From: an uncultured Eubacteriales bacterium
GTDB taxonomy: Bacteria; Bacillota; Clostridia; Christensenellales; CALVMC01
Assembly (NCBI GenBank): GCA_949296455.1
Contig: CASFOZ010000008.1
Location: 1-64,000 of the forward strand
Direction of reading: 5' to 3'
Length of the DNA: 64,000 bases
Part shown: one piece after another, positions 1 to 64,000 of the stretch
Position numbering within the stretch: the stretch's first letter is position 1
Layout: each line of letters opens with the position of its first letter
Program-made: the position numbers and the translations under genes
The notes under the pieces: model-generated
The model's database searches: none
The model's input: the letters and a program-made list of their open reading frames with translations, nothing else
Told to the model about the DNA's origin: nothing

Positions 1-736
1 GTTCATCATTAGGATCTTGCTTAACAAGTTTACCTTCAATAGCATATTGCAAAATAGATTTTTTTAACTTATCCGTAATTTCATTTTCTAGTTTAGTTAA
101 CTGCTTTTCTAACTTATCGTATTGTTGTAATAATGATTCTATTTGTTCTATACGCTCCACTATGCGTTTTTGTTCTGAAAGGGGTGGTAGTGGAATTAAA
201 TAATTGCCAACTGTTGACATGCTTAAAAAGATTTGATTTGTTGTTCCAGTAGATGATTTTTCAATTTCAGTCCTCATTAAGAAAAGAAAATGTCGCAAAA
301 AGAAACTTGTTTCTTTATATAAATTTCTCATAACAAATAAGTGTCCATCTGTTAAAACATTTGTTTTGTCATCCATGAAAATTCCACTTCTTCCTATTGT
401 TCCATTCCCCAATGTATTGAGTAATACATCATATTTTTTTAAAAAATAAAAATTTGGCATATATTCAAAAAAATCATTTGTTCCGTATTTAGCAAAGTTA
501 TAATCAATTTTTATTCCGTTATTAGCCGCCTGACCTATTATTAAATTATCATTTGGTATATTGTTATACTTAGGAGTTTTACCACTATACAAATACATAC
601 TTAAATTTTTTAGTCTAATCCATTCCCAGCTTTCTGGTATTTCAAATGGTAATTCGTCCGTTATGTCTTTGGTCTCTTTTCCTATCTTCTCATAATAACG
701 ATTATGTGAGTGATCAATATGTGCAATTATAATAAA
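1..736 (-). CDS. hsdS: HsdS type I restriction specificity subunit, 5'-broken fragment
   Basis: The minus-strand frame stays open from 736 to the window edge (about 245 codons). It contains the spacer ITDELPFEIPESWEW, which in HsdS precedes a target recognition domain, then about 150 residues of recognition domain, then PLPPLSEQKRIVERIEQIES and a helical conserved region ending LKKSILQYAIEGKLV. HsdS gives type I restriction-modification complexes their DNA specificity. The fragment looks like one half-subunit (one recognition domain plus one helical spacer). It has no ATG, GTG or TTG start before the recognition domain: the first in-frame ATG is at 596-598, and the frame is blocked upstream by the TAA at 737-739. 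It is therefore a broken copy, or a silent cassette of an HsdS shuffling locus, with the rest beyond the left edge. The family call is firm. Whether it is expressed is not. Confidence 0.75.
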
Positions 737-979
737 TTATTTATTAAAATTATGTAGAATTTCAATCGCAAAATCTAAAATTTGCTCAATTTGAATAGAA
801 TGCAGTTCGCCTATTGCTAGGTCAAGGTTAAAATATTCATGCCATTTGTCTTTTGAAAAGTTTTTGGTGAATTGCTTTTCAAGTTCTATAATTTTTGTTA
901 GTTGAAGTTCATATTCAGCTGACATTTTTTGTTCATAATATTTTTCCTTAATAAATTCTACAAGAGTTTCATTTTTCAT
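737..979 (-). CDS. small helical protein, DUF6809-like
   Basis: An 80-residue protein starting at the ATG at 977-979, which is preceded by a good GGAGGG Shine-Dalgarno three bases upstream. An upstream in-frame start exists but has no such site. The sequence is acidic and alpha-helical (EYELQLTKIIELEKQF, then LAIGELHSIQIEQILDFAIE) and resembles, from memory, the short DUF6809 proteins common in mobile elements of Clostridia, whose function is unknown. Its stop TAA is followed in the same frame by the HsdS fragment, so the two were probably joined by a deletion. It diverges from the GmrSD-like gene at 1121. Confidence 0.6.
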   Translation of the reverse strand: MKNETLVEFIKEKYYEQKMSAEYELQLTKIIELEKQFTKNFSKDKWHEYFNLDLAIGELHSIQIEQILDFAIEILHNFNK

Positions 980-1120
980 AAGCCCTCCAAGTGTTGAGTG
1001 TGTTTTAACTCTTATAAAAATTTTTTGCAAGTGTTTTCAAAAAATGTTAATATTTATTTTGTAATTTTATACAAAAACAAAACATATATGTTATACTTAT
1101 TATGTTAACAGGAGAAAAAT

Positions 1121-2833
1121 ATGTCAAAGTTAAATATAGATCAAAGTTCAATTAAAAAATTATTTGAAGATAAAAAATCTGACTTTTTAATACCAGATTA
1201 TCAAAGACCTTATGCGTGGGGAGAAGAAGAGTGTCAAACTTTATGGGATGATATTTTTGAATTTGCATTTCCAGATGACAACAAAGACAAATTTAACAAA
1301 GATGAAGAATATTACTTAGGACCAATTGTTACATTTAAAAATAGCGATAATAAAAAAGAAATTATTGATGGACAACAAAGACTTACTACGTTAATGCTAT
1401 TGTTAAGAGCTTTCTATTCTAAATTTAGCAATATGAAAGATGAAAATTCAATTCAAACAAGAGAAACAATTGCAAGATGTATATGGAAAACAGACGAATT
1501 TGGGAAACCTGATTTAAACGCATTAAAAATAGATTCTGAAGTCGCTACAGACAATGATAAAGATGAGTTTTTAAAAATATTAAGAACAGGGGATGCTGTT
1601 GGATTAAAAAGTCGATATGCTGAAAACTTTAGGTTTTTTGAAAAAAAGATTAATGAATTTTTACTTGGATATTCATCATATTTTCCATATCTCCCTATCA
1701 GAATTTTAAATAATTGCATACTTTTACCTATTGAAGCTGAGGACCAAAATACTGCATTAAGAATATTTTCTACGCTAAACGATAGAGGGAAACCTTTGTC
1801 TGATGCCGATATTTTTAAGGCTCAATTCTATAAATATTTTACCGAATTAGGTAAGAAAAAATATTTTATCGACAAATGGAAAGAGTTAGAAGACTTATGT
1901 GAAAAAATGTTTAATCCTCAATCTGGAACACCCCTAGACGAGCTTTTTACTAGATATATGTATTTTGAGAGAGCAAAATTAGGTATTAAAACGTCTACCA
2001 CAGAGGCTTTAAGGAAGTTTTATGAAAAGAATAAATATGCAATTTTAAAAAGCGAAGGTACTTTTAATAATTTAATAGATTTGGCAAATTTCTGGAAAGA
2101 TGTGTATAACCAAAATGAAGATAGATTTTCTAATGAAATTTTAAAAAAGTTGTTTGTTTTGTATTATGCACCAAACGGAATGTGGACATATATACAAAAT
2201 AGAGACAATAATGGGCTTCTTAAAGAAAATGAGTTTAGTGATTTTTTGAGTAAGATAATTGCATTTATTTGGGCATATGCAATTTATATGCCTGGTGTAA
2301 ATGCTTTAAGGACCCCTATATTTAATGAGATGAATAATATTGTTCTTGGGAAAAAGGTTGAATTTGGCGATAATAAATTTGATTTGCAACAGTTAAAAAA
2401 TATGTTTACTAACTATGAATTTAATAACAACAGACCAATTACAAAGTCAATGCTTGCATGGTGGGCATTTCAAGATAGAGATCAAAATTTAATTTCATTG
2501 GAAAAGGGTTTTGAAATAGAACACATATATCCTAAAAATAGATATGAAAAAGAAAAATCGTTAAACGATAAGCGAAACTTAGAGAAATTGGGAAATAAAT
2601 CTCTATTAGAAAAGAAAATAAATATAAGAGCATCTGATTATAGATTTATAGACAAGATAAAATACTATGAGGGTTTTGAAAGTAGAGGAAAAATAAAAGA
2701 AGGTACTGAAATAATCTCATTAAAAAAACTTGCAAATAGAACAGATTTTGTTGAAGATGACATAATAGAAAGAAACGAAATGATAATTAATACATTTATG
2801 AATTACTTAAAAGAAAACAACTTAGAGAAATAA
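1121..2833 (+). CDS. GmrSD-like restriction protein (DUF262 + DUF1524 HNH)
   Basis: 570 residues. The N-terminal DUF262 domain has PDYQRPYAW (residues about 25-33) and DGQQRLTT (about 83-90), the ParB/Srx-like motifs of GmrS. The C-terminal DUF1524 domain has an HNH-type site, EIEHIYPKN at about 465-473, followed by NLEKLGNKSLL. The architecture matches single-chain GmrSD type IV restriction enzymes, which use NTP hydrolysis to cut modified DNA such as glucosylated hydroxymethylcytosine DNA of phages. The start has a clear AGGAG eight bases upstream. The gene sits beside a broken type I specificity gene and a serine recombinase, consistent with a small defence island. Substrate specificity cannot be read from the sequence. 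Confidence 0.85.
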   Translation: MSKLNIDQSSIKKLFEDKKSDFLIPDYQRPYAWGEEECQTLWDDIFEFAFPDDNKDKFNKDEEYYLGPIVTFKNSDNKKEIIDGQQRLTTLMLLLRAFYSKFSNMKDENSIQTRETIARCIWKTDEFGKPDLNALKIDSEVATDNDKDEFLKILRTGDAVGLKSRYAENFRFFEKKINEFLLGYSSYFPYLPIRILNNCILLPIEAEDQNTALRIFSTLNDRGKPLSDADIFKAQFYKYFTELGKKKYFIDKWKELEDLCEKMFNPQSGTPLDELFTRYMYFERAKLGIKTSTTEALRKFYEKNKYAILKSEGTFNNLIDLANFWKDVYNQNEDRFSNEILKKLFVLYYAPNGMWTYIQNRDNNGLLKENEFSDFLSKIIAFIWAYAIYMPGVNALRTPIFNEMNNIVLGKKVEFGDNKFDLQQLKNMFTNYEFNNNRPITKSMLAWWAFQDRDQNLISLEKGFEIEHIYPKNRYEKEKSLNDKRNLEKLGNKSLLEKKINIRASDYRFIDKIKYYEGFESRGKIKEGTEIISLKKLANRTDFVEDDIIERNEMIINTFMNYLKENNLEK

Positions 2834-2846
2834 TCATTGCCTCTCT
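2834..2846. repeat. 13-bp direct repeat (second copy 3937-3949)
   Basis: TCATTGCCTCTCT occurs immediately after the GmrSD-like stop codon and again at 3937-3949, just before the small ORF at 3972. The two copies bracket the gene-free C-depleted stretch. They could be the footprint of an insertion or a recombination between similar gene ends. At 13 bp chance is not excluded. Confidence 0.4.
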
Positions 2847-2878
2847 TTTTGAGATAAAAGAAAAGGTAAAAGAGATTG

Positions 2879-2905
2879 GTCACACTGAAAGGTGTGGCTT
2901 TTTTT
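2879..2905 (+). terminator. intrinsic terminator after the GmrSD-like gene
   Basis: GTCACAC (2879-2885) pairs with GTGTGGC (2892-2898), a 7-bp stem with one G-T pair and a TGAAAG loop, followed by seven T residues. It lies 45 bases after the stop codon at 2833. Confidence 0.8.
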
Positions 2906-3971
2906 GTGCAACAAAATGCGGGAAAGAGGGGTGATGGGAATAAAAAGTTGAAATAATTTTATGGGGACGATGAAAAGGCTTATGAAATGAGGGATTAATG
3001 GGTTTTGGGTGATTGGAAGTTGTGTTGAAAATGGTGGTGAAGTGTTAAAAGAGGGTTGAATTTGCTTGAAATTGGGAATTTTTTATGCAACAAGAGTGCC
3101 TTATATAGAGGGGCATTTTTTTATTTGAGATAAAAAAGCTTATAATTTCTGTCATTATTTGAATAACGGAACGGGTAGTTTTATTTTGAAAAAATACTTG
3201 TAACGGGACTAGGAGCTAATGGTTTATTAAAGGTTGTTGAGTAGAGAGAGGGTAAATATAAATGGAGGTGTTTAATGGAAATAGGATAAGCAATTAGTAT
3301 GGCAAAAACAAGAAAAAGGTTTAGATTTGTGCTTGATATTAAAGTTTTTAGGAGAGTTGAAAAAGTGTGTTAAAGCGGATTTAATATCTTTATCTTTATA
3401 ATCTCATTATAAGAACAAATTCCAATAATATTTATTTAGATTAAAAAATAAAAGAGGAGATGACGGCGAAAATGGGCGGTGTTTGGCAAGCTTAATGAGT
3501 GGCGAGGAAAGTGTAAAGGAAAGGAGTATTTTAAGAAAATTAGGCGAGTAATGGGAATAACGCAAACAAGCAAATGGATGTTGATTTGGCTGGGAAATTG
3601 AAGTTTATGAACAAATTTATTGTTAAAATTATTGAAGCAGGAAAAGAGGTGGCTCAAAGTGCTGGGAAGACGCCTAAAAGCCAAGAAAATAAGGGTATAT
3701 TTTGACGCACCCCATATTGGCACTGACGCACTTTGCGCCACCTATGTTTAGCCGAGAAGTGGGAAACCCACTTTCGCTTTAAGCAAGATTACTAGCATCT
3801 AGATATTTTAATTTTATGGAATTTTTTTAACCTTAAATTGGCTTTACCTTCTTTCCAAAAAGCTTAGCAGGTAATACTTCTGGGACCTTAATTGAAGAAA
3901 TAAAAAATGGAGCTTTTAAACAAAAAATTATTTAACTCATTGCCTCTCTAATTGTGATGAGGAGAATAATT
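2906..3971. other. gene-free, C-depleted stretch in the island
   Basis: About 1.07 kb in which I find no supported gene on either strand. The longest frames lack a ribosome binding site or resemble no known family. The plus strand is strikingly poor in C: a hand count gives about 45 C in 2941-3660, and 3001-3060 has no C but 24 G. From 3757 to 3773 there is a perfect 7-bp inverted repeat, AAGTGGG/CCCACTT with an AAA loop. The stretch may be decayed mobile-element DNA. A short frame at 3607-3705 and another at 3299-3373 could be gene remnants, but I cannot name them. Confidence 0.5.
3097..3122 (+). terminator. possible intrinsic terminator
   Basis: TGCC (3097-3100) can pair with GGCA (3112-3115), extended by two T-G pairs, followed by seven T. 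The stem is short, and there is no confirmed gene just upstream, so this may be a relic. Confidence 0.4.
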
Positions 3972-4199
3972 ATGAATGAACTAAATTTAAACAATGTGAT
4001 TGTGATTGATAGAGTTTCAAAGAAGGTGTTAAATGACCCACAAATTGAGATTGACGAAGAGGTCTACGCCGAGGCGGTTTCACGGTTAGTGGAAAAATTA
4101 TTGGTAGGCTTAAGAGAGAAGAGAGATTTAAAGAATCTAACACCGAGAAGTATGTTTTCATATAAAAAGCCAGACAGCAGAAAGACTTCGCGACCATAA
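3972..4199 (+). CDS. small hypothetical protein upstream of the recombinase
   Basis: 75 residues starting at the ATG at 3972, preceded by GAGGAG at about eight bases. An earlier ATG at 3954 has no ribosome binding site. The sequence is charged, with a helical middle (EVYAEAVSRLVEKLLVGL) and a basic tail. I do not recognise a family. It lies 230 bases upstream of the serine recombinase on the same strand, where mobile elements often carry small accessory or excision-related proteins, but nothing in the sequence shows such a role. The gap 4200-4431 between the two holds no further gene that I can support. Confidence 0.5.
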   Translation: MNELNLNNVIVIDRVSKKVLNDPQIEIDEEVYAEAVSRLVEKLLVGLREKRDLKNLTPRSMFSYKKPDSRKTSRP

Positions 4200-4431
4200 A
4201 TTTGCAAACAAATTTATTTACTGCGTTAACTGTAAAATATCCCAAAACAGTCATTTATGGAAACTAAACTCCTGCTTTGGAATACTTCCCGAGCCTTGTC
4301 TCGCTGGTTTTTCTGCAGTCTGGGAATATTAAAAATCTTTCAGGTTTGTGCTAGACTTATGGAAAAGTTTGTGGTATGTGTTTGTAATGAAAGATACTCA
4401 AAAATCAAAGTATTTAATTATAGGAGAAAAG

Positions 4432-6135
4432 ATGAAAAAAATTGTAATTTATGCTAGATATTCTAGTGATAGGCAAACGGAGCAGTCGATCGAGGGGCAA
4501 CTTCGAGTGTGTCACGAGTATGCAGAGCGCAATGATTATGTGGTTGTTCATGAGTATATCGACAGGGCACTTTCAGGGACGACCGACAGAAGACCTGCCT
4601 TTTTGCAGATGATTGAGGACAGCAAGAAAAAAGAGTTTGAGTATGTGCTGGTGTATCAACTTGATAGGTTTGCAAGGAATAGATATGACAGTGCGAACTA
4701 CAAAATGAAACTTAAAAAGAATGGAGTGCGAGTGCTGTCGGCAAGAGAAAATATTTCGGATGATGCCAGCGGAATTTTGATGGAAAGCGTGCTTGAAGGT
4801 ATGGCGGAGTATTATTCTGCCGAGCTCAGCCAAAAGGTTAAGCGTGGGGTGCGTGAAAGTTTGATTAAGGGCTATTACACAGGCGGGCAGGTCACATACG
4901 GCTACAAAATTGAAGATAAGAAATGGAAAATTGATGAAGAGCACGCAGAGTTTGTTCGGCAGGCGTTTAATGAATATGCAGTGGGAGAGAAGGCGACTGA
5001 AATTGCTGACCATCTAAATGCACAAGGTTCAAGAACTACGACTGGCAAAAAGTGGAACGGCAATGCGATTTCAAAGATGCTACACAACCAAAGATATATG
5101 GGAATTGAAAAGTTTGGTGGTGAGATTTTTGCCGATGTAATTCCACCAATAGTTGAAGAAAAGTTGTGGCAAGTGGTGAATGGTATGATGGAGCACTATC
5201 GCAGGAACTACAAAAAGGACAAATACGACCCATACTTTTTAACAGGCAAAATCTTCTGTGGATACTGCGGTGAAAGCGTGATTGCCGAGGCAGGTTCCAG
5301 TCATTTGGGAACGAGATACAAATATTATAAGTGCCACACTAAAAAGGTCAAGGGCAAGGCATGTTTGCTTAGAAACTATCGCAAGCATGAACTTGAACAA
5401 CTCATTATTGACAAGACTAAAAAATATATTTTAACTCCAAGCAAAATTGAGGAGATTGCTCATATGGTTGTGGACAGATACAACTCCGAGATTTCAAACA
5501 ATGTTGTGCTTAAATGCCTTGAAAAAGAACTTAGACAAATAAATAACAAAATAAATAGCCTTGTGAAAAATATGGAACAGGGCATAGTTTTGCTCGCCCT
5601 TCGTGAAACGCTTTACAAACTTGAAAATGACAGGGCAGATATTCAACTTAAAATTGCCGAAGAGAAAAGTAAGTTTGATAAGCCACTAAACTTTGAAGAT
5701 GTCAAAAATTTTATATCACTATTTGCCAGCAAAGATTATGACGACGTGTTTGAGCGAAACGAATTTTTCAACCGATTTATCAAAAAGGTGCTTTTATTCA
5801 ATGATAAAATTATTGTGATTGTGCGAGGTGGCAAAGGTGCCGACAATGAACTTGCCATAAACAACGACGAACTTTACGCAAAAAGAATTTTAGAAAAATT
5901 TGAGAAAAAAGAAACAAGTGAAAATAATTTAGAAAATAAAAATGGGAGTTTCGACAATTCGGGCTCCCATTTTTGTGAAAATGATAAAATTTTAAAAGAA
6001 AAAGAGGCTGAATTAGACAATTTCGTCCATCAGCCTCCTCGTGGCGGAGAGTTAGGGATTCGAACCCCAGGTAGCTTGCACTACAACGGTTTTCAAGACC
6101 GCCGCTTTCGACCGCTCAGCCAACTCTCCGAATAA
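4432..6135 (+). CDS. large serine recombinase (integrase of the island)
   Basis: 567 residues from the ATG at 4432, which has AGGAG about six bases upstream. A longer in-frame start at 4348 lacks a ribosome binding site. The N-terminal resolvase domain has YARYSSDRQ with the likely catalytic serine at residue 11 and QLDRFARN around 75-82. A recombinase domain follows, then a zinc ribbon (CGYCG at about 274, later CHTKK and KACLLR) and a coiled coil. Enzymes of this type integrate and excise mobile elements. The last part is odd: the frame passes through an intrinsic terminator at 5938-5974 and then antisense through tRNA-Ser (6042-6129), which gives the spurious tail GELGIRTPG. The native protein probably ended before or near 5938, and the tail is probably host sequence gained at integration or by loss of a stop. 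Confidence 0.9.
   Translation: MKKIVIYARYSSDRQTEQSIEGQLRVCHEYAERNDYVVVHEYIDRALSGTTDRRPAFLQMIEDSKKKEFEYVLVYQLDRFARNRYDSANYKMKLKKNGVRVLSARENISDDASGILMESVLEGMAEYYSAELSQKVKRGVRESLIKGYYTGGQVTYGYKIEDKKWKIDEEHAEFVRQAFNEYAVGEKATEIADHLNAQGSRTTTGKKWNGNAISKMLHNQRYMGIEKFGGEIFADVIPPIVEEKLWQVVNGMMEHYRRNYKKDKYDPYFLTGKIFCGYCGESVIAEAGSSHLGTRYKYYKCHTKKVKGKACLLRNYRKHELEQLIIDKTKKYILTPSKIEEIAHMVVDRYNSEISNNVVLKCLEKELRQINNKINSLVKNMEQGIVLLALRETLYKLENDRADIQLKIAEEKSKFDKPLNFEDVKNFISLFASKDYDDVFERNEFFNRFIKKVLLFNDKIIVIVRGGKGADNELAINNDELYAKRILEKFEKKETSENNLENKNGSFDNSGSHFCENDKILKEKEAELDNFVHQPPRGGELGIRTPGSLHYNGFQDRRFRPLSQLSE
5938..5974 (+). terminator. intrinsic terminator inside the annotated recombinase frame
   Basis: AAAAATGGGAG (5938-5948) and CTCCCATTTTT (5964-5974) form a perfect 11-bp stem ending in T residues. 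Being A-rich on one side and T-rich on the other, it can work in both directions. Its position inside the open frame suggests that the recombinase mRNA ends here and that the frame beyond is not normally translated. Confidence 0.75.
6004..6037 (-). terminator. intrinsic terminator of tRNA-Ser
   Basis: On the minus strand GAGGCTGA and TCAGCCTC (complement of 6030-6037 and 6004-6011) form an 8-bp stem followed by TTTTTCTTTT, starting five bases past the tRNA CCA end. It is the natural terminator of the tRNA gene and implies that the original chromosome sequence continues to at least about 6000. Confidence 0.8.
6042..6129 (-). tRNA. tRNA-Ser (anticodon TGA)
   Basis: On the minus strand the acceptor arms GGAGAGT (6123-6129) and ACTCTCC (6046-6052) pair. 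The D-arm has GGCTGAGCGGTC, the anticodon loop reads CTTGAAA (anticodon TGA), a long variable arm follows as in class II tRNAs, and the T-loop is GGTTCGAATCC. Discriminator G and an encoded CCA end at 6042. The length of 88 nt suits tRNA-Ser. It reads UCN codons. The integrase gene abuts its 3' side, the usual position of tRNA-associated islands. Confidence 0.97.
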
Positions 6136-6285
6136 GTTACTGTTGTATTATATATTATTTGTTTTTTATTTGCAAGTATTTAATTTTAAAATCTGTTTTA
6201 TAATCAAACTTTTAATTAAAATTTTCCATAAAATAATTTTCCTTATTTTTTCCGTTGTATTATAATTTATTTCAGGTGATAATTT

Positions 6286-6846
6286 ATGTTATATGTTTTA
6301 AGACACTGTCAGACTGATTGGAATAAAACCGATACCATTCAAGGAAAAGCAGATATTCCTTTAAACGATACGGGGCGGCTTCAAGCCAAAATGGCAAGAG
6401 AAAAACTTATCGGAATAGATTTTAAGAAAGTTTATTCTTCTCCCGCATCGAGAGCTCTTGAAACAGTAGAGATTGCCTGCCGTGTGCCTGATTCAGTTGA
6501 CGCTCGTCTTTCGGAAAGAAATTTCGGAAGTATGGAAGGGAAGAATAAACACCAAGTAAATTTCCCGAAAATATGGAATGTCGATTTTAAGGCTCCGGAA
6601 GATATTGAAAGTTTAGAGGATATTAAAAAAAGAGTTTATTCTTTTCTCGATGAAATAAAAGACGAATGTTTAAAATTCAATATACTTGTCTGTGCGCACG
6701 GAGGAACTAATATGGTTATTGCTTCCTATTTTCTTAAAGAGCCTGCAAGCGGAAGTTTATATGATTATCTTATAAAAAACGGTCAGATTGCCGTTTATGA
6801 TTATACTAAAAATTATAGCGGACAGAATAAACCGGATATAATTTAG
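6286..6846 (+). CDS. histidine phosphatase family protein (phosphoglycerate-mutase-like)
   Basis: 186 residues. The N-terminal signature is LRHCQTDWN, with the catalytic His at about residue 7 (the usual RHG reads RHC here). The second core Arg lies in YSSPASRALET and the second His in VCAHGGTN. This is the branch-1 histidine phosphatase fold, which hydrolyses small phosphate esters or acts as a cofactor-dependent mutase. The short length and SERNFGSMEG favour a phosphatase such as the CobC/GpmB-like proteins. AGGTG stands nine bases before the ATG. The substrate is unknown. Confidence 0.85.
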   Translation: MLYVLRHCQTDWNKTDTIQGKADIPLNDTGRLQAKMAREKLIGIDFKKVYSSPASRALETVEIACRVPDSVDARLSERNFGSMEGKNKHQVNFPKIWNVDFKAPEDIESLEDIKKRVYSFLDEIKDECLKFNILVCAHGGTNMVIASYFLKEPASGSLYDYLIKNGQIAVYDYTKNYSGQNKPDII

Positions 6847-6977
6847 CAGTTTAATTTATAAGCAATTATGCTATTGAATAAATTTAGCATTTAAAAAGGT
6901 ACGATATCTGAGTTTTAAATTATGTTTTAACATAAATTCAATATTTTACTAACAGATTTGTTTTAAATAATTATACT

Positions 6978-7874
6978 TTATATAATTACGAAATTACCCG
7001 GAGTAAGACAGCAATAACTTATCAAAGCGAGAATACCGCTTATTATTATCTGATGGGTAATGTAGAAGAAAATCGCATATTTTCCGGCAAAGGTTACGGG
7101 GCAGGTAATTTTTTTCACAAGAGAGTTTTTCATTTTTGAAGTTTTTGTTTTATAAATCAGAGGTCCTAAGCCTGCTCCTAAAAATACAAGGGCGGTATAC
7201 GGGATAAGAGGGAAGTAGTCGGCAGATTGAAGTGAACCGGTTATCAGATTTTCGTGAATAAAAAACAGGTTGGCAGTATTGTTTAAAGTTGCGTTGTTTA
7301 AATAAATATCGAGCATAAAAACGGTAAAAGACAATATCATGGAAACTACTATTCTGCTGTCACGTGATTTAAATATAACGGTAACCAAATAGTAAATAAA
7401 AACTGCAATCGACAGCATATGAAGGACGCCGAAAGAAATGAATATGTTCAAAAAGTAGGTGACAAACGATATCATACCTGCGCAGAACCCGATTACTATG
7501 GCTCGTTTAAGATTGCTTCTGCTGAAAGAGCATGAAATGCCGCAAATACCGAAAAAGCATATAAGAACGATATCGTGGACTACAAGTCTTAAATCCCAAT
7601 TCCAGTACCATCTTGCGAAATTTACGAAATCGATAAGATTTTCCGTTCCCGTCGCAATCCAGGCTTTTGCGAAAACAAATCCGACATCGAACATAAAATG
7701 GTCGAAAAGCATAAGGATAATACAGAATCCTCTTATAAAATCAATTTCCCATATACGCTCTTTTTTGTCCTTTTTAACACCTATTCCGAGGTACAGACAA
7801 ATTTTTTTAAATGGTGTTTTGGGTTGAGCTTTTTCCACGGGTATTTCATCGCTGAAAAGTAAAGGGTAGTTCAT
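6978..7874 (-). CDS. DUF1624 / HGSNAT-like membrane acyltransferase
   Basis: 298 residues with several hydrophobic segments. After a short cytoplasmic N-terminus comes RIWEIDFIRGFCIILMLFDH, the start of the heparan-alpha-glucosaminide N-acetyltransferase catalytic domain (DUF1624), including the conserved Asp-Arg-Gly region and a later His. Members are integral membrane proteins thought to move acetyl groups across the membrane, and bacterial substrates are mostly unknown. It lies three bases after the gene at 7878-8405 on the minus strand, so the two are likely co-transcribed. Confidence 0.75.
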   Translation of the reverse strand: MNYPLLFSDEIPVEKAQPKTPFKKICLYLGIGVKKDKKERIWEIDFIRGFCIILMLFDHFMFDVGFVFAKAWIATGTENLIDFVNFARWYWNWDLRLVVHDIVLICFFGICGISCSFSRSNLKRAIVIGFCAGMISFVTYFLNIFISFGVLHMLSIAVFIYYLVTVIFKSRDSRIVVSMILSFTVFMLDIYLNNATLNNTANLFFIHENLITGSLQSADYFPLIPYTALVFLGAGLGPLIYKTKTSKMKNSLVKKITCPVTFAGKYAIFFYITHQIIISGILALISYCCLTPGNFVII

Positions 7875-7877
7875 AAT

Positions 7878-8405
7878 TTATCCTTTTAATCGATTTCTTT
7901 TTTCCTTAGGTACTACTTTAATCAGTTTTAATTTTCTTCCTTCTTCGGCATAGACATTGAATTTATCTGAGTACTCGTAAATTATCCAATCAGGTCTTCT
8001 TATACTTCTGTAAATTAAAGGTGTTTCGAGTTCGGGACGGATATAATCTTTACTTCGTTGTTTTTCTCTGTAGAATTTTTCTCCCAAAGTCTCGAATTTT
8101 TTTCTGCGGATATTTTCTTTGATACGAGCAGTAGGCTTTAAAATATAATTTTTAACGCATATAATTATACTGCATATAAAAGATAAAATCAATCCGGCGT
8201 AGAAAAGAAATGCGTCGAGTGAAAAAGGACTGAGTTTTAAACCTGAGAGAAAAATGAAAATTGAATAAATGAGATAGAAAAACGGAATGTAAAGGCCGGT
8301 ATAGGCAAGAAAGGCGCAAAAGAAATTGAAGGCCATTTTTATAAAACCGAATATTTTTTTTAATATATAAAGAATGAGTCCGCCTATGGTAAAACCGAAT
8401 TTCAT
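7878..8405 (-). CDS. hypothetical membrane protein
   Basis: 175 residues. The first 90 are hydrophobic (segments around 15-35, 40-55 and 65-90). The rest is a basic cytoplasmic tail rich in Lys, Arg and Glu, ending VVPKEKRNRLKG. No family is recognised. It is the promoter-proximal gene of a two-gene minus-strand unit with the DUF1624 protein and diverges from proS across a 200-bp gap. Confidence 0.6.
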   Translation of the reverse strand: MKFGFTIGGLILYILKKIFGFIKMAFNFFCAFLAYTGLYIPFFYLIYSIFIFLSGLKLSPFSLDAFLFYAGLILSFICSIIICVKNYILKPTARIKENIRRKKFETLGEKFYREKQRSKDYIRPELETPLIYRSIRRPDWIIYEYSDKFNVYAEEGRKLKLIKVVPKEKRNRLKG

Positions 8406-8606
8406 AGTTAAGATTATAACATTAAATATAAATATTGTAAACGCAGATAAATTCGAATAAGATAAATTTATTAATAATTATGCAAAAATAATAGAATAAA
8501 AATAAGAAAAATAAATTTTCTCGGTAACCGTTTTAGGCTTGATTTTGTTGATTTTATTTATAAAGTATTATATACTGAAAATTAAAGTTAATTTTCGGAG
8601 ATTTTT

Positions 8607-10307
8607 ATGCGATATTCTAAATTGTTGTTACCTACACTCAGAGAAACACCTTCGGACTGTGATAATGTAAGTCAGAGTTTAATGATGAGAGGAGCTATGC
8701 TCAAAAAAGTTGCCGGAGGGCTTTTTGTATATCTTCCGTACTTTAATATGATGCTTGAAAAGATTAAAAAGGTTATAAGAGAGGGAATGGACAAAGCGGG
8801 TTCCAGCGAATGTAAATTTCCTATTCTCGTAATGAAGGAAGATTTGGACGCATCGGGAAGATGGGAAACATTCGGAAAGGAAATGTTCAGACTTAAAGAC
8901 AGAAACGACAGAGAATACGCAATAAGTCCGACGAACGAAGAATATGCGTGTTTCGTTGCAAAAACTTATGTTAAGTCCTATAACGATTTACCTTTATCTG
9001 TTTATCAGATACAGCAAAAGCACCGTGACGAGATAAGGCCGAGAGGCGGCGTTATGCGCGCAAGAGAATTCTATATGAAAGACGCATACAGCTTTCACAG
9101 GGACGAGAAAGACCTCGATAAATACTTTGACCTTATGAGGGAGGTTTATATTGAAATATTCCGCAATCTTTCTCTCGATGTAGTTGCCGTCAGTGCAGAC
9201 AACGGCGCTATGGGCGGAAGCGGTTCGGAAGAAATCATGGCGGTTTGCGAGACGGGAGATTCTTTAATAGGCGTATGCGAGTGCGGTTTTGCGGCTAACG
9301 CAGAAACTATTTCGTGTGGTGCGGAAGAGGAAAAAACCGGCAAAAAAGGTATTTTCGAGAAAATTTATACACCGTCCGTATCCACGATAAGCGAAGTTAC
9401 CGATTATCTTAAAATGCCTCAGAGTGCATTTGTCAAAACTATGCTTTACGATGCTGACGGTGATATAATTGCTGTTCTTATAAGAGGCGACAGAGAGATA
9501 AACGAGACGAAACTTAAAAAATATTTAGGTTGCTCGGCATTGGAACTTGCAAGTTTCGAAGCCGTTTCCAAAAGAACTAATTCGGTAATTGGTTTTGCAG
9601 GACCCGTAAATCTTAAAGGCGTTAAAAAAATCATAGCAGACCTTGAAGTTCTTTCAATGGAAAATTACATAACGGGTGCCAACGAAAAGGATTATCATTT
9701 AAAAAATGTTAACAATTCGGATTTTATATGCGAAAAGGCTGATTTGAGATTTGCGGACGAGAGTGCGGTTTGCGAAAAATGCGGAAGAAAACTTGTATTT
9801 AAAAGAGCTAACGAACTCGGTCATATTTTCAAGCTCGGAAAAAGATATACAGATAAACTCGATATAACTTATATAGACAGCGATTCCAAAGCCAAAACAA
9901 TGTTTATGGGCTGTTACGGAATAGGACTCGAAAGAACCGCAGCTTCCGTTATCGAACAGCACCACGATGAAAAGGGTATGGTACTGCCTTTAAGCGTTGC
10001 GCCTTTTAAAGTCAATGTAATTGCGGTGGATACTGCAAATAAAAAACAGTTTAAGGCTGCCGAAAAAATTTATAATCAGCTGCTTAAAAAAAATATAGAA
10101 GTGCTGTTTGACGACAGAGACGCCCGTGCGGGTGTTAAATTCAACGACAGCGACCTTTTGGGAATACCTTTCAAAATTATCGTCGGGAAAAATATAGAAA
10201 AAGGCGAAGTCGAAATTCAGCCGAGAAAAGGAGAAAAGTCTTTTGTGAAAACAACCGATTGCGTTAAATGCATTTTAAAGACTTTAAAGGAAAAAAATGG
10301 AATTTAA
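8607..10307 (+). CDS. proS: prolyl-tRNA synthetase, bacterial type with editing insert
   Basis: 566 residues, normal for the bacterial ProS. The class II motifs are visible: motif 2 around RPRGGVMRAREFYMKDAYSF and motif 3 MGCYGIGLERT near residue 437. Between them lies an insert of about 180 residues (YbaK-like domain with SAFVKTMLY) that hydrolyses mischarged Ala-tRNA(Pro). The C-terminal anticodon-binding domain carries VLFDDRDARAGVKF. GGAG precedes the ATG. The 3' end overlaps pgsA by 11 bases. No T-box leader is seen in the 200-bp upstream gap. Confidence 0.97.
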   Translation: MRYSKLLLPTLRETPSDCDNVSQSLMMRGAMLKKVAGGLFVYLPYFNMMLEKIKKVIREGMDKAGSSECKFPILVMKEDLDASGRWETFGKEMFRLKDRNDREYAISPTNEEYACFVAKTYVKSYNDLPLSVYQIQQKHRDEIRPRGGVMRAREFYMKDAYSFHRDEKDLDKYFDLMREVYIEIFRNLSLDVVAVSADNGAMGGSGSEEIMAVCETGDSLIGVCECGFAANAETISCGAEEEKTGKKGIFEKIYTPSVSTISEVTDYLKMPQSAFVKTMLYDADGDIIAVLIRGDREINETKLKKYLGCSALELASFEAVSKRTNSVIGFAGPVNLKGVKKIIADLEVLSMENYITGANEKDYHLKNVNNSDFICEKADLRFADESAVCEKCGRKLVFKRANELGHIFKLGKRYTDKLDITYIDSDSKAKTMFMGCYGIGLERTAASVIEQHHDEKGMVLPLSVAPFKVNVIAVDTANKKQFKAAEKIYNQLLKKNIEVLFDDRDARAGVKFNDSDLLGIPFKIIVGKNIEKGEVEIQPRKGEKSFVKTTDCVKCILKTLKEKNGI

Positions 10308-11058
10308 TAAAAAAGACGTTTTTACTTTACCTAATATTCTGACCTATCTCAGAATTGCTCTTGTTCCGGTATTTATTGCTTTTATGTTTATAGATTTTAT
10401 GCCGAACAATATTTATTGGGCGTTCGGAGTCTTTTTGCTTGCTTCTTTTACCGATGTCGCAGACGGGTACATAGCAAGAAAATTTTCCATGGTTTCGGAT
10501 ATCGGAAAAATTCTCGACCCTTTTGCAGATAAATTTTTACAGGTAAGCGCAATAATCTGTTTAACCGTTACGGGGAATATACATTATGCTTTTGCCATAA
10601 TACTATTTTCAAAAGAACTGTATATGATTTGCGGCAGTCTGTTTATGTTGCGTTACAAAGACAAAATCACGATTCAGGCAAATGTATACGGAAAGGTTGC
10701 GGCTGCGGTTTATGCAGTCGGGATGATTCTTGCTTTCTTTCATAACGATTTTGTGGAACTTAAAGTCGGATTCGGAGAATATACTCTCGATTGGATGATA
10801 CTTACCGTAGCTTCGGTACTCGCTATCGTCGCAGCTGTTTATTATACTACCGATATATTGTCGAAACTTAAAAAGGCAAACATTGAAGAGAAAGAGAATC
10901 CGAAAAAAGACGATGCGCAAAAGAGCGAAGAATTGTCCGTGGAAAATTCCGTTTCCGCCGATAAAGAGGGAAACGGTAAAAATACCGAAAACAGTGGCGG
11001 TAACGAAGTCAGCGCAGCTGTCGACAAAATAAAAACAGAGGAAAATCTTAATGTTTGA
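10297..11058 (+). CDS. pgsA: CDP-diacylglycerol--glycerol-3-phosphate 3-phosphatidyltransferase
   Basis: 253 residues. The CDP-alcohol phosphotransferase motif is present around residues 52-76: DVADGYIARKFS then GKILDPFADK, that is DG-x2-AR-x8-G-x3-D-x3-D with the catalytic Asp residues. Multiple membrane helices fill the first 195 residues. The enzyme makes phosphatidylglycerol phosphate at the membrane. A highly charged tail of about 60 residues (ENPKKDDAQKSEE onward) is unusual, since typical PgsA ends near residue 190. The gene starts inside the end of proS and overlaps the next gene by eight bases, so it is translationally coupled. Confidence 0.9.
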   Translation: MEFNKKDVFTLPNILTYLRIALVPVFIAFMFIDFMPNNIYWAFGVFLLASFTDVADGYIARKFSMVSDIGKILDPFADKFLQVSAIICLTVTGNIHYAFAIILFSKELYMICGSLFMLRYKDKITIQANVYGKVAAAVYAVGMILAFFHNDFVELKVGFGEYTLDWMILTVASVLAIVAAVYYTTDILSKLKKANIEEKENPKKDDAQKSEELSVENSVSADKEGNGKNTENSGGNEVSAAVDKIKTEENLNV

Positions 11059-11269
11059 TTTTTCTTTGATATACGAAAGGCTGAAAAATCCGTATGTGAT
11101 AGCAGGAATCTGCCTTGTTGTTTTTGCAGGAATTATTGCGATTTTTTCAAAGTATATTGCAGAAAGGTTTTTCAAGGAAAACGAAAAAACAGCAAACTAT
11201 GTAATCAAAGGAATATGTATCTTTATTCTTTTAATAGCTTTGATAATAATTATCGTAGGAATAAATTAA
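11051..11269 (+). CDS. small two-helix membrane protein
   Basis: 72 residues with membrane segments at about 16-33 (VIAGICLVVFAGIIAIF) and 49-70 (VIKGICIFILLIALIIIIV). No family is recognised. It overlaps the end of pgsA by eight bases and lies nine bases before valS, so it belongs to the proS-pgsA-valS operon. The start sits inside pgsA, consistent with coupled translation. Confidence 0.65.
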   Translation: MFDFSLIYERLKNPYVIAGICLVVFAGIIAIFSKYIAERFFKENEKTANYVIKGICIFILLIALIIIIVGIN

Positions 11270-11278
11270 GAGGTTAAT

Positions 11279-13900
11279 ATGGACAAAATTTACAATCCTA
11301 AAAATACTGAGGACAGAATTTACAATAATTGGCTGGACAAAGGTTATTTTACCGCAAAAGTCGATAAAGACAAAAAACCTTTTACTATAGTCATTCCGCC
11401 GCCCAATATAACAGGGCAGCTTCATATGGGACACGCTCTTAATAATACCATTCAGGATATTATAATCAGGTTTAAAAGAATGCAGGGATACAGCGCTTTA
11501 TGGCTTCCCGGAACCGACCACGCAAGTATAGCAACCGAAGTTAAAATTGTTGCAAAACTCAAAGAAGAAGGAATAAAAAAAGAAGATATAACACGTGAGG
11601 AATTTTTAAAACACGCTTTTGCATGGAAAGAACAATACGGCGGAAGAATAGTAGAGCAGTTAAAAAAACTCGGTTCTTCATGCGATTGGTCGAGGCTTGC
11701 TTTTACGATGGACGAAAAATGTTCGAAAGCCGTCCGTCATGTGTTCGTTAAACTTTACGACAAAGGGCTGATTTATAAGGGAAAGAAAATAATAAACTGG
11801 TGTCCCGATTGTAAAACCGCTCTTTCGGATGCGGAAGTGGAATACGAAGAATCGGATTCCTTCCTCTGGCATATAAGATATCCTTTTGCAAACGGCAAAG
11901 GTGAAATAGTCGTTGCGACCACAAGACCTGAAACTATGCTCGGCGATACCGCAGTTGCGGTCAATCCCGACGACAAGAGATATAAAAAGTATTCGGGGCA
12001 AAAACTCATATTGCCTTTGCTCAATAAAGAAATACCGTTGATTCATGACGGATATGTCGAAAAGGATTTCGGAACAGGCGCAGTAAAAATCACGCCGGCA
12101 CACGACCCGAACGATTTCGAAGTAGGTTTAAGACACAATCTCGAAGTTATTAAGGTTATAGGCGACGACGGAATAATGAACGAAAACGCAGGAGTCTATA
12201 AAGGTCTTACAAGGGAAGAGTGCAGAAAGAAAATAGTTGAAGATTTGGAAAAACAAGGCTATCTCGTAAAGACCGAACCTTACAAGCATAATGTGGGGAA
12301 ATGTTACAGATGCAGAAGTATAGTAGAGCCTTCGGTATCGGAACAGTGGTTCGTTAAAATGGACGAACTTGCAGCGCCCGCAATAGAAGTAGTTAAGGAA
12401 AAGAAAATCAAATTTATTCCCGAAAGGTTTGAAAAAACCTATTTCAATTGGATGGAAAATATAAAGGACTGGTGTATATCCCGTCAGCTTTGGTGGGGAC
12501 ACAGAATACCGGCTTATTACTGTCAGGATTGCGGTAAGATTACCGTCAGCGAAGATAAACCCGAAAAATGCAAATACTGTTCTTCGACTAATTTGAAGCA
12601 GGACGAAGATGTTCTCGATACTTGGTTTTCAAGCGCTTTATGGCCATTTTCGACTTTGGGATATCCCGATAAAACAGAAGACCTTAAATATTTCTATCCT
12701 ACCAATGTACTTGTTACGGCTTACGATATAATTTTCTTCTGGGTTGCGAGAATGATTTTTTCAGGGCTTGAACATATGAAAAAAATTCCTTTCAAGGAAG
12801 TTTTGATACACGGAATAGTTCGTGACAGTCAGGGAAGAAAAATGAGTAAGTCGTTAGGTAACGGCGTAGACCCGCTTACTGTTATCGACGAGTACGGAGC
12901 GGATACTTTAAGGTTCTCTCTTTCAATGGGCGTTGCGCCGGGAGGAGATACGAGATTTATAAAGGAAAAAGTGGAAAGTTGCAGAAACTTTATGAATAAA
13001 ATATGGAATGCGTCACGCTTTGTCCTTTCAAACACCGAGAATATCGAAACAGGTAAAATAGACGAAAATTGCATTACCGATGCCGATAAATGGATTCTTT
13101 CCAAACTTTTCGTTCTCGAAAAGGAAATTACCGATAATTTGAACAAGTATGAAATAGGACTTGCAGCATCGAAGTTATATGACTTTTTATGGTCGGATTT
13201 TTGCGATTGGTATCTCGAACTTTCCAAGCCTTACATTTACAGTAACGATGAGAATAAAAGAAAGAACACGGCTTCCGTTTTGGTTTATGTTCTTAAAAAC
13301 GCTCTTAAATTGTTGCATCCTTTTATTCCGTTTATCACGGAAGAGATATATCTTGCTCTCGACAAAAAAGAGGAATCCATAATGATTTCCAAGTGGCCTG
13401 AGCCGGATAAAAATCTTTACTTCAAAAAGGAAGCCGAAAATTTCGAAAGAGTTATGGAAATTATTAAATCCGTTCGTAATATCCGTGCGGAAAAAGGAGT
13501 TTCTTTTTCGAAGACCGTTAATCTGCAAATTTTAGCATACAAAAAAGAATACGAAAATATTATTAAAAATGCCGTCGCATATATCGAAAAACTTCTTAAC
13601 TGTAAAATTGAGTTTATAGAAAGAGAACCGCAGGGCAAATTTCTTTCCCAAGTTACCTTCCTTGCAGGGCTGTTTATTCCGCTTGGAGAACTTATCGATA
13701 TCGACGAGGAAATCAAAAAACTCAATCTCGAACTCGAAAAATGCGAAAGCGAAATTCAAAGAGCGGAAAAATTATTATCTAATCAGGGCTTTGTTTCCAA
13801 AGCTCCCAAACAGCTTCTCGATAAGGAAAAAGAAAAACTCAAAAACTATACCGAAATGAAGGAAAACATAAAATCAAGAATAGAAAGCATAAAAAGCTGA
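11279..13900 (+). CDS. valS: valyl-tRNA synthetase
   Basis: 873 residues, the usual ValS length. The class I signature [17 protein letters not shown] is at about 40-56 and KMSKS in [11 protein letters not shown] near 521-531. Between them lies the CP1 editing domain ([13 protein letters not shown]). Two Cys pairs (CQDCGKI and CKYCSS) look like a zinc knuckle. The C-terminus is the coiled-coil arm typical of ValS. AGAGG precedes the ATG. It is last in the proS-pgsA operon and is followed by a separate promoter for nth. Confidence 0.97.
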
Positions 13901-13904
13901 TAAC

Positions 13905-13932
13905 TTGACAAAAGCATTTCTATCGGTATAAT
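13905..13932 (+). promoter_or_regulatory. sigma-A promoter of nth-nfnAB-obg
   Basis: Consensus TTGACA (13905-13910) and TATAAT (13927-13932) with a 16-bp spacer. The predicted transcription start is near 13939, only about six bases before the TTG start of nth, so the leader would be almost absent. Confidence 0.85.
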
Positions 13933-13944
13933 AAGGATAACAAA

Positions 13945-14586
13945 TTGGAAAACAAGTATAAATTAATTTTCGATACACTTGAAAAAATGCACGAAAATGC
14001 CGTGTGCGAACTTAACTACGATACCGATTTCCATTTGCTTGTTGCGGTAATATTATCGGCTCAGTGTACAGACGCCAGGGTAAATAAAATTACACCGAAG
14101 CTTTTCGAAAAATATAAAACACCCGAAGATATGGCTTCTGCCGATATCGAAGAACTTAAAGACTTGATTAAAAGTTGCGGTTTTTATAATGCCAAGGCAA
14201 ATTCCATAATTTCCGCAAGCAGGGATATAGTAGAAAAATACAATTCCCGTCTTCCCGAAAATGTCGATGAACTTATGAAATTAAGAGGGGTGGGAAGAAA
14301 AACCGCAAATGTCGTGTATTCGGTTGCTTTTAAAGGTAACGCAATAGCCGTAGATACCCATGTGCTAAGAGTTAGTTACCGTTTGGGACTTTCTTCTCAG
14401 AATAAAAATCCTCTTATTACCGAAAAGGATTTAAATGCGAAGTTTGACGAAAATCTATGGGGTAAACTACACCATTTGCTTATTCATCACGGAAGATATA
14501 TATGTAAAGCAAGAAAACCCGATTGTGAGATATGTCAATTAAAAAATCTATGTAAGTATTTTAACGGAGAGTTGAAAAGTGAATAA
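13945..14586 (+). CDS. nth: endonuclease III
   Basis: 213 residues from a TTG at 13945, chosen because the N-terminal helix (KLIFDTLEKM) is conserved in the family and the next ATG (13987) would cut into it. The helix-hairpin-helix is LRGVGRKTANVV (about 113-124) with the catalytic Lys at K119, and AVDTHVLRVSYR holds the catalytic Asp. A C-terminal [4Fe-4S] cluster is formed by CKARKPDCEICQLKNLC. The enzyme is a DNA glycosylase/AP lyase removing oxidised pyrimidines. The gene overlaps nfnA by eight bases. Confidence 0.95.
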   Translation: MENKYKLIFDTLEKMHENAVCELNYDTDFHLLVAVILSAQCTDARVNKITPKLFEKYKTPEDMASADIEELKDLIKSCGFYNAKANSIISASRDIVEKYNSRLPENVDELMKLRGVGRKTANVVYSVAFKGNAIAVDTHVLRVSYRLGLSSQNKNPLITEKDLNAKFDENLWGKLHHLLIHHGRYICKARKPDCEICQLKNLCKYFNGELKSE

Positions 14587-15400
14587 AATTTTAAAAATAA
14601 GAGAATTAGCACCCGATGTAAAAGAGTATGTAATATCTGCGCCCGATGTCGCAAAAAATGCGCAGGCAGGACAGTTTGTTATCGTTATCGTGGAAAAAGG
14701 CGGAGAGAGAGTTCCTTTTACCATATGCGACTACGACAGAGACAAGGGAACTATTACCTTGCTTGTTCAAACGGTAGGATATTCCACTCATAAAATGGCT
14801 CAGCTTAAAGAAGGGGACAGTCTCAGCGGTTTTACCGGTCCTTTGGGAAATCCGACAGACCTTGACGGATATAAAAAAATTGCACTTGTAGGCGGCGGAA
14901 TAGGTACAGCCGTTATATATCCTCAGGCTAAAAAACTCAAAAGCGAAAACAGAACAGCCGATGTAATAATAGGTGCAAGGAATAGCGGGCTTTTAATGTA
15001 CGAAAAAGAACTTTCGGAAAATTCCGCATCCTTTTACGAGGCTACCGATGACGGCAGTAAAGGAGAAAAAGGTTTTGTCACCGATATATTGAAAAGGCTT
15101 ATCGAAGAAGGTAAAAACTACGATTGCGTATTTGCCGTAGGTCCTATGCCTATGATGAGAGCGGTTTGCAATCTTACGAAAAATTACGGTATCAAAACCG
15201 TTGTAAGCATGAATATGCTTATGGTTGACGGAACGGGAATGTGCGGTTGTTGCAGACTTACCGTCGGAGGCAAGGTTAAATACGCTTGCGTTGACGGACC
15301 AGAGTTCGACGGCCATCAGATAGATTTCGAAGAGGCTATGAACAGAATTTCCGCATATAAAGAGCATGAAAGCGAACATCGCTGTAAAATAAGAGGTTAA
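14579..15400 (+). CDS. nfnA: NfnA-type FAD/NAD-binding subunit (ferredoxin-NADP+ oxidoreductase alpha)
   Basis: 273 residues from GTG. A ferredoxin-reductase-like FAD domain (GERVPFTICDYD) is followed by an NAD-binding domain (KIALVGGGIGTAVIYP) and a C-terminal [2Fe-2S] site with MCGCCRL and ACVDGPEFDGHQ. It is 273 residues and directly followed by the NfnB partner, which distinguishes it from PyrK at 51815. NfnAB couples NADH and reduced ferredoxin to NADP+ reduction by flavin bifurcation, in the cytoplasm. It is co-transcribed with nth and nfnB. Confidence 0.88.
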   Translation: MNKILKIRELAPDVKEYVISAPDVAKNAQAGQFVIVIVEKGGERVPFTICDYDRDKGTITLLVQTVGYSTHKMAQLKEGDSLSGFTGPLGNPTDLDGYKKIALVGGGIGTAVIYPQAKKLKSENRTADVIIGARNSGLLMYEKELSENSASFYEATDDGSKGEKGFVTDILKRLIEEGKNYDCVFAVGPMPMMRAVCNLTKNYGIKTVVSMNMLMVDGTGMCGCCRLTVGGKVKYACVDGPEFDGHQIDFEEAMNRISAYKEHESEHRCKIRG

Positions 15401-15401
15401 T

Positions 15402-16772
15402 ATGGATTTAAGAAACAAAACCCAGGAACAGCCCGCAAAAGTCAGGGCGACTAATTTTAAAGAAGTATCGTTGGGCTTCGATAAGGAAACTGCAAAAAAA
15501 GAAGCTTTAAGATGTTTAGGTTGTAAAAACCCGCCTTGCAGAAAGGGGTGTCCCGTAGGAATAGATATTCCGGGATTTATTAATTTCGTAAAATCGGATG
15601 ATTTGGATAAGGCTGCCGAAGTGCTTTTTATTTATTCCAATCTTCCCGCAGTTTGCGGAAGGGTCTGCCCGCAGGAAAATCAATGCGAAAAATATTGCGT
15701 AAGAAATAACGAAAAAATGGGCGGTTCCGTTTCGATAGGGGCGCTCGAAAGGTATGTCGGAGATTATGCGGTAAGCAAGAACATACTTCCCAAAAAGCCG
15801 AAGCCTAACGGACTTAAAGCTGCGGTTATAGGAAGCGGACCTTCGGGACTTACGGCAGCGTATTATCTTGCCATGGGCGGATTTAAGGTAACGGTATTCG
15901 AAGCTTTGCACGAGGCGGGCGGAGTTTTGGTTTACGGTATACCTGAGTTCAGACTTCCAAAAAGTCTCGTTAAAAGCGAAATAGACAAACTTTATGCTCT
16001 CGATGTAGAAATAAAACTCAATACCGTAATCGGAAAGACTATGGCGGTTGAAGAACTTATTGAAAACTTCGACGCAGTATTTATAGGAACGGGCGCAGGA
16101 CTTCCTATGTTCTTGAATATAGAAGGTGAAAATCTTAACGGCGTTTTTTCGGCAAACGAATTTTTAACGAGAGTCAATCTTATGAAGGCTTACGAAAAGG
16201 ACAGTCCGACGCCTGTAAAAAAAGGTGAAAATGTCATTGTTGTAGGGGCGGGAAATGTCGCTATGGACGCTGCCCGTACGGCTTTAAGACTCGGCGCAAA
16301 AAGCGTTACCGTAGTTTACAGACGATCTGAAAAGGAAATGCCGGCAAGAAAAGAAGAAGTAGTGCATGCAAAGGAAGAAGGGATAAAATTCGAATTCCTT
16401 GCAAGTCCCGTAAAATTGTTAGGAGATAAAAATGTTGAAAAAGCCGTTATTCAGAGATTTTCTCTCGGCGAGCCGGACGCAAGCGGAAGAAGAAGACCCG
16501 TACCGATAGAAGGCTCTGAGTATACGATAGACTGCGACGAAGTTATAATAGCTTTGGGAACTTCTCCTAATCCGCTTATAAAAAATTCCTGCAAAAGGCT
16601 TAGCGTCACCGAAAAGGGTACGATAATCGTAAACGACGACCTTAAAACTTCAATAGACAGGGTTTACGCAGGCGGAGATGCGGTAACCGGTGCAGCTACC
16701 GTTATTCTTGCGATGGGCGCAGGTAAAAAGGCGGCAGAAAGCATTATAGAATATTTTAAAAAGGGAAAATAA
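15402..16772 (+). CDS. nfnB: NfnB-type NADPH-binding subunit (GltD-like)
   Basis: 456 residues. The N-terminal domain has the two [4Fe-4S] binding sets CLGCKNPPCRKGCP (about 41-54) and CGRVCPQENQCEKYC. An FAD site, VIGSGPSGLTAAYYLA, lies near 146 and an NADPH site, VVGAGNVAMDAARTALR, near 284. It ends with a second FAD contact, RVYAGGDAVTGAATVILAMG. The protein is homologous to glutamate synthase small subunit, but the absence of a large subunit and the adjacent nfnA favour NfnB. AGAGG precedes the ATG, which lies two bases after the nfnA stop. Confidence 0.88.
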   Translation: MDLRNKTQEQPAKVRATNFKEVSLGFDKETAKKEALRCLGCKNPPCRKGCPVGIDIPGFINFVKSDDLDKAAEVLFIYSNLPAVCGRVCPQENQCEKYCVRNNEKMGGSVSIGALERYVGDYAVSKNILPKKPKPNGLKAAVIGSGPSGLTAAYYLAMGGFKVTVFEALHEAGGVLVYGIPEFRLPKSLVKSEIDKLYALDVEIKLNTVIGKTMAVEELIENFDAVFIGTGAGLPMFLNIEGENLNGVFSANEFLTRVNLMKAYEKDSPTPVKKGENVIVVGAGNVAMDAARTALRLGAKSVTVVYRRSEKEMPARKEEVVHAKEEGIKFEFLASPVKLLGDKNVEKAVIQRFSLGEPDASGRRRPVPIEGSEYTIDCDEVIIALGTSPNPLIKNSCKRLSVTEKGTIIVNDDLKTSIDRVYAGGDAVTGAATVILAMGAGKKAAESIIEYFKKGK

Positions 16773-16780
16773 TTACTTAT

Positions 16781-18043
16781 ATGTTTATAGACAGAACAAA
16801 TATCTTTATAAAAGCCGGTGACGGCGGCGACGGAATAGTAAGTTTTCACCGTGAAAAGTATATCGCTTTCGGCGGCCCCGACGGCGGCGACGGCGGGAAC
16901 GGCGGCAACGTGTACTTTGCAGTTAAAAACGATATGAGTTCTCTTATGGATTATAAACTATCGAAACATTTCAGAGCGGAAAACGGAAAAAACGGCGGTC
17001 CCGATTTTTGCAGAGGAAAAAACGGTAAAGACCTTATAATTTATCTTCCCCAAGGTACGGTTATCAAAGATAAAGAAACAGGTCGCATAATCGCCGATAT
17101 GTTTCATAAGGACGATAAGGTTCTAGTTCTTAAAGGCGGTCTTGGAGGTAAAGGAAACGCAAGATTTAAAACTGCGGTAAGAAAAGCCCCCCATTTCAGC
17201 CAGTCCGGCGAAAAGGTTAAGGAAAGGGAAGTCCTTTTGGAACTTAAAACTATTGCCGATGTAGGTCTTGTAGGCTTTCCCAATGTCGGAAAATCCACTC
17301 TTCTTTCAGTGCTTACTAACGCTAAACCTAAAATTGCCAATTATCATTTCACGACTCTTTCCCCAAATATAGGGATTATTAAATATTATGATGATTCTAT
17401 GGTTATTGCCGATATCCCGGGGCTTATCGAAGGCGCTTCGCAAGGAGCAGGACTCGGCACCGATTTTTTAAGGCATATTGAAAGGGTACGCCTTATCGTT
17501 CACGTTATAGATTTATCGGGTTCGGAAGGCAGAAATCCATACGACGATTATCTGAAAATTAACGAAGAACTTAAAAATTACAGCGAAAAACTCGCTTCGC
17601 TTCCCATGATGATTTGCGCAAACAAATGCGACCTTATGGAAGATTTTGAAAAGGCGGTTAAGGATTTTTCCGAAAAAACGGGAAAGGAAGTTATTCCCGT
17701 TTCCGCAGCTACGGTTAAAGGAATAAAAGAACTCAAAGACGAAATTTATAAGGAACTTAAAAAACTTCCGCCTCTTGCGCCCGAGGAATTCGAGCCTTTC
17801 TCTTACGAGGACGAAAGCGAAGAATATTATGAAATTTTAAGAGACGACGACGGCTCATTTATCATAGTCGGAAGTTTAATAGACAAACTTGCAAGAAATA
17901 TAGTATTAAGCGATTATGAGTCTTTTGCGCATTTTCAGAAGGTACTAAAAGATAAAGGCGTTATAAAAGCCCTTTATAAACAAGGCGCAAAAAACGGGGA
18001 TACCGTAAAAATAGAAGATATTGAATTTGAACTTTTAGATTAA
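16781..18043 (+). CDS. obg: GTPase Obg
   Basis: 420 residues. The glycine-rich Obg fold comes first (GGDGGDGGNGGNVYF at about 31-45), then the G domain with P-loop GFPNVGKST (about 166-174), DIPG, NKCD and SAA. A C-terminal OCT domain follows from about 340. Obg binds the 50S subunit and links ribosome assembly with stress and sporulation. It is the last gene of the nth operon. No Shine-Dalgarno is obvious in the eight bases after nfnB, so translation may be coupled. Confidence 0.95.
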   Translation: MFIDRTNIFIKAGDGGDGIVSFHREKYIAFGGPDGGDGGNGGNVYFAVKNDMSSLMDYKLSKHFRAENGKNGGPDFCRGKNGKDLIIYLPQGTVIKDKETGRIIADMFHKDDKVLVLKGGLGGKGNARFKTAVRKAPHFSQSGEKVKEREVLLELKTIADVGLVGFPNVGKSTLLSVLTNAKPKIANYHFTTLSPNIGIIKYYDDSMVIADIPGLIEGASQGAGLGTDFLRHIERVRLIVHVIDLSGSEGRNPYDDYLKINEELKNYSEKLASLPMMICANKCDLMEDFEKAVKDFSEKTGKEVIPVSAATVKGIKELKDEIYKELKKLPPLAPEEFEPFSYEDESEEYYEILRDDDGSFIIVGSLIDKLARNIVLSDYESFAHFQKVLKDKGVIKALYKQGAKNGDTVKIEDIEFELLD

Positions 18044-18155
18044 CTTTAATTCTTTTCGAAAACTTATATTTTAAATCATATCAATCGGAAGACGAGTCGT
18101 TTACGTTTTTTTATTTTTTTATTTTTGTATGGAACAGTACTTTTCTTACCGTTAT

Positions 18156-18899
18156 TTAGCCCGGAGCGAAAAGACAGATAAGAGAAAAGGCAAGAGTTAT
18201 TGCCGCTACGCTTAAATAGTAGATTTTAAGAGGAGTAATAAGGCTCATTAAAGCAAGTATAATTCCGCCGAATAAAAAGTGCTTTACATTGTTCTTGGAA
18301 AAAAAGACGCTTAAAAAGAATTTAATTTTCCCTTTTCTTTTTATTTTCGTTTTTGTTGCAGTTACGGGAAGTATATTTTTATTTTTGAAACATTTGTATA
18401 ATTGTTTTGCCGATATAAAATTAATATTGAGATTCAGTTCGCCGGCAAGAGACAGCGTCGTTCTTACGGTATCTTTTCCTAAGATATATCCTTTTTTTAT
18501 TTCCCTCTCTTTGCATACTCTGTAACACTTTGCAATATCTTCTTGCGAAAGGGATGAAAATCTGAACGCAAAATATATACATTCTTTTTCGTTGCCGTTC
18601 TGTATGATTAAAAAGTCGGAACCTTCTTCCGTGATTTCCATAGGAGATATATATTCCTTTATTTTTTCTTTAAGAGCATTGTTTCCTTCAAGTGCAAAAT
18701 AACGCACGAAAGAGTTGTATGGACATTTGCTTTCGTTTTTATCTTTTCTCAGTATTTCCATAATCAAAACTGCCGCAAAAAACACAAGTATACATACCGA
18801 AAGAGATACGGAAAGTTTTTCGAATATTAACTGACATATTACGAAAATCAAAAAAAACAAAGCTATTCTGAGTGCAAAATAATCAATAAATCTGTTCAC
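18156..18899 (-). CDS. membrane protein with a restriction-endonuclease-like middle domain (inferred)
   Basis: 247 residues from GTG, with GAGG eight bases upstream. Two N-terminal membrane segments (about 8-30 and 31-48), a soluble middle (about 60-175) and two C-terminal membrane segments (about 207-245). The middle has the pattern ECIYFAFRF then KKGYILGKDTVRTTLSLAGE and a final ISAKQLYKCF. This resembles the layout of the Mrr/NERD restriction-endonuclease fold, but the catalytic Asp/Glu-x-Lys is not clear, so it may be degenerate. It lies between obg and nadD on the opposite strand. Confidence 0.55.
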   Translation of the reverse strand: MNRFIDYFALRIALFFLIFVICQLIFEKLSVSLSVCILVFFAAVLIMEILRKDKNESKCPYNSFVRYFALEGNNALKEKIKEYISPMEITEEGSDFLIIQNGNEKECIYFAFRFSSLSQEDIAKCYRVCKEREIKKGYILGKDTVRTTLSLAGELNLNINFISAKQLYKCFKNKNILPVTATKTKIKRKGKIKFFLSVFFSKNNVKHFLFGGIILALMSLITPLKIYYLSVAAITLAFSLICLFAPG

Positions 18900-18903
18900 T
18901 TTT

Positions 18904-19101
18904 TTATACCTCGTTAAAATTATTTCTTGCTTGTACTTTTTTATACTCGTATTTTGTTTCTCTGTCCGAATTATTATATGCAGGGGGCGCTTTTACCGAT
19001 TCGGATAATGCAGTTAAGATTTCTTTCAGGTCGGAGCGGAATTTCAAACGGAAGATAAAACATAAAAATTTGTTCGCAAAACATAAAAATTTGTTCGACA
19101 A
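18904..19101 (-). CDS. possible small protein upstream of the membrane gene
   Basis: A 65-codon frame from TTG. Its last codons carry the GAGG that serves as ribosome binding site of the gene at 18156-18899, an arrangement typical of coupled genes. The first 18 residues come from the 21-bp tandem repeat at 19057-19098 (NKFLCF twice) and there is no clear ribosome binding site at the TTG. The start is doubtful and the frame may be chance. No family is recognised. Confidence 0.25.
   Translation of the reverse strand: MSNKFLCFANKFLCFIFRLKFRSDLKEILTALSESVKAPPAYNNSDRETKYEYKKVQARNNFNEV
19057..19098. repeat. 21-bp tandem repeat, two copies
   Basis: AAAACATAAAAATTTGTTCG followed by C (19057-19077) or A (19078-19098): two copies differing only in the last base. 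The second copy overlaps the -35 region of the nadD-yqeK promoter, so the duplication could affect nadD expression or a bound regulator. Confidence 0.8.
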
Positions 19102-19122
19102 AAATTTTTAATTGTGTATAAT
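19095..19122 (+). promoter_or_regulatory. promoter of nadD-yqeK, probably giving a leaderless mRNA
   Basis: TCGACA (19095-19100) and TATAAT (19117-19122) with a 16-bp spacer. The expected transcription start (six or seven bases after the -10) falls on the A of the ATG at 19129, and no Shine-Dalgarno lies before that ATG. Confidence 0.65.
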
Positions 19123-19128
19123 TAAATT

Positions 19129-20226
19129 ATGAGTATAGCGGTTTTCGGGGGTTCTTTCAATCCTTTGCATATAGGACATATAAAACTTATCGAAAAGGTC
19201 AGAAAAGAATTCGGTTTCGATAATATCGTTTTACTACCTTCAAACAATCCCCCTCACAAAATCGGTAAAGGAGATATTCCTTTCGAAATAAAAATCGAAA
19301 TGCTGAATGAACTTGTCGGCAGAGATATTTCGCTTTGCACAATAGAAGGCGAAAGCAATAAGGTTCATTATACTGCCGATACCATAGTCGAACTTAAAAA
19401 AATTTACGGTGACTTTACTTTCATTATGGGCGGAGACAGTATGCTGAATTTCCACACTTGGAAAAATCCCGATTTCATAGCAAGGTCTGTTCCGATAATA
19501 GTCGGGGCAAGAGGCAATTTAGATATCAAAAAAGAAGTCGATAAATACAATAATTCAGGCGGGAAAATTACCGTTGTCGATTTCGATTGCGATGTGTCTT
19601 CTCAGCGTATAAGGGCTTTATACGAACTCAAAATGGGCGCAGACGGGCTTGTTACGCCGAAAACCGACCAAATTATTAAAAAATACAATCTTTATCATTA
19701 TTACGAAAATTTAGTAGAAGAGGTAAAAAAGAGATTAAATCCCGATAGGTTCAGACATACTTGTTCGGTGGTATTGACTGCGCTTAAACTTAACGAGCAA
19801 GCAGGTCTTTCGTTCGAAAAAGTATTTCTTTCTTCTCTTTTACACGATGTAGCAAAAAATGAAAAAACGGCAAGATATCCCGTTCCTGAAGGAACGGAGA
19901 ACACCGAAGTTATGCATGCTTTTTTGGGTGCCGAAATTGCCGAGAGAGAATTTAAAATCAACGATAAAGAAATTCTTGACGCAATAAGATTTCATACAAC
20001 GGCAAGAGAAAATATGACCGTACTCGATAAATTAGTTTATCTTGCCGATATGATTGAGGAAAACAGAAAATTCGACGGAGTTGATAATCTCAGAAAAATT
20101 TCCTTTTCCGATTACGATAAAGGTTTTAAAAAAGCTATTGAAAGGTCTTATGAATATTTGCTCGGAAAGGGTAAGGATATTTATTATCTGACCAAGTCGG
20201 CTTACGACAGATATGTAAATAATTAA
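19129..20226 (+). CDS. nadD: nicotinate-nucleotide adenylyltransferase fused to YqeK HD hydrolase
   Basis: 365 residues combining two enzymes that are usually separate neighbours. Residues 1 to about 190 are NadD: FGGSFNPLHIGH with HxGH at 14-17, GGDSM, and VSSQRIRAL near 156-164. NadD makes nicotinate adenine dinucleotide in NAD synthesis. Residues about 200-365 are YqeK, an HD-domain symmetrical diadenosine tetraphosphate hydrolase: FRHTC with H210, LLHD with H239-D240, and RFHTT further on. No stop or start separates them. The promoter is so close that the message is probably leaderless. The gene is followed by rsfS, the usual neighbour. Confidence 0.93.
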   Translation: MSIAVFGGSFNPLHIGHIKLIEKVRKEFGFDNIVLLPSNNPPHKIGKGDIPFEIKIEMLNELVGRDISLCTIEGESNKVHYTADTIVELKKIYGDFTFIMGGDSMLNFHTWKNPDFIARSVPIIVGARGNLDIKKEVDKYNNSGGKITVVDFDCDVSSQRIRALYELKMGADGLVTPKTDQIIKKYNLYHYYENLVEEVKKRLNPDRFRHTCSVVLTALKLNEQAGLSFEKVFLSSLLHDVAKNEKTARYPVPEGTENTEVMHAFLGAEIAEREFKINDKEILDAIRFHTTARENMTVLDKLVYLADMIEENRKFDGVDNLRKISFSDYDKGFKKAIERSYEYLLGKGKDIYYLTKSAYDRYVNN

Positions 20227-20264
20227 TAGAGAATTCAAATTTCAGACAAAAAAACGAGGTTTAT

Positions 20265-20609
20265 ATGGCAATAAAAAAATTGAATATTATTACCGAAGCA
20301 ATTTCCGAAAAAAAAGGAAAAGACATTTCCGTTCTCAATCTTAAAGGTCAGACGGTTATTGCGGATTATTTCGTTATTGCTTCCGGCGGCAGCTCTTCTC
20401 AGGTTAAAGCCCTTGCGGAAAATACCGAAGAAAAACTTGCCGAAAAAGGATTCGAACCTATCCGAAAAGAGGGGGTAAAGGAAGGTAAATGGGCAATTTT
20501 GGATTACGGGGATATCATAGTCCATATTTTCGAAGACAGATTGAGAGACTATTATGCTCTTGACAAACTTTGGGAAAAAGGCTCGAATATTAAAAAAATA
20601 GAAAACTGA
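20265..20609 (+). CDS. rsfS: ribosomal silencing factor RsfS
   Basis: 114 residues, matching the family. The core IADYFVIASGGSSSQVKALAEN (two parts: IADYFVIASG then SSQVKA) and WAILDYGDIIVHIFEDRLRDYY are diagnostic. RsfS binds ribosomal protein uL14 and blocks subunit joining when nutrients are low. AACGAGGTTT provides the ribosome binding site. It follows nadD-yqeK by 38 bases, as in many Firmicutes. Confidence 0.95.
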   Translation: MAIKKLNIITEAISEKKGKDISVLNLKGQTVIADYFVIASGGSSSQVKALAENTEEKLAEKGFEPIRKEGVKEGKWAILDYGDIIVHIFEDRLRDYYALDKLWEKGSNIKKIEN

Positions 20610-20673
20610 TTTTACAAAAGATAAACTTAATAATATTTTGGATATTTTGTTAAAATTTTCCGAAACTACTATT

Positions 20674-21063
20674 ATGAAAACTGCTATTATTACTTTAATG
20701 TGTATGGTTGCGGCGTCTTTTCCTTTGTCCGTTCAGGTGGAAGAGTGCATAAAAACCGATGACAGAATCGTTACGGTTGAAGTACTTGTTTATGAAGATA
20801 TTATACTTGCGGCGCTCAGAACCAAACCTGTATTTACAAGAAGCGAAAACGCCGAGATACTTAAAACAGCAAGGAAAAATGCCGAAACCGTTACGGACGG
20901 AACTGTAATTTTTTTAAGTATCGATGCCGATATATACAACCAAATTATTTATCTAAAAAGAAAGGGCGGAAACGACACGGAAAAAATTTACGAATTAGCT
21001 TTAAAAATGCGTGACAGAGAAAAAACCGTTCTGGATATTTTTACCGATTATGAAAATAAATGA
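20674..21063 (+). CDS. hypothetical exported protein
   Basis: 129 residues from the ATG at 20674 (a TTG at 20638 would add 12). The N-terminus is a signal-peptide-like segment, TAIITLMCMVAASFPLSV, followed by a soluble region with two predicted strand-helix units (VEVLVYEDIILAAL and TVIFLSIDADIYN). The pattern of paired units recalls, weakly, sporulation proteins of the YhcN/YlaJ type. I do not assign a family. It overlaps the next gene by 14 bases, so it is in the nadD-rsfS transcription unit. Confidence 0.55.
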   Translation: MKTAIITLMCMVAASFPLSVQVEECIKTDDRIVTVEVLVYEDIILAALRTKPVFTRSENAEILKTARKNAETVTDGTVIFLSIDADIYNQIIYLKRKGGNDTEKIYELALKMRDREKTVLDIFTDYENK

Positions 21064-21538
21064 AATAGACAAAAGTAAAGCCTGTGCCTTTACAGGTCAC
21101 AGAATAATTCCCGAAAAAGATATTATTCCGTTGCAGGACAGCCTTGAAGCGGCTGTTTTAGAGCTTGCCGTTTCGGGTACCGAATATTTTTTATGCGGCG
21201 GTGCGTTAGGGTTCGATACTATGGCTGCCGCTACCGTTTTAAGAGTCAGAAATGCGATAAAAAAAATAAAACTTATACTTTTGCTTCCTTGCAGAAATCA
21301 GACTGCTAACTGGAAAAGTATCGATAAGGAAATCTACGAAAAAATAAAAGAACTTGCAAACAGAGTTTATTACATATCGGAAGATTATACTCAGGAATGT
21401 ATGTTCGAAAGAAACAGAGCCCTTGTAGATAACGCTTCTAAATTGGTATGTTTCGTAAAAAGAAATTTCGGCGGTTCTTCTTATACCAAAAAATACGCAA
21501 AAGAAAAAGGTATAGAAATTATAGAGCTTTCTACATGA
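21050..21538 (+). CDS. SLOG family protein (DUF1273/YpsA-like)
   Basis: 162 residues from the ATG at 21050, inside the end of the preceding gene. Motifs are ACAFTGHR (nucleotide-binding loop), FLCGGALGFDTMAA, and MFERNRALVDNASKLVCFV. This is the SLOG superfamily Rossmann-like fold, thought to bind nucleotide-derived ligands. B. subtilis YpsA (GpsB-linked, cell division and stress) is the best-known relative. A longer start at 21011 would overlap the upstream gene by 53 bases and has no support. Confidence 0.85.
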   Translation: MKINEIDKSKACAFTGHRIIPEKDIIPLQDSLEAAVLELAVSGTEYFLCGGALGFDTMAAATVLRVRNAIKKIKLILLLPCRNQTANWKSIDKEIYEKIKELANRVYYISEDYTQECMFERNRALVDNASKLVCFVKRNFGGSSYTKKYAKEKGIEIIELST

Positions 21539-21720
21539 TTTATTTAAAATAATTTATTTAATTGTTAGTTGTATTCTGATTTTTGTTATCTTGTTTTGTT
21601 TTTTCAAAAAATGTACCTAAAATAATTAAAAATTTATCGAATGTCATATAAATAATTTAATAAAAAACAGTTATTGTAAATAGACTATTATATTTTTCCG
21701 TTCTTCTTATATATTATATT

Positions 21721-22719
21721 ATGGCGTTCGAATGTCTTAAAATCGCTTTTTTGTTTATTGGCGCAATAGTGGGCGCAGGCTTTGCGACAGGCAGGGAAGT
21801 AGTTCTGTTTTTTAACAGACAATCGCCTTTTGTAGTAATCGTTTCCGGAATTATAGCAGGGCTTCTTTGCGGTATATTTTTGAAAACGGGCAAGAACGGT
21901 GACGGAAAAAAAGATATTAACGAAAGCCTTTTTCCGAAAACTCATATTTATACCGAAAACGCTTTGCTTTTATGTACGGTTATCGTTTACATAACTATGT
22001 GTGCCGCAACCGAAAACATTTCCGTGAATTTATTCGGATTTAAAGGCGGTTCGGTTATTTTATCGGTTCTATCTCTTATACTGTCGGCTTTTTCTTATAA
22101 AACGCTTAAAAATCTTAATCTTATTTGTGTTCCTGTCATTATTATACTCATAGCAACGGTTACTTTAAATAAACCGGTGCTCTATGAGTTTCCGCAAAAA
22201 TACAATTTTTTTCTTTCCTTTTCCTATATGTCCATGAATATGCTTTTAGGGGGGTATCTTATCGTTCCTATGGGAAAAAAGCTTACGGACAGACAGATAG
22301 CTTTGACTTCTTTAATAGTTACCGTTACCGTTTCCGTTCTTCTTTTTATGGTTTATTATTCGACGCTCATATTTGCCGGCGCCGATATGCCTATGGTTGA
22401 CGCAGCTTCTTCGAAAGGAATGAAATATACCGCAGGAATTATTATTCTGCTTTCAATTTTTACTACTTTGATTTCAAGCGGGAAAATAATTTTCGATGCG
22501 ACGAATAAATATATAAAAAACAAAATGCTCTGCATAATCGTTATATTTGTAGCGACAATCGTTCCGTCTGCAATCGGTTTTAAAAATCTCGTTAATTATT
22601 GCTATCCCGTAGTTTCTTACGGTGGAGTTATTTATACTACCGTTATATCTCTGAAATATTTTAAAGATTTATACCGTTCTAATTTCAATTTTTATAAAAG
22701 AAAAAAAGAGGACGCTTAA
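21721..22719 (+). CDS. YkvI-like membrane transport protein
   Basis: 332 residues with about ten membrane segments. The N-terminus FIGAIVGAGFATGREVVLFF is the hallmark of the YkvI family, distantly related to amino-acid/sodium symporters of the LeuT fold, with unknown substrate. The ATG follows a TATATT sequence by two bases and has no Shine-Dalgarno, so the transcript may be leaderless. It is separated from the SLOG gene by 182 bases with no visible terminator. Confidence 0.8.
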   Translation: MAFECLKIAFLFIGAIVGAGFATGREVVLFFNRQSPFVVIVSGIIAGLLCGIFLKTGKNGDGKKDINESLFPKTHIYTENALLLCTVIVYITMCAATENISVNLFGFKGGSVILSVLSLILSAFSYKTLKNLNLICVPVIIILIATVTLNKPVLYEFPQKYNFFLSFSYMSMNMLLGGYLIVPMGKKLTDRQIALTSLIVTVTVSVLLFMVYYSTLIFAGADMPMVDAASSKGMKYTAGIIILLSIFTTLISSGKIIFDATNKYIKNKMLCIIVIFVATIVPSAIGFKNLVNYCYPVVSYGGVIYTTVISLKYFKDLYRSNFNFYKRKKEDA

Positions 22720-22813
22720 TAAATTTTTTTAATACCTTTAAACCGTTTTATTTTTTCTTTAAAAATGTTATAATTTTATTAATTAGTTTTACTTATTATT
22801 TAAAGGTGATTTT

Positions 22814-23554
22814 ATGAATTGTGAAAGCGAAGTTAAAAAAAGAGTTGACTGGATTAAATCTATTTTAAAAGACAGCGGTGCAAAAGGTATCGTTTACGGT
22901 AACAGCGGCGGTAAAGATTGCACCCTTTGCGGGATACTCTGTAAAATGGCAACCGATAATGTCCTTTCTGTTATTATGCCTTGCGAAAGCAGCGTCAATT
23001 TCGGAAAAGACAGAGAAGACGCACTTACCGTCGCAAAACAGTTTAATATCGAAACTCTCGAAGCCGATCTTACCTGCGTAAAAAAAGAACTTAAAAATGT
23101 TCTCGAACCCATTTTGGGCGAAAATAAAAAGGACGCTTTTATTAATATCAATCCGAGACTTCGTATGACACTTCTTTATTCAGTCGCTCAAAGCAGGGGA
23201 TATATCGTATGCGGAACGGGTAATCTTTCCGAGTATGCAACCGGTTATTTCACCAAATGGGGCGACGGCGCTTACGACTTCAATCCGATAGGGGACTTAA
23301 CGGTTACTGAAATTTACGAACTGTTGAAATTTTTAAACGCACCTGAAAGCATTATAGATAAAGCTCCCTCGGCAGGTCTTTACGAAGGACAAACCGACGA
23401 AAAGGAAATGGGTATAAATTATAAAGATATAGATAATTTCCTAAAAGGTATTCCTTGCGAAAATAAAGATTTGATTATAAAAAAAATCAAGGCAAGCGAG
23501 CATAAAAGAAAGCCCGTTCCGGTTTATGGCAAAAGAAATATAAATTTACCTTAA
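22814..23554 (+). CDS. nadE: NH3-dependent NAD+ synthetase
   Basis: 246 residues, the size of the ammonia-dependent enzyme, without a glutaminase domain. The ATP pyrophosphatase loop reads YGNSGGKDC (about 28-36) where most NadE have SGGIDS. Downstream motifs are family-typical: ARLR-like NPRLRMTLLY, GTGNLSEYATGYFTKWGDG, and PSAGLYEGQTDEKEMG. It converts nicotinate adenine dinucleotide to NAD, the step after NadD (19129). AAAGGTG stands before the ATG. The altered loop keeps the Ser-Gly-Gly core. Confidence 0.9.
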   Translation: MNCESEVKKRVDWIKSILKDSGAKGIVYGNSGGKDCTLCGILCKMATDNVLSVIMPCESSVNFGKDREDALTVAKQFNIETLEADLTCVKKELKNVLEPILGENKKDAFININPRLRMTLLYSVAQSRGYIVCGTGNLSEYATGYFTKWGDGAYDFNPIGDLTVTEIYELLKFLNAPESIIDKAPSAGLYEGQTDEKEMGINYKDIDNFLKGIPCENKDLIIKKIKASEHKRKPVPVYGKRNINLP

Positions 23555-23621
23555 TTTACCGGAGTTTTAATATATATAGTTATTTTTTTCACAAAATTAA
23601 TCTTTTTGTATTGCTTTTTCC

Positions 23622-23650
23622 TTGTGCTAAAAATTTTATCGTGTTATAAT
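23622..23650 (+). promoter_or_regulatory. promoter of the hydrogenase operon
   Basis: TTGTGC (23622-23627) and TATAAT (23645-23650) with a 17-bp spacer. The leader to the hydC ATG is about 55 bases, with TAGGAGG five bases before the start. Confidence 0.7.
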
Positions 23651-23711
23651 AAATTGATTTATAAATTATTTTGGCGTATATCGCTATTTTATGTTAATGT
23701 TAGGAGGATTT

Positions 23712-24212
23712 ATGGGTAAAATCAAACTCACAAGCGTTGACTTTGCCGGAACCAAAGAGCAGGAAGCAGAACTCAGAAAAATGCTTAAAGAGCTTAAAGG
23801 TACCGACGGTGCGCTTATGCCCGCTTTGCAAAAAGCTCAGGGTATTTACGGCTATTTGCCTATCGAAGTTCAAAAAATCGTTTCGGAAGAACTTGGCGTG
23901 CCGCTTGAAAAAATTTTCGGCGTCGTCACTTTTTACACTCAGTTCCTGCTTAATCCGAACGGCAAATACGATATCAGTGTTTGTTTGGGTACGGCTTGCT
24001 ATGTTAAAGGAGCAGGGGACGTTATCGAGAAAATTCAGAACAGACTCGACATTTCTCCGGGAGATTGTACAAGCGACCTTAAATTTTCTCTTAATGCTAC
24101 CCGTTGTATAGGTTGCTGCGGCCTTGCTCCCGTTATGACCATTAACGGAGAAGTTTTCGGTAAGGTCAAAGCTGACGAAGTAGATGCCATATTGGATAAA
24201 TTCAAGGATTAA
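23712..24212 (+). CDS. hydC: [FeFe] hydrogenase subunit HydC/HndA (NuoE-like, 2Fe-2S)
   Basis: 166 residues from the ATG at 23712 (AGGAGG just upstream). This is the thioredoxin-like [2Fe-2S] protein of the NuoE family. The cluster ligands are C91 and C96 (CLGTAC) and C132 and C136 (CIGCC), preceded by FGVVTFYTQF. It passes electrons between the NADH-oxidising HydB and HydA. First gene of hydC-hydB-hydA, 11 bases before hydB. Confidence 0.95.
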   Translation: MGKIKLTSVDFAGTKEQEAELRKMLKELKGTDGALMPALQKAQGIYGYLPIEVQKIVSEELGVPLEKIFGVVTFYTQFLLNPNGKYDISVCLGTACYVKGAGDVIEKIQNRLDISPGDCTSDLKFSLNATRCIGCCGLAPVMTINGEVFGKVKADEVDAILDKFKD

Positions 24213-24223
24213 GGGGTACGGTT

Positions 24224-26113
24224 ATGAAAAAAACTATAAGTGATATCAATAAGATTAAAGAAGATTTGAAGCTCCCTATGAGTATCCGTAAAGGTGCAAG
24301 AGTCGTTAACGAAACTATCGGAAGCGAAAAATTTATGCGTACCGTTCTCGTTTGCGGAAGTACAGGTTGCGCTTCAAGTCACAGCGTTAAAATTTACGAA
24401 AAATTCAAACAGCTCGTTCACGATAACAAAATGGACGACCAGATTAATATCGTAAAGACAGGTTGTTTCGGCCGTTGCGCAAGCGGTCCTATCGTTATGG
24501 TTTATCCCGAAGGAAGTTTTTATTCCCAGATAAAGCCGGAATACGTAGAAGAAATTTTCAACGAACATCTCGTAAAGGGAAACAGAGTCGATAAGTATCT
24601 TCATCACGAACAAAGAGACAATCCCGAAATCAAAAATCTTTACGATGTATCTTTTTACAAAAAACAAAAGAAAATCGCTTTGAGAAACTGCGGAGTTATC
24701 GACCCTGAAAATATAGACGAGTATATCGCTCTCGACGGTTATCAGGCTTTGATTAAATGTCTTACAAGACTTAAACCCCAGGAAGTTATAGATATTGTAA
24801 AAGAATCCGGTCTCAGAGGAAGAGGCGGCGGCGGATTCCCAACAGGCAACAAATGGCAGTTTGCAAAAAATGCCGAGGGTAAAATCAAATACGTATGCTG
24901 CAACGCAGACGAAGGCGACCCCGGTGCTTTTATGGATAGGTCAATTCTCGAAGGCGATCCGAACAGCGTTATCGAAGCTATGACTATCGCAGGTTATGCA
25001 GTCGGTTCAAATCAAGGTTATGTATATATTCGTGCCGAATATCCCGTTGCTATTCAAAGACTTCAAACTGCTATTGCACAGGCAAGAGATTATGGTCTTT
25101 TAGGCAGTAACATTTTAGGCAGCGGTTTCGATTTCGATATAGACCTTCGTTACGGAGCAGGTGCTTTCGTTTGCGGAGAAGAAACGGCTCTCATGACTTC
25201 TATAGAAGGAAACAGAGGCGAGCCCCGTCCGAGACCGCCTTTCCCGGCAATTAAAGGTCTTTTCGGAAAACCGACACTTTTGAACAATGTAGAAACTTAC
25301 GCAAATATTCCCGAAATCATTAACAGAGGGTCCGAATGGTTCTCTAAAATGGGTACGGAAAAATCCAAAGGTACAAAGGTTTTCGCTCTCTGCGGTAAAA
25401 CAAACGATACGGGACTTGTTGAAATTCCTATGGGCACCACTTTAAGAGAAATCGTAGAAGAAATAGGCGGCGGTATTCCTAACGGCAGAAAATTCAAGGC
25501 TGCTCAGACCGGCGGCCCTTCCGGCGGTTGTATTCCCGCTCAGCTTATCGATACTCCTATCGATTATGATAACCTTATCCAGATAGGTTCTATGATGGGT
25601 AGCGGCGGTCTTATCGTCATGGATGAAGACAACTGTATGGTCGATATCGCTAAATTCTTCTTGGAATTTACAGTGGAAGAATCTTGCGGAAAATGTACTC
25701 CTTGCCGTGTTGGTACAAAAAGACTTCTCGAAATGCTCACCAAAATTACAGAGGGAAGAGGCACTTTGGAAGACCTCGACAAAATGGAAGAGCTTTGTTA
25801 CTACATAAAAAACAACTCTCTTTGCGGACTCGGTCAGACTGCTCCTAACCCCGTTATTTCTACTCTTCGTTATTTCCGTTCAGAGTACGAAGCTCACGTC
25901 GTCGATAAAAAATGTCCTGCCGGCGTTTGTAAAAAACTCGTTACTTACAGAATTACCGACAGATGTATCGGTTGTTCGCTCTGTTCGAGAAATTGTCCGG
26001 TAAACGCTATTACGGGTAAAATCAAAGAAAGATTCACTATCGACACCTCGAAGTGTATTAAGTGCGGCGCATGTATGTCCGCTTGTAAGTTCAAGGCAAT
26101 CGTTAAGGAGTAA
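24224..26113 (+). CDS. hydB: [FeFe] hydrogenase subunit HydB/HndC (NuoF-like, NADH and FMN)
   Basis: 629 residues. N-terminal thioredoxin-like [2Fe-2S] domain with C44, C49, C81, C85. NuoF core with the FMN/NADH loop GRGGGGFPTG (about 199-208) and CNADEGDPGAF. A [4Fe-4S] site comes from C488, C491, C494 and C534. The C-terminal part is a 2[4Fe-4S] ferredoxin (CIGCSLCSRNCP at 581 and CIKCGACMSAC near 611). HydB is the NAD-reactive and proposed bifurcating subunit that couples NADH and ferredoxin oxidation to hydrogen formation in the cytoplasm. Adjacent to hydA, six bases. Confidence 0.95.
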   Translation: MKKTISDINKIKEDLKLPMSIRKGARVVNETIGSEKFMRTVLVCGSTGCASSHSVKIYEKFKQLVHDNKMDDQINIVKTGCFGRCASGPIVMVYPEGSFYSQIKPEYVEEIFNEHLVKGNRVDKYLHHEQRDNPEIKNLYDVSFYKKQKKIALRNCGVIDPENIDEYIALDGYQALIKCLTRLKPQEVIDIVKESGLRGRGGGGFPTGNKWQFAKNAEGKIKYVCCNADEGDPGAFMDRSILEGDPNSVIEAMTIAGYAVGSNQGYVYIRAEYPVAIQRLQTAIAQARDYGLLGSNILGSGFDFDIDLRYGAGAFVCGEETALMTSIEGNRGEPRPRPPFPAIKGLFGKPTLLNNVETYANIPEIINRGSEWFSKMGTEKSKGTKVFALCGKTNDTGLVEIPMGTTLREIVEEIGGGIPNGRKFKAAQTGGPSGGCIPAQLIDTPIDYDNLIQIGSMMGSGGLIVMDEDNCMVDIAKFFLEFTVEESCGKCTPCRVGTKRLLEMLTKITEGRGTLEDLDKMEELCYYIKNNSLCGLGQTAPNPVISTLRYFRSEYEAHVVDKKCPAGVCKKLVTYRITDRCIGCSLCSRNCPVNAITGKIKERFTIDTSKCIKCGACMSACKFKAIVKE

Positions 26114-26118
26114 TTATT

Positions 26119-27861
26119 ATGAAAAAAATTAATTTAAAAATAAACGGTCTTAGTGTAACGGTGCCCGAAGGAACTACAATCCTCGAGGCTGCAAATACCG
26201 CAGGCATTAAAATACCGACTTTATGTTATTTAAAAGATATTAACAAAATCGGCGCTTGCAGAGTCTGCGTCGTCGAAGTCAAGGGTGCAAGAAACCTCGT
26301 CGCTTCCTGCGTTTATCCGGTCAGTGAAGGAATGGAAGTTATTACGAATTCTCCGAAAGTTCTCGACAGCCGTAAAAAAACCGTAGAACTTCTTCTGTCA
26401 AACCATAATCAGGATTGTTTAAGCTGCGTCAGAAACGGCAGTTGTGAGCTTAACAAACTCTCTTACGAACTCGGTTGCAAAAGCGACAGTTACGAGGGAG
26501 TTAAAACCGAAAGCAAAGTCGACAACAGCAGTTTAAGTATCGTGAGAGATAACTCTAAATGTATTCTTTGCCGTCGCTGTGTCGCCGCTTGTCAGGCTTA
26601 TCAGTCGGTTTCTGTTATCGGCGCAAACTCGAAAGGCTTCGATACACATATAGCTTGTGCTTTCGAACAGCCGTTAGGGGAAGTAAGTTGCGTTAACTGC
26701 GGTCAGTGCATTAATGTTTGTCCGACAGGCGCTTTGAGGGAAAAAGACGAGATAGACGATGTTCTCGAAGCTTTGAATAATCCCGATAAATATGTCGTAG
26801 TAGGTACTGCTCCTTCCATAAGGGTTGCCTTGGGCGAGGAGTTCGGTTATCCTATCGGCAAGAATGTAGAAGGTAAAATGGTAGCCGCTCTCAGAAAATT
26901 AGGATTTAAAAATGTATTCGATGTGGATTTTGCGGCTGACCTTACAATTATGGAAGAAGGCTACGAGTTCATTGACAGAGTCAAAAACGGCGGCAAGCTT
27001 CCCATGATGACAAGCTGTTCGCCTGCTTGGATTAAGTTTATGGAACACAATTATCCTGAGCTTTTAGGACATCTTTCCACGGCTAAATCTCCTCAGCAGA
27101 TGTTCGGCGCTTGCTGTAAAACCTATTTCGCCGAAAAAATGGGTATCGACCCCAAAAAAATGTTCGTAGTTTCAATTATGCCTTGTACGGCTAAAAAATA
27201 CGAAAAAGACAGACCTTATCAGTCGGCTGCCGGCGTTAAGGATATCGACGCAGTTCTTACCACAAGAGAACTTGCTCGCCTCATCAAAAGATGCGGTATA
27301 ATGTTCAACAACTTAAAAGACGAACAGTTCGACGCTCCTTTGGGTATCGGCTCGGGCGCAGGTCTTATTTTCGGCGCAACGGGCGGTGTTATGGAAGCGG
27401 CTTTGAGAACTGTGGCTTCCGTTCTTACAGGAAGCGATTTGAACAATATCGATTTCAATGAAGTAAGAGGTAATTCCAGCGTAAAAGAAGCAGTTTACGA
27501 TATCGCCGGAATGAAAGTCAAAGTTGCGGTAGTTTCAAGTCTTTCGGCTGCTCGTGATATGATGGAAAAGGTCAAGAACGGTAAAGCGGATTATCATTTC
27601 ATAGAAGTTATGAGTTGTCCCGGAGGCTGTGTAAACGGCGGTGGTCAGCCTATACTCGATGCCCATACAAGAAATACCGTAGATTACAAAAAATTAAGAG
27701 CTTCGGCTATTTATAAAACCGACAAAGCAATGAAACTTCGTATGTCACATCACAATCCTGCAGTAAGAGAAATTTACGAAAGTTATTTCGAAAAACCGAA
27801 CAGTCATAAAGCACACGAAGCTTTACATACAAAGTATGTAAAAAGAAACAGTTTTAATTAA
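26119..27861 (+). CDS. hydA: [FeFe] hydrogenase catalytic subunit HydA/HndD
   Basis: 580 residues. N-terminal [2Fe-2S] ligands C36, C47, C50, C64. A His-Cys3 [4Fe-4S] site is H96, C100, C103, C109. Two further clusters come from C148/151/154 with C201, and C191/194/197 with C158. The H-cluster motifs are TSCSPAW (298-304), MPCTAKKYE (354-362) and EVMSCPGGCVNGGGQP (496-511). The first motif has Ser where the C. pasteurianus enzyme has a second Cys. I recall this variant in other NADH-linked HydA proteins and do not treat it as inactivating. It produces or uptakes H2. Maturases HydEFG are not in the window. A terminator follows directly. Confidence 0.96.
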   Translation: MKKINLKINGLSVTVPEGTTILEAANTAGIKIPTLCYLKDINKIGACRVCVVEVKGARNLVASCVYPVSEGMEVITNSPKVLDSRKKTVELLLSNHNQDCLSCVRNGSCELNKLSYELGCKSDSYEGVKTESKVDNSSLSIVRDNSKCILCRRCVAACQAYQSVSVIGANSKGFDTHIACAFEQPLGEVSCVNCGQCINVCPTGALREKDEIDDVLEALNNPDKYVVVGTAPSIRVALGEEFGYPIGKNVEGKMVAALRKLGFKNVFDVDFAADLTIMEEGYEFIDRVKNGGKLPMMTSCSPAWIKFMEHNYPELLGHLSTAKSPQQMFGACCKTYFAEKMGIDPKKMFVVSIMPCTAKKYEKDRPYQSAAGVKDIDAVLTTRELARLIKRCGIMFNNLKDEQFDAPLGIGSGAGLIFGATGGVMEAALRTVASVLTGSDLNNIDFNEVRGNSSVKEAVYDIAGMKVKVAVVSSLSAARDMMEKVKNGKADYHFIEVMSCPGGCVNGGGQPILDAHTRNTVDYKKLRASAIYKTDKAMKLRMSHHNPAVREIYESYFEKPNSHKAHEALHTKYVKRNSFN

Positions 27862-27862
27862 T

Positions 27863-27888
27863 AAAAACGGCCGAAAGGCCGTTTTTTT
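27863..27888 (+). terminator. intrinsic terminator after hydA
   Basis: AAAAACGGCC, GAAA tetraloop, GGCCGTTTTTTT: a strong symmetric hairpin beginning one base after the hydA stop codon. Confidence 0.95.
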
Positions 27889-27905
27889 ATTTCAATAAAA
27901 TAACA

Positions 27906-28097
27906 GTAACAAACGCAGTAACAAACGCAGTAACAAACGCAGTAACAAACGCAGTAACAAACACAGTAACAAACGCAGTAACAAACGCAGTAACAATCGC
28001 AGTGATAAACATAGTGACAAACGTAGCAATAAACACAGCAATAAACACAGTAATAAATATAGTAATAATCAAAGTTAATATCGCCGTTATAATCATA
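27906..28097. repeat. 12-bp minisatellite, 16 units in register
   Basis: Units of GTAACAAACGCA. Units 1-4, 6 and 7 are identical, units 5 and 8 have one change, and units 9-16 drift progressively, with no insertion or deletion over 192 bp. Because the period is a multiple of three, both strands stay open: plus reads VTNA repeats, minus reads AFVT repeats (a 69-codon frame at 27887-28096). Neither frame has a ribosome binding site, so I do not call a gene. The remaining 28098-28339 before gdhA is AT-rich with nothing further recognised. Confidence 0.9.
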
Positions 28098-28327
28098 ATC
28101 GAAATAATAATTTTTATTTAATGGTTTTAAAAATTATAAGCAGCATTTCTTTTTATATTCAAAATTTTTTATATTAACAGTAAAGCTTTTATTGTGTTAA
28201 AGTAATTTGAATTTATCGGATAAATATTTGTATGGAATACATTTGTTTATTAATAAAAAAAATATAAAAATACCTTTAAATAATTTGTAAGTTTAAAGCC
28301 GTGTATGATAAAATATTTCTTGTATAA

Positions 28328-29677
<1,350 letters not shown>

Positions 29678-29756
29678 TATATTATTGAATATCGGTTTGT
29701 ATTTTATTGTTTTTTGTCAATAATTTACACGACTTTCTATCTTGGAGCAGACTTTT

Positions 29757-32171
29757 ATGGATATGAAATCTGTTGAGGCAAAATGGCAAAAACGCTGGCA
29801 GGAAACCGGCGAGAACGAGTTCAACGAGAAAAACATAGATAAAAAATATTATGTTCTCGAAATGTTTTCTTATCCTTCCGGTGCTAAATTGCATGTCGGA
29901 CACTGGTATAATTTCGGACCTTCCGACAGTTTTGCGAGATTTAAAAAAATGCAGGGATACGAAGTCTTCGAACCTATGGGGTTCGACGCCTTCGGTCTTC
30001 CTGCCGAAAATTACGCTATTAAAACGGGAATTCACCCTCAGGATTCCACTCTGAAAAATATCGAAACTATGGAAATGCAGCTCAAAAAAATGGGCGCTAT
30101 GTTCGATTGGAATCACGAAGTGGTAACTTGTCTTCCCGATTATTACAAGTGGACTCAATGGCTCTTTTTGCAACTTTATAAAAAAGGACTTGCTTACAGA
30201 AAAGAGGCTCCCGTAAACTGGTGTTCGAGCTGTAATACCGTTCTTGCCAACGAACAGGTTCAGGACGGTCTTTGCGAAAGATGTTCGACTCCTGTCGTAA
30301 GGAAAAACCTTACTCAATGGTTCTTTAAAATTACCGATTATGCAGAAGAACTGCTTTCAGGACTCGATAAACTCGATTGGCCGGAAAAGACAAAGCTCAT
30401 GCAGAAAAACTGGATAGGAAAGTCCACAGGTTCGGAAATCGTTTTTAAAACAGAAAAAGGTTCTTCCTTTAAAGTGTTTACGACTCGTGCCGATACTTTG
30501 TTCGGCGTAAGTTATACGGTACTTGCCCCCGAACACCCTTTGGTAAAAAAACTTACAACGAAAGAACATAAAAAAGAGGTTGATGAGTATCTTGTCGAAA
30601 CTTCTAAATGCAACGAAATCGACAGACTGAGTACTCAGCGCGAAAAAACCGGTGTATTTACCGGTTCTTATGCTATAAACCCCGTGAACGGTGAAAAAAT
30701 TCCCATTTGGATTGCAGATTATGTTCTGTTCAGTTACGGAACCGGTGCGGTTATGGGCGTTCCCGCTCACGACGACAGAGATTTTGCTTTCGCAAAAAAA
30801 TATAATCTTCCCATAAAAAGAGTTATAGAGGGCGGCGAACTTCCTTTTACCGAGTACGGAATCCTCGTAGACAGCGGTAAATTCAGCGGTATGAAAAGCG
30901 AAGAAGCTAAAAAAGCCATTACCCAAGAATTGCAGTCGGAAGGAAAGGGAAGTCTTAAAACAAATTACAGACTCCGTGACTGGCTTGTTTCCCGTCAGCG
31001 TTATTGGGGCGCTCCGATACCTATTATATATTGTCCACATTGCGGAACCGTTCCCGTTCCCGAAAGCGATTTGCCCGTTCAGCTTCCTTACGATGTTGAC
31101 TTTACGCCCGACGGAAAATCTCCGCTTTTAAAACACGAAAAATTTATGAATACGGTATGTCCTATTTGTAAAGCTCCCGCAAAAAGAGAGCCCGATACTT
31201 TGGACACATTCGTTTGTTCTTCGTGGTATTATTTGCGCTATGCGGATAATAAAAATAAAAATGCTCCTTTCGATAAGGATAAAGCGGATAAATATCTTCC
31301 CGTAGATAAATATATAGGCGGCGCTGAACACGCTTGTATGCATTTGCTTTATGCGAGATTCGTAACTAAAGCCCTTAAAGATATGGGATATATTGACTTT
31401 GACGAACCGTTTTTATCTCTCGTCCATCAAGGCACGATTTTAGGTCCCGACGGATTCAAAATGAGTAAGTCAAGAGGGAATGTCGTTTCTCCCGACGAGT
31501 ATATCGAAAAATACGGCGCCGACGCATTCAGGATTTATCTTATGTTCGGATTCTCTTATATAGAGGGCGGTCCCTGGAACGAAAAAGGCATAGAGGCTAT
31601 CGCTAAATTTTTGGAAAGGGTGGAAAGAATTTCCGATATTGCAAATTCCCTTAAAAACACAGCTCCCCAAAAACAAAAAGGCGAAAGAGAAAAACAACTC
31701 GATTACGTAAGGAACAATACCATAAAATGCGTAACAAGCGATATGGAAAGTTTTTCTTTCAATACCGCAGTCGCAAGAATTATGGAACTTGTGAACGCTC
31801 TTTATAAATATTACGGCGACGGAGTCGACGATGTCGCTTTGTTTAAAGATACCGTAAGAGACCTTGTTCTTCTACTTGCTCCTCTTACTCCGCATTTTGC
31901 AGAAGAACTTAACGAGAGAGCGGGCAGCGGTAAATCGGTATTCCGTTATTCTTATCCGATTTGCAACGAAAAAGCCCTCGTTCTCGACGAAATAGAACTT
32001 GCCGTTCAGATAAATAACAGAATAAAATGCAAAATAGTCGTTCCTACTTCCTGCGATAACAAGGAAATTGAAAAAAGGGTACTTGCTCTTCCGCAATTGA
32101 AAGAGGAACTTAAAGACGGTTATAAAAAGATAATAGTTATTCCGAAAAGACTGGTTAATATAGTAAAATAA
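29757..32171 (+). CDS. leuS: leucyl-tRNA synthetase
   Basis: 804 residues from the ATG at 29757, with GGAG nine bases upstream. A TTG at 29742 overlaps that site and is not the start. Class I motifs: [19 protein letters not shown] (HIGH equivalent HVGH, about 41-44) and [11 protein letters not shown] near 568-578. The CP1 editing domain has [13 protein letters not shown] Cys set, [15 protein letters not shown], belongs to the leucyl-specific zinc region. No T-box leader is visible in the 79 bases after gdhA. Confidence 0.97.
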
Positions 32172-32293
32172 TTAAATTATTGTTTAATTGTCTTAACGCT
32201 GTTAAAATAACGGACACAAGGTTTAATTTTTATTTAAGAGGTAAATTATATTTATAAACTTAACGATAAGTTTAATATAAACAGGAGAGAAAA

Positions 32294-33556
32294 ATGCTCG
32301 ATTTAAAATATGTTTGCGACAATATCGAAAGCGTTAAAAAAGCCCTTTCTACAAGAAGCGGTAAATTTCCGATTGACGAAGTCGCTCTTCTTGCGCTTAA
32401 AAGAAAGGAGCTTATAGGAAAAAGCGAAGCTATGAAGGCAGAAAAAAATAAGGCTTCCGAAAAAATCGCAGCGCTCAAAAAAGAAAAAAAGGACGCAACC
32501 GACTTAATCAAAGATATGCAGACTATTGGCGCTGAAATCAAGAAAATGGACACGGAACTCAATGAAACGGAAGCAAAAATCAAAGAACTTATGCTTGCTA
32601 TTCCTAATATTCCGAATCCTTCCATAAAAGTCGGCAAAGACAGCGACGATAACAGGGAAGTCCGTAAATTTATGACTCCTACAAAATTTTCCTTTACTCC
32701 GCTCGCCCATTGGGATATCGGCGAAAATTTAGGTATTTTAAGTCCTCGCCTTGCAGGAAAAATTACCGGCACCCGTTTTACGGTTTATAAGGGTTGGGGT
32801 GCAAAACTCGAAAGAGCCGTTATCAATTTTATGCTCGATTCCCACGCAGAAGAAGGCTATGAGGAAGTTTTTCCTCCTTTTATGGTAAACCGTGACAGCA
32901 TGATAGGAACCGGTCAGCTTCCGAAATTCGAAGAAGATATGTTCGCAATCAAAAATACCGATTATTATCTTATTCCCACTGCCGAAGTTCCGGTTACGAA
33001 TCTTTTAAGAGGGGAAATTATAGATAAAGAAAAACTTCCTATTTATTATTGCGCTTATACTGCTTGTTTCAGAGCCGAAGCGGGAAGCGCAGGCAGGGAC
33101 ACAAGAGGTCTTATAAGACAGCACCAGTTTAACAAAGTCGAACTTGTTAAGTTTACATTGCCCGAAAATAGTTACGATGAACTTGAAAAACTTACCGAAA
33201 ATGCAGAAAATATCCTTAAAAAACTTAAAATCCCTTACAGGGTTGTGGAACTTTGTACGGGAGATTTGGGGTTCAGTTCCGCAAAAACTTACGATATCGA
33301 AGTCTGGATGCCGAGTTACGGAAAATATGTCGAAATCAGTTCTTGCTCGGATTTCGAAGATTTTCAGGCAAGAAGAGCAAATATCAAATTCAGAGACGAG
33401 AATAAAAAGACGGCTTTCGTTCATACTCTAAACGGCAGCGGTCTTGCAGTAGGAAGAACTGTTGCGGCAATTTTGGAAAACTATCAGAATGCCGACGGTT
33501 CGGTTACCGTTCCCGAAGTTTTAAGAAAGTATATCGGTACGGATATTATAAAATAA
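32294..33556 (+). CDS. serS: seryl-tRNA synthetase
   Basis: 420 residues. An N-terminal long coiled-coil arm (residues about 30-100) binds tRNA-Ser. Class II motif 2 is [21 protein letters not shown] and motif 3 is [27 protein letters not shown] precedes the ATG. The window also carries its substrate tRNA-Ser(TGA) at 6042. It is followed by an intrinsic terminator and then the chorismate mutase gene. The 122-bp leader has no T-box elements. Confidence 0.97.
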
Positions 33557-33560
33557 CAGA

Positions 33561-33587
33561 ATTACCGTATTTATTACGGTAATTTTT
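33561..33587 (+). terminator. intrinsic terminator between serS and the chorismate mutase gene
   Basis: ATTACCGTA (33561-33569) pairs with TACGGTAAT (33575-33583), loop TTTAT, then TTTT. It starts five bases after the serS stop. The short T-run suggests partial read-through. Confidence 0.75.
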
Positions 33588-33607
33588 ACATAAAGGAGAA
33601 AATTTTT

Positions 33608-33868
33608 ATGGGTAACGACAGCATAGAACAACTCAGAGAAGAAATAGACGCCATAGACGACGAACTCGTTAAATTATTGCTTAAAAGAGCGGGCGTCACC
33701 AAGAAAATTTACGATTTGAAAAAAGAAAGAAATATGAAGACTCTTTCGGCTTCAAGAGATATGCAGATTTTCGAAAGAATTACCGACGGACTCAACGACC
33801 TTGAAGCCGATTATTTAAGACAGATTTATCAGGAAATTTTCAGAGCTTCTCATTCCTTTTTGGAATAA
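33608..33868 (+). CDS. chorismate mutase (AroQ type, monofunctional)
   Basis: 86 residues. The AroQ helical pattern is clear: LREEIDAIDDELVKLLLKRAGVTKKI, with the conserved Arg and Lys, then a second helix SRDMQIFERI and YLRQIYQEIFRASHSFLE. It converts chorismate to prephenate for phenylalanine and tyrosine. AAGGAGAA precedes the ATG. It stands alone, without a prephenate dehydratase or dehydrogenase domain. Confidence 0.9.
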   Translation: MGNDSIEQLREEIDAIDDELVKLLLKRAGVTKKIYDLKKERNMKTLSASRDMQIFERITDGLNDLEADYLRQIYQEIFRASHSFLE

Positions 33869-33976
33869 TCGATTAAATTGTTTTTTTAACTTTGTTTATA
33901 GGTTAATCATTTAAGAGAGTTATTTCGGTTAACAAACGCCGTTAAATTTTCTGATTATTAATTAAGTATTGAAGAC

Positions 33977-34004
33977 GGAAATCTGAATTTGATTTCCTTT
34001 TTTT
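33977..34004 (+). terminator. intrinsic terminator after the chorismate mutase gene
   Basis: GGAAATC (33977-33983) pairs with GATTTCC (33991-33997), loop TGAATTT, then seven T. It lies between convergent genes (chorismate mutase and the TetR regulator). Confidence 0.8.
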
Positions 34005-34037
34005 AATTTTGAAAACCGATTGATAAATTTAAATTTT

Positions 34038-34646
34038 TTATATCTTTTTAGGCGGTTTTATAGGGGATATAGGTTTAATGTTTTCGCTTTCTGACTCTAC
34101 AAGAAGTTTGGCAAGTTCAAGACAATCGATATCGTCTACTCCGACAGCTTCCTGAACTATCATACCGTCAACTATTAAAAGAAGAAGGCGTGACAGAGTT
34201 TCGGCATTTTCTGTGTTTTCAAATCTTCTGTTTATGGATTTCGCTATCTTATGACGCCATTCCGAATACTTTTCTTTGAAAATTTCCTTTATTTTTTCGT
34301 TGCCCATAAAGGCTTTGGTAACTAAGTATAAGTGCATTTTCGCACGCTCTTCAAAGTGCGCGCCTCTGTCGAATATATAGGCTACTAGTCTTACAAGAGA
34401 TTTATCTTCGTGTTCTTCGGAATACCAGTGAGAAAGATATTTTTCCATATAATCCAGATATTTCATTGTAAGGTCTAAAAGTATAAGCTCCTTGGAAGAA
34501 TAATAATAGTAAAGCGTCCCTTTGCTTATTCCTACACGGGCGGCTATATCGGCAAGCGATATGCTTTCCATTTTTCCTTCCGCAATAAATTCCTGCATAC
34601 ATTTTAATATTTCTTCTTTTGTCTTGGAATTTTTATTTTCTGCCAT
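34038..34646 (-). CDS. TetR family transcriptional regulator
   Basis: 202 residues. The N-terminal helix-turn-helix is ISLADIAARVGISKGTLYYYY with SSKELILLDL, classic TetR. The C-terminal ligand-binding domain has no recognised effector. It diverges from the small PH-domain-like gene at 34834 across a 187-bp gap, which may contain its operator, though I see no convincing palindrome. It ends in a Lys/Pro-rich tail. Confidence 0.9.
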   Translation of the reverse strand: MAENKNSKTKEEILKCMQEFIAEGKMESISLADIAARVGISKGTLYYYYSSKELILLDLTMKYLDYMEKYLSHWYSEEHEDKSLVRLVAYIFDRGAHFEERAKMHLYLVTKAFMGNEKIKEIFKEKYSEWRHKIAKSINRRFENTENAETLSRLLLLIVDGMIVQEAVGVDDIDCLELAKLLVESESENIKPISPIKPPKKI

Positions 34647-34833
34647 ATTTTTTCACCTTTTTTTAAGAATACTATATTATTATTGAATTGTCAAAGTAAA
34701 ATTCTTTCTTATATATTAAGCAAATTTGCTTTCGGGTGCTTTCTTGTTTATAAGTTGTTTGCTTTTTACTTGTATAAAGAAAGATATTGTGTTAAAATAT
34801 TTTATTGTAATATAAGTAAAAAAGATTTGTGAT

Positions 34834-35253
34834 ATGAGTAAAAAAGATGTCTTGTTCGGATTTTTAACCGTATTGATTTTATTGCTTTTATTTCTTTCGT
34901 CAATAATATGGATGCTGTATACCATTCAGCAGTATCCCAATATTTCCGTTTCGGAAGGTTTCGTTTCTATTGACGGCTACTATAATAAAAAAATCAATCT
35001 CGAAGGAGCAACCGCTTATCTTACAGATGAAGCAATAGTTTTAGACGAAACTTATTCGGGAAAGGGTTCGAATAATATAAAAAAAGGTAATTATATGCTT
35101 AAAGGGCAGAATGAACCGGTATATCTTAACCTTATTAAATTCGACGAAACTTATATTAAAATAATCGATTCTGCCCAAAATACTTATATGATTAACAGGG
35201 AAAGTTACGAGGAAACTTTACACCTTTTCGAAAGCATAAGCGCTTATTTATAG
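34834..35253 (+). CDS. membrane-anchored protein with a bacterial PH-like domain (inferred)
   Basis: 139 residues. One N-terminal membrane helix (about 8-30, LFGFLTVLILLLLFLSSIIW) is followed by a compact beta-rich extracytoplasmic part ending YMINRESYEETLHLFESI. That ending resembles the bacterial PH domain (bPH) pattern in which a final helix follows the phrase INxESxExT. The function is unknown. It lies eight bases upstream of trpS, whose Shine-Dalgarno is in the gap, so it is likely co-transcribed. Confidence 0.6.
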   Translation: MSKKDVLFGFLTVLILLLLFLSSIIWMLYTIQQYPNISVSEGFVSIDGYYNKKINLEGATAYLTDEAIVLDETYSGKGSNNIKKGNYMLKGQNEPVYLNLIKFDETYIKIIDSAQNTYMINRESYEETLHLFESISAYL

Positions 35254-35261
35254 GAGATTTT

Positions 35262-36245
35262 ATGAAAAAGATAATTTACAGCGGTACTCAGCCTACAGGT
35301 ATCATTACAATAGGAAATTACTTGGGCGCTATCAAAAACTGGTTACTTTTGCAAAAAGATAACGACTGTATTTTTTCGATTGTCGATTTGCACGCTCTTA
35401 CCATAAAGCAAAATCCCGAAGAGTTTGCGGATAAATCGCTTTCTTTCCTCGCTCAGTATATTGCTTGCGGTCTCAGTCCCGAAAAAAGCATTCTTTATGT
35501 TCAGTCCCATGTTATAGAACATACCGCTCTTTGCTGGCTTCTTAACTGTATGACTTATATAGGCGAATGTAACAGAATGACTCAATTCAAGGATAAATCA
35601 AAAAAACACGAAGATAATATTAATATGGGTCTTATGGATTATCCGGTTTTAATGGCTGCCGATATCCTTCTTTATAAAACCGACCTTGTTCCTATCGGTA
35701 TCGACCAGAAACAGCATTTGGAACTTGCAAGAAACCTTGCCGAAAGATTCAATGCCCGTTACGGTGACACTTTCACCGTTCCCGATGGTTTTATTCCGAC
35801 AGTAGGTTCAAAAATAAAAAGCCTTCAAAATCCCGAATCTAAAATGAGTAAGTCCGATTCCAACGAAAACGCTTCGGTAGGTATTCTCGATACGCCCGAT
35901 ATGATTTTGAAAAAGTTCAAAAGGGCGGTCACCGACAGCGAAAATAAGGTTTGCTACGACGAAAACAGACCGGGTATTTCAAATCTTATAAATATTTATT
36001 GCGGCTTTACGGGGTCAAGCAGAGAAGATGTTGAAAAACAGTTTTCCGACGGCGGATACGGCAAATTCAAACTTGCGGTTGCCGACGCTGTTATTTCCGT
36101 TCTCGAACCTGTTCAGAAGGAATATGCAAAAATTATGAACGACAAAAAATATCTGATGAGCATAATCAAAGAAGGGGACGAAAAAGCCCGTAATATCGCT
36201 TCTAAAACTTTGAGAGAAGTTTACGACAAAATGGGTATCGTTTAA
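35262..36245 (+). CDS. trpS: tryptophanyl-tRNA synthetase
   Basis: 327 residues. Class I signature TQPTGIITIGNYLGA (TIGN replaces HIGH, as normal in TrpS) at about 6-20, conserved MADILLYKTDLVPIGIDQKQH, and KMSKS at about 195-199. AGGAG precedes the ATG. It is followed without gap by a DUF5685 gene (stop and start overlap by one base). Confidence 0.96.
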   Translation: MKKIIYSGTQPTGIITIGNYLGAIKNWLLLQKDNDCIFSIVDLHALTIKQNPEEFADKSLSFLAQYIACGLSPEKSILYVQSHVIEHTALCWLLNCMTYIGECNRMTQFKDKSKKHEDNINMGLMDYPVLMAADILLYKTDLVPIGIDQKQHLELARNLAERFNARYGDTFTVPDGFIPTVGSKIKSLQNPESKMSKSDSNENASVGILDTPDMILKKFKRAVTDSENKVCYDENRPGISNLINIYCGFTGSSREDVEKQFSDGGYGKFKLAVADAVISVLEPVQKEYAKIMNDKKYLMSIIKEGDEKARNIASKTLREVYDKMGIV

Positions 36246-37117
36246 TGTTCGGTTATGTGTTCGTTGATAAACCCAATCTTCTCATTAAAGACTATTCGCT
36301 TTACAGAGCGTACTATTGCGGTATTTGTAAGTGCTTGGGAAAAAACAGAAGTCAACTTATGAGGCTTACTACAAGTTACGATATTACCTTTCTCGATATT
36401 TTGCTTCATAATGTCTTTAAGAAAACTCCGGTGCTTTCAAACGAAGTTTGTATATTGAATCCTTTCAAAAAAAAACCGGTGGTTAAATGGGACGATATTA
36501 CTCTTTCTTCTATCGAAGCAAACGATTTGTTAATGTACTATAAAGCCGTCGATATGATTGCCGATAAAGATAAACTTAAAGGTAAAACCCTTAAAAATCT
36601 TGTTAAAAAAGGTTATAAAAAATCAAGAAAGAAATATCCTCAATTAGACGAACTTTTGAAAAAACAATATGAAAAACTTTCTCTTATGGAAAGAGAAAAA
36701 GAAAAAAGTGTCGATAAAGTCGCAGATTGTTTTGCCGTTATTCTTACCGAAACGGTCAAAACACTTTCAAAAGACGGCTTTACTTACGACCTCGGACAAT
36801 TTTGCTACTATATAGGAAAGTGGATATATATTATCGACGCTTTGGACGATTTAGATAAGGATTTTAACTCCGGAAACTATAATGTCTTCATAGAAAAATA
36901 CGGCAATTTTAAAAATAAAAAACAGTTTATCGACGATAACAGAACCGAAATAGAATTTATCGTTGCAGGCGTTTACAATCAGATAAAAGATATTTTCGAA
37001 AGACTTAAATTCGATATAGGCGACGGGATTATGACTAATATCGTATGGTACGGTCTTAATACCCAAAGTCTTATAGTGTTAGGGAGGTTACCTGAATGCA
37101 GAAAAACCCGTTTGTAA
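36245..37117 (+). CDS. DUF5685 family protein
   Basis: 290 residues starting on the last base of trpS. The N-terminus FGYVFVDKPNLLIKDYSLYRAYYCGICKCLG contains the family's CxxC (CGIC) and tyrosine-rich segment. The rest is helical, with acidic DALDDLDKDF near 199-208. The family is common in Clostridia and of unknown function. The Asp-rich DDLDKD and helical makeup recall all-alpha isoprenoid-binding folds, but this is only a resemblance. It overlaps the J-domain-like gene by 22 bases. Confidence 0.75.
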   Translation: MFGYVFVDKPNLLIKDYSLYRAYYCGICKCLGKNRSQLMRLTTSYDITFLDILLHNVFKKTPVLSNEVCILNPFKKKPVVKWDDITLSSIEANDLLMYYKAVDMIADKDKLKGKTLKNLVKKGYKKSRKKYPQLDELLKKQYEKLSLMEREKEKSVDKVADCFAVILTETVKTLSKDGFTYDLGQFCYYIGKWIYIIDALDDLDKDFNSGNYNVFIEKYGNFKNKKQFIDDNRTEIEFIVAGVYNQIKDIFERLKFDIGDGIMTNIVWYGLNTQSLIVLGRLPECRKTRL

Positions 37118-37692
37118 TTCTTAAAGTAAGCGAAAACGCTACTCAACAGGAAGTCTACGAGGCTTATGCCGAACTTAAAGAAAAATATTCCAACGACAGA
37201 TTTTTAGAAGGAGAAAAAGGAAAAGAAGCCGCTAAAAAACTTTCGGAAGTGGAAGCTGCTTATGCCGAAGCTATGGAAATCCTTAAAAACCGTTCTTTTA
37301 TAGAAGATACCGGCTCGATGTACGGCGGTATAGCAAAACTTATAAAAGAAGGAAAACTTAACGAGGCACAAGACAGACTCGACGATATGACGGTAAGAGA
37401 CGCTGAATGGCATTACTATCAGGCCGGTATATACCATGCTAAAAATTGGCTTAACGAAAGCAAGGCTCAACTTGAAATTGCAATAAGTATGGACCCTTCC
37501 AATACCAAATACAAGGAAACGCTTGATAAACTTTTAAAGAAAATGAACGGTCAGACTCCTCATTCCGAAACGAGAGCGGGCTATGAAAGAAACAGAGAAG
37601 ATATGTCGAATGCGGGCGGTTGCACCTGTTGCGATTTCTGTATGGGATTTCTCTGCGCAGACGCTTGTTGTAACTGTCTCGGCGGTTGTTGA
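37096..37692 (+). CDS. J-domain-like protein with Cys-rich tail, HPD motif lost
   Basis: 198 residues. The first 60 have the J-domain layout (PFVILKVSENATQQEVYEAYAEL, then KLSEVEAAYAEAM), but the loop that should read HPD is SND (EKYSNDRF), so DnaK ATPase stimulation is unlikely. A helical repeat region (about 75-155) with LNEAQDRLDDM and LNESKAQLEIAIS looks TPR-like. The last 25 residues hold nine cysteines in pairs (CTCC, CADACCNC), possibly a metal site. Similar proteins with this tail are known in Clostridia. Overlaps both neighbours, so it is coupled. Confidence 0.75.
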   Translation: MQKNPFVILKVSENATQQEVYEAYAELKEKYSNDRFLEGEKGKEAAKKLSEVEAAYAEAMEILKNRSFIEDTGSMYGGIAKLIKEGKLNEAQDRLDDMTVRDAEWHYYQAGIYHAKNWLNESKAQLEIAISMDPSNTKYKETLDKLLKKMNGQTPHSETRAGYERNREDMSNAGGCTCCDFCMGFLCADACCNCLGGC

Positions 37693-37693
37693 T

Positions 37694-38521
37694 ATGAAAA
37701 AGCCGACCTCTTATGAAATTGCCTTTTCTGCGGTTTCGGCTTCCTTTTCTCTACTTTTTGTCTGGCTTTCTACGGTTGTAAGTTTTCTTTCGATTACTTT
37801 CAGTTGTATTGCAGCCGTTATGCTTATGCTTCCGCTAACGCTCGGCAGTTTCCGGGCTTCTTTTTTAAGTTATATTGTTGTTTCCGCTCTTTCGTTTGCG
37901 GTTACCGTCTTTCCTAATCAAATGCCTTTTGTTCTGTTTTTCGGCTTTTATTCTTTTGCAGGTTATCTGATAAATTTAAAAATCAAACCTTTTTGGCTCG
38001 GGTATATTATTAAACTCGTTTATTTTAATCTGGTACTGTTTATTATTCTTAAATTTTTAGGTTTGAATCTTTCCGATACCGTTAACGAGTTCGTGTCCGA
38101 CAAATATTATGTCGTTGCTATTTTAGGAAGTATTTTGTTTTTAGTTTACGACTATGCTTATTATTCCGTTTTGAATCTGCTTACTAAATTGGTCAGAACA
38201 AGGTTAAAGATAAAAATCCCGAAAGATACTAAAAAAACGGAAGGGACTGTCGAATCGTTTGACGACGATATTTTCGACGCCGATAAAAATATAAAAAATG
38301 AGTCTGAAAATTCAACTCAAAGTATAAAGGATATTTCTCAAAATAATTCCGTTAACGATACCGACGAAAATAAAACGGAAAACTCAGAAAGAGAAGCCGA
38401 AACCGAAGAAAACAAGAAAGGTAAATTGAAAAAAGAAAATAGAAATTCTTTGCATAAAAAAACAGACGATAACCCGCTTGCGGATAAATCCGATAATGAA
38501 AGGGAAGAAAGAACCGATTGA
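37694..38521 (+). CDS. polytopic membrane protein with charged tail
   Basis: 275 residues from the ATG at 37694, one base after the J-like gene. An in-frame start at 37583 would overlap it by 110 bases. About five membrane segments occupy residues 1-165. The remaining part from about 185 is highly charged and low in complexity, rich in Glu, Asp, Lys and Asn. The membrane part resembles small-molecule permease subunits of the ECF-S or YybS type in outline only. No family is assigned. Last gene of the trpS cluster. Confidence 0.65.
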   Translation: MKKPTSYEIAFSAVSASFSLLFVWLSTVVSFLSITFSCIAAVMLMLPLTLGSFRASFLSYIVVSALSFAVTVFPNQMPFVLFFGFYSFAGYLINLKIKPFWLGYIIKLVYFNLVLFIILKFLGLNLSDTVNEFVSDKYYVVAILGSILFLVYDYAYYSVLNLLTKLVRTRLKIKIPKDTKKTEGTVESFDDDIFDADKNIKNESENSTQSIKDISQNNSVNDTDENKTENSEREAETEENKKGKLKKENRNSLHKKTDDNPLADKSDNEREERTD

Positions 38522-38563
38522 ATTTTTAAAATGTTTATTTAATTTTAAATTTATTTAACTCTC

Positions 38564-38648
38564 AATTCGGTATATAAATAATCGGAATCGATTTTTTCGT
38601 TCGTTACGGTTTATCGTTTTATACTTTAATTCGGTATATAAGTAATCG
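38564..38648. repeat. 21-bp imperfect direct repeat
   Basis: AATTCGGTATATAAATAATCG at 38564-38584 and the same with one A-to-G change at 38628-38648, 64 bases apart in the gap after 38521. The units look like repeated operator-like AT-rich sites. No known factor is recognised. Confidence 0.6.
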
Positions 38649-38709
38649 ATATTGATTATTTTCAATATTTTAAAGTTATCAGATTAATAATTAGAAATTT
38701 TATGTATTA

Positions 38710-38895
38710 TTAAATCCCCAAACAGCTTGCTGTCGTAAGATTAGAGTCTGACGAGCAATTCTTGTTCTGGCACATTACCATTCCGAAAATCAAAAAGGTA
38801 AATATACATGCGTCGTTTGCGCTTATTCCGTTTCCGTCAGTGTTTAAAACAAGCATCATTATTAAAAGAAATACAAGCCAATTGTTTTCAAACAT
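38710..38895 (-). CDS. small membrane protein
   Basis: 61 residues with a strong TTTGGAGGAAAACG ribosome binding site before the ATG, which supports real translation. One hydrophobic segment at about 6-18 (WLVFLLIMMLVL) and a second at about 29-42 (ACIFTFLIFGMVM), followed by a short polar tail with two cysteines. It is unknown, isolated between two divergent plus-strand units, and resembles small Cys-containing membrane proteins of sporulating Clostridia only in size. Confidence 0.65.
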   Translation of the reverse strand: MFENNWLVFLLIMMLVLNTDGNGISANDACIFTFLIFGMVMCQNKNCSSDSNLTTASCLGI

Positions 38896-38966
38896 CGTTT
38901 TCCTCCAAATATATTAAATTTCCGTTCTTTTCTACAATATGCAACAAATTCGGAATTGTGACTTGA

Positions 38967-38995
38967 TTGCTTAATATTTTTTTAAATATTATAAT
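38967..38995 (+). promoter_or_regulatory. promoter of the ArsR-type regulator
   Basis: TTGCTT (38967-38972) and TATAAT (38990-38995) with a 17-bp spacer, 28 bases before the ATG at 39023, which has AGGGAGGG as ribosome binding site. Confidence 0.65.
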
Positions 38996-39022
38996 TTATT
39001 TAAAGGTTTTAGGGAGGGTTCT

Positions 39023-39349
39023 ATGATTAATTATTATGACAGTAAAATTATTAAAAGTTATATGCCTAAGTTTTCTCAGCTTTCGGAAATGGCCGAATTT
39101 TTCAGCGTCTTTTCCGATATAACGAGAATCAGAATTCTTTCGCTTCTTTCCATAAGCGAAATGTGCGTAGGCGATATTTCTTCTATACTTGAAATTAGTC
39201 AGAGCACTGTTTCCCATCAGCTTAAATATCTTAAAAATTTCGACCTTGTGGATTACAGAAGAGAAGGCAAGGTTATTTTTTATTATGTTTGCAATAACAG
39301 CATTTACGATATGATGGATACGGGTATAAAATATCTCGGTATCGCATAA
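39023..39349 (+). CDS. ArsR family winged-helix regulator
   Basis: 108 residues. The ArsR core reads FSDITRIRILSLLS, VGDISSILEISQSTVSHQLKYL and DLVDYRREGKVIFYYV. The metal-binding ELCVCDL of classic ArsR appears as EMCVGDI, with one Cys only, so metal sensing is uncertain. No transport gene is adjacent. uvrC follows but has its own promoter. Confidence 0.9.
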   Translation: MINYYDSKIIKSYMPKFSQLSEMAEFFSVFSDITRIRILSLLSISEMCVGDISSILEISQSTVSHQLKYLKNFDLVDYRREGKVIFYYVCNNSIYDMMDTGIKYLGIA

Positions 39350-39382
39350 CTGAGTGAAGTATAAAATTTTTATTTTTCTCTG

Positions 39383-39411
39383 TTTACACTTTTATCCGTT
39401 TGGTTTATAAT
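39383..39411 (+). promoter_or_regulatory. promoter of uvrC
   Basis: TTTACA (39383-39388) and TATAAT (39406-39411) with a 17-bp spacer. The leader is about 24 bases and has no clear Shine-Dalgarno before the ATG at 39441. Confidence 0.75.
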
Positions 39412-39440
39412 ATTTTTATTAAAACTTTATTCGGTATGCT

Positions 39441-41267
39441 ATGGCGGATTTAAAAGAAAAACTTAAACTTTTGCCTGAAAACAGCGGCTGCTATATTATG
39501 TATGACGCAGACCGCAATATTCTTTATATAGGTAAAGCCAAAGTTTTAAAGAACAGAGTCAAACAATATTTTCAGAAACAAGCTAACAGAACTCAGAAGG
39601 TTGCAGCCTTAATGAGTAAAGTCGTAGATTTCGATTATATTATAACAAATAACGAAATCGAAGCCCTTGTACTCGAAAATAATTTAATTAAAAAACATAA
39701 ACCTCCTTACAACATTCTTTTAAAAGACGATAAAGAATATCCTTTTATTAAAATAAATTTGAAGAAAAAGTTCCCCAAACCCGAAGTTTGCAGAAGACTT
39801 GTTGCCGACGGGTCAAAATATTTCGGCCCTTATATGGTAGGAATAAGCGCAAGAGAAATTCAGGAACTTATAAGCGCCGCTTTCGGACTCAGAACATGCA
39901 ATCTCGATATGGATAAAATTCCTAAAAATCATAGACCTTGTCTGAACTTTCATATAGGCAGATGCAAAGCTCCTTGCTCAGGGAATGTTTCGGAACAGGA
40001 ATATATGGATACCGTAAAAAAAATGACCGACTTTCTCGGTGGGAACGATAAGGAAATAAAATCTGAACTGGAAGAGAAAATGAAAGAGGCGGCAGACAGG
40101 GAAGAGTTCGAACTCGCTTTGTATTACAAAGAGAAATTAAAAGTACTCGATAAACTCGTAAGACAGCAAATCGCCAATGTACCCAAAGACCTTAATATCG
40201 ATGTTATCGCCCTTGCTTCGAGCGGCTTTCACAGCGTTGTGTCCGTTCTTATGGTAAGAGGCGGAAAGCTTCTTGGCGGCGATAAATTCGTACTCGACGA
40301 GGTCAATCTTTCCTTAAATGGCGCTTTCGAAAGTTTTTTGATGCAATATTATTCTTCTTCTCAAATTCAGACTGACGAAATAATCGTAAATACCGATACC
40401 GAAAATCTCGGCGAGATAGAGGACTATTTATCGAAATTGAAAGGCAGAAAGGTTAATATAGTCAATCCGCATCAAGGAATAAGAAAACAACTTTGCGATA
40501 TGGCTTACAATAACGCTGCCGATTATCTCGTAAAATCTCAAAGCGATGAGAGAAGAAAATATAATATGACACAAGGCGCATTGAATCAGCTTAAAGACAA
40601 ACTTTCGCTTAAAAAAATTCCCGACAGAATGGAATGTTACGATATCTCACATATCAGCGGTACCGATAAGGTTGCCTCAATGGTGGTGTTTACAAACGGA
40701 AAAGCGGATAAAAATATGTACAGACGATTTAAGATTAAAACCGTTTTGGGAAACAACGATTTCGAATGTATGAAAGAAGTCCTTTTAAGAAGATTTGAAA
40801 GATATAAAAAAGGGGAAGATATAAGTTTTAAAAAAATGCCCGATTTAATCGTGGTCGACGGCGGAAAAGGTCAGCTCAAATACGCTTTGGAAGCTTTGGA
40901 CGAAGAAGGTATCGACACCGAAATTATAAGCCTTGCAAAAAGATATGAGGAAGTATATATGCCATGCTCGGAAAAACCTTTTATTCTGCCTATCGATAGC
41001 GAAGGAATTAAACTTCTTCAAAGAATAAGGGACGAGGCTCACAGATTTGCAATAACCTATCACCGTAAATTGAGACTTGACAGACAGACAGCTTCCGAAC
41101 TTACCAAAATTAAGGGGATAGGAAAAGAAAGAGCAAAAAAACTTTTTGAAATTTTCAAAAATATCGATAATATAAAAAAGGCTTCCGTCGAAGAACTCGT
41201 ATTGAAAGGAAAACTTTCGGCCACTATCGCTTTGAATGTTTTTAAACATTTCAACGGTGAAAAGTAA
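39441..41267 (+). CDS. uvrC: excinuclease ABC subunit C
   Basis: 608 residues. The N-terminal GIY-YIG nuclease is GCYIMYDADRNILYIGKAK with ARG/Tyr residues following. A UvrB-interacting UVR motif lies around EFELALYYKEKLKVL. The C-terminal endonuclease domain has ECYDISHISGT and VVDGGKGQL. A terminal helix-hairpin-helix (IKGIGKERAKKLF) completes the protein. UvrC makes both incisions in nucleotide excision repair. Length is normal. Confidence 0.97.
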   Translation: MADLKEKLKLLPENSGCYIMYDADRNILYIGKAKVLKNRVKQYFQKQANRTQKVAALMSKVVDFDYIITNNEIEALVLENNLIKKHKPPYNILLKDDKEYPFIKINLKKKFPKPEVCRRLVADGSKYFGPYMVGISAREIQELISAAFGLRTCNLDMDKIPKNHRPCLNFHIGRCKAPCSGNVSEQEYMDTVKKMTDFLGGNDKEIKSELEEKMKEAADREEFELALYYKEKLKVLDKLVRQQIANVPKDLNIDVIALASSGFHSVVSVLMVRGGKLLGGDKFVLDEVNLSLNGAFESFLMQYYSSSQIQTDEIIVNTDTENLGEIEDYLSKLKGRKVNIVNPHQGIRKQLCDMAYNNAADYLVKSQSDERRKYNMTQGALNQLKDKLSLKKIPDRMECYDISHISGTDKVASMVVFTNGKADKNMYRRFKIKTVLGNNDFECMKEVLLRRFERYKKGEDISFKKMPDLIVVDGGKGQLKYALEALDEEGIDTEIISLAKRYEEVYMPCSEKPFILPIDSEGIKLLQRIRDEAHRFAITYHRKLRLDRQTASELTKIKGIGKERAKKLFEIFKNIDNIKKASVEELVLKGKLSATIALNVFKHFNGEK

Positions 41268-41308
41268 TTATAAAATTTATATTTTAAACAAATAAATTTT
41301 AAATACTA

Positions 41309-41337
41309 TTGAAAATATTCGGAATATATATTATAAT
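41309..41337 (+). promoter_or_regulatory. promoter of the Cof phosphatase-hprK unit
   Basis: TTGAAA (41309-41314) and TATAAT (41332-41337) with a 17-bp spacer, 23 bases before the ATG at 41361. Confidence 0.65.
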
Positions 41338-41360
41338 TATTTATATAAAGTGATTTGACT

Positions 41361-42185
41361 ATGAAATATAAACTTTTAGCATTAGACTGTGACGGAACTT
41401 TGTTGAGAGATGACCTTACCGTTTCCAAAAGAACCATAGAAGCCGTGAATAATTACAAAAATGCAGGGGGCAAAGTTATTCTTGCAACCGGCAGAATGTT
41501 TAAAGCCGCTAAGGAAATTATAGAAAATCTCGGTATTTCGGGCGAATCTATTTTTTATCAGGGCTCGGCTATATTCGATATAGGCACAGGCAAACCTCTT
41601 TTAATCAAGCATTTAAACTTCAACCATATAGTTGAACTTTTGAGAGAAGCCGAACAAAGAAAAGAAATAATTCAGCTTTACGACGATAACGACAATTGCT
41701 ATATCAAAGAAGAAAATCCCTATTCCGATGTTTACGGAAAGGTTTGTAAAATCGATTTTATAGTTACGGGCGAAAATCTTTCGGATTATATAGTCAAAAG
41801 AAAAATAAAACCTATTAAACTCGTTATTATGAACGAAGAAGATAAACTGAAAAGCAATCTCGAATACTACAATAAAAAATACGGGAAATATTTTATTATA
41901 AATAACAGTTCTAAAAATATAATGGAAATAGTAGATATTAACGGCGGAAAAGGTAACGCAGTTAAGTGGTATGCCGATAGGTACGGAATAAAAAAAGAAG
42001 AAATTATTGCCGTAGGGGATTCGGGTAACGATATTCAACTTATGGACTATTGCGGTCTTAAAGTTGCGGTAGGTAATGCCGAAGATAAACTTAAAAAAAT
42101 ATGCGACATTGTGACAAAAAGCAATAACGAAGACGGCGTCGCATTAATTATAGAAAAATATTGCCTTGGGGGAAATAATGGATAA
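41361..42185 (+). CDS. Cof-type HAD phosphatase (HAD-IIB)
   Basis: 274 residues from the ATG at 41361 (a TTG two codons upstream is less likely). HAD motif I LDCDGTLL with the nucleophile Asp, motif II ATGRM, and motif IV VGDSGNDIQLM with GLKVAVGNA. The cap is the C2B type. Members dephosphorylate sugar phosphates, flavin or pyridoxal phosphates. The substrate is not predictable. The end overlaps hprK by eight bases, which suggests a link to carbon regulation. Confidence 0.88.
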   Translation: MKYKLLALDCDGTLLRDDLTVSKRTIEAVNNYKNAGGKVILATGRMFKAAKEIIENLGISGESIFYQGSAIFDIGTGKPLLIKHLNFNHIVELLREAEQRKEIIQLYDDNDNCYIKEENPYSDVYGKVCKIDFIVTGENLSDYIVKRKIKPIKLVIMNEEDKLKSNLEYYNKKYGKYFIINNSSKNIMEIVDINGGKGNAVKWYADRYGIKKEEIIAVGDSGNDIQLMDYCGLKVAVGNAEDKLKKICDIVTKSNNEDGVALIIEKYCLGGNNG

Positions 42186-43137
42186 AAGAAATTCTGTCGA
42201 AGAAGAGATTACGGAAAAAGTGCTTATTGATGATTTTGCCAAAGAAAACGGACTTGAAATACTGTACCGCTCGGATAACGAGTATATTACTTTTTCCACT
42301 GTCACGATAAACAGGCCCGGACTTTTACTTGCCGGTTTTTCAGACTATTTTGAAAATACAAGAATTCAGGCAATAGGCAATGCGGAAACTTATTATCTTA
42401 AATCTCTTTCTGTTGAAAACAGAATAGAAGCGCTCGATAAACTCTTTTCCCAAAAAGTACCCTGCGTTATTGTCGCAAGGGGAGTTGAGCCTTTCAATGA
42501 AATGCTTAATGCTGCGAGAATGAACAACGTTCCGCTTTTGGTATCGCCTAAAAGAACTTTCGAACTCGTAAACGATTTAACAGAATATCTTAATAAATTG
42601 CTTGCTCCGGTATGCAATACCCACGGAGTTCTCATAGATGTCAACGGTATAGGGGTTCTTATCAACGGAAAAAGCGGTATAGGTAAAAGCGAGACTGCTT
42701 TGGAACTTGTCCACAGAGGACACAGATTAGTTGCGGACGATGTTGTCATTATGAAAAAAATAAAAGACGAGATTATCGGTACCGCTCCCGAAAGTATAAG
42801 GTTTTTTATGGAAATAAGAGGGGTGGGGATTATAGATGTCAGAAGAATGTTCGGGATAGGCTCCATTCTTTTCAATAAAAAAATCGATATCGCCGTCGAA
42901 CTTGTAAAATGGGAACAAGATAAAGAATACGAAAGACTCGGGAAGGATATTAAGTATACCGATATTATGGGTATAAAAATTCCGAAAATTACTATTCCCG
43001 TAATTCCCGGAAGAAACCTTGCTATCGTTATCGAAGTTGCCGCAAGAAATTTTTATCTCAGAAAATTAGGCTACAATTCCGCAGCTGTTCTCGACGAAAA
43101 AGTCAAAAAAGAATGGGCGTCAGGCTTCGAAAGCTGA
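42178..43137 (+). CDS. hprK: HPr kinase/phosphorylase
   Basis: 319 residues from the ATG at 42178, which has GGGGGAA upstream. A TTG-initiated version from 42166 is less likely. The N-terminal domain is of DRTGG type. The Walker A is INGKSGIGKSETALEL (about 161-176) and the HprK signature MEIRGVGIIDVRRMFG follows. HprK phosphorylates Ser46 of HPr and reverses it, controlling catabolite repression in Firmicutes. The 3' end overlaps the convergent TSCPD gene by 18 bases. A His-less HPr-like protein lies 0.9 kb away. Confidence 0.95.
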   Translation: MDKRNSVEEEITEKVLIDDFAKENGLEILYRSDNEYITFSTVTINRPGLLLAGFSDYFENTRIQAIGNAETYYLKSLSVENRIEALDKLFSQKVPCVIVARGVEPFNEMLNAARMNNVPLLVSPKRTFELVNDLTEYLNKLLAPVCNTHGVLIDVNGIGVLINGKSGIGKSETALELVHRGHRLVADDVVIMKKIKDEIIGTAPESIRFFMEIRGVGIIDVRRMFGIGSILFNKKIDIAVELVKWEQDKEYERLGKDIKYTDIMGIKIPKITIPVIPGRNLAIVIEVAARNFYLRKLGYNSAAVLDEKVKKEWASGFES

Positions 43138-43380
43138 TTCGCCTTTTTCTTTGTATTCCTTTAATGCTTTCGCAAGCTGGTCGGGGCATGACGTTCCGTT
43201 ACGGCACATTATTCCGCTGAGGATTTCTATCACTTCGTCAACCGGTCTGTTTTCGGCAAGACGGGCTACTCCCTGAGTGTTTCCGGCACATCCGCCTTTG
43301 AATATTACTTTTTTTACTATTCCGTTTTCGATTTCAAACTCTATTTCTCTTGAACATGTTCCGTTCGTTTTGTAACGCAT
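43120..43380 (-). CDS. TSCPD domain protein (TIGR03905-like)
   Basis: 86 residues. Features are GTCSREIEFEIENG, FKGGCAGN and NGTSCPDQLAKAL, with the TSCPD motif at about 71-75. The family is related to the C-terminal domain of B12-dependent ribonucleotide reductase and is thought to bind metal through its cysteines. Its function is unknown. AAGGAG stands before the ATG. The 3' end overlaps hprK on the other strand. Confidence 0.88.
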   Translation of the reverse strand: MRYKTNGTCSREIEFEIENGIVKKVIFKGGCAGNTQGVARLAENRPVDEVIEILSGIMCRNGTSCPDQLAKALKEYKEKGESAFEA

Positions 43381-43496
43381 AATTTGCTCCTTTGATAAAT
43401 TTTTTATTCTATTGTAAGTTAAAGAATATTTAAATTAGGTTAAAATCGGTTCTTTTAATAATTTTAATTATGTTATTTGATTTTATTCAATGTTTT

Positions 43497-44027
43497 TTAT
43501 TCGTCGGATACCACAAGATAATCGTAGATAATTTCATATAACGGAAGGGCTTTGTTTCTCCATTTTTTATAAATTCTTTTTGCGTCGTCTCTTGTTTGTA
43601 CATTGAATTTAAGTTCGAATATAGGAAGACTTGCAGCGTCCTTTATCGCAAGCCATACTGTATAACTGCCGTCTGCATTCTGAAAATAATCCGCTTTGAA
43701 TTCCTGACTCCTTTTAAGGTCAAGCATATTGTCTCTGCAATATTCGGTTATTTCTTTTCTGTACGAAGAGGGGATACGGGTAAAAAATTTTGATAAACAA
43801 TTTATTCCGTCGTTAGTTAATTTATAATTCGCTTCTTTTCCTTTTCTGGTCGGTTGAATAAATCCTACTTCTATGAGTTCGAATATCGCTTGTCTGCAAT
43901 TTATATAAGGTATCCATTTGTTGTAAGACGAACAGACATTCAAAAGACTTTCTTCAGAGAGAGGGATTTCCATCTTTTCCAAAACGAAAAGAAGAATGAG
44001 TTTATTTACTATCGGGTCGTTGAACAT
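43497..44027 (-). CDS. DUF4364 family protein
   Basis: 176 residues. The N-terminal half looks like a winged-helix: LILLFVLEKMEIPLSEESL, then CRQAIFELIEVGFIQPTRKGKEANYKLTNDG. The C-terminal half is a beta-rich domain with GSYTVWLAIKD. This matches the DUF4364 family found in Clostridia, probably DNA-binding regulators. It lies 16 bases after the HPr-like gene on the minus strand and is likely co-transcribed with it. Confidence 0.78.
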   Translation of the reverse strand: MFNDPIVNKLILLFVLEKMEIPLSEESLLNVCSSYNKWIPYINCRQAIFELIEVGFIQPTRKGKEANYKLTNDGINCLSKFFTRIPSSYRKEITEYCRDNMLDLKRSQEFKADYFQNADGSYTVWLAIKDAASLPIFELKFNVQTRDDAKRIYKKWRNKALPLYEIIYDYLVVSDE

Positions 44028-44043
44028 AATCGGATTATCCTAA

Positions 44044-44274
44044 TCAGCTTACTATATAACGGGAAAGTTCGCTGATTAAATCGTCGCAGGAATCATTATA
44101 TATTTCGAGTACGAGGTTGCTGCTGAAATCTAAACTGAATACGCCGAGTTCGGATTTTGCGTTAACTACATATCTGCCCGAACGCAAATCGATATCGTAA
44201 GGATATTTGTTTACTATTTCGACAAAATTTTTAACGGATTCCGCTTTGTTCATTGTGACGGCAATCGATTTCAT
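44044..44274 (-). CDS. HPr-like protein lacking the active-site histidine
   Basis: 76 residues. The part DIDLRSGRYVVNAKSELG aligns without gaps with the HPr segment around Ser46, so S41 is the likely HprK target (AKSELGVFSL against LKSIMGVMSL). The PTS site is gone: HPr His15 falls on K10 and Arg17 on E12. It therefore cannot accept phosphate from enzyme I and recalls B. subtilis Crh, where His15 is also replaced. GAGGTGT precedes the ATG. The first gene of a pair with DUF4364. Confidence 0.75.
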   Translation of the reverse strand: MKSIAVTMNKAESVKNFVEIVNKYPYDIDLRSGRYVVNAKSELGVFSLDFSSNLVLEIYNDSCDDLISELSRYIVS

Positions 44275-44380
44275 ATTTACACCTCGGGAAATTTAAATGA
44301 ATTATGTCTTAAACAAGGCTATTATAATAAATATCTTTTATAATTGCAAGGATTTTTTATCAAATCCGCTCTATAAAGTA

Positions 44381-44407
44381 AAAAACCGCCCTGAAAGGCG
44401 GCTTTTT
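44381..44407 (-). terminator. intrinsic terminator after the ferredoxin gene
   Basis: On the minus strand CCGCC, TTTCAG loop, GGCGG and six T (44386-44401 core). It also has a T-run on the plus strand, so it could work both ways. It separates the ferredoxin from the HPr-like gene. Confidence 0.8.
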
Positions 44408-44427
44408 ATGAAATATTATGTAATTGA

Positions 44428-44598
44428 TTATTCTTCCGATATTGTGTTTACCGGGCACTGACTTGCGCAAGCACCGCAGCTTATGCATTTATCGGGGTCG
44501 ATAACATATTTGCCGTCTCCTTCTGAGATAGCTTCAACGGGACACTGACTTGCGCAGGAGCCGCAACTGATACAATCGTCGTTAATTTTGTAAGCCAT
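44428..44598 (-). CDS. 2[4Fe-4S] ferredoxin
   Basis: 56 residues. Two full cluster motifs are seen: CISCGSCASQCP (about 9-20) and CISCGACASQCP (about 39-50), in the clostridial ferredoxin arrangement. The protein is a low-potential electron carrier and a natural partner for the hydrogenase and NfnAB. AAGGAG precedes the ATG by six bases. It is monocistronic, with a terminator 20 bases after the stop. Confidence 0.95.
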   Translation of the reverse strand: MAYKINDDCISCGSCASQCPVEAISEGDGKYVIDPDKCISCGACASQCPVNTISEE

Positions 44599-44725
44599 AA
44601 TTCTTCTCCTTAAATTTTTATTAATAAATTTATAATGCTATTTTAACATAACTTATGTTAAAAAACAATACTTTTCTTCTATTTTATTTTATTTATTCGC
44701 CAATAATTACAAATTTTTTATTTTA

Positions 44726-45586
44726 TCAATAATCGCTTTCTTCAAGAGTTATATCGCTGTCTTTTATTTCGTCCTGTACCGATTGAACTTTAAGGTCTTC
44801 GAGATTATAAGTCTTTATTTCTATATTGCCGTCTTCCGAACCTAATTTTACTTTGACTTGCTGTTTAAGCATATCAAGACCGCATACCGTTCCGTCTCCG
44901 TCCGGGGTTTTAACTGTCGAATTGTTTTTGGGCATTTTTTTGTATACCGACGAATAATAATCGTTTTCGTATGCAAGACAGCACATAAGTTTTCCGCAGT
45001 TTCCGCTTATTTTTGCGGGGTTAGGGGACAGTCCTTGCATTTTTGCCATTTTTACGGATACCTTTTCGGCATCGCCGTTTCTCGTTATACAGCAGCACGG
45101 TCTTCCGCATATCGCAAGTGCGCCACGCTGACGAATATCGTCTCTTTCATAAATTTGTCTGAGTTCTATCCTTACTCTGAATGTTGCGGCAAGTTCTTTC
45201 ACGAGTTCTCTGAAATCCACTCTTCCTTCTGCGGTAAAATATATAGTAAGTTTGTTCATATCGAATGAATATTCCACATTTACGAGTTTCATTCCCAAAT
45301 CGGCCTTTTCCAACTTTTTAAGGGTAGTTTCATAAGCCGATTTATTTTTTTCCGCTATCTTTTCCAACTGTTTTTCGTCTTCTTCGGTCGCCTTTCTCAG
45401 AACGGGTTTCAAAGGTTCTTTGATTTCGCTTTCGTCAACCTCTTTGTTTCTTACGGCTATTTTCCCGTATTCCGTTCCGAAAGAAGTTTCCACGATTACT
45501 CCGTCGCCTTCTTTGAATTCTATATCGTTAGGACTGAAATAATATATTTTAGAATGTTTCAGTTTTACGCCTACTATTTCCGGCAT
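44726..45586 (-). CDS. ricT: RicT/YaaT-like PSP1 domain protein
   Basis: 286 residues. PSP1 C-terminal domain with AICGRPCCCITR and ISGNCGKLMCCLAYE, the Cys-rich signature of RicT. In B. subtilis RicT works with RicA and RicF to promote RNA maturation by RNase Y and controls sporulation and competence. The family also carries Fe-S clusters. Last gene of the SpeA-like-tmk-holB-ricT operon, overlapping holB by 13 bases, the usual gene order in Firmicutes. Confidence 0.93.
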   Translation of the reverse strand: MPEIVGVKLKHSKIYYFSPNDIEFKEGDGVIVETSFGTEYGKIAVRNKEVDESEIKEPLKPVLRKATEEDEKQLEKIAEKNKSAYETTLKKLEKADLGMKLVNVEYSFDMNKLTIYFTAEGRVDFRELVKELAATFRVRIELRQIYERDDIRQRGALAICGRPCCCITRNGDAEKVSVKMAKMQGLSPNPAKISGNCGKLMCCLAYENDYYSSVYKKMPKNNSTVKTPDGDGTVCGLDMLKQQVKVKLGSEDGNIEIKTYNLEDLKVQSVQDEIKDSDITLEESDY

Positions 45587-46527
45587 ATATAATTTACCTC
45601 CAATATTTTGAATAATAAACCTTCGAGTACTGTTATTGGATTACAGTTAAGCATAAGCTTTTCTCTGCATTTATTAATTTCCGCATCTATATTAACTATA
45701 CTTTCGTTACTGTATATTTCGGATAACTTTAACAGCTTTTCGATTTTTTTTCTGTTCCTTATGCTGTTTTTCATTCCGTTTATGATGTACATTATATCAC
45801 AAAAAACCATTTCGAGTACATCGAAAGCTTCGTTTAAATTATTCCATATGTCAAGGGTGGATACTTTAAGGACGTCTTTACTGCTTTTAAGCATTATAAG
45901 TGCGTCGATTATTTCTTCCGATTTGCTTTCCGACAGCAGTTCCTGCGCTCTCGTAATCAAACCTTCGGCACTTTCCGCAGCTTCTTCTTTCTGACTTTCC
46001 GAGTAGTTCCCGACAAGTTCGTTAACTATTACTTCTTTTGGGAACAATTCAAGTTTTATTTTTTTACACCGTGATTTTATGGTATTCAATAATTTGTTTT
46101 CATTATCGACTGTAAGTATAATTACCACTCCGTCCTGCGGCTCTTCGAGAGTTTTAAGAAATTTGTTCTGCGCTTGCAGAGTCATTCTTTGCGCATTAAG
46201 GATAAATACCGTTTTGAATTCGTCTTCGGTAGGGGTTAAGTATGCAAAATCCAGCGCTGTTTCTATTTTACCGACGCCTATCGATTTTTCATCGGTGACT
46301 TCAAGAATATCCGGACAGTTTCCGTTAATTATCTGAGTGCATTTTCGGCATACGGTACAGCAGTTTTCGCAATATAAACGCAAGGCAATCAAAGTGCGTA
46401 AACTTTCAAGCGCTTCACTGTCTTCGCTTATCAACATATATGCGTGCGAAAGCCTTTCCTGTATTATATCGTTTTCTATAATTTTAAACGCCTTACTGTT
46501 CTTTAAGGCGTTAATGTATTTAATCAA
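45574..46527 (-). CDS. holB: DNA polymerase III delta' subunit
   Basis: 317 residues. The N-terminal AAA-like domain has SHAYMLISED, a zinc site CENCCTVCRKCTQ, then NAQRMTLQAQNKFLKTLEEP, typical of HolB, which lacks a working Walker A. The C-terminal part is helical. It is a clamp-loader subunit. It overlaps tmk by eight bases and ricT by 13. Confidence 0.92.
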   Translation of the reverse strand: MIKYINALKNSKAFKIIENDIIQERLSHAYMLISEDSEALESLRTLIALRLYCENCCTVCRKCTQIINGNCPDILEVTDEKSIGVGKIETALDFAYLTPTEDEFKTVFILNAQRMTLQAQNKFLKTLEEPQDGVVIILTVDNENKLLNTIKSRCKKIKLELFPKEVIVNELVGNYSESQKEEAAESAEGLITRAQELLSESKSEEIIDALIMLKSSKDVLKVSTLDIWNNLNEAFDVLEMVFCDIMYIINGMKNSIRNRKKIEKLLKLSEIYSNESIVNIDAEINKCREKLMLNCNPITVLEGLLFKILEVNYICRK

Positions 46528-47146
46528 TTATCTTTCTTTCCTTTAATGTACGGATAATTTCTTCGTGAATATGTTCGGGATTTTGAGTTGCGTCGAGTTT
46601 ACAGATTCTTCCTTTTTCTCTGCTTGCAAGGTTTATATAACATTCGTATATCTTACGGTGAAAGGCTTTTCCTTCGTTTTCAAGTCTGTCGTCTCCGTCG
46701 GCTCCGCCTTTTCTCTTAAATGATATGTCGGGTGCTATATCGAGAAAAAAAGTCAAATCCGGTTTGAGTCCTTTTAAAGCAAGTTCGTTGGCTTTAAGTA
46801 CCGCTTCTTCGCCTAAACCTCGTGCCTGACCTTGATAGGCAAGGGAAGAGTCGATAAATCTGTCGCATATTACGGTTTTCCCTTCTTTGAGCGCAGGCAG
46901 TATTATTTCGTTTACAAGTTCTGCACGGGCGGCGGCATATAAAAGAGCTTCGCATTCGGCGCATATCTTGTTTTCTTTGCTCTTTAATATTTTCCTTATT
47001 TTTTCCGATACTTCCGTACCGCCGGGTTCTCTCGTTAATATGAATTCTATTTTTTCCCTTTCAAGATAGTCTTTCAGAAGTTTCAATTGAGTGGATTTTC
47101 CTGCTCCGTCTCCGCCTTCGAATGTCACTAATTTCCCTTTCTTCAT
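46520..47146 (-). CDS. tmk: thymidylate kinase
   Basis: 208 residues. P-loop FEGGDGAGKSTQLKLL (about 9-24), DRFIDSSLAYQG (the DR motif), and LID region ASREKGR absent of the second Arg set typical of E. coli. It phosphorylates dTMP to dTDP. It starts four bases inside the end of the decarboxylase-like gene. Confidence 0.95.
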   Translation of the reverse strand: MKKGKLVTFEGGDGAGKSTQLKLLKDYLEREKIEFILTREPGGTEVSEKIRKILKSKENKICAECEALLYAAARAELVNEIILPALKEGKTVICDRFIDSSLAYQGQARGLGEEAVLKANELALKGLKPDLTFFLDIAPDISFKRKGGADGDDRLENEGKAFHRKIYECYINLASREKGRICKLDATQNPEHIHEEIIRTLKERKIID

Positions 47147-48459
47147 TTCTTGTAAACTCCGACTTTTCCGTTGATTAATCCTGTTAAATTGTCTTTGTAT
47201 TTCATTATGTATTCGAATCTTTCACTGTCTATTGTTTCGCCTTCGAATATTTCGGTTATTCCGGGCGGATACCTTCCTACAGATACTGCCAGCTTTCTGC
47301 CTAAACTGTCTTCAGGATTTATGTATTCGGTATCGTCGATATCCTTTGCTTTGTGTGCTTTAATTACATTAGCCTTATTATTGAATTTTGCGCCTTCCGT
47401 TCTTGTTTTCCTGTTAAGGTCTATGGAATTCAATAAATTCGAAAGATAGTGTAGGCTGTTGCAGTTCCAATATGTCACAAAAAACAGCAGATAATCTTCG
47501 GTATACAATTCGGGATATACGTCTTTCGATATAAGTTTATCGTATAATTCCTTTGTGTCGAAAGCGGTTTTAAGTACTATTTTGGTAAAATCTTCCGTTA
47601 TTTCGATTGTGTAATTTTTATTAAGAGATTTTCGGAATATTTCAACTTTATCTTTTACTTTATCAAGTATTTCCGTTCCTCTCGTTTCAAATATGTATCT
47701 TGCATAGTCAAGCGAAGCCATTACAGGGTAACTCGGACTCGTCGTATGTATCATATTGAAGGATTCCGCCGTTTTGTCCTTTAATTCTTTTTTGTAACCT
47801 AAAAGCACTGCGCCGCCTGTCAATGTGTTCATTGTTTTATGCGGACTTATTATCACAAAGTCGCCGCTGTAAAAATATTTTTTGAGGTCAGGGTGGTACA
47901 CGAAATGACTTCCGTGAGCCTGGTCTATAATTAATGCCACATTGTTCTTTTTGAGTAATTTGTATGCCGATTTGAATCCTTTGAAAATCCGACCGGTATA
48001 GAACGGCGATGTTATTACCGCAGCCGAAAAATTTCCGAGCTCCATGTTTTTAAGTTCTTCCGCCGTCGTAAAAATTTCATAATCTATTCCGAACATTATA
48101 CATGCATTGGTCACAGACTGATGAGAATACTTCTGTATCAATATCTTCTTGTTTTTCTTTTTCAAGGTCAATATGGCAGTCTGCATGGCAGCTGTCGCTC
48201 CCGCCGTGCTGAAATGACAGTATGCGGCAGAATAAACTCTGCAATATTCTTTTTGCGCCGTTTTTATTACGCTTTCCGGTCTGTGAAGGTTATCCGATAA
48301 CGGAAGTTCGGTTATATCGCAGCTTGCAGCGCCGTATACTGCGGAATCTATATTCTTTCCGCCGTGCCCGGGAGTGTGAAATCTCAATGCTTTGGATTTT
48401 CCGTAGTCGATAACCGTTTGGTATAAATTTGCTTTCGGAATCTTATTAATATTTTTCAT
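47143..48459 (-). CDS. Orn/Lys/Arg decarboxylase-like PLP enzyme (SpeA/YaaO type)
   Basis: 438 residues. HTPGHGG near 28-34, FSTAGATAAM near 84-93, and the PLP Lys in ISPHKTMNTLTGG. These belong to the basic amino acid decarboxylase family (aspartate aminotransferase fold). The C-terminal domain is shorter than in E. coli enzymes. It probably decarboxylates arginine or lysine, but some family members are biosynthetic enzymes of unknown substrate. It heads the tmk-holB-ricT operon, the usual Firmicutes arrangement. Confidence 0.85.
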   Translation of the reverse strand: MKNINKIPKANLYQTVIDYGKSKALRFHTPGHGGKNIDSAVYGAASCDITELPLSDNLHRPESVIKTAQKEYCRVYSAAYCHFSTAGATAAMQTAILTLKKKNKKILIQKYSHQSVTNACIMFGIDYEIFTTAEELKNMELGNFSAAVITSPFYTGRIFKGFKSAYKLLKKNNVALIIDQAHGSHFVYHPDLKKYFYSGDFVIISPHKTMNTLTGGAVLLGYKKELKDKTAESFNMIHTTSPSYPVMASLDYARYIFETRGTEILDKVKDKVEIFRKSLNKNYTIEITEDFTKIVLKTAFDTKELYDKLISKDVYPELYTEDYLLFFVTYWNCNSLHYLSNLLNSIDLNRKTRTEGAKFNNKANVIKAHKAKDIDDTEYINPEDSLGRKLAVSVGRYPPGITEIFEGETIDSERFEYIMKYKDNLTGLINGKVGVYKK

Positions 48460-48561
48460 ATAGTTATTATACTATAATTTATTTCAAAAAAAAAGTATAT
48501 ATTTAAAATTACTTTGATTTTTTACAGGTTTTTTACTTTATTTTCAATTATAAATGTATGC

Positions 48562-48590
48562 TTGACAAATTAAGCGCTTTATATTAATAT
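48562..48590 (+). promoter_or_regulatory. promoter of the pyr operon
   Basis: TTGACA (48562-48567) and TAATAT (48585-48590) with a 17-bp spacer, giving a leader of about 100 nt before the pyrB ATG. Confidence 0.75.
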
Positions 48591-48632
48591 ATTTACAGTT
48601 TGAAAACATTGCCGTTAGTCAAAACTTAATAA

Positions 48633-48658
48633 GCATTGCGTCTTGCAATGCCTTTTTT
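48633..48658 (+). promoter_or_regulatory. probable transcription attenuator in the pyr leader
   Basis: GCATTGC (48633-48639), loop GTCTT, GCAATGC (48645-48651), then C and six T: a complete intrinsic terminator 42 bases upstream of pyrB. An earlier CATTGC (48607-48612) can pair with the same GCAATG and so break up the terminator, and CCGT (48613-48616 area) can pair with ACGG near 48667. This gives mutually exclusive structures. I see no PyrR-binding consensus. Confidence 0.6.
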
Positions 48659-48699
48659 AAGCAAAGACGGTATTTTGCAAAAGAAGGTAAGGAGTAGCC

Positions 48700-49617
48700 A
48701 TGATACTCGGAAGCAAAGATTTACTCGGTATCGACGAACTCAAAAGAGAGGAAATAGAAGATATTTTGTCCTATTCGGATAAAATGTACGCTAGCGTTAA
48801 GGCTAAGAAATATCTCGATAATCTTAAAGGTAAATGCGTCGCTACTTTGTTTTACGAAAACAGTACCCGTACCCGTGTTTCTTTTCAGAATGCGGCTCTT
48901 TTTTTAGGAGCGCACGCCGTCGCTCTCGAAGAAGCGGGAAGCAGTATTCTGAAAGGCGAAAGTCTGGTCGATACCGTTTCCACATTAAAAAGTCTTAATG
49001 TCGACGCTGTGGCTATACGACATCCTATGTCGGGTGCAGTTCATTACGCAGCAGGAAACACCGATATTCCCATAATCAACGCAGGGGACGGGGCTCACGA
49101 ACATCCTACTCAGGCTCTTCTCGACGCTCTTACCGTCAAACGCAGATTCGGCGGTTTTAAAGGTCTCAAACTTGTTATAGCAGGCGATATCAAACACAGC
49201 AGGGTTGCAAGAAGCAATATTCTGCTTTTCAATAAAATGGGTGCCGATGTCACAGTGTGCGCTCCTTTGTCGCTTATGCCGGACGGTATCGGGGATATGG
49301 GCTGTAAAATCTTTACCGACCTTAACGAAGCTCTGAAAGGCGCAAATGCCGTTATGGCTTTGAGAATGCAGTTCGAAAGACAAAAGAGCGGTTTCGTACC
49401 TTCGCTTAAAGAGTATTCGGCTTATTACAGAATAGGAACGGAACAATTATCAAAAGCGGATAAGAATGCTATTCTTATGCATCCTGCTCCTATAAACAGA
49501 GGGATAGAAATTACAGGCGCCGCCGCAGATTGCGACAGGTCTGTTATTTGTAAGCAGATTACTTCGGGTCTTGCCGTACGAATGGCGGTTCTCGATATTC
49601 TTGTAAGGAGAATTTAA
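48700..49617 (+). CDS. pyrB: aspartate carbamoyltransferase catalytic subunit
   Basis: 305 residues. Carbamoyl phosphate motif ENSTRTRVSFQNAA (about 52-65), KGESLVDT, HEHPTQALLD and MHPAPINRGIEI. It makes carbamoyl aspartate, the committed step of pyrimidine synthesis. There is no PyrI, so the subunit acts alone as in Bacillus. AAGGAG lies six bases before the ATG. First gene of pyrBCFKDE, overlapping pyrC by one base. Confidence 0.97.
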   Translation: MILGSKDLLGIDELKREEIEDILSYSDKMYASVKAKKYLDNLKGKCVATLFYENSTRTRVSFQNAALFLGAHAVALEEAGSSILKGESLVDTVSTLKSLNVDAVAIRHPMSGAVHYAAGNTDIPIINAGDGAHEHPTQALLDALTVKRRFGGFKGLKLVIAGDIKHSRVARSNILLFNKMGADVTVCAPLSLMPDGIGDMGCKIFTDLNEALKGANAVMALRMQFERQKSGFVPSLKEYSAYYRIGTEQLSKADKNAILMHPAPINRGIEITGAAADCDRSVICKQITSGLAVRMAVLDILVRRI

Positions 49618-50870
49618 TGAACATACTACTCAAAAATACCGATATCGGCGATATTTTTATAGAAGACGGTATTATCAAAAGTATCGGCAGCGAAATTTCT
49701 TCCGCCGATAAAATTTACGACTGCACGGCTCTTACCGTTATGCCGTCTTTTTTGGATTTGCACACCCATTTGAGAGAACCGGGCTTTTGCGCAAAAGAAG
49801 ATATAGAAAGCGGTCTTAAAGCAGCAGCTGCGGGCGGATATTTCGGGGTTCTTGCCATGCCGAATACTTCTCCTACAGTAGATAACGAATTTGTTCTCGA
49901 ATATGTCAAAAATAAAGCCGATAAAGCCGGCTATGCCAAAATGTTTCCGATAGCTGCAATCACTCAGGGACTCGAAGGAGACAAACTTACCGAAATGTTC
50001 AAACTAAGCGAATCGGGAGCGGTTGCTTTCTCAAACGACGGAAATCCTGTCTCTCAGTCGCAGACCATGCTGCTTGCCATGAAATATGCAAAAACCAAAA
50101 ATCTGCTGATTATCAGCCATAGCGAAGATAAATCTTTAAGCGCAGGCGGTGTTATGAACGAAGGTAAAGTTTCTTGCAAATTGGGACTTTCCGGAATAAC
50201 GAGAGCGGCAGAAGAGGTCGGTATCGCAAGGGATATTATCCTTGCCGAAACAACGGGGTGCAGACTTCACATTGCGCATGTCAGCACAAAAGGTGCTGTT
50301 CAGCTTGTGCGTGACGCCAAAAAAAGAGGAGTTAAAATAAGTGCGGAAACTTGTCCGCATTATTTTGCAGGAACCGAGGAACTCGTAGGCAAATACAATA
50401 CATTTGCCAAAGTCAATCCTCCTTTAAGAGAAGAAGAGGACAGACTCGCCGTTATCGAAGGACTTAAAGACGGAACAATCGACGCTATCGCAACCGACCA
50501 CGCTCCTCATACTTTAGAAGAAAAAAACAGAGAATTCGATGTCGCTCCTTTCGGTATCAGCGGACTCGAAACCGCCTTTCCGCTTTCTTATACTGTGCTC
50601 GTAAAAAGCGGTATTTTAACCCTTAAAAAACTTGCCGAACTTATGAGTATCAATCCTTGCAAAATCGCCGGTATCGATATACCTGAAATCAAAATAGGAA
50701 ATAAAGCGAATATCACTCTTTGCGATTTGAATAAAAAGTTCAAAATCAATCCCGATAATTTCTTTTCCAAGGGTAAAAATACTCCTTTTAAAGGAAAGGA
50801 AGTTTACGGCAAAGTTATAATGACTTTCAATGACGGTTCACTTAAATTTTATAACGGAGAAATATTATGA
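49617..50870 (+). CDS. pyrC: dihydroorotase
   Basis: 417 residues, class I dihydroorotase. Metal-binding DLHTHLREPG (about 49-58), SNDGNPV, and ATDHAPHT with the catalytic Asp. The mid-domain has HISHSE-like ISHSED and LHIAHVST. It cyclises carbamoyl aspartate to dihydroorotate. It is translationally coupled to pyrB and overlaps pyrF by four bases. Confidence 0.97.
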   Translation: MNILLKNTDIGDIFIEDGIIKSIGSEISSADKIYDCTALTVMPSFLDLHTHLREPGFCAKEDIESGLKAAAAGGYFGVLAMPNTSPTVDNEFVLEYVKNKADKAGYAKMFPIAAITQGLEGDKLTEMFKLSESGAVAFSNDGNPVSQSQTMLLAMKYAKTKNLLIISHSEDKSLSAGGVMNEGKVSCKLGLSGITRAAEEVGIARDIILAETTGCRLHIAHVSTKGAVQLVRDAKKRGVKISAETCPHYFAGTEELVGKYNTFAKVNPPLREEEDRLAVIEGLKDGTIDAIATDHAPHTLEEKNREFDVAPFGISGLETAFPLSYTVLVKSGILTLKKLAELMSINPCKIAGIDIPEIKIGNKANITLCDLNKKFKINPDNFFSKGKNTPFKGKEVYGKVIMTFNDGSLKFYNGEIL

Positions 50871-51814
50871 TTATTGATAAACTTATCGACAAAATTATAG
50901 AAAAACAAAATCCGTCCGCAGTCGGACTCGATACATGTCTTGCCTATCTTCCTTTGGATATGCAAAGTTCGATTAAAAACGGAAACGATGTATGTAATTC
51001 CATTTTCGAATTCAATAAAAAAATTATCGATAAAATTTCCGATATAGTTCCTGCCGTTAAAGTGCAGATTGCCTACTACGAACAATACGGACTTTACGGA
51101 CTCGAAGCCTTCAAGAAAACCCTCGATTACGCTAAAAGCAAAGACCTTATCGTAATTTCCGACATTAAAAGAAACGATATAGGTTCTACCGCAGAATGTT
51201 ACAGTAAAGCTTATCTCGGGGGAGTCAATATAAACGGTTTCAAAATAAACGATTTCGAAAGCGATTTCGTTACGGTAAACGGTTATTTAGGCAGCGACGG
51301 TATCAACCCCTTTTTGGACGACTGCAAAAATAACGATAAAGGTATTTTCATTCTCGTTAAAACTTCTAACGTATCATCTTTTGAAATTCAGGACAGACAA
51401 CTTAGAAGCGGTGAGCGAATTTACGAAATAATGGGATACTATGTTTCAAAATGGGGTAAGGAATTTATCGGAAAATACGGTTACAGCAGTATCGGCTCTG
51501 TTGTCGGAGCCACTCAGCCTCAACAGGCTATAGTTCTCAGAACAGAAAATCCTTCTTCCTTTTTTCTTATTCCCGGTTACGGTATGCAGGGCGGCAAGGC
51601 AAGCGATATAGCAAATTCTTTCGACGAACGAGGCCTTGGAGGAATAGTTAACTCGTCCCGCAAAATTCTTTGCGCTTATAAATCCGATAAATATTCAAAA
51701 CTTTCTTTCGACGACGCAGCAAGAGAAGCCGCTCTCGAAATGAAAGAAGACCTTACTTCCGCATTAAAGAACGCAGGTAAAACTATGTTGAAGAAAAAAT
51801 TAAAAGGCGCTTAA
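50867..51814 (+). CDS. pyrF: orotidine 5'-phosphate decarboxylase, type 2
   Basis: 315 residues, the longer type 2 form. Catalytic signature SDIKRNDIGSTAECYSKAY (about 100-118, with Lys and Asp residues), VGLDTCL-like AVGLDTCL at the N-terminus and VVGATQPQQ. It converts OMP to UMP. ATGA overlap with pyrC indicates coupling. pyrK begins directly after its stop. Confidence 0.96.
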   Translation: MIIDKLIDKIIEKQNPSAVGLDTCLAYLPLDMQSSIKNGNDVCNSIFEFNKKIIDKISDIVPAVKVQIAYYEQYGLYGLEAFKKTLDYAKSKDLIVISDIKRNDIGSTAECYSKAYLGGVNINGFKINDFESDFVTVNGYLGSDGINPFLDDCKNNDKGIFILVKTSNVSSFEIQDRQLRSGERIYEIMGYYVSKWGKEFIGKYGYSSIGSVVGATQPQQAIVLRTENPSSFFLIPGYGMQGGKASDIANSFDERGLGGIVNSSRKILCAYKSDKYSKLSFDDAAREAALEMKEDLTSALKNAGKTMLKKKLKGA

Positions 51815-52570
51815 ATGGAAAGAAAAATAACGGTTTTATCAAATAAGGAAATTGCACCGAAAATCTTTAAACTTACGGCTGCGGCTAAAATACCCGACGA
51901 AACTCGTTGCGGTAATTTCGTTCATATTCAACTTAAAGAAAAATCTCTCAGAAGACCTTTTTGTATTTGCGATTTTTCAAAAGAACTTGAAACTTTAACC
52001 ATAGTCTACGAAGTGAAAGGAGAGGGAACGAAATTATTAAGCGCTTACCAAAAGGGAACATGTTTAGACGCTTTATTTCCTTTAGGAAACGGTTTCGATA
52101 TCAAAGACGCTAAAAAAATATTTCTTGTGGGCGGCGGACTCGGTACAGCCGTTCTTCCTGCGGCTTTTAAATCTTATGAAGCAGAATTTACTTCTTTTAT
52201 AGGTTTTAAAAGCAAAGAAAACATTATTCTTGCGGAAGAACTTAGTCTTGGCGGTGATTTGTTCGTTTCTACGGAAGACGGCTCTTTCGGAGAAAAAGGC
52301 TTTGTCACCGATTGCGTTAAAAGAGAAATTTCTTTAAGAAAACCTGATATAATTCTTGCATGCGGCCCCGAACCTATGCTTAAATCTTTGCAGAAAATTT
52401 CCTGTCAGTTTCAAACGAAAACCCTTGTTTCTTTGGAAGAAAGAATGGGGTGCGGGGTAGGCGCATGCGTTGTTTGTGCGGTTAAAATCAATAGAAACGG
52501 TCAAGAGCATAATTTGCGTGTTTGTAAGGACGGACCTGTTTTCGATATCAACGAAGTTGTTTTTAATTAA
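51815..52570 (+). CDS. pyrK: dihydroorotate dehydrogenase electron transfer subunit
   Basis: 251 residues. FAD-binding LRRPFCICDF, NAD site KIFLVGGGLGTAVLPA, and a C-terminal [2Fe-2S] site MGCGVGACVVCAVK with RVCKDGPVF. It is paralogous to NfnA at 14579. Here the adjacent pyrD shows that it is PyrK, giving the NAD-linked type 1B enzyme. Confidence 0.93.
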   Translation: MERKITVLSNKEIAPKIFKLTAAAKIPDETRCGNFVHIQLKEKSLRRPFCICDFSKELETLTIVYEVKGEGTKLLSAYQKGTCLDALFPLGNGFDIKDAKKIFLVGGGLGTAVLPAAFKSYEAEFTSFIGFKSKENIILAEELSLGGDLFVSTEDGSFGEKGFVTDCVKREISLRKPDIILACGPEPMLKSLQKISCQFQTKTLVSLEERMGCGVGACVVCAVKINRNGQEHNLRVCKDGPVFDINEVVFN

Positions 52571-52584
52571 TCCGGAGGTATGCT

Positions 52585-53496
52585 ATGAATAAAAATCCTC
52601 TTGCCGTCAATATTGCAGGAGTCGAATTCAAAAATCCGCTTATTGCAGCGAGCGGTACTTTCGGATACGGTCTCGAATATTCAGAAATTTACGATGTTTC
52701 AAAAATCGGCGGAATATCTCTTAAAGGGCTTACTCTGCTTCCGAAAGAGGGAAACGACAGTCCCCGTATCGCCGAAACTCCGTCGGGAATACTGAACAGC
52801 GTCGGACTTCAAAATCCGGGCACAAAGGCTTTCGTAAACGATTATATGCCGAAAATCAAAAAACTCGGAACCGTTCTCATTGCTAACATTGCGGGTAACA
52901 CTCTCGATGAATATGCTCAAACCGCAAAAATCGTTTCGGAAAGCGGCGTCGATATGATTGAACTTAATATTTCCTGTCCTAATGTCAAGCAGGGCGGTAT
53001 GGCTTTCGGCGTGGAACCCGACAGCGTAAGGGCGGTTACGGAAAAGGTAAAGGAAAATTCCTCTCTTCCTCTTATAGTTAAGCTTACTCCGAATGTTTCG
53101 GATATTACCAAAAATGCCGCTGCCGCTCAAAAAGGCGGGGCAGACGCTATTTCTCTTATCAATACCATAAGCGGTATGGCTGTCGATTACAAAACAAGAA
53201 AGCCTATTTTAAAAAATGTCACGGGCGGTCTTTCGGGACCTGCGGTTAAACCCGTTGCGCTTAAAATGGTATGGCAGGTCTATAATACGGTCGATATACC
53301 TATTATAGGTATGGGCGGAATTATGAGTTATACCGATGTTCTCGAATTTATTATATGCGGAGCTTCCGCCGTTCAGATAGGAACGGCTAATATTTATAAT
53401 CCTACCGCTATGCCCGAAATACTTTCGGATTTAGAAAAATACTTTAAGGACAATAATCTTACCTTGGAAGATTTGAAAGGAACATTGATAGTTTAA
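52585..53496 (+). CDS. pyrD: dihydroorotate dehydrogenase, type 1B
   Basis: 303 residues. NPLIAASGTFGYG at the N-terminus, ELNISCPNVKQGG with the catalytic Cys (about 130-142), and GGLSGPAVKP with FMN phosphate contacts IGMGGI. With PyrK it oxidises dihydroorotate using NAD. CCGGAGG precedes the ATG. Confidence 0.97.
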   Translation: MNKNPLAVNIAGVEFKNPLIAASGTFGYGLEYSEIYDVSKIGGISLKGLTLLPKEGNDSPRIAETPSGILNSVGLQNPGTKAFVNDYMPKIKKLGTVLIANIAGNTLDEYAQTAKIVSESGVDMIELNISCPNVKQGGMAFGVEPDSVRAVTEKVKENSSLPLIVKLTPNVSDITKNAAAAQKGGADAISLINTISGMAVDYKTRKPILKNVTGGLSGPAVKPVALKMVWQVYNTVDIPIIGMGGIMSYTDVLEFIICGASAVQIGTANIYNPTAMPEILSDLEKYFKDNNLTLEDLKGTLIV

Positions 53497-53668
53497 TCGA
53501 TTGGTTAATTAAAAGCGACAAAACCGAAAAATTTTTTCAAATTTAAGGCTACTCGGAAAATTGAATTTTCGGTATAAAAAATATAATTAACGAAAGCAAA
53601 ACCTTTAAATTTTTATGTATCAAATAATTTTATTCGAATAAAAAAATTATCATAAAGGAGATATTGTA

Positions 53669-54241
53669 ATGACGACAGAAGAAGTTTTGGAAATTTTTAA
53701 AAAGACAGGCGGTATTTTAAAAGGGCATTTTCTTTTGACCTCTGGAAGGCACAGCGATACATATATGCAGTGCGCTAAACTCTTTATCGATACTTCCGCA
53801 AGCGAAAAACTTTGCAAAGAACTTGCTACAAAACTAAAAGGGATAGATATAGATATCGTTGTTTCGCCCGCAATTGGCGGAATACTTATGGGATACGAAA
53901 TGGCACGTCAACTCAATAAACCGAATATATTTGCCGAAAGAGAAAACGATGTTATGACTTTAAGAAGGGGATTCAGCGTCGAAAAGGGAGCAAAAGTATT
54001 AGTGGTAGAAGATGTTGTGACTACCGGCGGTTCGGTTAAGGACGTTATTGCAATGCTCAAAGAAAAAGGCGCAGATGTCGTAGCGGTTGCTTCTATCGTC
54101 GACAGAAGCGCAGGTAAAGTCGATTTCGGCGTCAAGTATGTAAATCTTATTTCAATGGATATAGTCTCTTACGAAGCGGATAAATGTCCTTTCTGTAAAA
54201 CAATGGGAGCGCCGATTAAACCGGGAAGCAGAAAAATATAA
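53669..54241 (+). CDS. pyrE: orotate phosphoribosyltransferase
   Basis: 190 residues. PRPP motif VLVVEDVVTTGGSVKDVI (about 110-127) and FLLTSGRHSDTYMQCA at the N-terminus. It makes OMP from orotate. AAGGAG precedes the ATG. It is the last gene of the operon, after a 172-base gap with no visible terminator, and it is followed by an intrinsic terminator at 54375. Confidence 0.97.
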   Translation: MTTEEVLEIFKKTGGILKGHFLLTSGRHSDTYMQCAKLFIDTSASEKLCKELATKLKGIDIDIVVSPAIGGILMGYEMARQLNKPNIFAERENDVMTLRRGFSVEKGAKVLVVEDVVTTGGSVKDVIAMLKEKGADVVAVASIVDRSAGKVDFGVKYVNLISMDIVSYEADKCPFCKTMGAPIKPGSRKI

Positions 54242-54374
54242 AAGCAATTGTATCGATATAAATTATGATAAACGGTATTTAATTTAAAATTAAATTTATT
54301 TTAAATACAAATATTATAAATTTTTAAATTAAAATTTATCGAAAAATTCTCATTGAAAAATAAACAGTTTAAAT

Positions 54375-54403
54375 AAAAAAGAGACCCCTCGGTCTCTTTT
54401 TTT
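54375..54403 (+). terminator. intrinsic terminator after pyrE
   Basis: AAAAAAGAGACC (54375-54386), CCTC loop, GGTCTCTTTTTTT: a strong symmetric hairpin closing the pyr operon about 130 bases after the stop codon. Confidence 0.93.
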
Positions 54404-54491
54404 AGTACTCTAACTTATATTATATCATTTTATACGCAGTTTTACAATATAGTTTTGGAAAATTTTTTTAAGAAAATTTTCCAAAACAGTA

Positions 54492-54519
54492 TTGACTTTT
54501 TGATTTAAAGGAATATAAT
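54492..54519 (+). promoter_or_regulatory. strong promoter of the structured RNA
   Basis: TTGACT (54492-54497) and TATAAT (54514-54519) with a 16-bp spacer, downstream of the pyr terminator and facing a region with no open frame. Expected start near 54526. Confidence 0.85.
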
Positions 54520-54525
54520 AGAAGT

Positions 54526-54983
54526 ATAGATAGAGATGAGTTGAGAACTTTCTATTGACGGATAAGCAATAAGATTTGCTTCAATAGAAAAATTAAATTT
54601 ATTTCTATTTAAACTTTCAGTTAAAGAAAGTTTACGCCAAGCAATGAGCGAAAGAGTTGCATCGGAGCAAAGACTCAGCAAACGCTGAGTAAACCTTAAC
54701 GAGGTCAGGCGAAAAGCCCGTCCGGAAATGTAAAACAAGGACCAGAAGTTCGGTATCAGCCGGATTTAGAGCGGTTCAAACCGCAACAAAAAATAATACT
54801 TGTATTTTACGCAAAGAAACAAGTGACTATTGAATTATCCGAACGCTTTTGAGCGTCCAACCGTTGCTTAAGTTGTCTGAGGCGTAGTGTAAGGGGAAGC
54901 CATAATGAATTATGGGAAATTATAAGACAAATTACAAGTATTATTCAAAAAAGAGACGCAGCGATGCGTCTCTTTCTTTTTGT
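54526..54983 (+). ncRNA. structured free-standing noncoding RNA, family not recognised
   Basis: About 458 nt between a consensus promoter and a terminator, with no coding frame. Paired elements seen directly, from 5' to 3': TTTCTATTGA (54549-54558) with TCAATAGAAA (54581-54590), enclosing AGCAA/TTGCT; AAACTTTC/GAAAGTTT (54611-54633); ACTCAGC, loop AAAC, GCTGAGT (54673-54690); GGC/GCC with GAAAA loop (54708-54718); TCCGG with CCGGA (54721 and 54760); GCGGT, TCAA, ACCGC (54771-54784). A 13-bp perfect stem, AATAATACTTGTA (54792-54804) with TACAAGTATTATT (54933-54945), encloses a 3' domain with ACGCT/AGCGT, CCATAA/TTATGG and TTGTCT/AGACAA. I checked by eye for RNase P, tmRNA, SRP, 6S and intron signatures and found none. 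Confidence 0.8.
54951..54983 (+). terminator. intrinsic terminator of the structured RNA
   Basis: AAGAGACGCA (54951-54960), GCGA tetraloop, TGCGTCTCTT (54965-54974), followed by TCTTTTTG. It closes the RNA started at 54526. Confidence 0.92.
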
Positions 54984-55019
54984 TTCTGTTTTAGTTTTTA
55001 TTTTTTGTTTCGACTAACA

Positions 55020-55133
55020 GTTATTTTTACTGTTTTAGTATTTAATTTAAACTTTCGGTTATTTTTACTGTTTTAGTATTTAATTTAAACTTTCGGTTAT
55101 TTTTACTGTTTTAGTATTTAGTTTAAACTTTCG
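55020..55133. repeat. 38-bp tandem repeat, three copies
   Basis: Three contiguous 38-bp units (55020-55057, 55058-55095, 55096-55133), beginning GTTATTTTTACTGTTTTAGT and ending AAACTTTCG. The third has one A-to-G change. A degenerate fourth start follows. They fill the gap between the RNA terminator and the convergent PFL gene, are very T-rich on the plus strand and contain no gene. Confidence 0.92.
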
Positions 55134-55171
55134 GTTATTTTTTCGGTTTTCGTATTTATTTTTTTCGGTTT

Positions 55172-56521
55172 TCAGTTTTTATTGCTGTGAATGGGCGCAG
55201 GAATTTTTCCTCCTCGCATAATGAATTTAGCAGGGGAAGAAGTATTGACTGCAATAACGGGCGCAGTGCCTAAAAGCCCGCCGAATTCCACTTCGTCGCC
55301 GGCCTTTTTACCGTAGGCAGGTATTATTCTTACTGCCGTAGTCTTATTGTTAACCATTCCGATAGCAGCCTCGTCTGCGATAATCGCCGATATTATTTCC
55401 TCGCTCGTGTCACCGGGAATGGCTATCATATCGAGTCCTACGCTGCATACCGATGTCATTGCTTCGAGTTTGTCGAGTTTGAGTTTTCCTGCCCGTGCGG
55501 CGTTTATCATTCCTATATCTTCGCTTACCGGTATAAATGCTCCCGATAAACCGCCTATTGAAGAACTTGCCATTATTCCGCCTTTTTTAACTGCGTCGTT
55601 CAGCATGGCAAGGGCGGCTGTCGTTCCCGAACCGCCTACGCTTTCAAGTCCCATTTCTTCAAGTATATGCGCTACGCTGTCGCCTACGGCAGGGGTAGGG
55701 GCAAGCGAAAGGTCGACTATTCCGAATTTGACTTTCAGTCTTCTGCTCGCTTCTCTTGCTACGAGTTCTCCGACTCTTGTTATTTTAAATGCAGTCTGTT
55801 TGATTACTTCCGATACTTCGTTCAAACTTCCGTCGCATTTTTCAAGCGCGCATTTAACGACTCCCGGTCCGCTTACGCCTACATTTATTACCGTGTCGCT
55901 TTCGCCGACTCCGTGAAAAGCTCCTGCCATAAACGGATTATCTTCTACGGCATTGCAGAATACTACAAGTTTTGCGCACGCTATCGAAGAGTTCTCTCTC
56001 GTGTTATAAGCGCATTCCTTGACTATCTTGCCCATAAGTTTTACGGCGTCCATATTTATTCCGGCTTTTGTCGTTCCTACATTTACCGACGAACATATCT
56101 TTTTAGTGACCGTCAAGGCTTCGGGTATGGTTTTTATAAAATTTTCTTCGTATTCGGTCATTCCTTTATGAACTAATGTGCTGTATCCTCCGAGAAAATC
56201 AATTCCTATCTGGTCGGCTATTTTATCCAATGTCACTGCTATTTTCAATCCGTCGTTATTAGAGGCGCTTATTAAACTTATCGGCGTTACGGATACTCTC
56301 TTGTTTACTATGGGTATTCCGTATTCTTTTTCTATCTCTTCTCCGACCTTAACGAGATTTCCCGCCTTTTTCATTATCTTATCGTATATCTTTATACATA
56401 CTTTATTCGTGTCTTCTCCTGCGCAGTCAAAAAGCGATATACCCATAGTTATAGTGCGCACATCGAGATGCTGATCGGAAATCATTTTTATTGTTTCTAT
56501 TATCTGAGATTGCGATATCAT
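55172..56521 (-). CDS. PFL family protein (UPF0210/DUF711)
   Basis: 449 residues. Family pattern: [16 protein letters not shown] at the N-terminus, [16 protein letters not shown], and [20 protein letters not shown] in the C-terminal half. The family is structurally related to pyruvate formate lyase but lacks a confirmed activity. It is found next to an ACT-domain regulator, as here (11 bases apart), in Firmicutes and archaea. GAGGTAAAT precedes the ATG. Function unknown. Confidence 0.9.
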
Positions 56522-56532
56522 ATTTACCTCGT

Positions 56533-56802
56533 TTACAGCTTATGCATTGCGTTGAATATATCTTCGTGACGAAGCCTTATATCAAGATTTGATTTCTTTC
56601 CGAGTTCTGAAAGTCTTTTTGTAACCTCGTCAAAGGGGAGTGTGCATTTGCTTGTGTCGACAAGCATTATCATTGTAAAATAATCCTGCATTATCGTCTG
56701 CGATATGTCTTCTATGTTTATTTTTAAATCGCTCAGTTCTTTCGATACCGATGCGATTATCCCTAGTTTGTCTTTTCCTATTACCGATAAAATTGCTTTC
56801 AT
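56533..56802 (-). CDS. ACT domain protein (UPF0237)
   Basis: 89 residues forming a single ACT domain: [31 protein letters not shown], split by a short loop, and [13 protein letters not shown] domains bind amino acids, and this stand-alone type pairs with PFL family proteins. It is the first gene of the minus-strand pair, with AAGGTGC before the ATG. Confidence 0.9.
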
Positions 56803-56969
56803 TTTGCACCTTCCTTTTTTTATATCAAAATTATAACACTTTATTATTTTTTTAACAAATAATTCCTTACATATTTACAAGTCCCTATTGAAAATAAATT
56901 AATTTATGTTATAATTTAATTGCGTAAAATTAATTTTATCGAATATATTAATTTTGCTCGGAGGTTTTT

Positions 56970-58115
56970 ATGGCAAAGGGCAGAAGTTGTTTGAGTTTTA
57001 TTTTCGGGTTTATTACCGCCGTTATAGTTATGGTGGGCATTGTCGTAGGCGGCGGTTTCTGGATTTATAAAACCGCTACGATACGGGGCATTGAAAATAC
57101 TTTTAATTTCAGTATTCCGCTCGAAGAAGACAGCGGCATAAAAGATAAAACGGTTGAAAAGCTTATTAATGAACTTACGACTATGCTGTCGGATACCGAT
57201 AATCTTTCAATTTCCACTCTCGAAACCTATTTCGGATTATCTTCTCTTTTGCCCGACGAGGTTTTAGGTATAAGTCTTTCGCCTATTAAAAACGCTTCTT
57301 TTTCAAATATGGAAGATGGTTTGAGAAATTTCGTGAACGGCATTACTCTCGAAAAACTTTCAAGTCCCGAAGGTCTCAATATTTCTCTTCCCGATATTCC
57401 CATTATCAACGAAATTAAAACTCAGAGTATTACGCAAGGGTTTGAAACACTTGCACAGTCTTTGGATACTGATACTTTAAGGGTTTCGGATTTACAAAAT
57501 AAATTCGGTATGAACATGGAAAATAATAAGTTTTTTGCAAGTATTATAGCAAAGGATACCGATGAAAATCCTATACTTCTTTCTCAGATAGGCGACGAAA
57601 TAAGCAATCTGACTTTCGGGGAAGTCTTTTCTGACGAGGACCTTGGCTCTTTAAGCACTCCTTTATACGATAAGAAAATATCTGAATTTTCTACTGCCAT
57701 AAACGGATTGAAACTTAACGAACTTTTGACTATCGATACCGAAAGTTCGAAATTTTTACAGGCTATTCAAAATAAAACTATCGACGATTTACAAGACCCG
57801 TCTTTTGTGAGCGACCTCAGAATTAAAGATATTTTCGATAATCCTACTTCTATTATTCAGTCAATTCTGGAAGACGAAGTGGAAGGCAGTGAGGAAACCT
57901 ATGTTACCGTTTCCAATCTTCAGGATAAACTTACAGTTAAAATTGCAGGGGCGACTTTATATAATTTAAAATCGTGGGGCTGTCTCGAAGGATTGCAAAA
58001 CGAAGACCTTGACAAGGTTATTACGATAGGCTCTTATCAGGATAAAAAAATAGGTGAACTTACCGTAGAAGAATTGACTTATGCTGCAATAAGCGCTCTT
58101 ACGCAAGGCTCTTAA
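56970..58115 (+). CDS. membrane-anchored repetitive surface protein
   Basis: 381 residues. An N-terminal membrane anchor (about 9-32, FIFGFITAVIVMVGIVVGGGF) is followed by about 350 extracytoplasmic residues made of repeated short units. Each pairs a Lys-rich turn with an LxxL or DL/EL step: LRVSDLQNKF, KKISEFSTAI, NKTIDDLQD, LRIKDIFDNP, KKIGELTVEEL. Such ladder-like proteins recur in gut Firmicutes and have no known function. CGGAGG precedes the ATG. A terminator follows at 58171. Confidence 0.65.
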   Translation: MAKGRSCLSFIFGFITAVIVMVGIVVGGGFWIYKTATIRGIENTFNFSIPLEEDSGIKDKTVEKLINELTTMLSDTDNLSISTLETYFGLSSLLPDEVLGISLSPIKNASFSNMEDGLRNFVNGITLEKLSSPEGLNISLPDIPIINEIKTQSITQGFETLAQSLDTDTLRVSDLQNKFGMNMENNKFFASIIAKDTDENPILLSQIGDEISNLTFGEVFSDEDLGSLSTPLYDKKISEFSTAINGLKLNELLTIDTESSKFLQAIQNKTIDDLQDPSFVSDLRIKDIFDNPTSIIQSILEDEVEGSEETYVTVSNLQDKLTVKIAGATLYNLKSWGCLEGLQNEDLDKVITIGSYQDKKIGELTVEELTYAAISALTQGS

Positions 58116-58170
58116 TTTAATAATAAATTTATCTTTGAAAAATTTAAATCAATTAAGATATAAACTGCCA

Positions 58171-58203
58171 AAACAGATAAAACAATTAGTTTATCTGTTT
58201 TTT
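58171..58203 (+). terminator. intrinsic terminator after the surface protein gene
   Basis: AAACAGATAAA (58171-58181) pairs with TTTATCTGTTT (58190-58200), loop ACAATTAG, then TTT. It separates the surface protein gene from the pyrophosphatase gene. Confidence 0.88.
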
Positions 58204-58300
58204 ATTTGAGAATATATTTTTATTACTTGGAAAAAATCGATAGCAAAATGAGAATAAATGTTATATAATTATATTAAATTTATGGAAGAGGTACACTTGA

Positions 58301-58843
58301 TTGAATATTTGGCACGATATAAATCCTGAAAGAATTAAGGAAAACGATTTTGTTTGCTGTATTGAAATTTCCAAAGGAAGTAAAAACAAATACGAACTCG
58401 ATAAGGAAACGGGGCTTTTGATTTTAGACCGTATTCTTTATACTTCCACTCATTATCCTGCAAATTACGGATTTATTCCGTTGACCTATGCTGAGGATAA
58501 CGACCCGCTGGACGTTCTCGTTTTGTGCAGCGAAGCCATTCAGCCTCTTGCAACCGTTAGATGTTATCCTATCGGCGCAGTAAATATGAGCGACGATAAT
58601 ATGTTGGATACCAAAATTCTCGCAATACCTTTTAAAGACCCGACTTGGAATTCTTATACCGATGTCTGGCAGCTTCCTCCGCATATTCTCGACGAAATTT
58701 CACACTTTTTCGAAGTTTACAAGCAGCTCGAACATAAAGATACCGTTATGCTGAAAGTTGCAAACAGAAAGGAAGCGGAATCTATTATTAACAAAGCGCT
58801 TGTAAGTTATAAAAAGAAATTTTCAAAAAAAGGGAAAAAATAA
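58301..58843 (+). CDS. ppa: soluble inorganic pyrophosphatase, class I
   Basis: 180 residues from a TTG start at 58301, with AGAGGT about 10 bases upstream. Signature DNDPLDVLVL (about 67-76), KGSKNKYELDKETG with its catalytic Lys, YPANYGFIP, and the later DPTWN loop. It hydrolyses pyrophosphate to phosphate in the cytoplasm. The next gene follows without a gap. Confidence 0.95.
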   Translation: MNIWHDINPERIKENDFVCCIEISKGSKNKYELDKETGLLILDRILYTSTHYPANYGFIPLTYAEDNDPLDVLVLCSEAIQPLATVRCYPIGAVNMSDDNMLDTKILAIPFKDPTWNSYTDVWQLPPHILDEISHFFEVYKQLEHKDTVMLKVANRKEAESIINKALVSYKKKFSKKGKK

Positions 58844-60280
58844 ATGTTTGATTGTTTGATTATAGGCGGCGGAGTTATCGGCTGTTCTATACTTAAATAT
58901 CTTTCAGACTATAATTTGAATTGCGCCCTTCTCGAAAAGGGCGACGATGTGGGTGTGGGCGCAAGCAGGGCAAACAGCGGAATCGTCCACGCAGGTTACG
59001 ACTGTAAGCCGGGCACATTGAAAGCCGAACTCAATGTCAGGGGAAACAAACTCTATGAGCAAAGTTGCAGAGAGTTAAAAGTAGATTTCAAAAAAATCGG
59101 CTCGCTCGTCGTCAGCGATAAAAACGGACTCGAAGAAATCAAGAAACTAGAAATACAGGGGATTTTAAACGGAGTCAATGTTTCCGTTATCGAAAGAAAG
59201 GAAATATTAAAAATAGAACCTAATATTGCTTCCAATATAAAATTCGCTCTTTATGCTCCCGACGCAGGTATAGTTTGTCCGTATAAATACACGATTGCTC
59301 TTGCCGAGCACGCACTTCTTAACGGGCAGAAAATTTTTACCGATTGTCTTGTCACCGGTATCGAAAGAAATAAAGAAGGCTTTAAAGTTAAAACCGTTCA
59401 AGGCGATTTCGAGTGTAAAATTCTCGTTAATTCGGCAGGAACACACTGTATGGAAATTAACGAAATGGCGGGGGCGGAAGTCTTTCCCGTATCTTTCAGA
59501 AGGGGTGAATACTTCGTTCTCGACGCAAAGGAAAGAAGAAACATACATACCGTTCTTTTCCCTCTTCCCGACGAAAAAGGAAAGGGAATACTTGTCGCTC
59601 CCACGGTGGACGGCAACGTTCTTTACGGACCGACTTCTATAAAAAGTCTGGATATGGACGATACCAAGGTTACGAAAAAAGGTCTTGAACAAATCAAGGA
59701 AAGCATAGGGAAAACTTATAAAAGCGCCCATATCGAAAATGCGATAAGGGCTTATGCCGGCAACCGCTGCATTGTGGGCGATGATTTCATTATTAAAGAA
59801 TCGGAAACCGTAAAAAACTTTATAATGCTACTCGGAATTTGTTCTCCTGGACTTACAGCAGCTCCCGCAATAGGGGAAAGGGTTTCGGAAAATATAGTAA
59901 GAAAATTAAATTGCTCCAAAAAAGACAGGTCTGAAATTGTATTCAGAGAAGAGAAAATAAAAGCTTCCGCATTAAAAAGAAAGGAACTTAAAAAACTTAT
60001 AAAAGAAGACGACAGTTGGGGCAGAGAAATTTGTCATTGCGAAAAAGTTACCGAACACGAAATTGTCGATGCCATTCATTCGATACTTCCCGCAAGAAGT
60101 TTTGACGCAGTCAAAAGAAGACTTCGCACGGGTATGGGAAGATGTCAGGGTGAAAACTGTTATAAAGAGGTTGCGGAAATTTTGTCGAGAGAACTTTGTC
60201 TTCCGATAGAAGAAATCAAATCGAGAGACAGCGGAGGAGAAAAGATACTGAAACAGTTTATTAACAAGTACAGAGTATAA
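58844..60280 (+). CDS. FAD-dependent oxidoreductase with C-terminal [2Fe-2S] domain (GlpA/LhgO-like)
   Basis: 478 residues. FAD-binding IIGGGVIGCSILKYLSDY (about 5-22) and ANSGIVHAGYDCKPG. The substrate domain is D-amino acid oxidase-like. The C-terminal BFD-like [2Fe-2S] domain has CHCEKVTEHEIVDAI and GMGRCQGENC. The closest known types are anaerobic glycerol-3-phosphate dehydrogenase and L-2-hydroxyglutarate oxidase. Its usual partner subunits are not present. It is co-transcribed with ppa. Confidence 0.85.
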   Translation: MFDCLIIGGGVIGCSILKYLSDYNLNCALLEKGDDVGVGASRANSGIVHAGYDCKPGTLKAELNVRGNKLYEQSCRELKVDFKKIGSLVVSDKNGLEEIKKLEIQGILNGVNVSVIERKEILKIEPNIASNIKFALYAPDAGIVCPYKYTIALAEHALLNGQKIFTDCLVTGIERNKEGFKVKTVQGDFECKILVNSAGTHCMEINEMAGAEVFPVSFRRGEYFVLDAKERRNIHTVLFPLPDEKGKGILVAPTVDGNVLYGPTSIKSLDMDDTKVTKKGLEQIKESIGKTYKSAHIENAIRAYAGNRCIVGDDFIIKESETVKNFIMLLGICSPGLTAAPAIGERVSENIVRKLNCSKKDRSEIVFREEKIKASALKRKELKKLIKEDDSWGREICHCEKVTEHEIVDAIHSILPARSFDAVKRRLRTGMGRCQGENCYKEVAEILSRELCLPIEEIKSRDSGGEKILKQFINKYRV

Positions 60281-60281
60281 T

Positions 60282-60971
60282 ATGGTTTTAAGAATTTTCG
60301 GCAAACAAGACGGCGATAATTTTACTGTAAAATCTATTGCGATAGAAGAAGAAGGAAATACCGTTCTCGTGTCGTTGAAAGGCGAAGGCTTGTCCGAATT
60401 TCTGCCTTATTTCGATGAACTTAAATTAAACGCTCTTGTATCTCTTAATGTTCCCGATGAAAATTGCGGAAGGTTCTTTTTAGAATACTTAAAGATATTC
60501 AGAAATAAAGGTCTTAACGAAATAACTGTATATGATAACGGCGAAAATTATTTTAATTACAAAAAATCGGAAACAAATCGCTGTCGCTCTGTTCTAAAAG
60601 AGAACGATAATTTTTATACAGTTAAATATTACGGCGATAGCAGTTGCGAAACTATAAAAACCGTAAATGCCGAAATCAAAAAAACAGGGAATAGTTCATT
60701 CTTATATCAAGGTAAAAGCAGTTGTCTGGTTTGCGATATGGATTCCTTTTATCTTATAAAAAAATTAAAAAACTTTAATGTCGCAGTGATAAATTTTAAC
60801 AGAATAATTTTGCCGAACGAAATAAACGCTTTAATTAATATATGCGGTCCGTTGTCAGCAGAAGGGAAAACTCTGATTCTGACAGGAATACGGAAGGAAA
60901 TAAAAAAGACGGAAAATTCAATAAAATGTTGTACTCTTCTTTCGGACGGGATATTAAGCATAAATGATTAA
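60282..60971 (+). CDS. hypothetical protein before comEC
   Basis: 229 residues starting two bases after the FAD oxidoreductase, without a clear ribosome binding site. The N-terminal half mixes strands and helices (FLPYFDELKLNALVSLN). The C-terminal half (NSSFLYQGKSSCLVCDMDS and PNEINALINICGP) resembles in outline the MBL-fold end of ComEC proteins, with none of the metal-binding His residues. I do not assign a family. It lies between the oxidoreductase and a ComEC that lacks an MBL domain. Confidence 0.5.
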   Translation: MVLRIFGKQDGDNFTVKSIAIEEEGNTVLVSLKGEGLSEFLPYFDELKLNALVSLNVPDENCGRFFLEYLKIFRNKGLNEITVYDNGENYFNYKKSETNRCRSVLKENDNFYTVKYYGDSSCETIKTVNAEIKKTGNSSFLYQGKSSCLVCDMDSFYLIKKLKNFNVAVINFNRIILPNEINALINICGPLSAEGKTLILTGIRKEIKKTENSIKCCTLLSDGILSIND

Positions 60972-61044
60972 AAATACTTAAAACGGCTTCTGTAATTCAT
61001 TTTAAGCCGATTTTACAAAAGATAAGGAGAAAAAAGGCGCAGAT

Positions 61045-62535
61045 ATGTTTCACTCTAAAATAATTAATCCGAGACCTATGGTGTTTGCTCTTATTTCTTT
61101 GCTTGCCGGAATTTTAATATCTTCTTTGAACTTTGCCGCAGTGGAAATTTCACTTGCCGTGCTTTCGGTTATTTCCGTTATTCTTTTTTTCTCTCTCAAA
61201 AAAACAAAAAAAGTCGCTCTTTATCTTTCCGTTCTCGTAATAGTTTTTCTTGCGGGTATGATTTCTTTCAACATAGTTACCGACAGATACGATTCCTTTA
61301 CTTCCGACTTCGGCGAGGGAATTGTTTCGGGCGTTGTAACTAATGTCAAATCCACTGACGACGGTTACGAATTTTCTTTGGAAAAGGTAAAGTTTAATGA
61401 CGAGGAAGTCAATTCGGACGCTTCTGTTTCTTCTTACGAGTTCGCAACGGTAGGCTCTAAAATAGTATTTTACGGAAAATTAGAAAAATATGAAATAAAC
61501 TCCGCTTCCTATTATATCAAGAAAATGAGAGTTAATATGCTATACAAAGCCGAAGTTATCAATATCATAGAAATTTCGGAAGGGGATTTGTCCCTTGCTC
61601 CGACTATAAGAAATATGGTTAAAGATTATCTTAACGAAAGTACTTTGAAAAGTACTTCTCCGATTTTCTACGCTATGTTTTTCGGCGATTCCGATTATAT
61701 CAACGAAGAGGTTATAAACGAATTCCGTCTTACCGGTCTTGCGCATATTTTTGCAGTATCGGGTCTTCATATCGGAGTGCTGAGCCTTTTTCTTATTAAA
61801 CTTCTCGAAAAACTAAGAGCCAACAATATCGTTAAATTTGTCGTCACTGCGATTATTCTTTTTCTTTACTGTGCGCTGTGCGAATTTTCTCCGTCGGTTT
61901 TAAGAGCCACTATTATGGTTCTTTGTTATCTGCTTGCGGATATTTTCGGAAGAAAAAAAGACAGATTTTCAGTTATGTGTACGGCTGCGTTCCTTATTTT
62001 GCTTTTTAATCCCTATGCTATCTTCGAGATAAGTTTTCAAATGTCTTTTGCGGCTATTTTCGGTATAATTCTGTGTTCTAAATCGATAAAGCAAAAATTA
62101 AAATTTTTACCCGATTGGATTTCTTCTTCCTGCGCAATGAGTCTTGCGGTAAATATTACCTTACTGCCTTTTATGCTGTATTATTTCGGGTATGCTTCGG
62201 TTGTCTTCCTTGCAGTCAATCTTTTACTGCTTCCTATATTGTCTTTGCTTTACATTCTTGCATTCTTCTCGGTGATTATCGGGCTTATAATTCCTTACGC
62301 TTATTATCTTACATTTGTCGTAAGTATGGTGATGTATATTATGGTTCTTATCAATTCACTGTTTGCAAACATTTCAATTACGGGTATCAATATTCAGATA
62401 GGTCTTGCGTTAATGATAATTTATCTTGCCGCAGTAATCTCTTCTTCGAGATTTGTTCTGATTCCCAAAAAAACAAAAAGAGCAGTCGGCGGTATATTTT
62501 CTTCCGTTGCTCTTCTTCTATTTATTTTTATTTGA
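61045..62535 (+). CDS. comEC: ComEC/Rec2 competence channel, short form
   Basis: 496 residues. N-terminal DUF4131 membrane and soluble part (residues 1-170) and the Competence domain with LAHIFAVSGLHIGVLSLFL (about 231-249) and about eight membrane helices. It ends shortly after residue 490, so the C-terminal metallo-beta-lactamase domain of full ComEC (usually 700 or more residues) is missing. ComEC carries single-stranded DNA into the cell. No comEA or comF is in the window. Confidence 0.9.
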   Translation: MFHSKIINPRPMVFALISLLAGILISSLNFAAVEISLAVLSVISVILFFSLKKTKKVALYLSVLVIVFLAGMISFNIVTDRYDSFTSDFGEGIVSGVVTNVKSTDDGYEFSLEKVKFNDEEVNSDASVSSYEFATVGSKIVFYGKLEKYEINSASYYIKKMRVNMLYKAEVINIIEISEGDLSLAPTIRNMVKDYLNESTLKSTSPIFYAMFFGDSDYINEEVINEFRLTGLAHIFAVSGLHIGVLSLFLIKLLEKLRANNIVKFVVTAIILFLYCALCEFSPSVLRATIMVLCYLLADIFGRKKDRFSVMCTAAFLILLFNPYAIFEISFQMSFAAIFGIILCSKSIKQKLKFLPDWISSSCAMSLAVNITLLPFMLYYFGYASVVFLAVNLLLLPILSLLYILAFFSVIIGLIIPYAYYLTFVVSMVMYIMVLINSLFANISITGINIQIGLALMIIYLAAVISSSRFVLIPKKTKRAVGGIFSSVALLLFIFI

Positions 62536-62579
62536 TAAATTTAAATTAAGCTGATTTCAAAAATCGTTTTAATATCCGT

Positions 62580-62948
62580 TTATGTTTCATAGAAGCCTAA
62601 ACTTATCATAAGCCCTTCGTTGACCCGTTCCATAAGCATTTCGGGAAGCTGTCCTATTTTTTCTTTCAGTCTTCTTTTGTCGAGTGTTCTTATCTGTTCA
62701 AGTAATACTACGCTGTTTTTAGGTAGTCCGAAATTTTCAGCTTCGAGTTCTATATGCGTGGGAAGTTTGGCTTTGTTTAACTGACTTGTAACGGCTGCGG
62801 CAATAATCGTCGGGCTGTATTTGTTTCCTACATCGTTTTGGACAATAAGTACAGGGCGGACTCCTCCTTGTTCGCTTCCTACTACCGGACTTAAATCCGC
62901 ATAAAATAAATCGCCTCTTTTGACCGTAAGTTTACCTGTGCTTTCCAA
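62580..62948 (-). CDS. MazF/NdoA-like mRNA interferase, no antitoxin seen
   Basis: 122 residues from TTG, with AAAGGTG about seven bases upstream. Family pattern: [21 protein letters not shown] and RPVLIVQND, then [10 protein letters not shown] and [13 protein letters not shown], matching the MazF/PemK/NdoA endoribonucleases. A MazE-like antitoxin is normally just upstream, but 62949-63272 has no supported frame on this strand. The protein may be the housekeeping NdoA type, with its partner elsewhere. Confidence 0.9.
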
Positions 62949-62965
62949 ATTATCACCTTTTTCTT

Positions 62966-63023
62966 GTGTATAATGTTACAATACACTTTATGTTTGTTTT
63001 TTATTTTTTGATACTTTATCAAA
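62966..63023. promoter_or_regulatory. two inverted repeats in the mazF promoter region
   Basis: GTGTAT (62966-62971) and ATACAC (62981-62986) surround nine bases, and TTTGATA (63007-63013) and TATCAAA (63017-63023) surround CTT. The first covers the likely -10 of the minus-strand mazF promoter (TTATAC). Both look like operators. The rest of the 324-base gap up to 63272 is T-rich on the plus strand and without a gene. Confidence 0.5.
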
Positions 63024-63208
63024 TTTTAGCCGATTTTTCGCTTTTTTATGACTAATCGGTTTCACTTTTTTCATTTGATTTATTTGCGTTACACGACTTT
63101 CTGTTTGATATTTTTTAATTTTTTCCCAAACTTTGAACTTTATTCGGTTTTTTCAGCTTTTTTGTAATTTTATCGGTTTATTCTTTCTTATAATAATAAT
63201 GTTTAATG

Positions 63209-63237
63209 TTGACTAATTCTTTTTTAAAATATATAAT
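63209..63237 (+). promoter_or_regulatory. promoter of the rhamnulokinase-like gene
   Basis: TTGACT (63209-63214) and TATAAT (63232-63237) with a 17-bp spacer, about 28 bases before the GAGGT ribosome binding site of the next gene. Confidence 0.8.
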
Positions 63238-63272
63238 TATTTCGTTAAATAAAATATAAAGAGGTTTTTTAA

Positions 63273-64000
63273 GTGGCGATTTTAAGTATTAGCATCGGTG
63301 AAAAATACGGAACGGGGACGGTTTACAACCTGACGGACGTGAAACTCGACGTAACGGAAGTCTATCGTTTCGTCAATGCTCCGATATTCGAAAACAATGT
63401 TCTTAAATGGGGAATAGAAAGCATTTATACTAATGTCCTCGAATGTATCCGACAAGCGCAGGTCCAAGGGTTCGATATCGACAGCCTTACTATCAACAGC
63501 TGGGGTATGGATTATTCTTATATCGATTCTAACGGAAATATTCTCAATAACCCCGTTCATTTCAAGGATATAAGGACTAACGAAATTTACAGAAAATTTC
63601 CTTCTCTTTCTCTTAAAGATTTGTATACCAAAAGCGGTATATCTTATAATCAATCAAATACGGTTTTTCAGCTTGCAGACGACAGCCTTTCATATAATTA
63701 CGAAAATATAGTGTCTTTTATCTATATTGCCGATGTTATGAATTATATGCTTACGGGTATAGTTTCCACCGACAAAACACTCGCTTCAACTAGCGGATTC
63801 TTTAACGATGTAGACGGTTTCCTTACTTCGTTTATCGCTTCTTTGGGTATTCCGGAAAATATCGTTCCTTTGGTCGAAAAGGATATAAAATCGTTAGGTT
63901 TTCTGAAACCTTTTCTTCTTCAAAATCTCAATTTGAAAAACGACGTTAAAGTTATCACAGGTTGCGGCTATTCGGACGCTGCGGCTTTCCTTTGTTTCAA
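63273..64000 (+). CDS. rhamnulokinase-like FGGY protein, degenerate start motif, 3' partial
   Basis: About 242 residues from a GTG to the window edge. Overall layout follows rhamnulokinase: VYRFVNAPIF, KWGIESIYTNVLECI, INSWGMDYSYIDSNGNILNNPVHFKD and LYTKSGISYNQSNTVFQL. The first phosphate loop, normally with Asp (DLGASSGR), reads SISIGEKYGTG, so its first Asp is Ser. The second-Asp position in SWGMDYS is kept. It may be an inactive or altered sugar kinase. GAGG lies eight bases upstream. A sugar operon presumably continues beyond the edge. Confidence 0.8.
   Translation, partial: MAILSISIGEKYGTGTVYNLTDVKLDVTEVYRFVNAPIFENNVLKWGIESIYTNVLECIRQAQVQGFDIDSLTINSWGMDYSYIDSNGNILNNPVHFKDIRTNEIYRKFPSLSLKDLYTKSGISYNQSNTVFQLADDSLSYNYENIVSFIYIADVMNYMLTGIVSTDKTLASTSGFFNDVDGFLTSFIASLGIPENIVPLVEKDIKSLGFLKPFLLQNLNLKNDVKVITGCGYSDAAAFLCF

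Follow-up and report, generated by a model that had tools for sequence, protein, structure and literature searches.

Genomic context of the proposed RNA locus

The gene-free gap of ~930 nt between pyrE (53669-54241, + strand) and a convergent DUF711 gene (55172-56521, - strand) houses a proposed RNA gene of ~458 nt (54526-54983, + strand), within the 64-kb window, that is, the whole stretch of DNA analysed in the present study. The surroundings of the locus comprise pyr genes, DUF711, an ACT domain and a pyrophosphatase. The limits given for the proposed gene are the start expected from its promoter and the tail of its terminator. The promoter is of the sigma-70 type (TTGACT-16-TATAAT, 54492-54519, + strand), matches the consensus at 11 of 12 positions and is identical in a sister species. 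On the same strand, an intrinsic terminator occupies 54950-54983, with an 11-bp stem and a 4-nt loop (stem-loop part 54950-54975) followed by a T tract. A preliminary description of this locus had named both elements; the promoter is as it stated, and the terminator is strong, with a stem of 11 rather than the claimed 10 bp. Its placing of the locus also holds: the flanks are a pyr-side terminator (about 54383-54405), which precedes the RNA promoter, and the convergent DUF711 gene. Just 5' of the -35 box lies a 15-bp AT-rich inverted repeat, GTTTTGGAAAATTTT...AAAATTTTCCAAAAC (54452-54487), which is identical in the sister species and there falls inside an exchanged tract.

The 430 nt from promoter to terminator carry no sense-strand frame of 20 amino acids. 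In keeping with the lack of a coding frame noted previously, no + strand ORF of at least 20 amino acids lies wholly inside the transcript; the sole + strand ORF of that length begins at 54912 and extends beyond the RNA terminator. We also considered an mRNA reading, whether for a type I toxin or for a small peptide, and dropped it because the RNA interval has no internal frame. By BLAST, the RNA is present as a single copy in the host genome.

Comparison with known RNA families

Examination of the whole 64-kb window with Rfam 15 at gathering score recovered only a tRNA (6045-6129), the one Rfam tRNA in the window, situated 48 kb from the RNA locus, and no family at the locus itself. The cmscan comparison proposed in the preliminary description was also run with relaxed filters on 701 bases of the locus and on the sister copy, and gave no plausible match at E ≤ 10; the matches returned were weak and biologically implausible and were taken as chance. 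The OLE, ROOL, GOLLD and raiA models gave nothing at E ≤ 10 for the copy of either species. The A-type RNase P RNA (C3:69134, 265.7 bits), tmRNA (C10:34019, 168.3 bits) and 6S RNA (C8:70190, 51.4 bits) are each encoded elsewhere in the host genome, and the locus was rejected as a candidate for any of the three. The SRP model matched the locus neither at gathering score nor in the relaxed cmscan, and the same holds for the Rfam models of introns, HEARO and guide RNAs. In the earlier reading, RNase P RNA, tmRNA, SRP RNA and introns lacked motifs matching this RNA.

It is quite unlikely that the locus belongs to one of the known large classes (OLE, ROOL, GOLLD, raiA, HEARO or similar) and has diverged too far for the models to recognise it. 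The size, promoter-terminator layout and many hairpins do resemble such RNAs, and the host belongs to the Clostridia, such RNAs being reported from Bacillota (PMC12286853, PMC11706538), but none of these classes appeared at E ≤ 10 among the 701 bases or in the sister copy under relaxed conditions. A ROOL or GOLLD identity is further opposed by the housekeeping character of the neighbouring genes and by the lack of any match in phage or viral collections.

Predicted secondary structure

The folding energy of the RNA is -136.8 kcal/mol, compared with -95.2 (sd 5.3) in dinucleotide shuffles (z = -7.9), and 0 of 100 shuffles folded as well. Without the terminator, the z-score is -7.1 on the + strand and -4.3 on the - strand, and the core alone scores -4.0 on the sense strand and -1.5 on the opposite strand. 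The 5' AU-rich hairpin domain (z -6.7) and the core account for a large share of this excess stability; the 3' domain by itself is weak (z -2.1). A scan of 160-nt windows between 48 and 60 kb placed the most extreme z-scores at the RNA locus and its upstream spacer.

The predicted fold contains more than eight hairpins, in line with the at least eight noted previously. All elements are on the + strand. The 5' domain P1 (54527-54611) is modelled as a stem (54527-54542/54596-54611) enclosing an inner hairpin (54549-54558/54581-54590), and is followed by the P2 hairpin (54610-54634; 54610-54618/54626-54634). The core comprises P3 (54641-54660; 54641-54645/54656-54660), which is included in the core covariance model R1, and P4 (54662-54725; 54662-54666/54721-54725), predicted to close the hairpins P5 (54673-54679/54684-54690), P6 (54693-54696/54702-54705) and P7 (54708-54710/54716-54718), the last with a loop 3 nt longer in the sister copy. 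P3 is found in the minimum free energy (MFE) structure of the sister copy and is absent from that of the host copy, and P4 is likewise the MFE pairing in the sister copy only. Downstream are P8 (54746-54767; 54746-54753/54760-54767) and P9 (GCGGU-NCAA-ACCGC, 54771-54784), the latter changed only in its loop in the sister copy. The 3' domain (54792-54945) is closed by the 13-bp perfect stem reported earlier, here P10 (54792-54804/54933-54945).

Competing helices are also predicted (e.g. 54632-54638/54881-54887 and 54639-54646/54862-54869). The inner part of the 3' domain has alternative pairings, because 54631-54646 and a segment at about 54806-54828, both lying on its 5' side, can each pair with the 3' strand 54862-54887. 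A candidate long-range pairing, CGGAUAA/UUAUCCG, would join 54559-54565 to 54835-54841 (-6.9 kcal/mol, arms mostly unpaired). It was equalled by 2 of 300 shuffles at an unpaired probability >0.7 and by 69 of 300 at >0.5. Leaving out the terminator weakens it, and a stricter threshold returned nothing in the terminator-less sequence. Given the 69 shuffles at the looser threshold and this weakening, we regard the pairing as a lead only.

Downstream of the RNA is a 38-nt tandem repeat of 3.8 copies (55020-55162), and the 5' arm of P2 contains most of a 17-mer, ATTTAAACTTTCAGTTA, that it has in common with these repeats. A search of the 64-kb window for the 17-mer ATTTAAACTTTCRGTTA found it only at P2 (54607) and in three repeat copies, one of which has a single mismatch; the only other site within 3 mismatches has 3. 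This arrangement bears on the main rival explanation, a base-pairing regulatory RNA that might, as one possibility, act on the tail of the mRNA from the convergent DUF711 gene, since the complement of the repeat would fall in the 3' end of that mRNA and pair with the RNA at 16 of 17 bases. We nevertheless judge such a role unlikely: the common 17-mer may come from local duplication, AT-rich sequence eases matches of this kind, the predicted fold of the RNA already engages the P2 arm in a helix, and the sister assembly has a gap where the repeats would lie. Elsewhere in the window, a separate 12-nt tandem repeat, CAGTAACAAACG, is present in about 13-15 copies (27904-28080).

Comparison with the sister species

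The sister species (CALVMC010000008.1, an uncultured Clostridia bacterium) is the only other species of the genus in the data. The gene order pyrE - RNA - DUF711 gene is kept there as far as the assembly shows, where one contig stops within the RNA terminator and a second one shortly beyond the DUF711 gene. The two RNA copies are 98% identical, and across 20 kb the two species share 92% identity. In the tracts 54116-54661 and 54777-54960 they do not differ at all (100% identity), and no other identical run in those 20 kb is as long as the first tract. These tracts include noncoding spacer and therefore indicate recent exchange rather than selection, the identity of the outer parts of the RNA apparently stemming from that exchange. 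The stretch of identity from 54116 to 54960 is broken only by a 115-nt variable core, a pattern that would fit either exchange in a mosaic fashion or a core that diversifies. Two more long tracts without differences between the species lie at 42223-42482 and 44057-44360.

All eight differences between the copies fall in the 115-nt core, namely (sister versus host) U54662C, 3 additional nt in the P7 loop, U54729A, deletion of C54736, G54739A, G54759U, G54763A and U54776A. None of the 37 modelled pairs is broken by them, and two changes convert a wobble pair to a Watson-Crick pair in the sister copy, U·G to C-G at 54662-54725 (P4) and U·G to U-A at 54750-54763 (P8). The same six substitutions placed at random in the interval broke 3.67 pairs on average and none in 0.24% of trials, a figure that is flattered because both sequences guided the choice of the modelled structure (P4). 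In a stability test, which is independent of the choice of P4, 3.9% of random mutants were at least as stable as the real sister core. Taken together, the two tests speak for structural selection acting on the core. The comparison of homologues comprises one relative, with two one-sided pair changes and no both-sided change, true covariation being unobtainable because the two copies are near-identical.

These observations bear on two further explanations. A non-functional, AT-rich intergenic sequence with a fortuitous promoter, hairpins and terminator would be compatible with the 100% identity of the 5' and 3' parts and of the spacer; the conservation of these parts says nothing for function, because it apparently reflects recent exchange. 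We consider this very unlikely in view of the folding surplus that persists without the terminator (z -7.1), the difference between strands in the core (-4.0 sense versus -1.5 opposite) and the avoidance of pair breakage by the core substitutions. Recent exchange between the two species would equally suit a remnant of a mobile element or a CRISPR-related RNA (an intron, a guide RNA or a distant tracrRNA), and the host genome does hold a type II CRISPR locus. This origin is the least probable of those considered, as Rfam intron, HEARO and guide-RNA models found nothing at the locus, the RNA is single copy, inspection by eye revealed no complementarity to the CRISPR repeat (GTTTTAGTTCCC...) and the adjacent genes examined include no transposase or reverse transcriptase. 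The CRISPR array is on host contig C1 (L039:5900-11513), a separate contig from the RNA, and has a 36-nt repeat, GTTTTAGTTCCCTTTTAATTTTTGGTATGGTATAAT, a 66-nt spacing and a Cas9-like ORF of 1127 amino acids. A 44-base BLAST match to the Cas9 gene of a relative (L006) was dismissed as chance; with the host's own Cas9 region, BLAST gave no match beyond chance.

Distribution

When 101 whole genomes were searched by BLAST, the RNA turned up in the host and the one sister species alone. The collection of homologues by blastn foreseen in the preliminary description did obtain one relative, but no others. Two covariance models were built, R1 for the core and R2 for the 3' domain, each from two near-identical sequences. 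Order-level searches with the models (396 and 297 genomes) recovered only the host and sister species, searches at class (391 genomes) and phylum (399 genomes) level only the host's own copy, and more sensitive model filters nothing credible in 39 genomes. Of the 11 hits returned when a gapped core pattern was applied to about 85,000 species genomes, one is real (the sister species); the remaining 10 match neither covariance model and were rejected. The phage and viral-contig collections held no match to the RNA, and the plasmid search gave short weak matches only. In the DUF711 surroundings of 28 more distant relatives the RNA is absent, and an Rfam scan of 19 of these 28 loci found no family. 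Weak model hits elsewhere (L020-L023, L073-L075) were discarded as lying inside genes, as simple terminator-like hairpins or as poor alignments, as were BLAST hits with E of about 1e-3 to 1e-5 (G014, G040, G051, G085), which correspond to AT-rich stretches, a terminator or a Cas9 gene. The RNA is apparently restricted to one genus of uncultured Clostridia, a restriction that holds only at the sensitivity reached, because models of two sequences miss very diverged relatives.

Proposed identity and comparison with known systems

Judged from its sequence, the locus very probably encodes a genuine stand-alone RNA that is under structural constraint and narrowly distributed, and it is probably functional. 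Transcription would begin at about 54526 on the RNA's own promoter, and the transcript is predicted to fold into an AU-rich 5' domain (P1-P2), a GC-richer core and a 3' domain with P10 as its closing stem, the core being laid out as P3, the P4 junction holding P5-P7, then P8 and P9. It would act in trans as a folded molecule, the most likely mode for a free, highly structured RNA that lacks a frame and is served by a promoter and a terminator of its own. The role of RNA part of a particle or protein-binding scaffold is suggested as most likely by likeness to OLE and raiA RNAs (PMC9723947, PMC11706538). We lean towards this reading as a whole, that is, a stand-alone, non-coding, multi-domain RNA of ~458 nt acting in trans as a folded molecule, most likely as part of a particle or as a protein-binding scaffold, and restricted to its genus at the sensitivity reached. 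More tentatively, it may represent a new genus-restricted class of ~458 nt, with fixed outer domains and a diversifying central junction, forming an RNA or RNP particle unlike those described. The preliminary description had suggested a new or rare class; in support, no Rfam family matches and the differences between copies respect the modelled pairs, but class status rests on one relative of 98% identity and is not established, because several diverged relatives are required and one exists in the data.

Few large structured bacterial RNAs are known, most of them without a known function. If the proposed reading is true, lineage-specific ornate RNAs exist that escape surveys requiring wide conservation; the finding matters less if the RNA turns out to be an ordinary regulatory RNA.

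OLE RNA is likewise a stand-alone, large, multi-domain RNA of Gram-positive hosts, many of them anaerobes, whose precise biochemical function is unknown. It is about 600 nt long with highly conserved sequence regions (PMC9723947), in contrast to the ~458 nt of the present RNA, which the OLE model does not match. The raiA motif RNA (ModT) is, like the present RNA, structured, non-coding and found in Bacillota; it is conserved in >2,500 species (PMC11706538), compared with two species here, and its model also goes unmatched. ROOL and GOLLD share with the present RNA the character of large ornate bacterial RNAs of unknown function. They are encoded by phages or prophages, frequently close to tRNA islands (PMC12286853), whereas the present RNA, matched by neither model and by nothing in the phage collections, has housekeeping genes as its neighbours.
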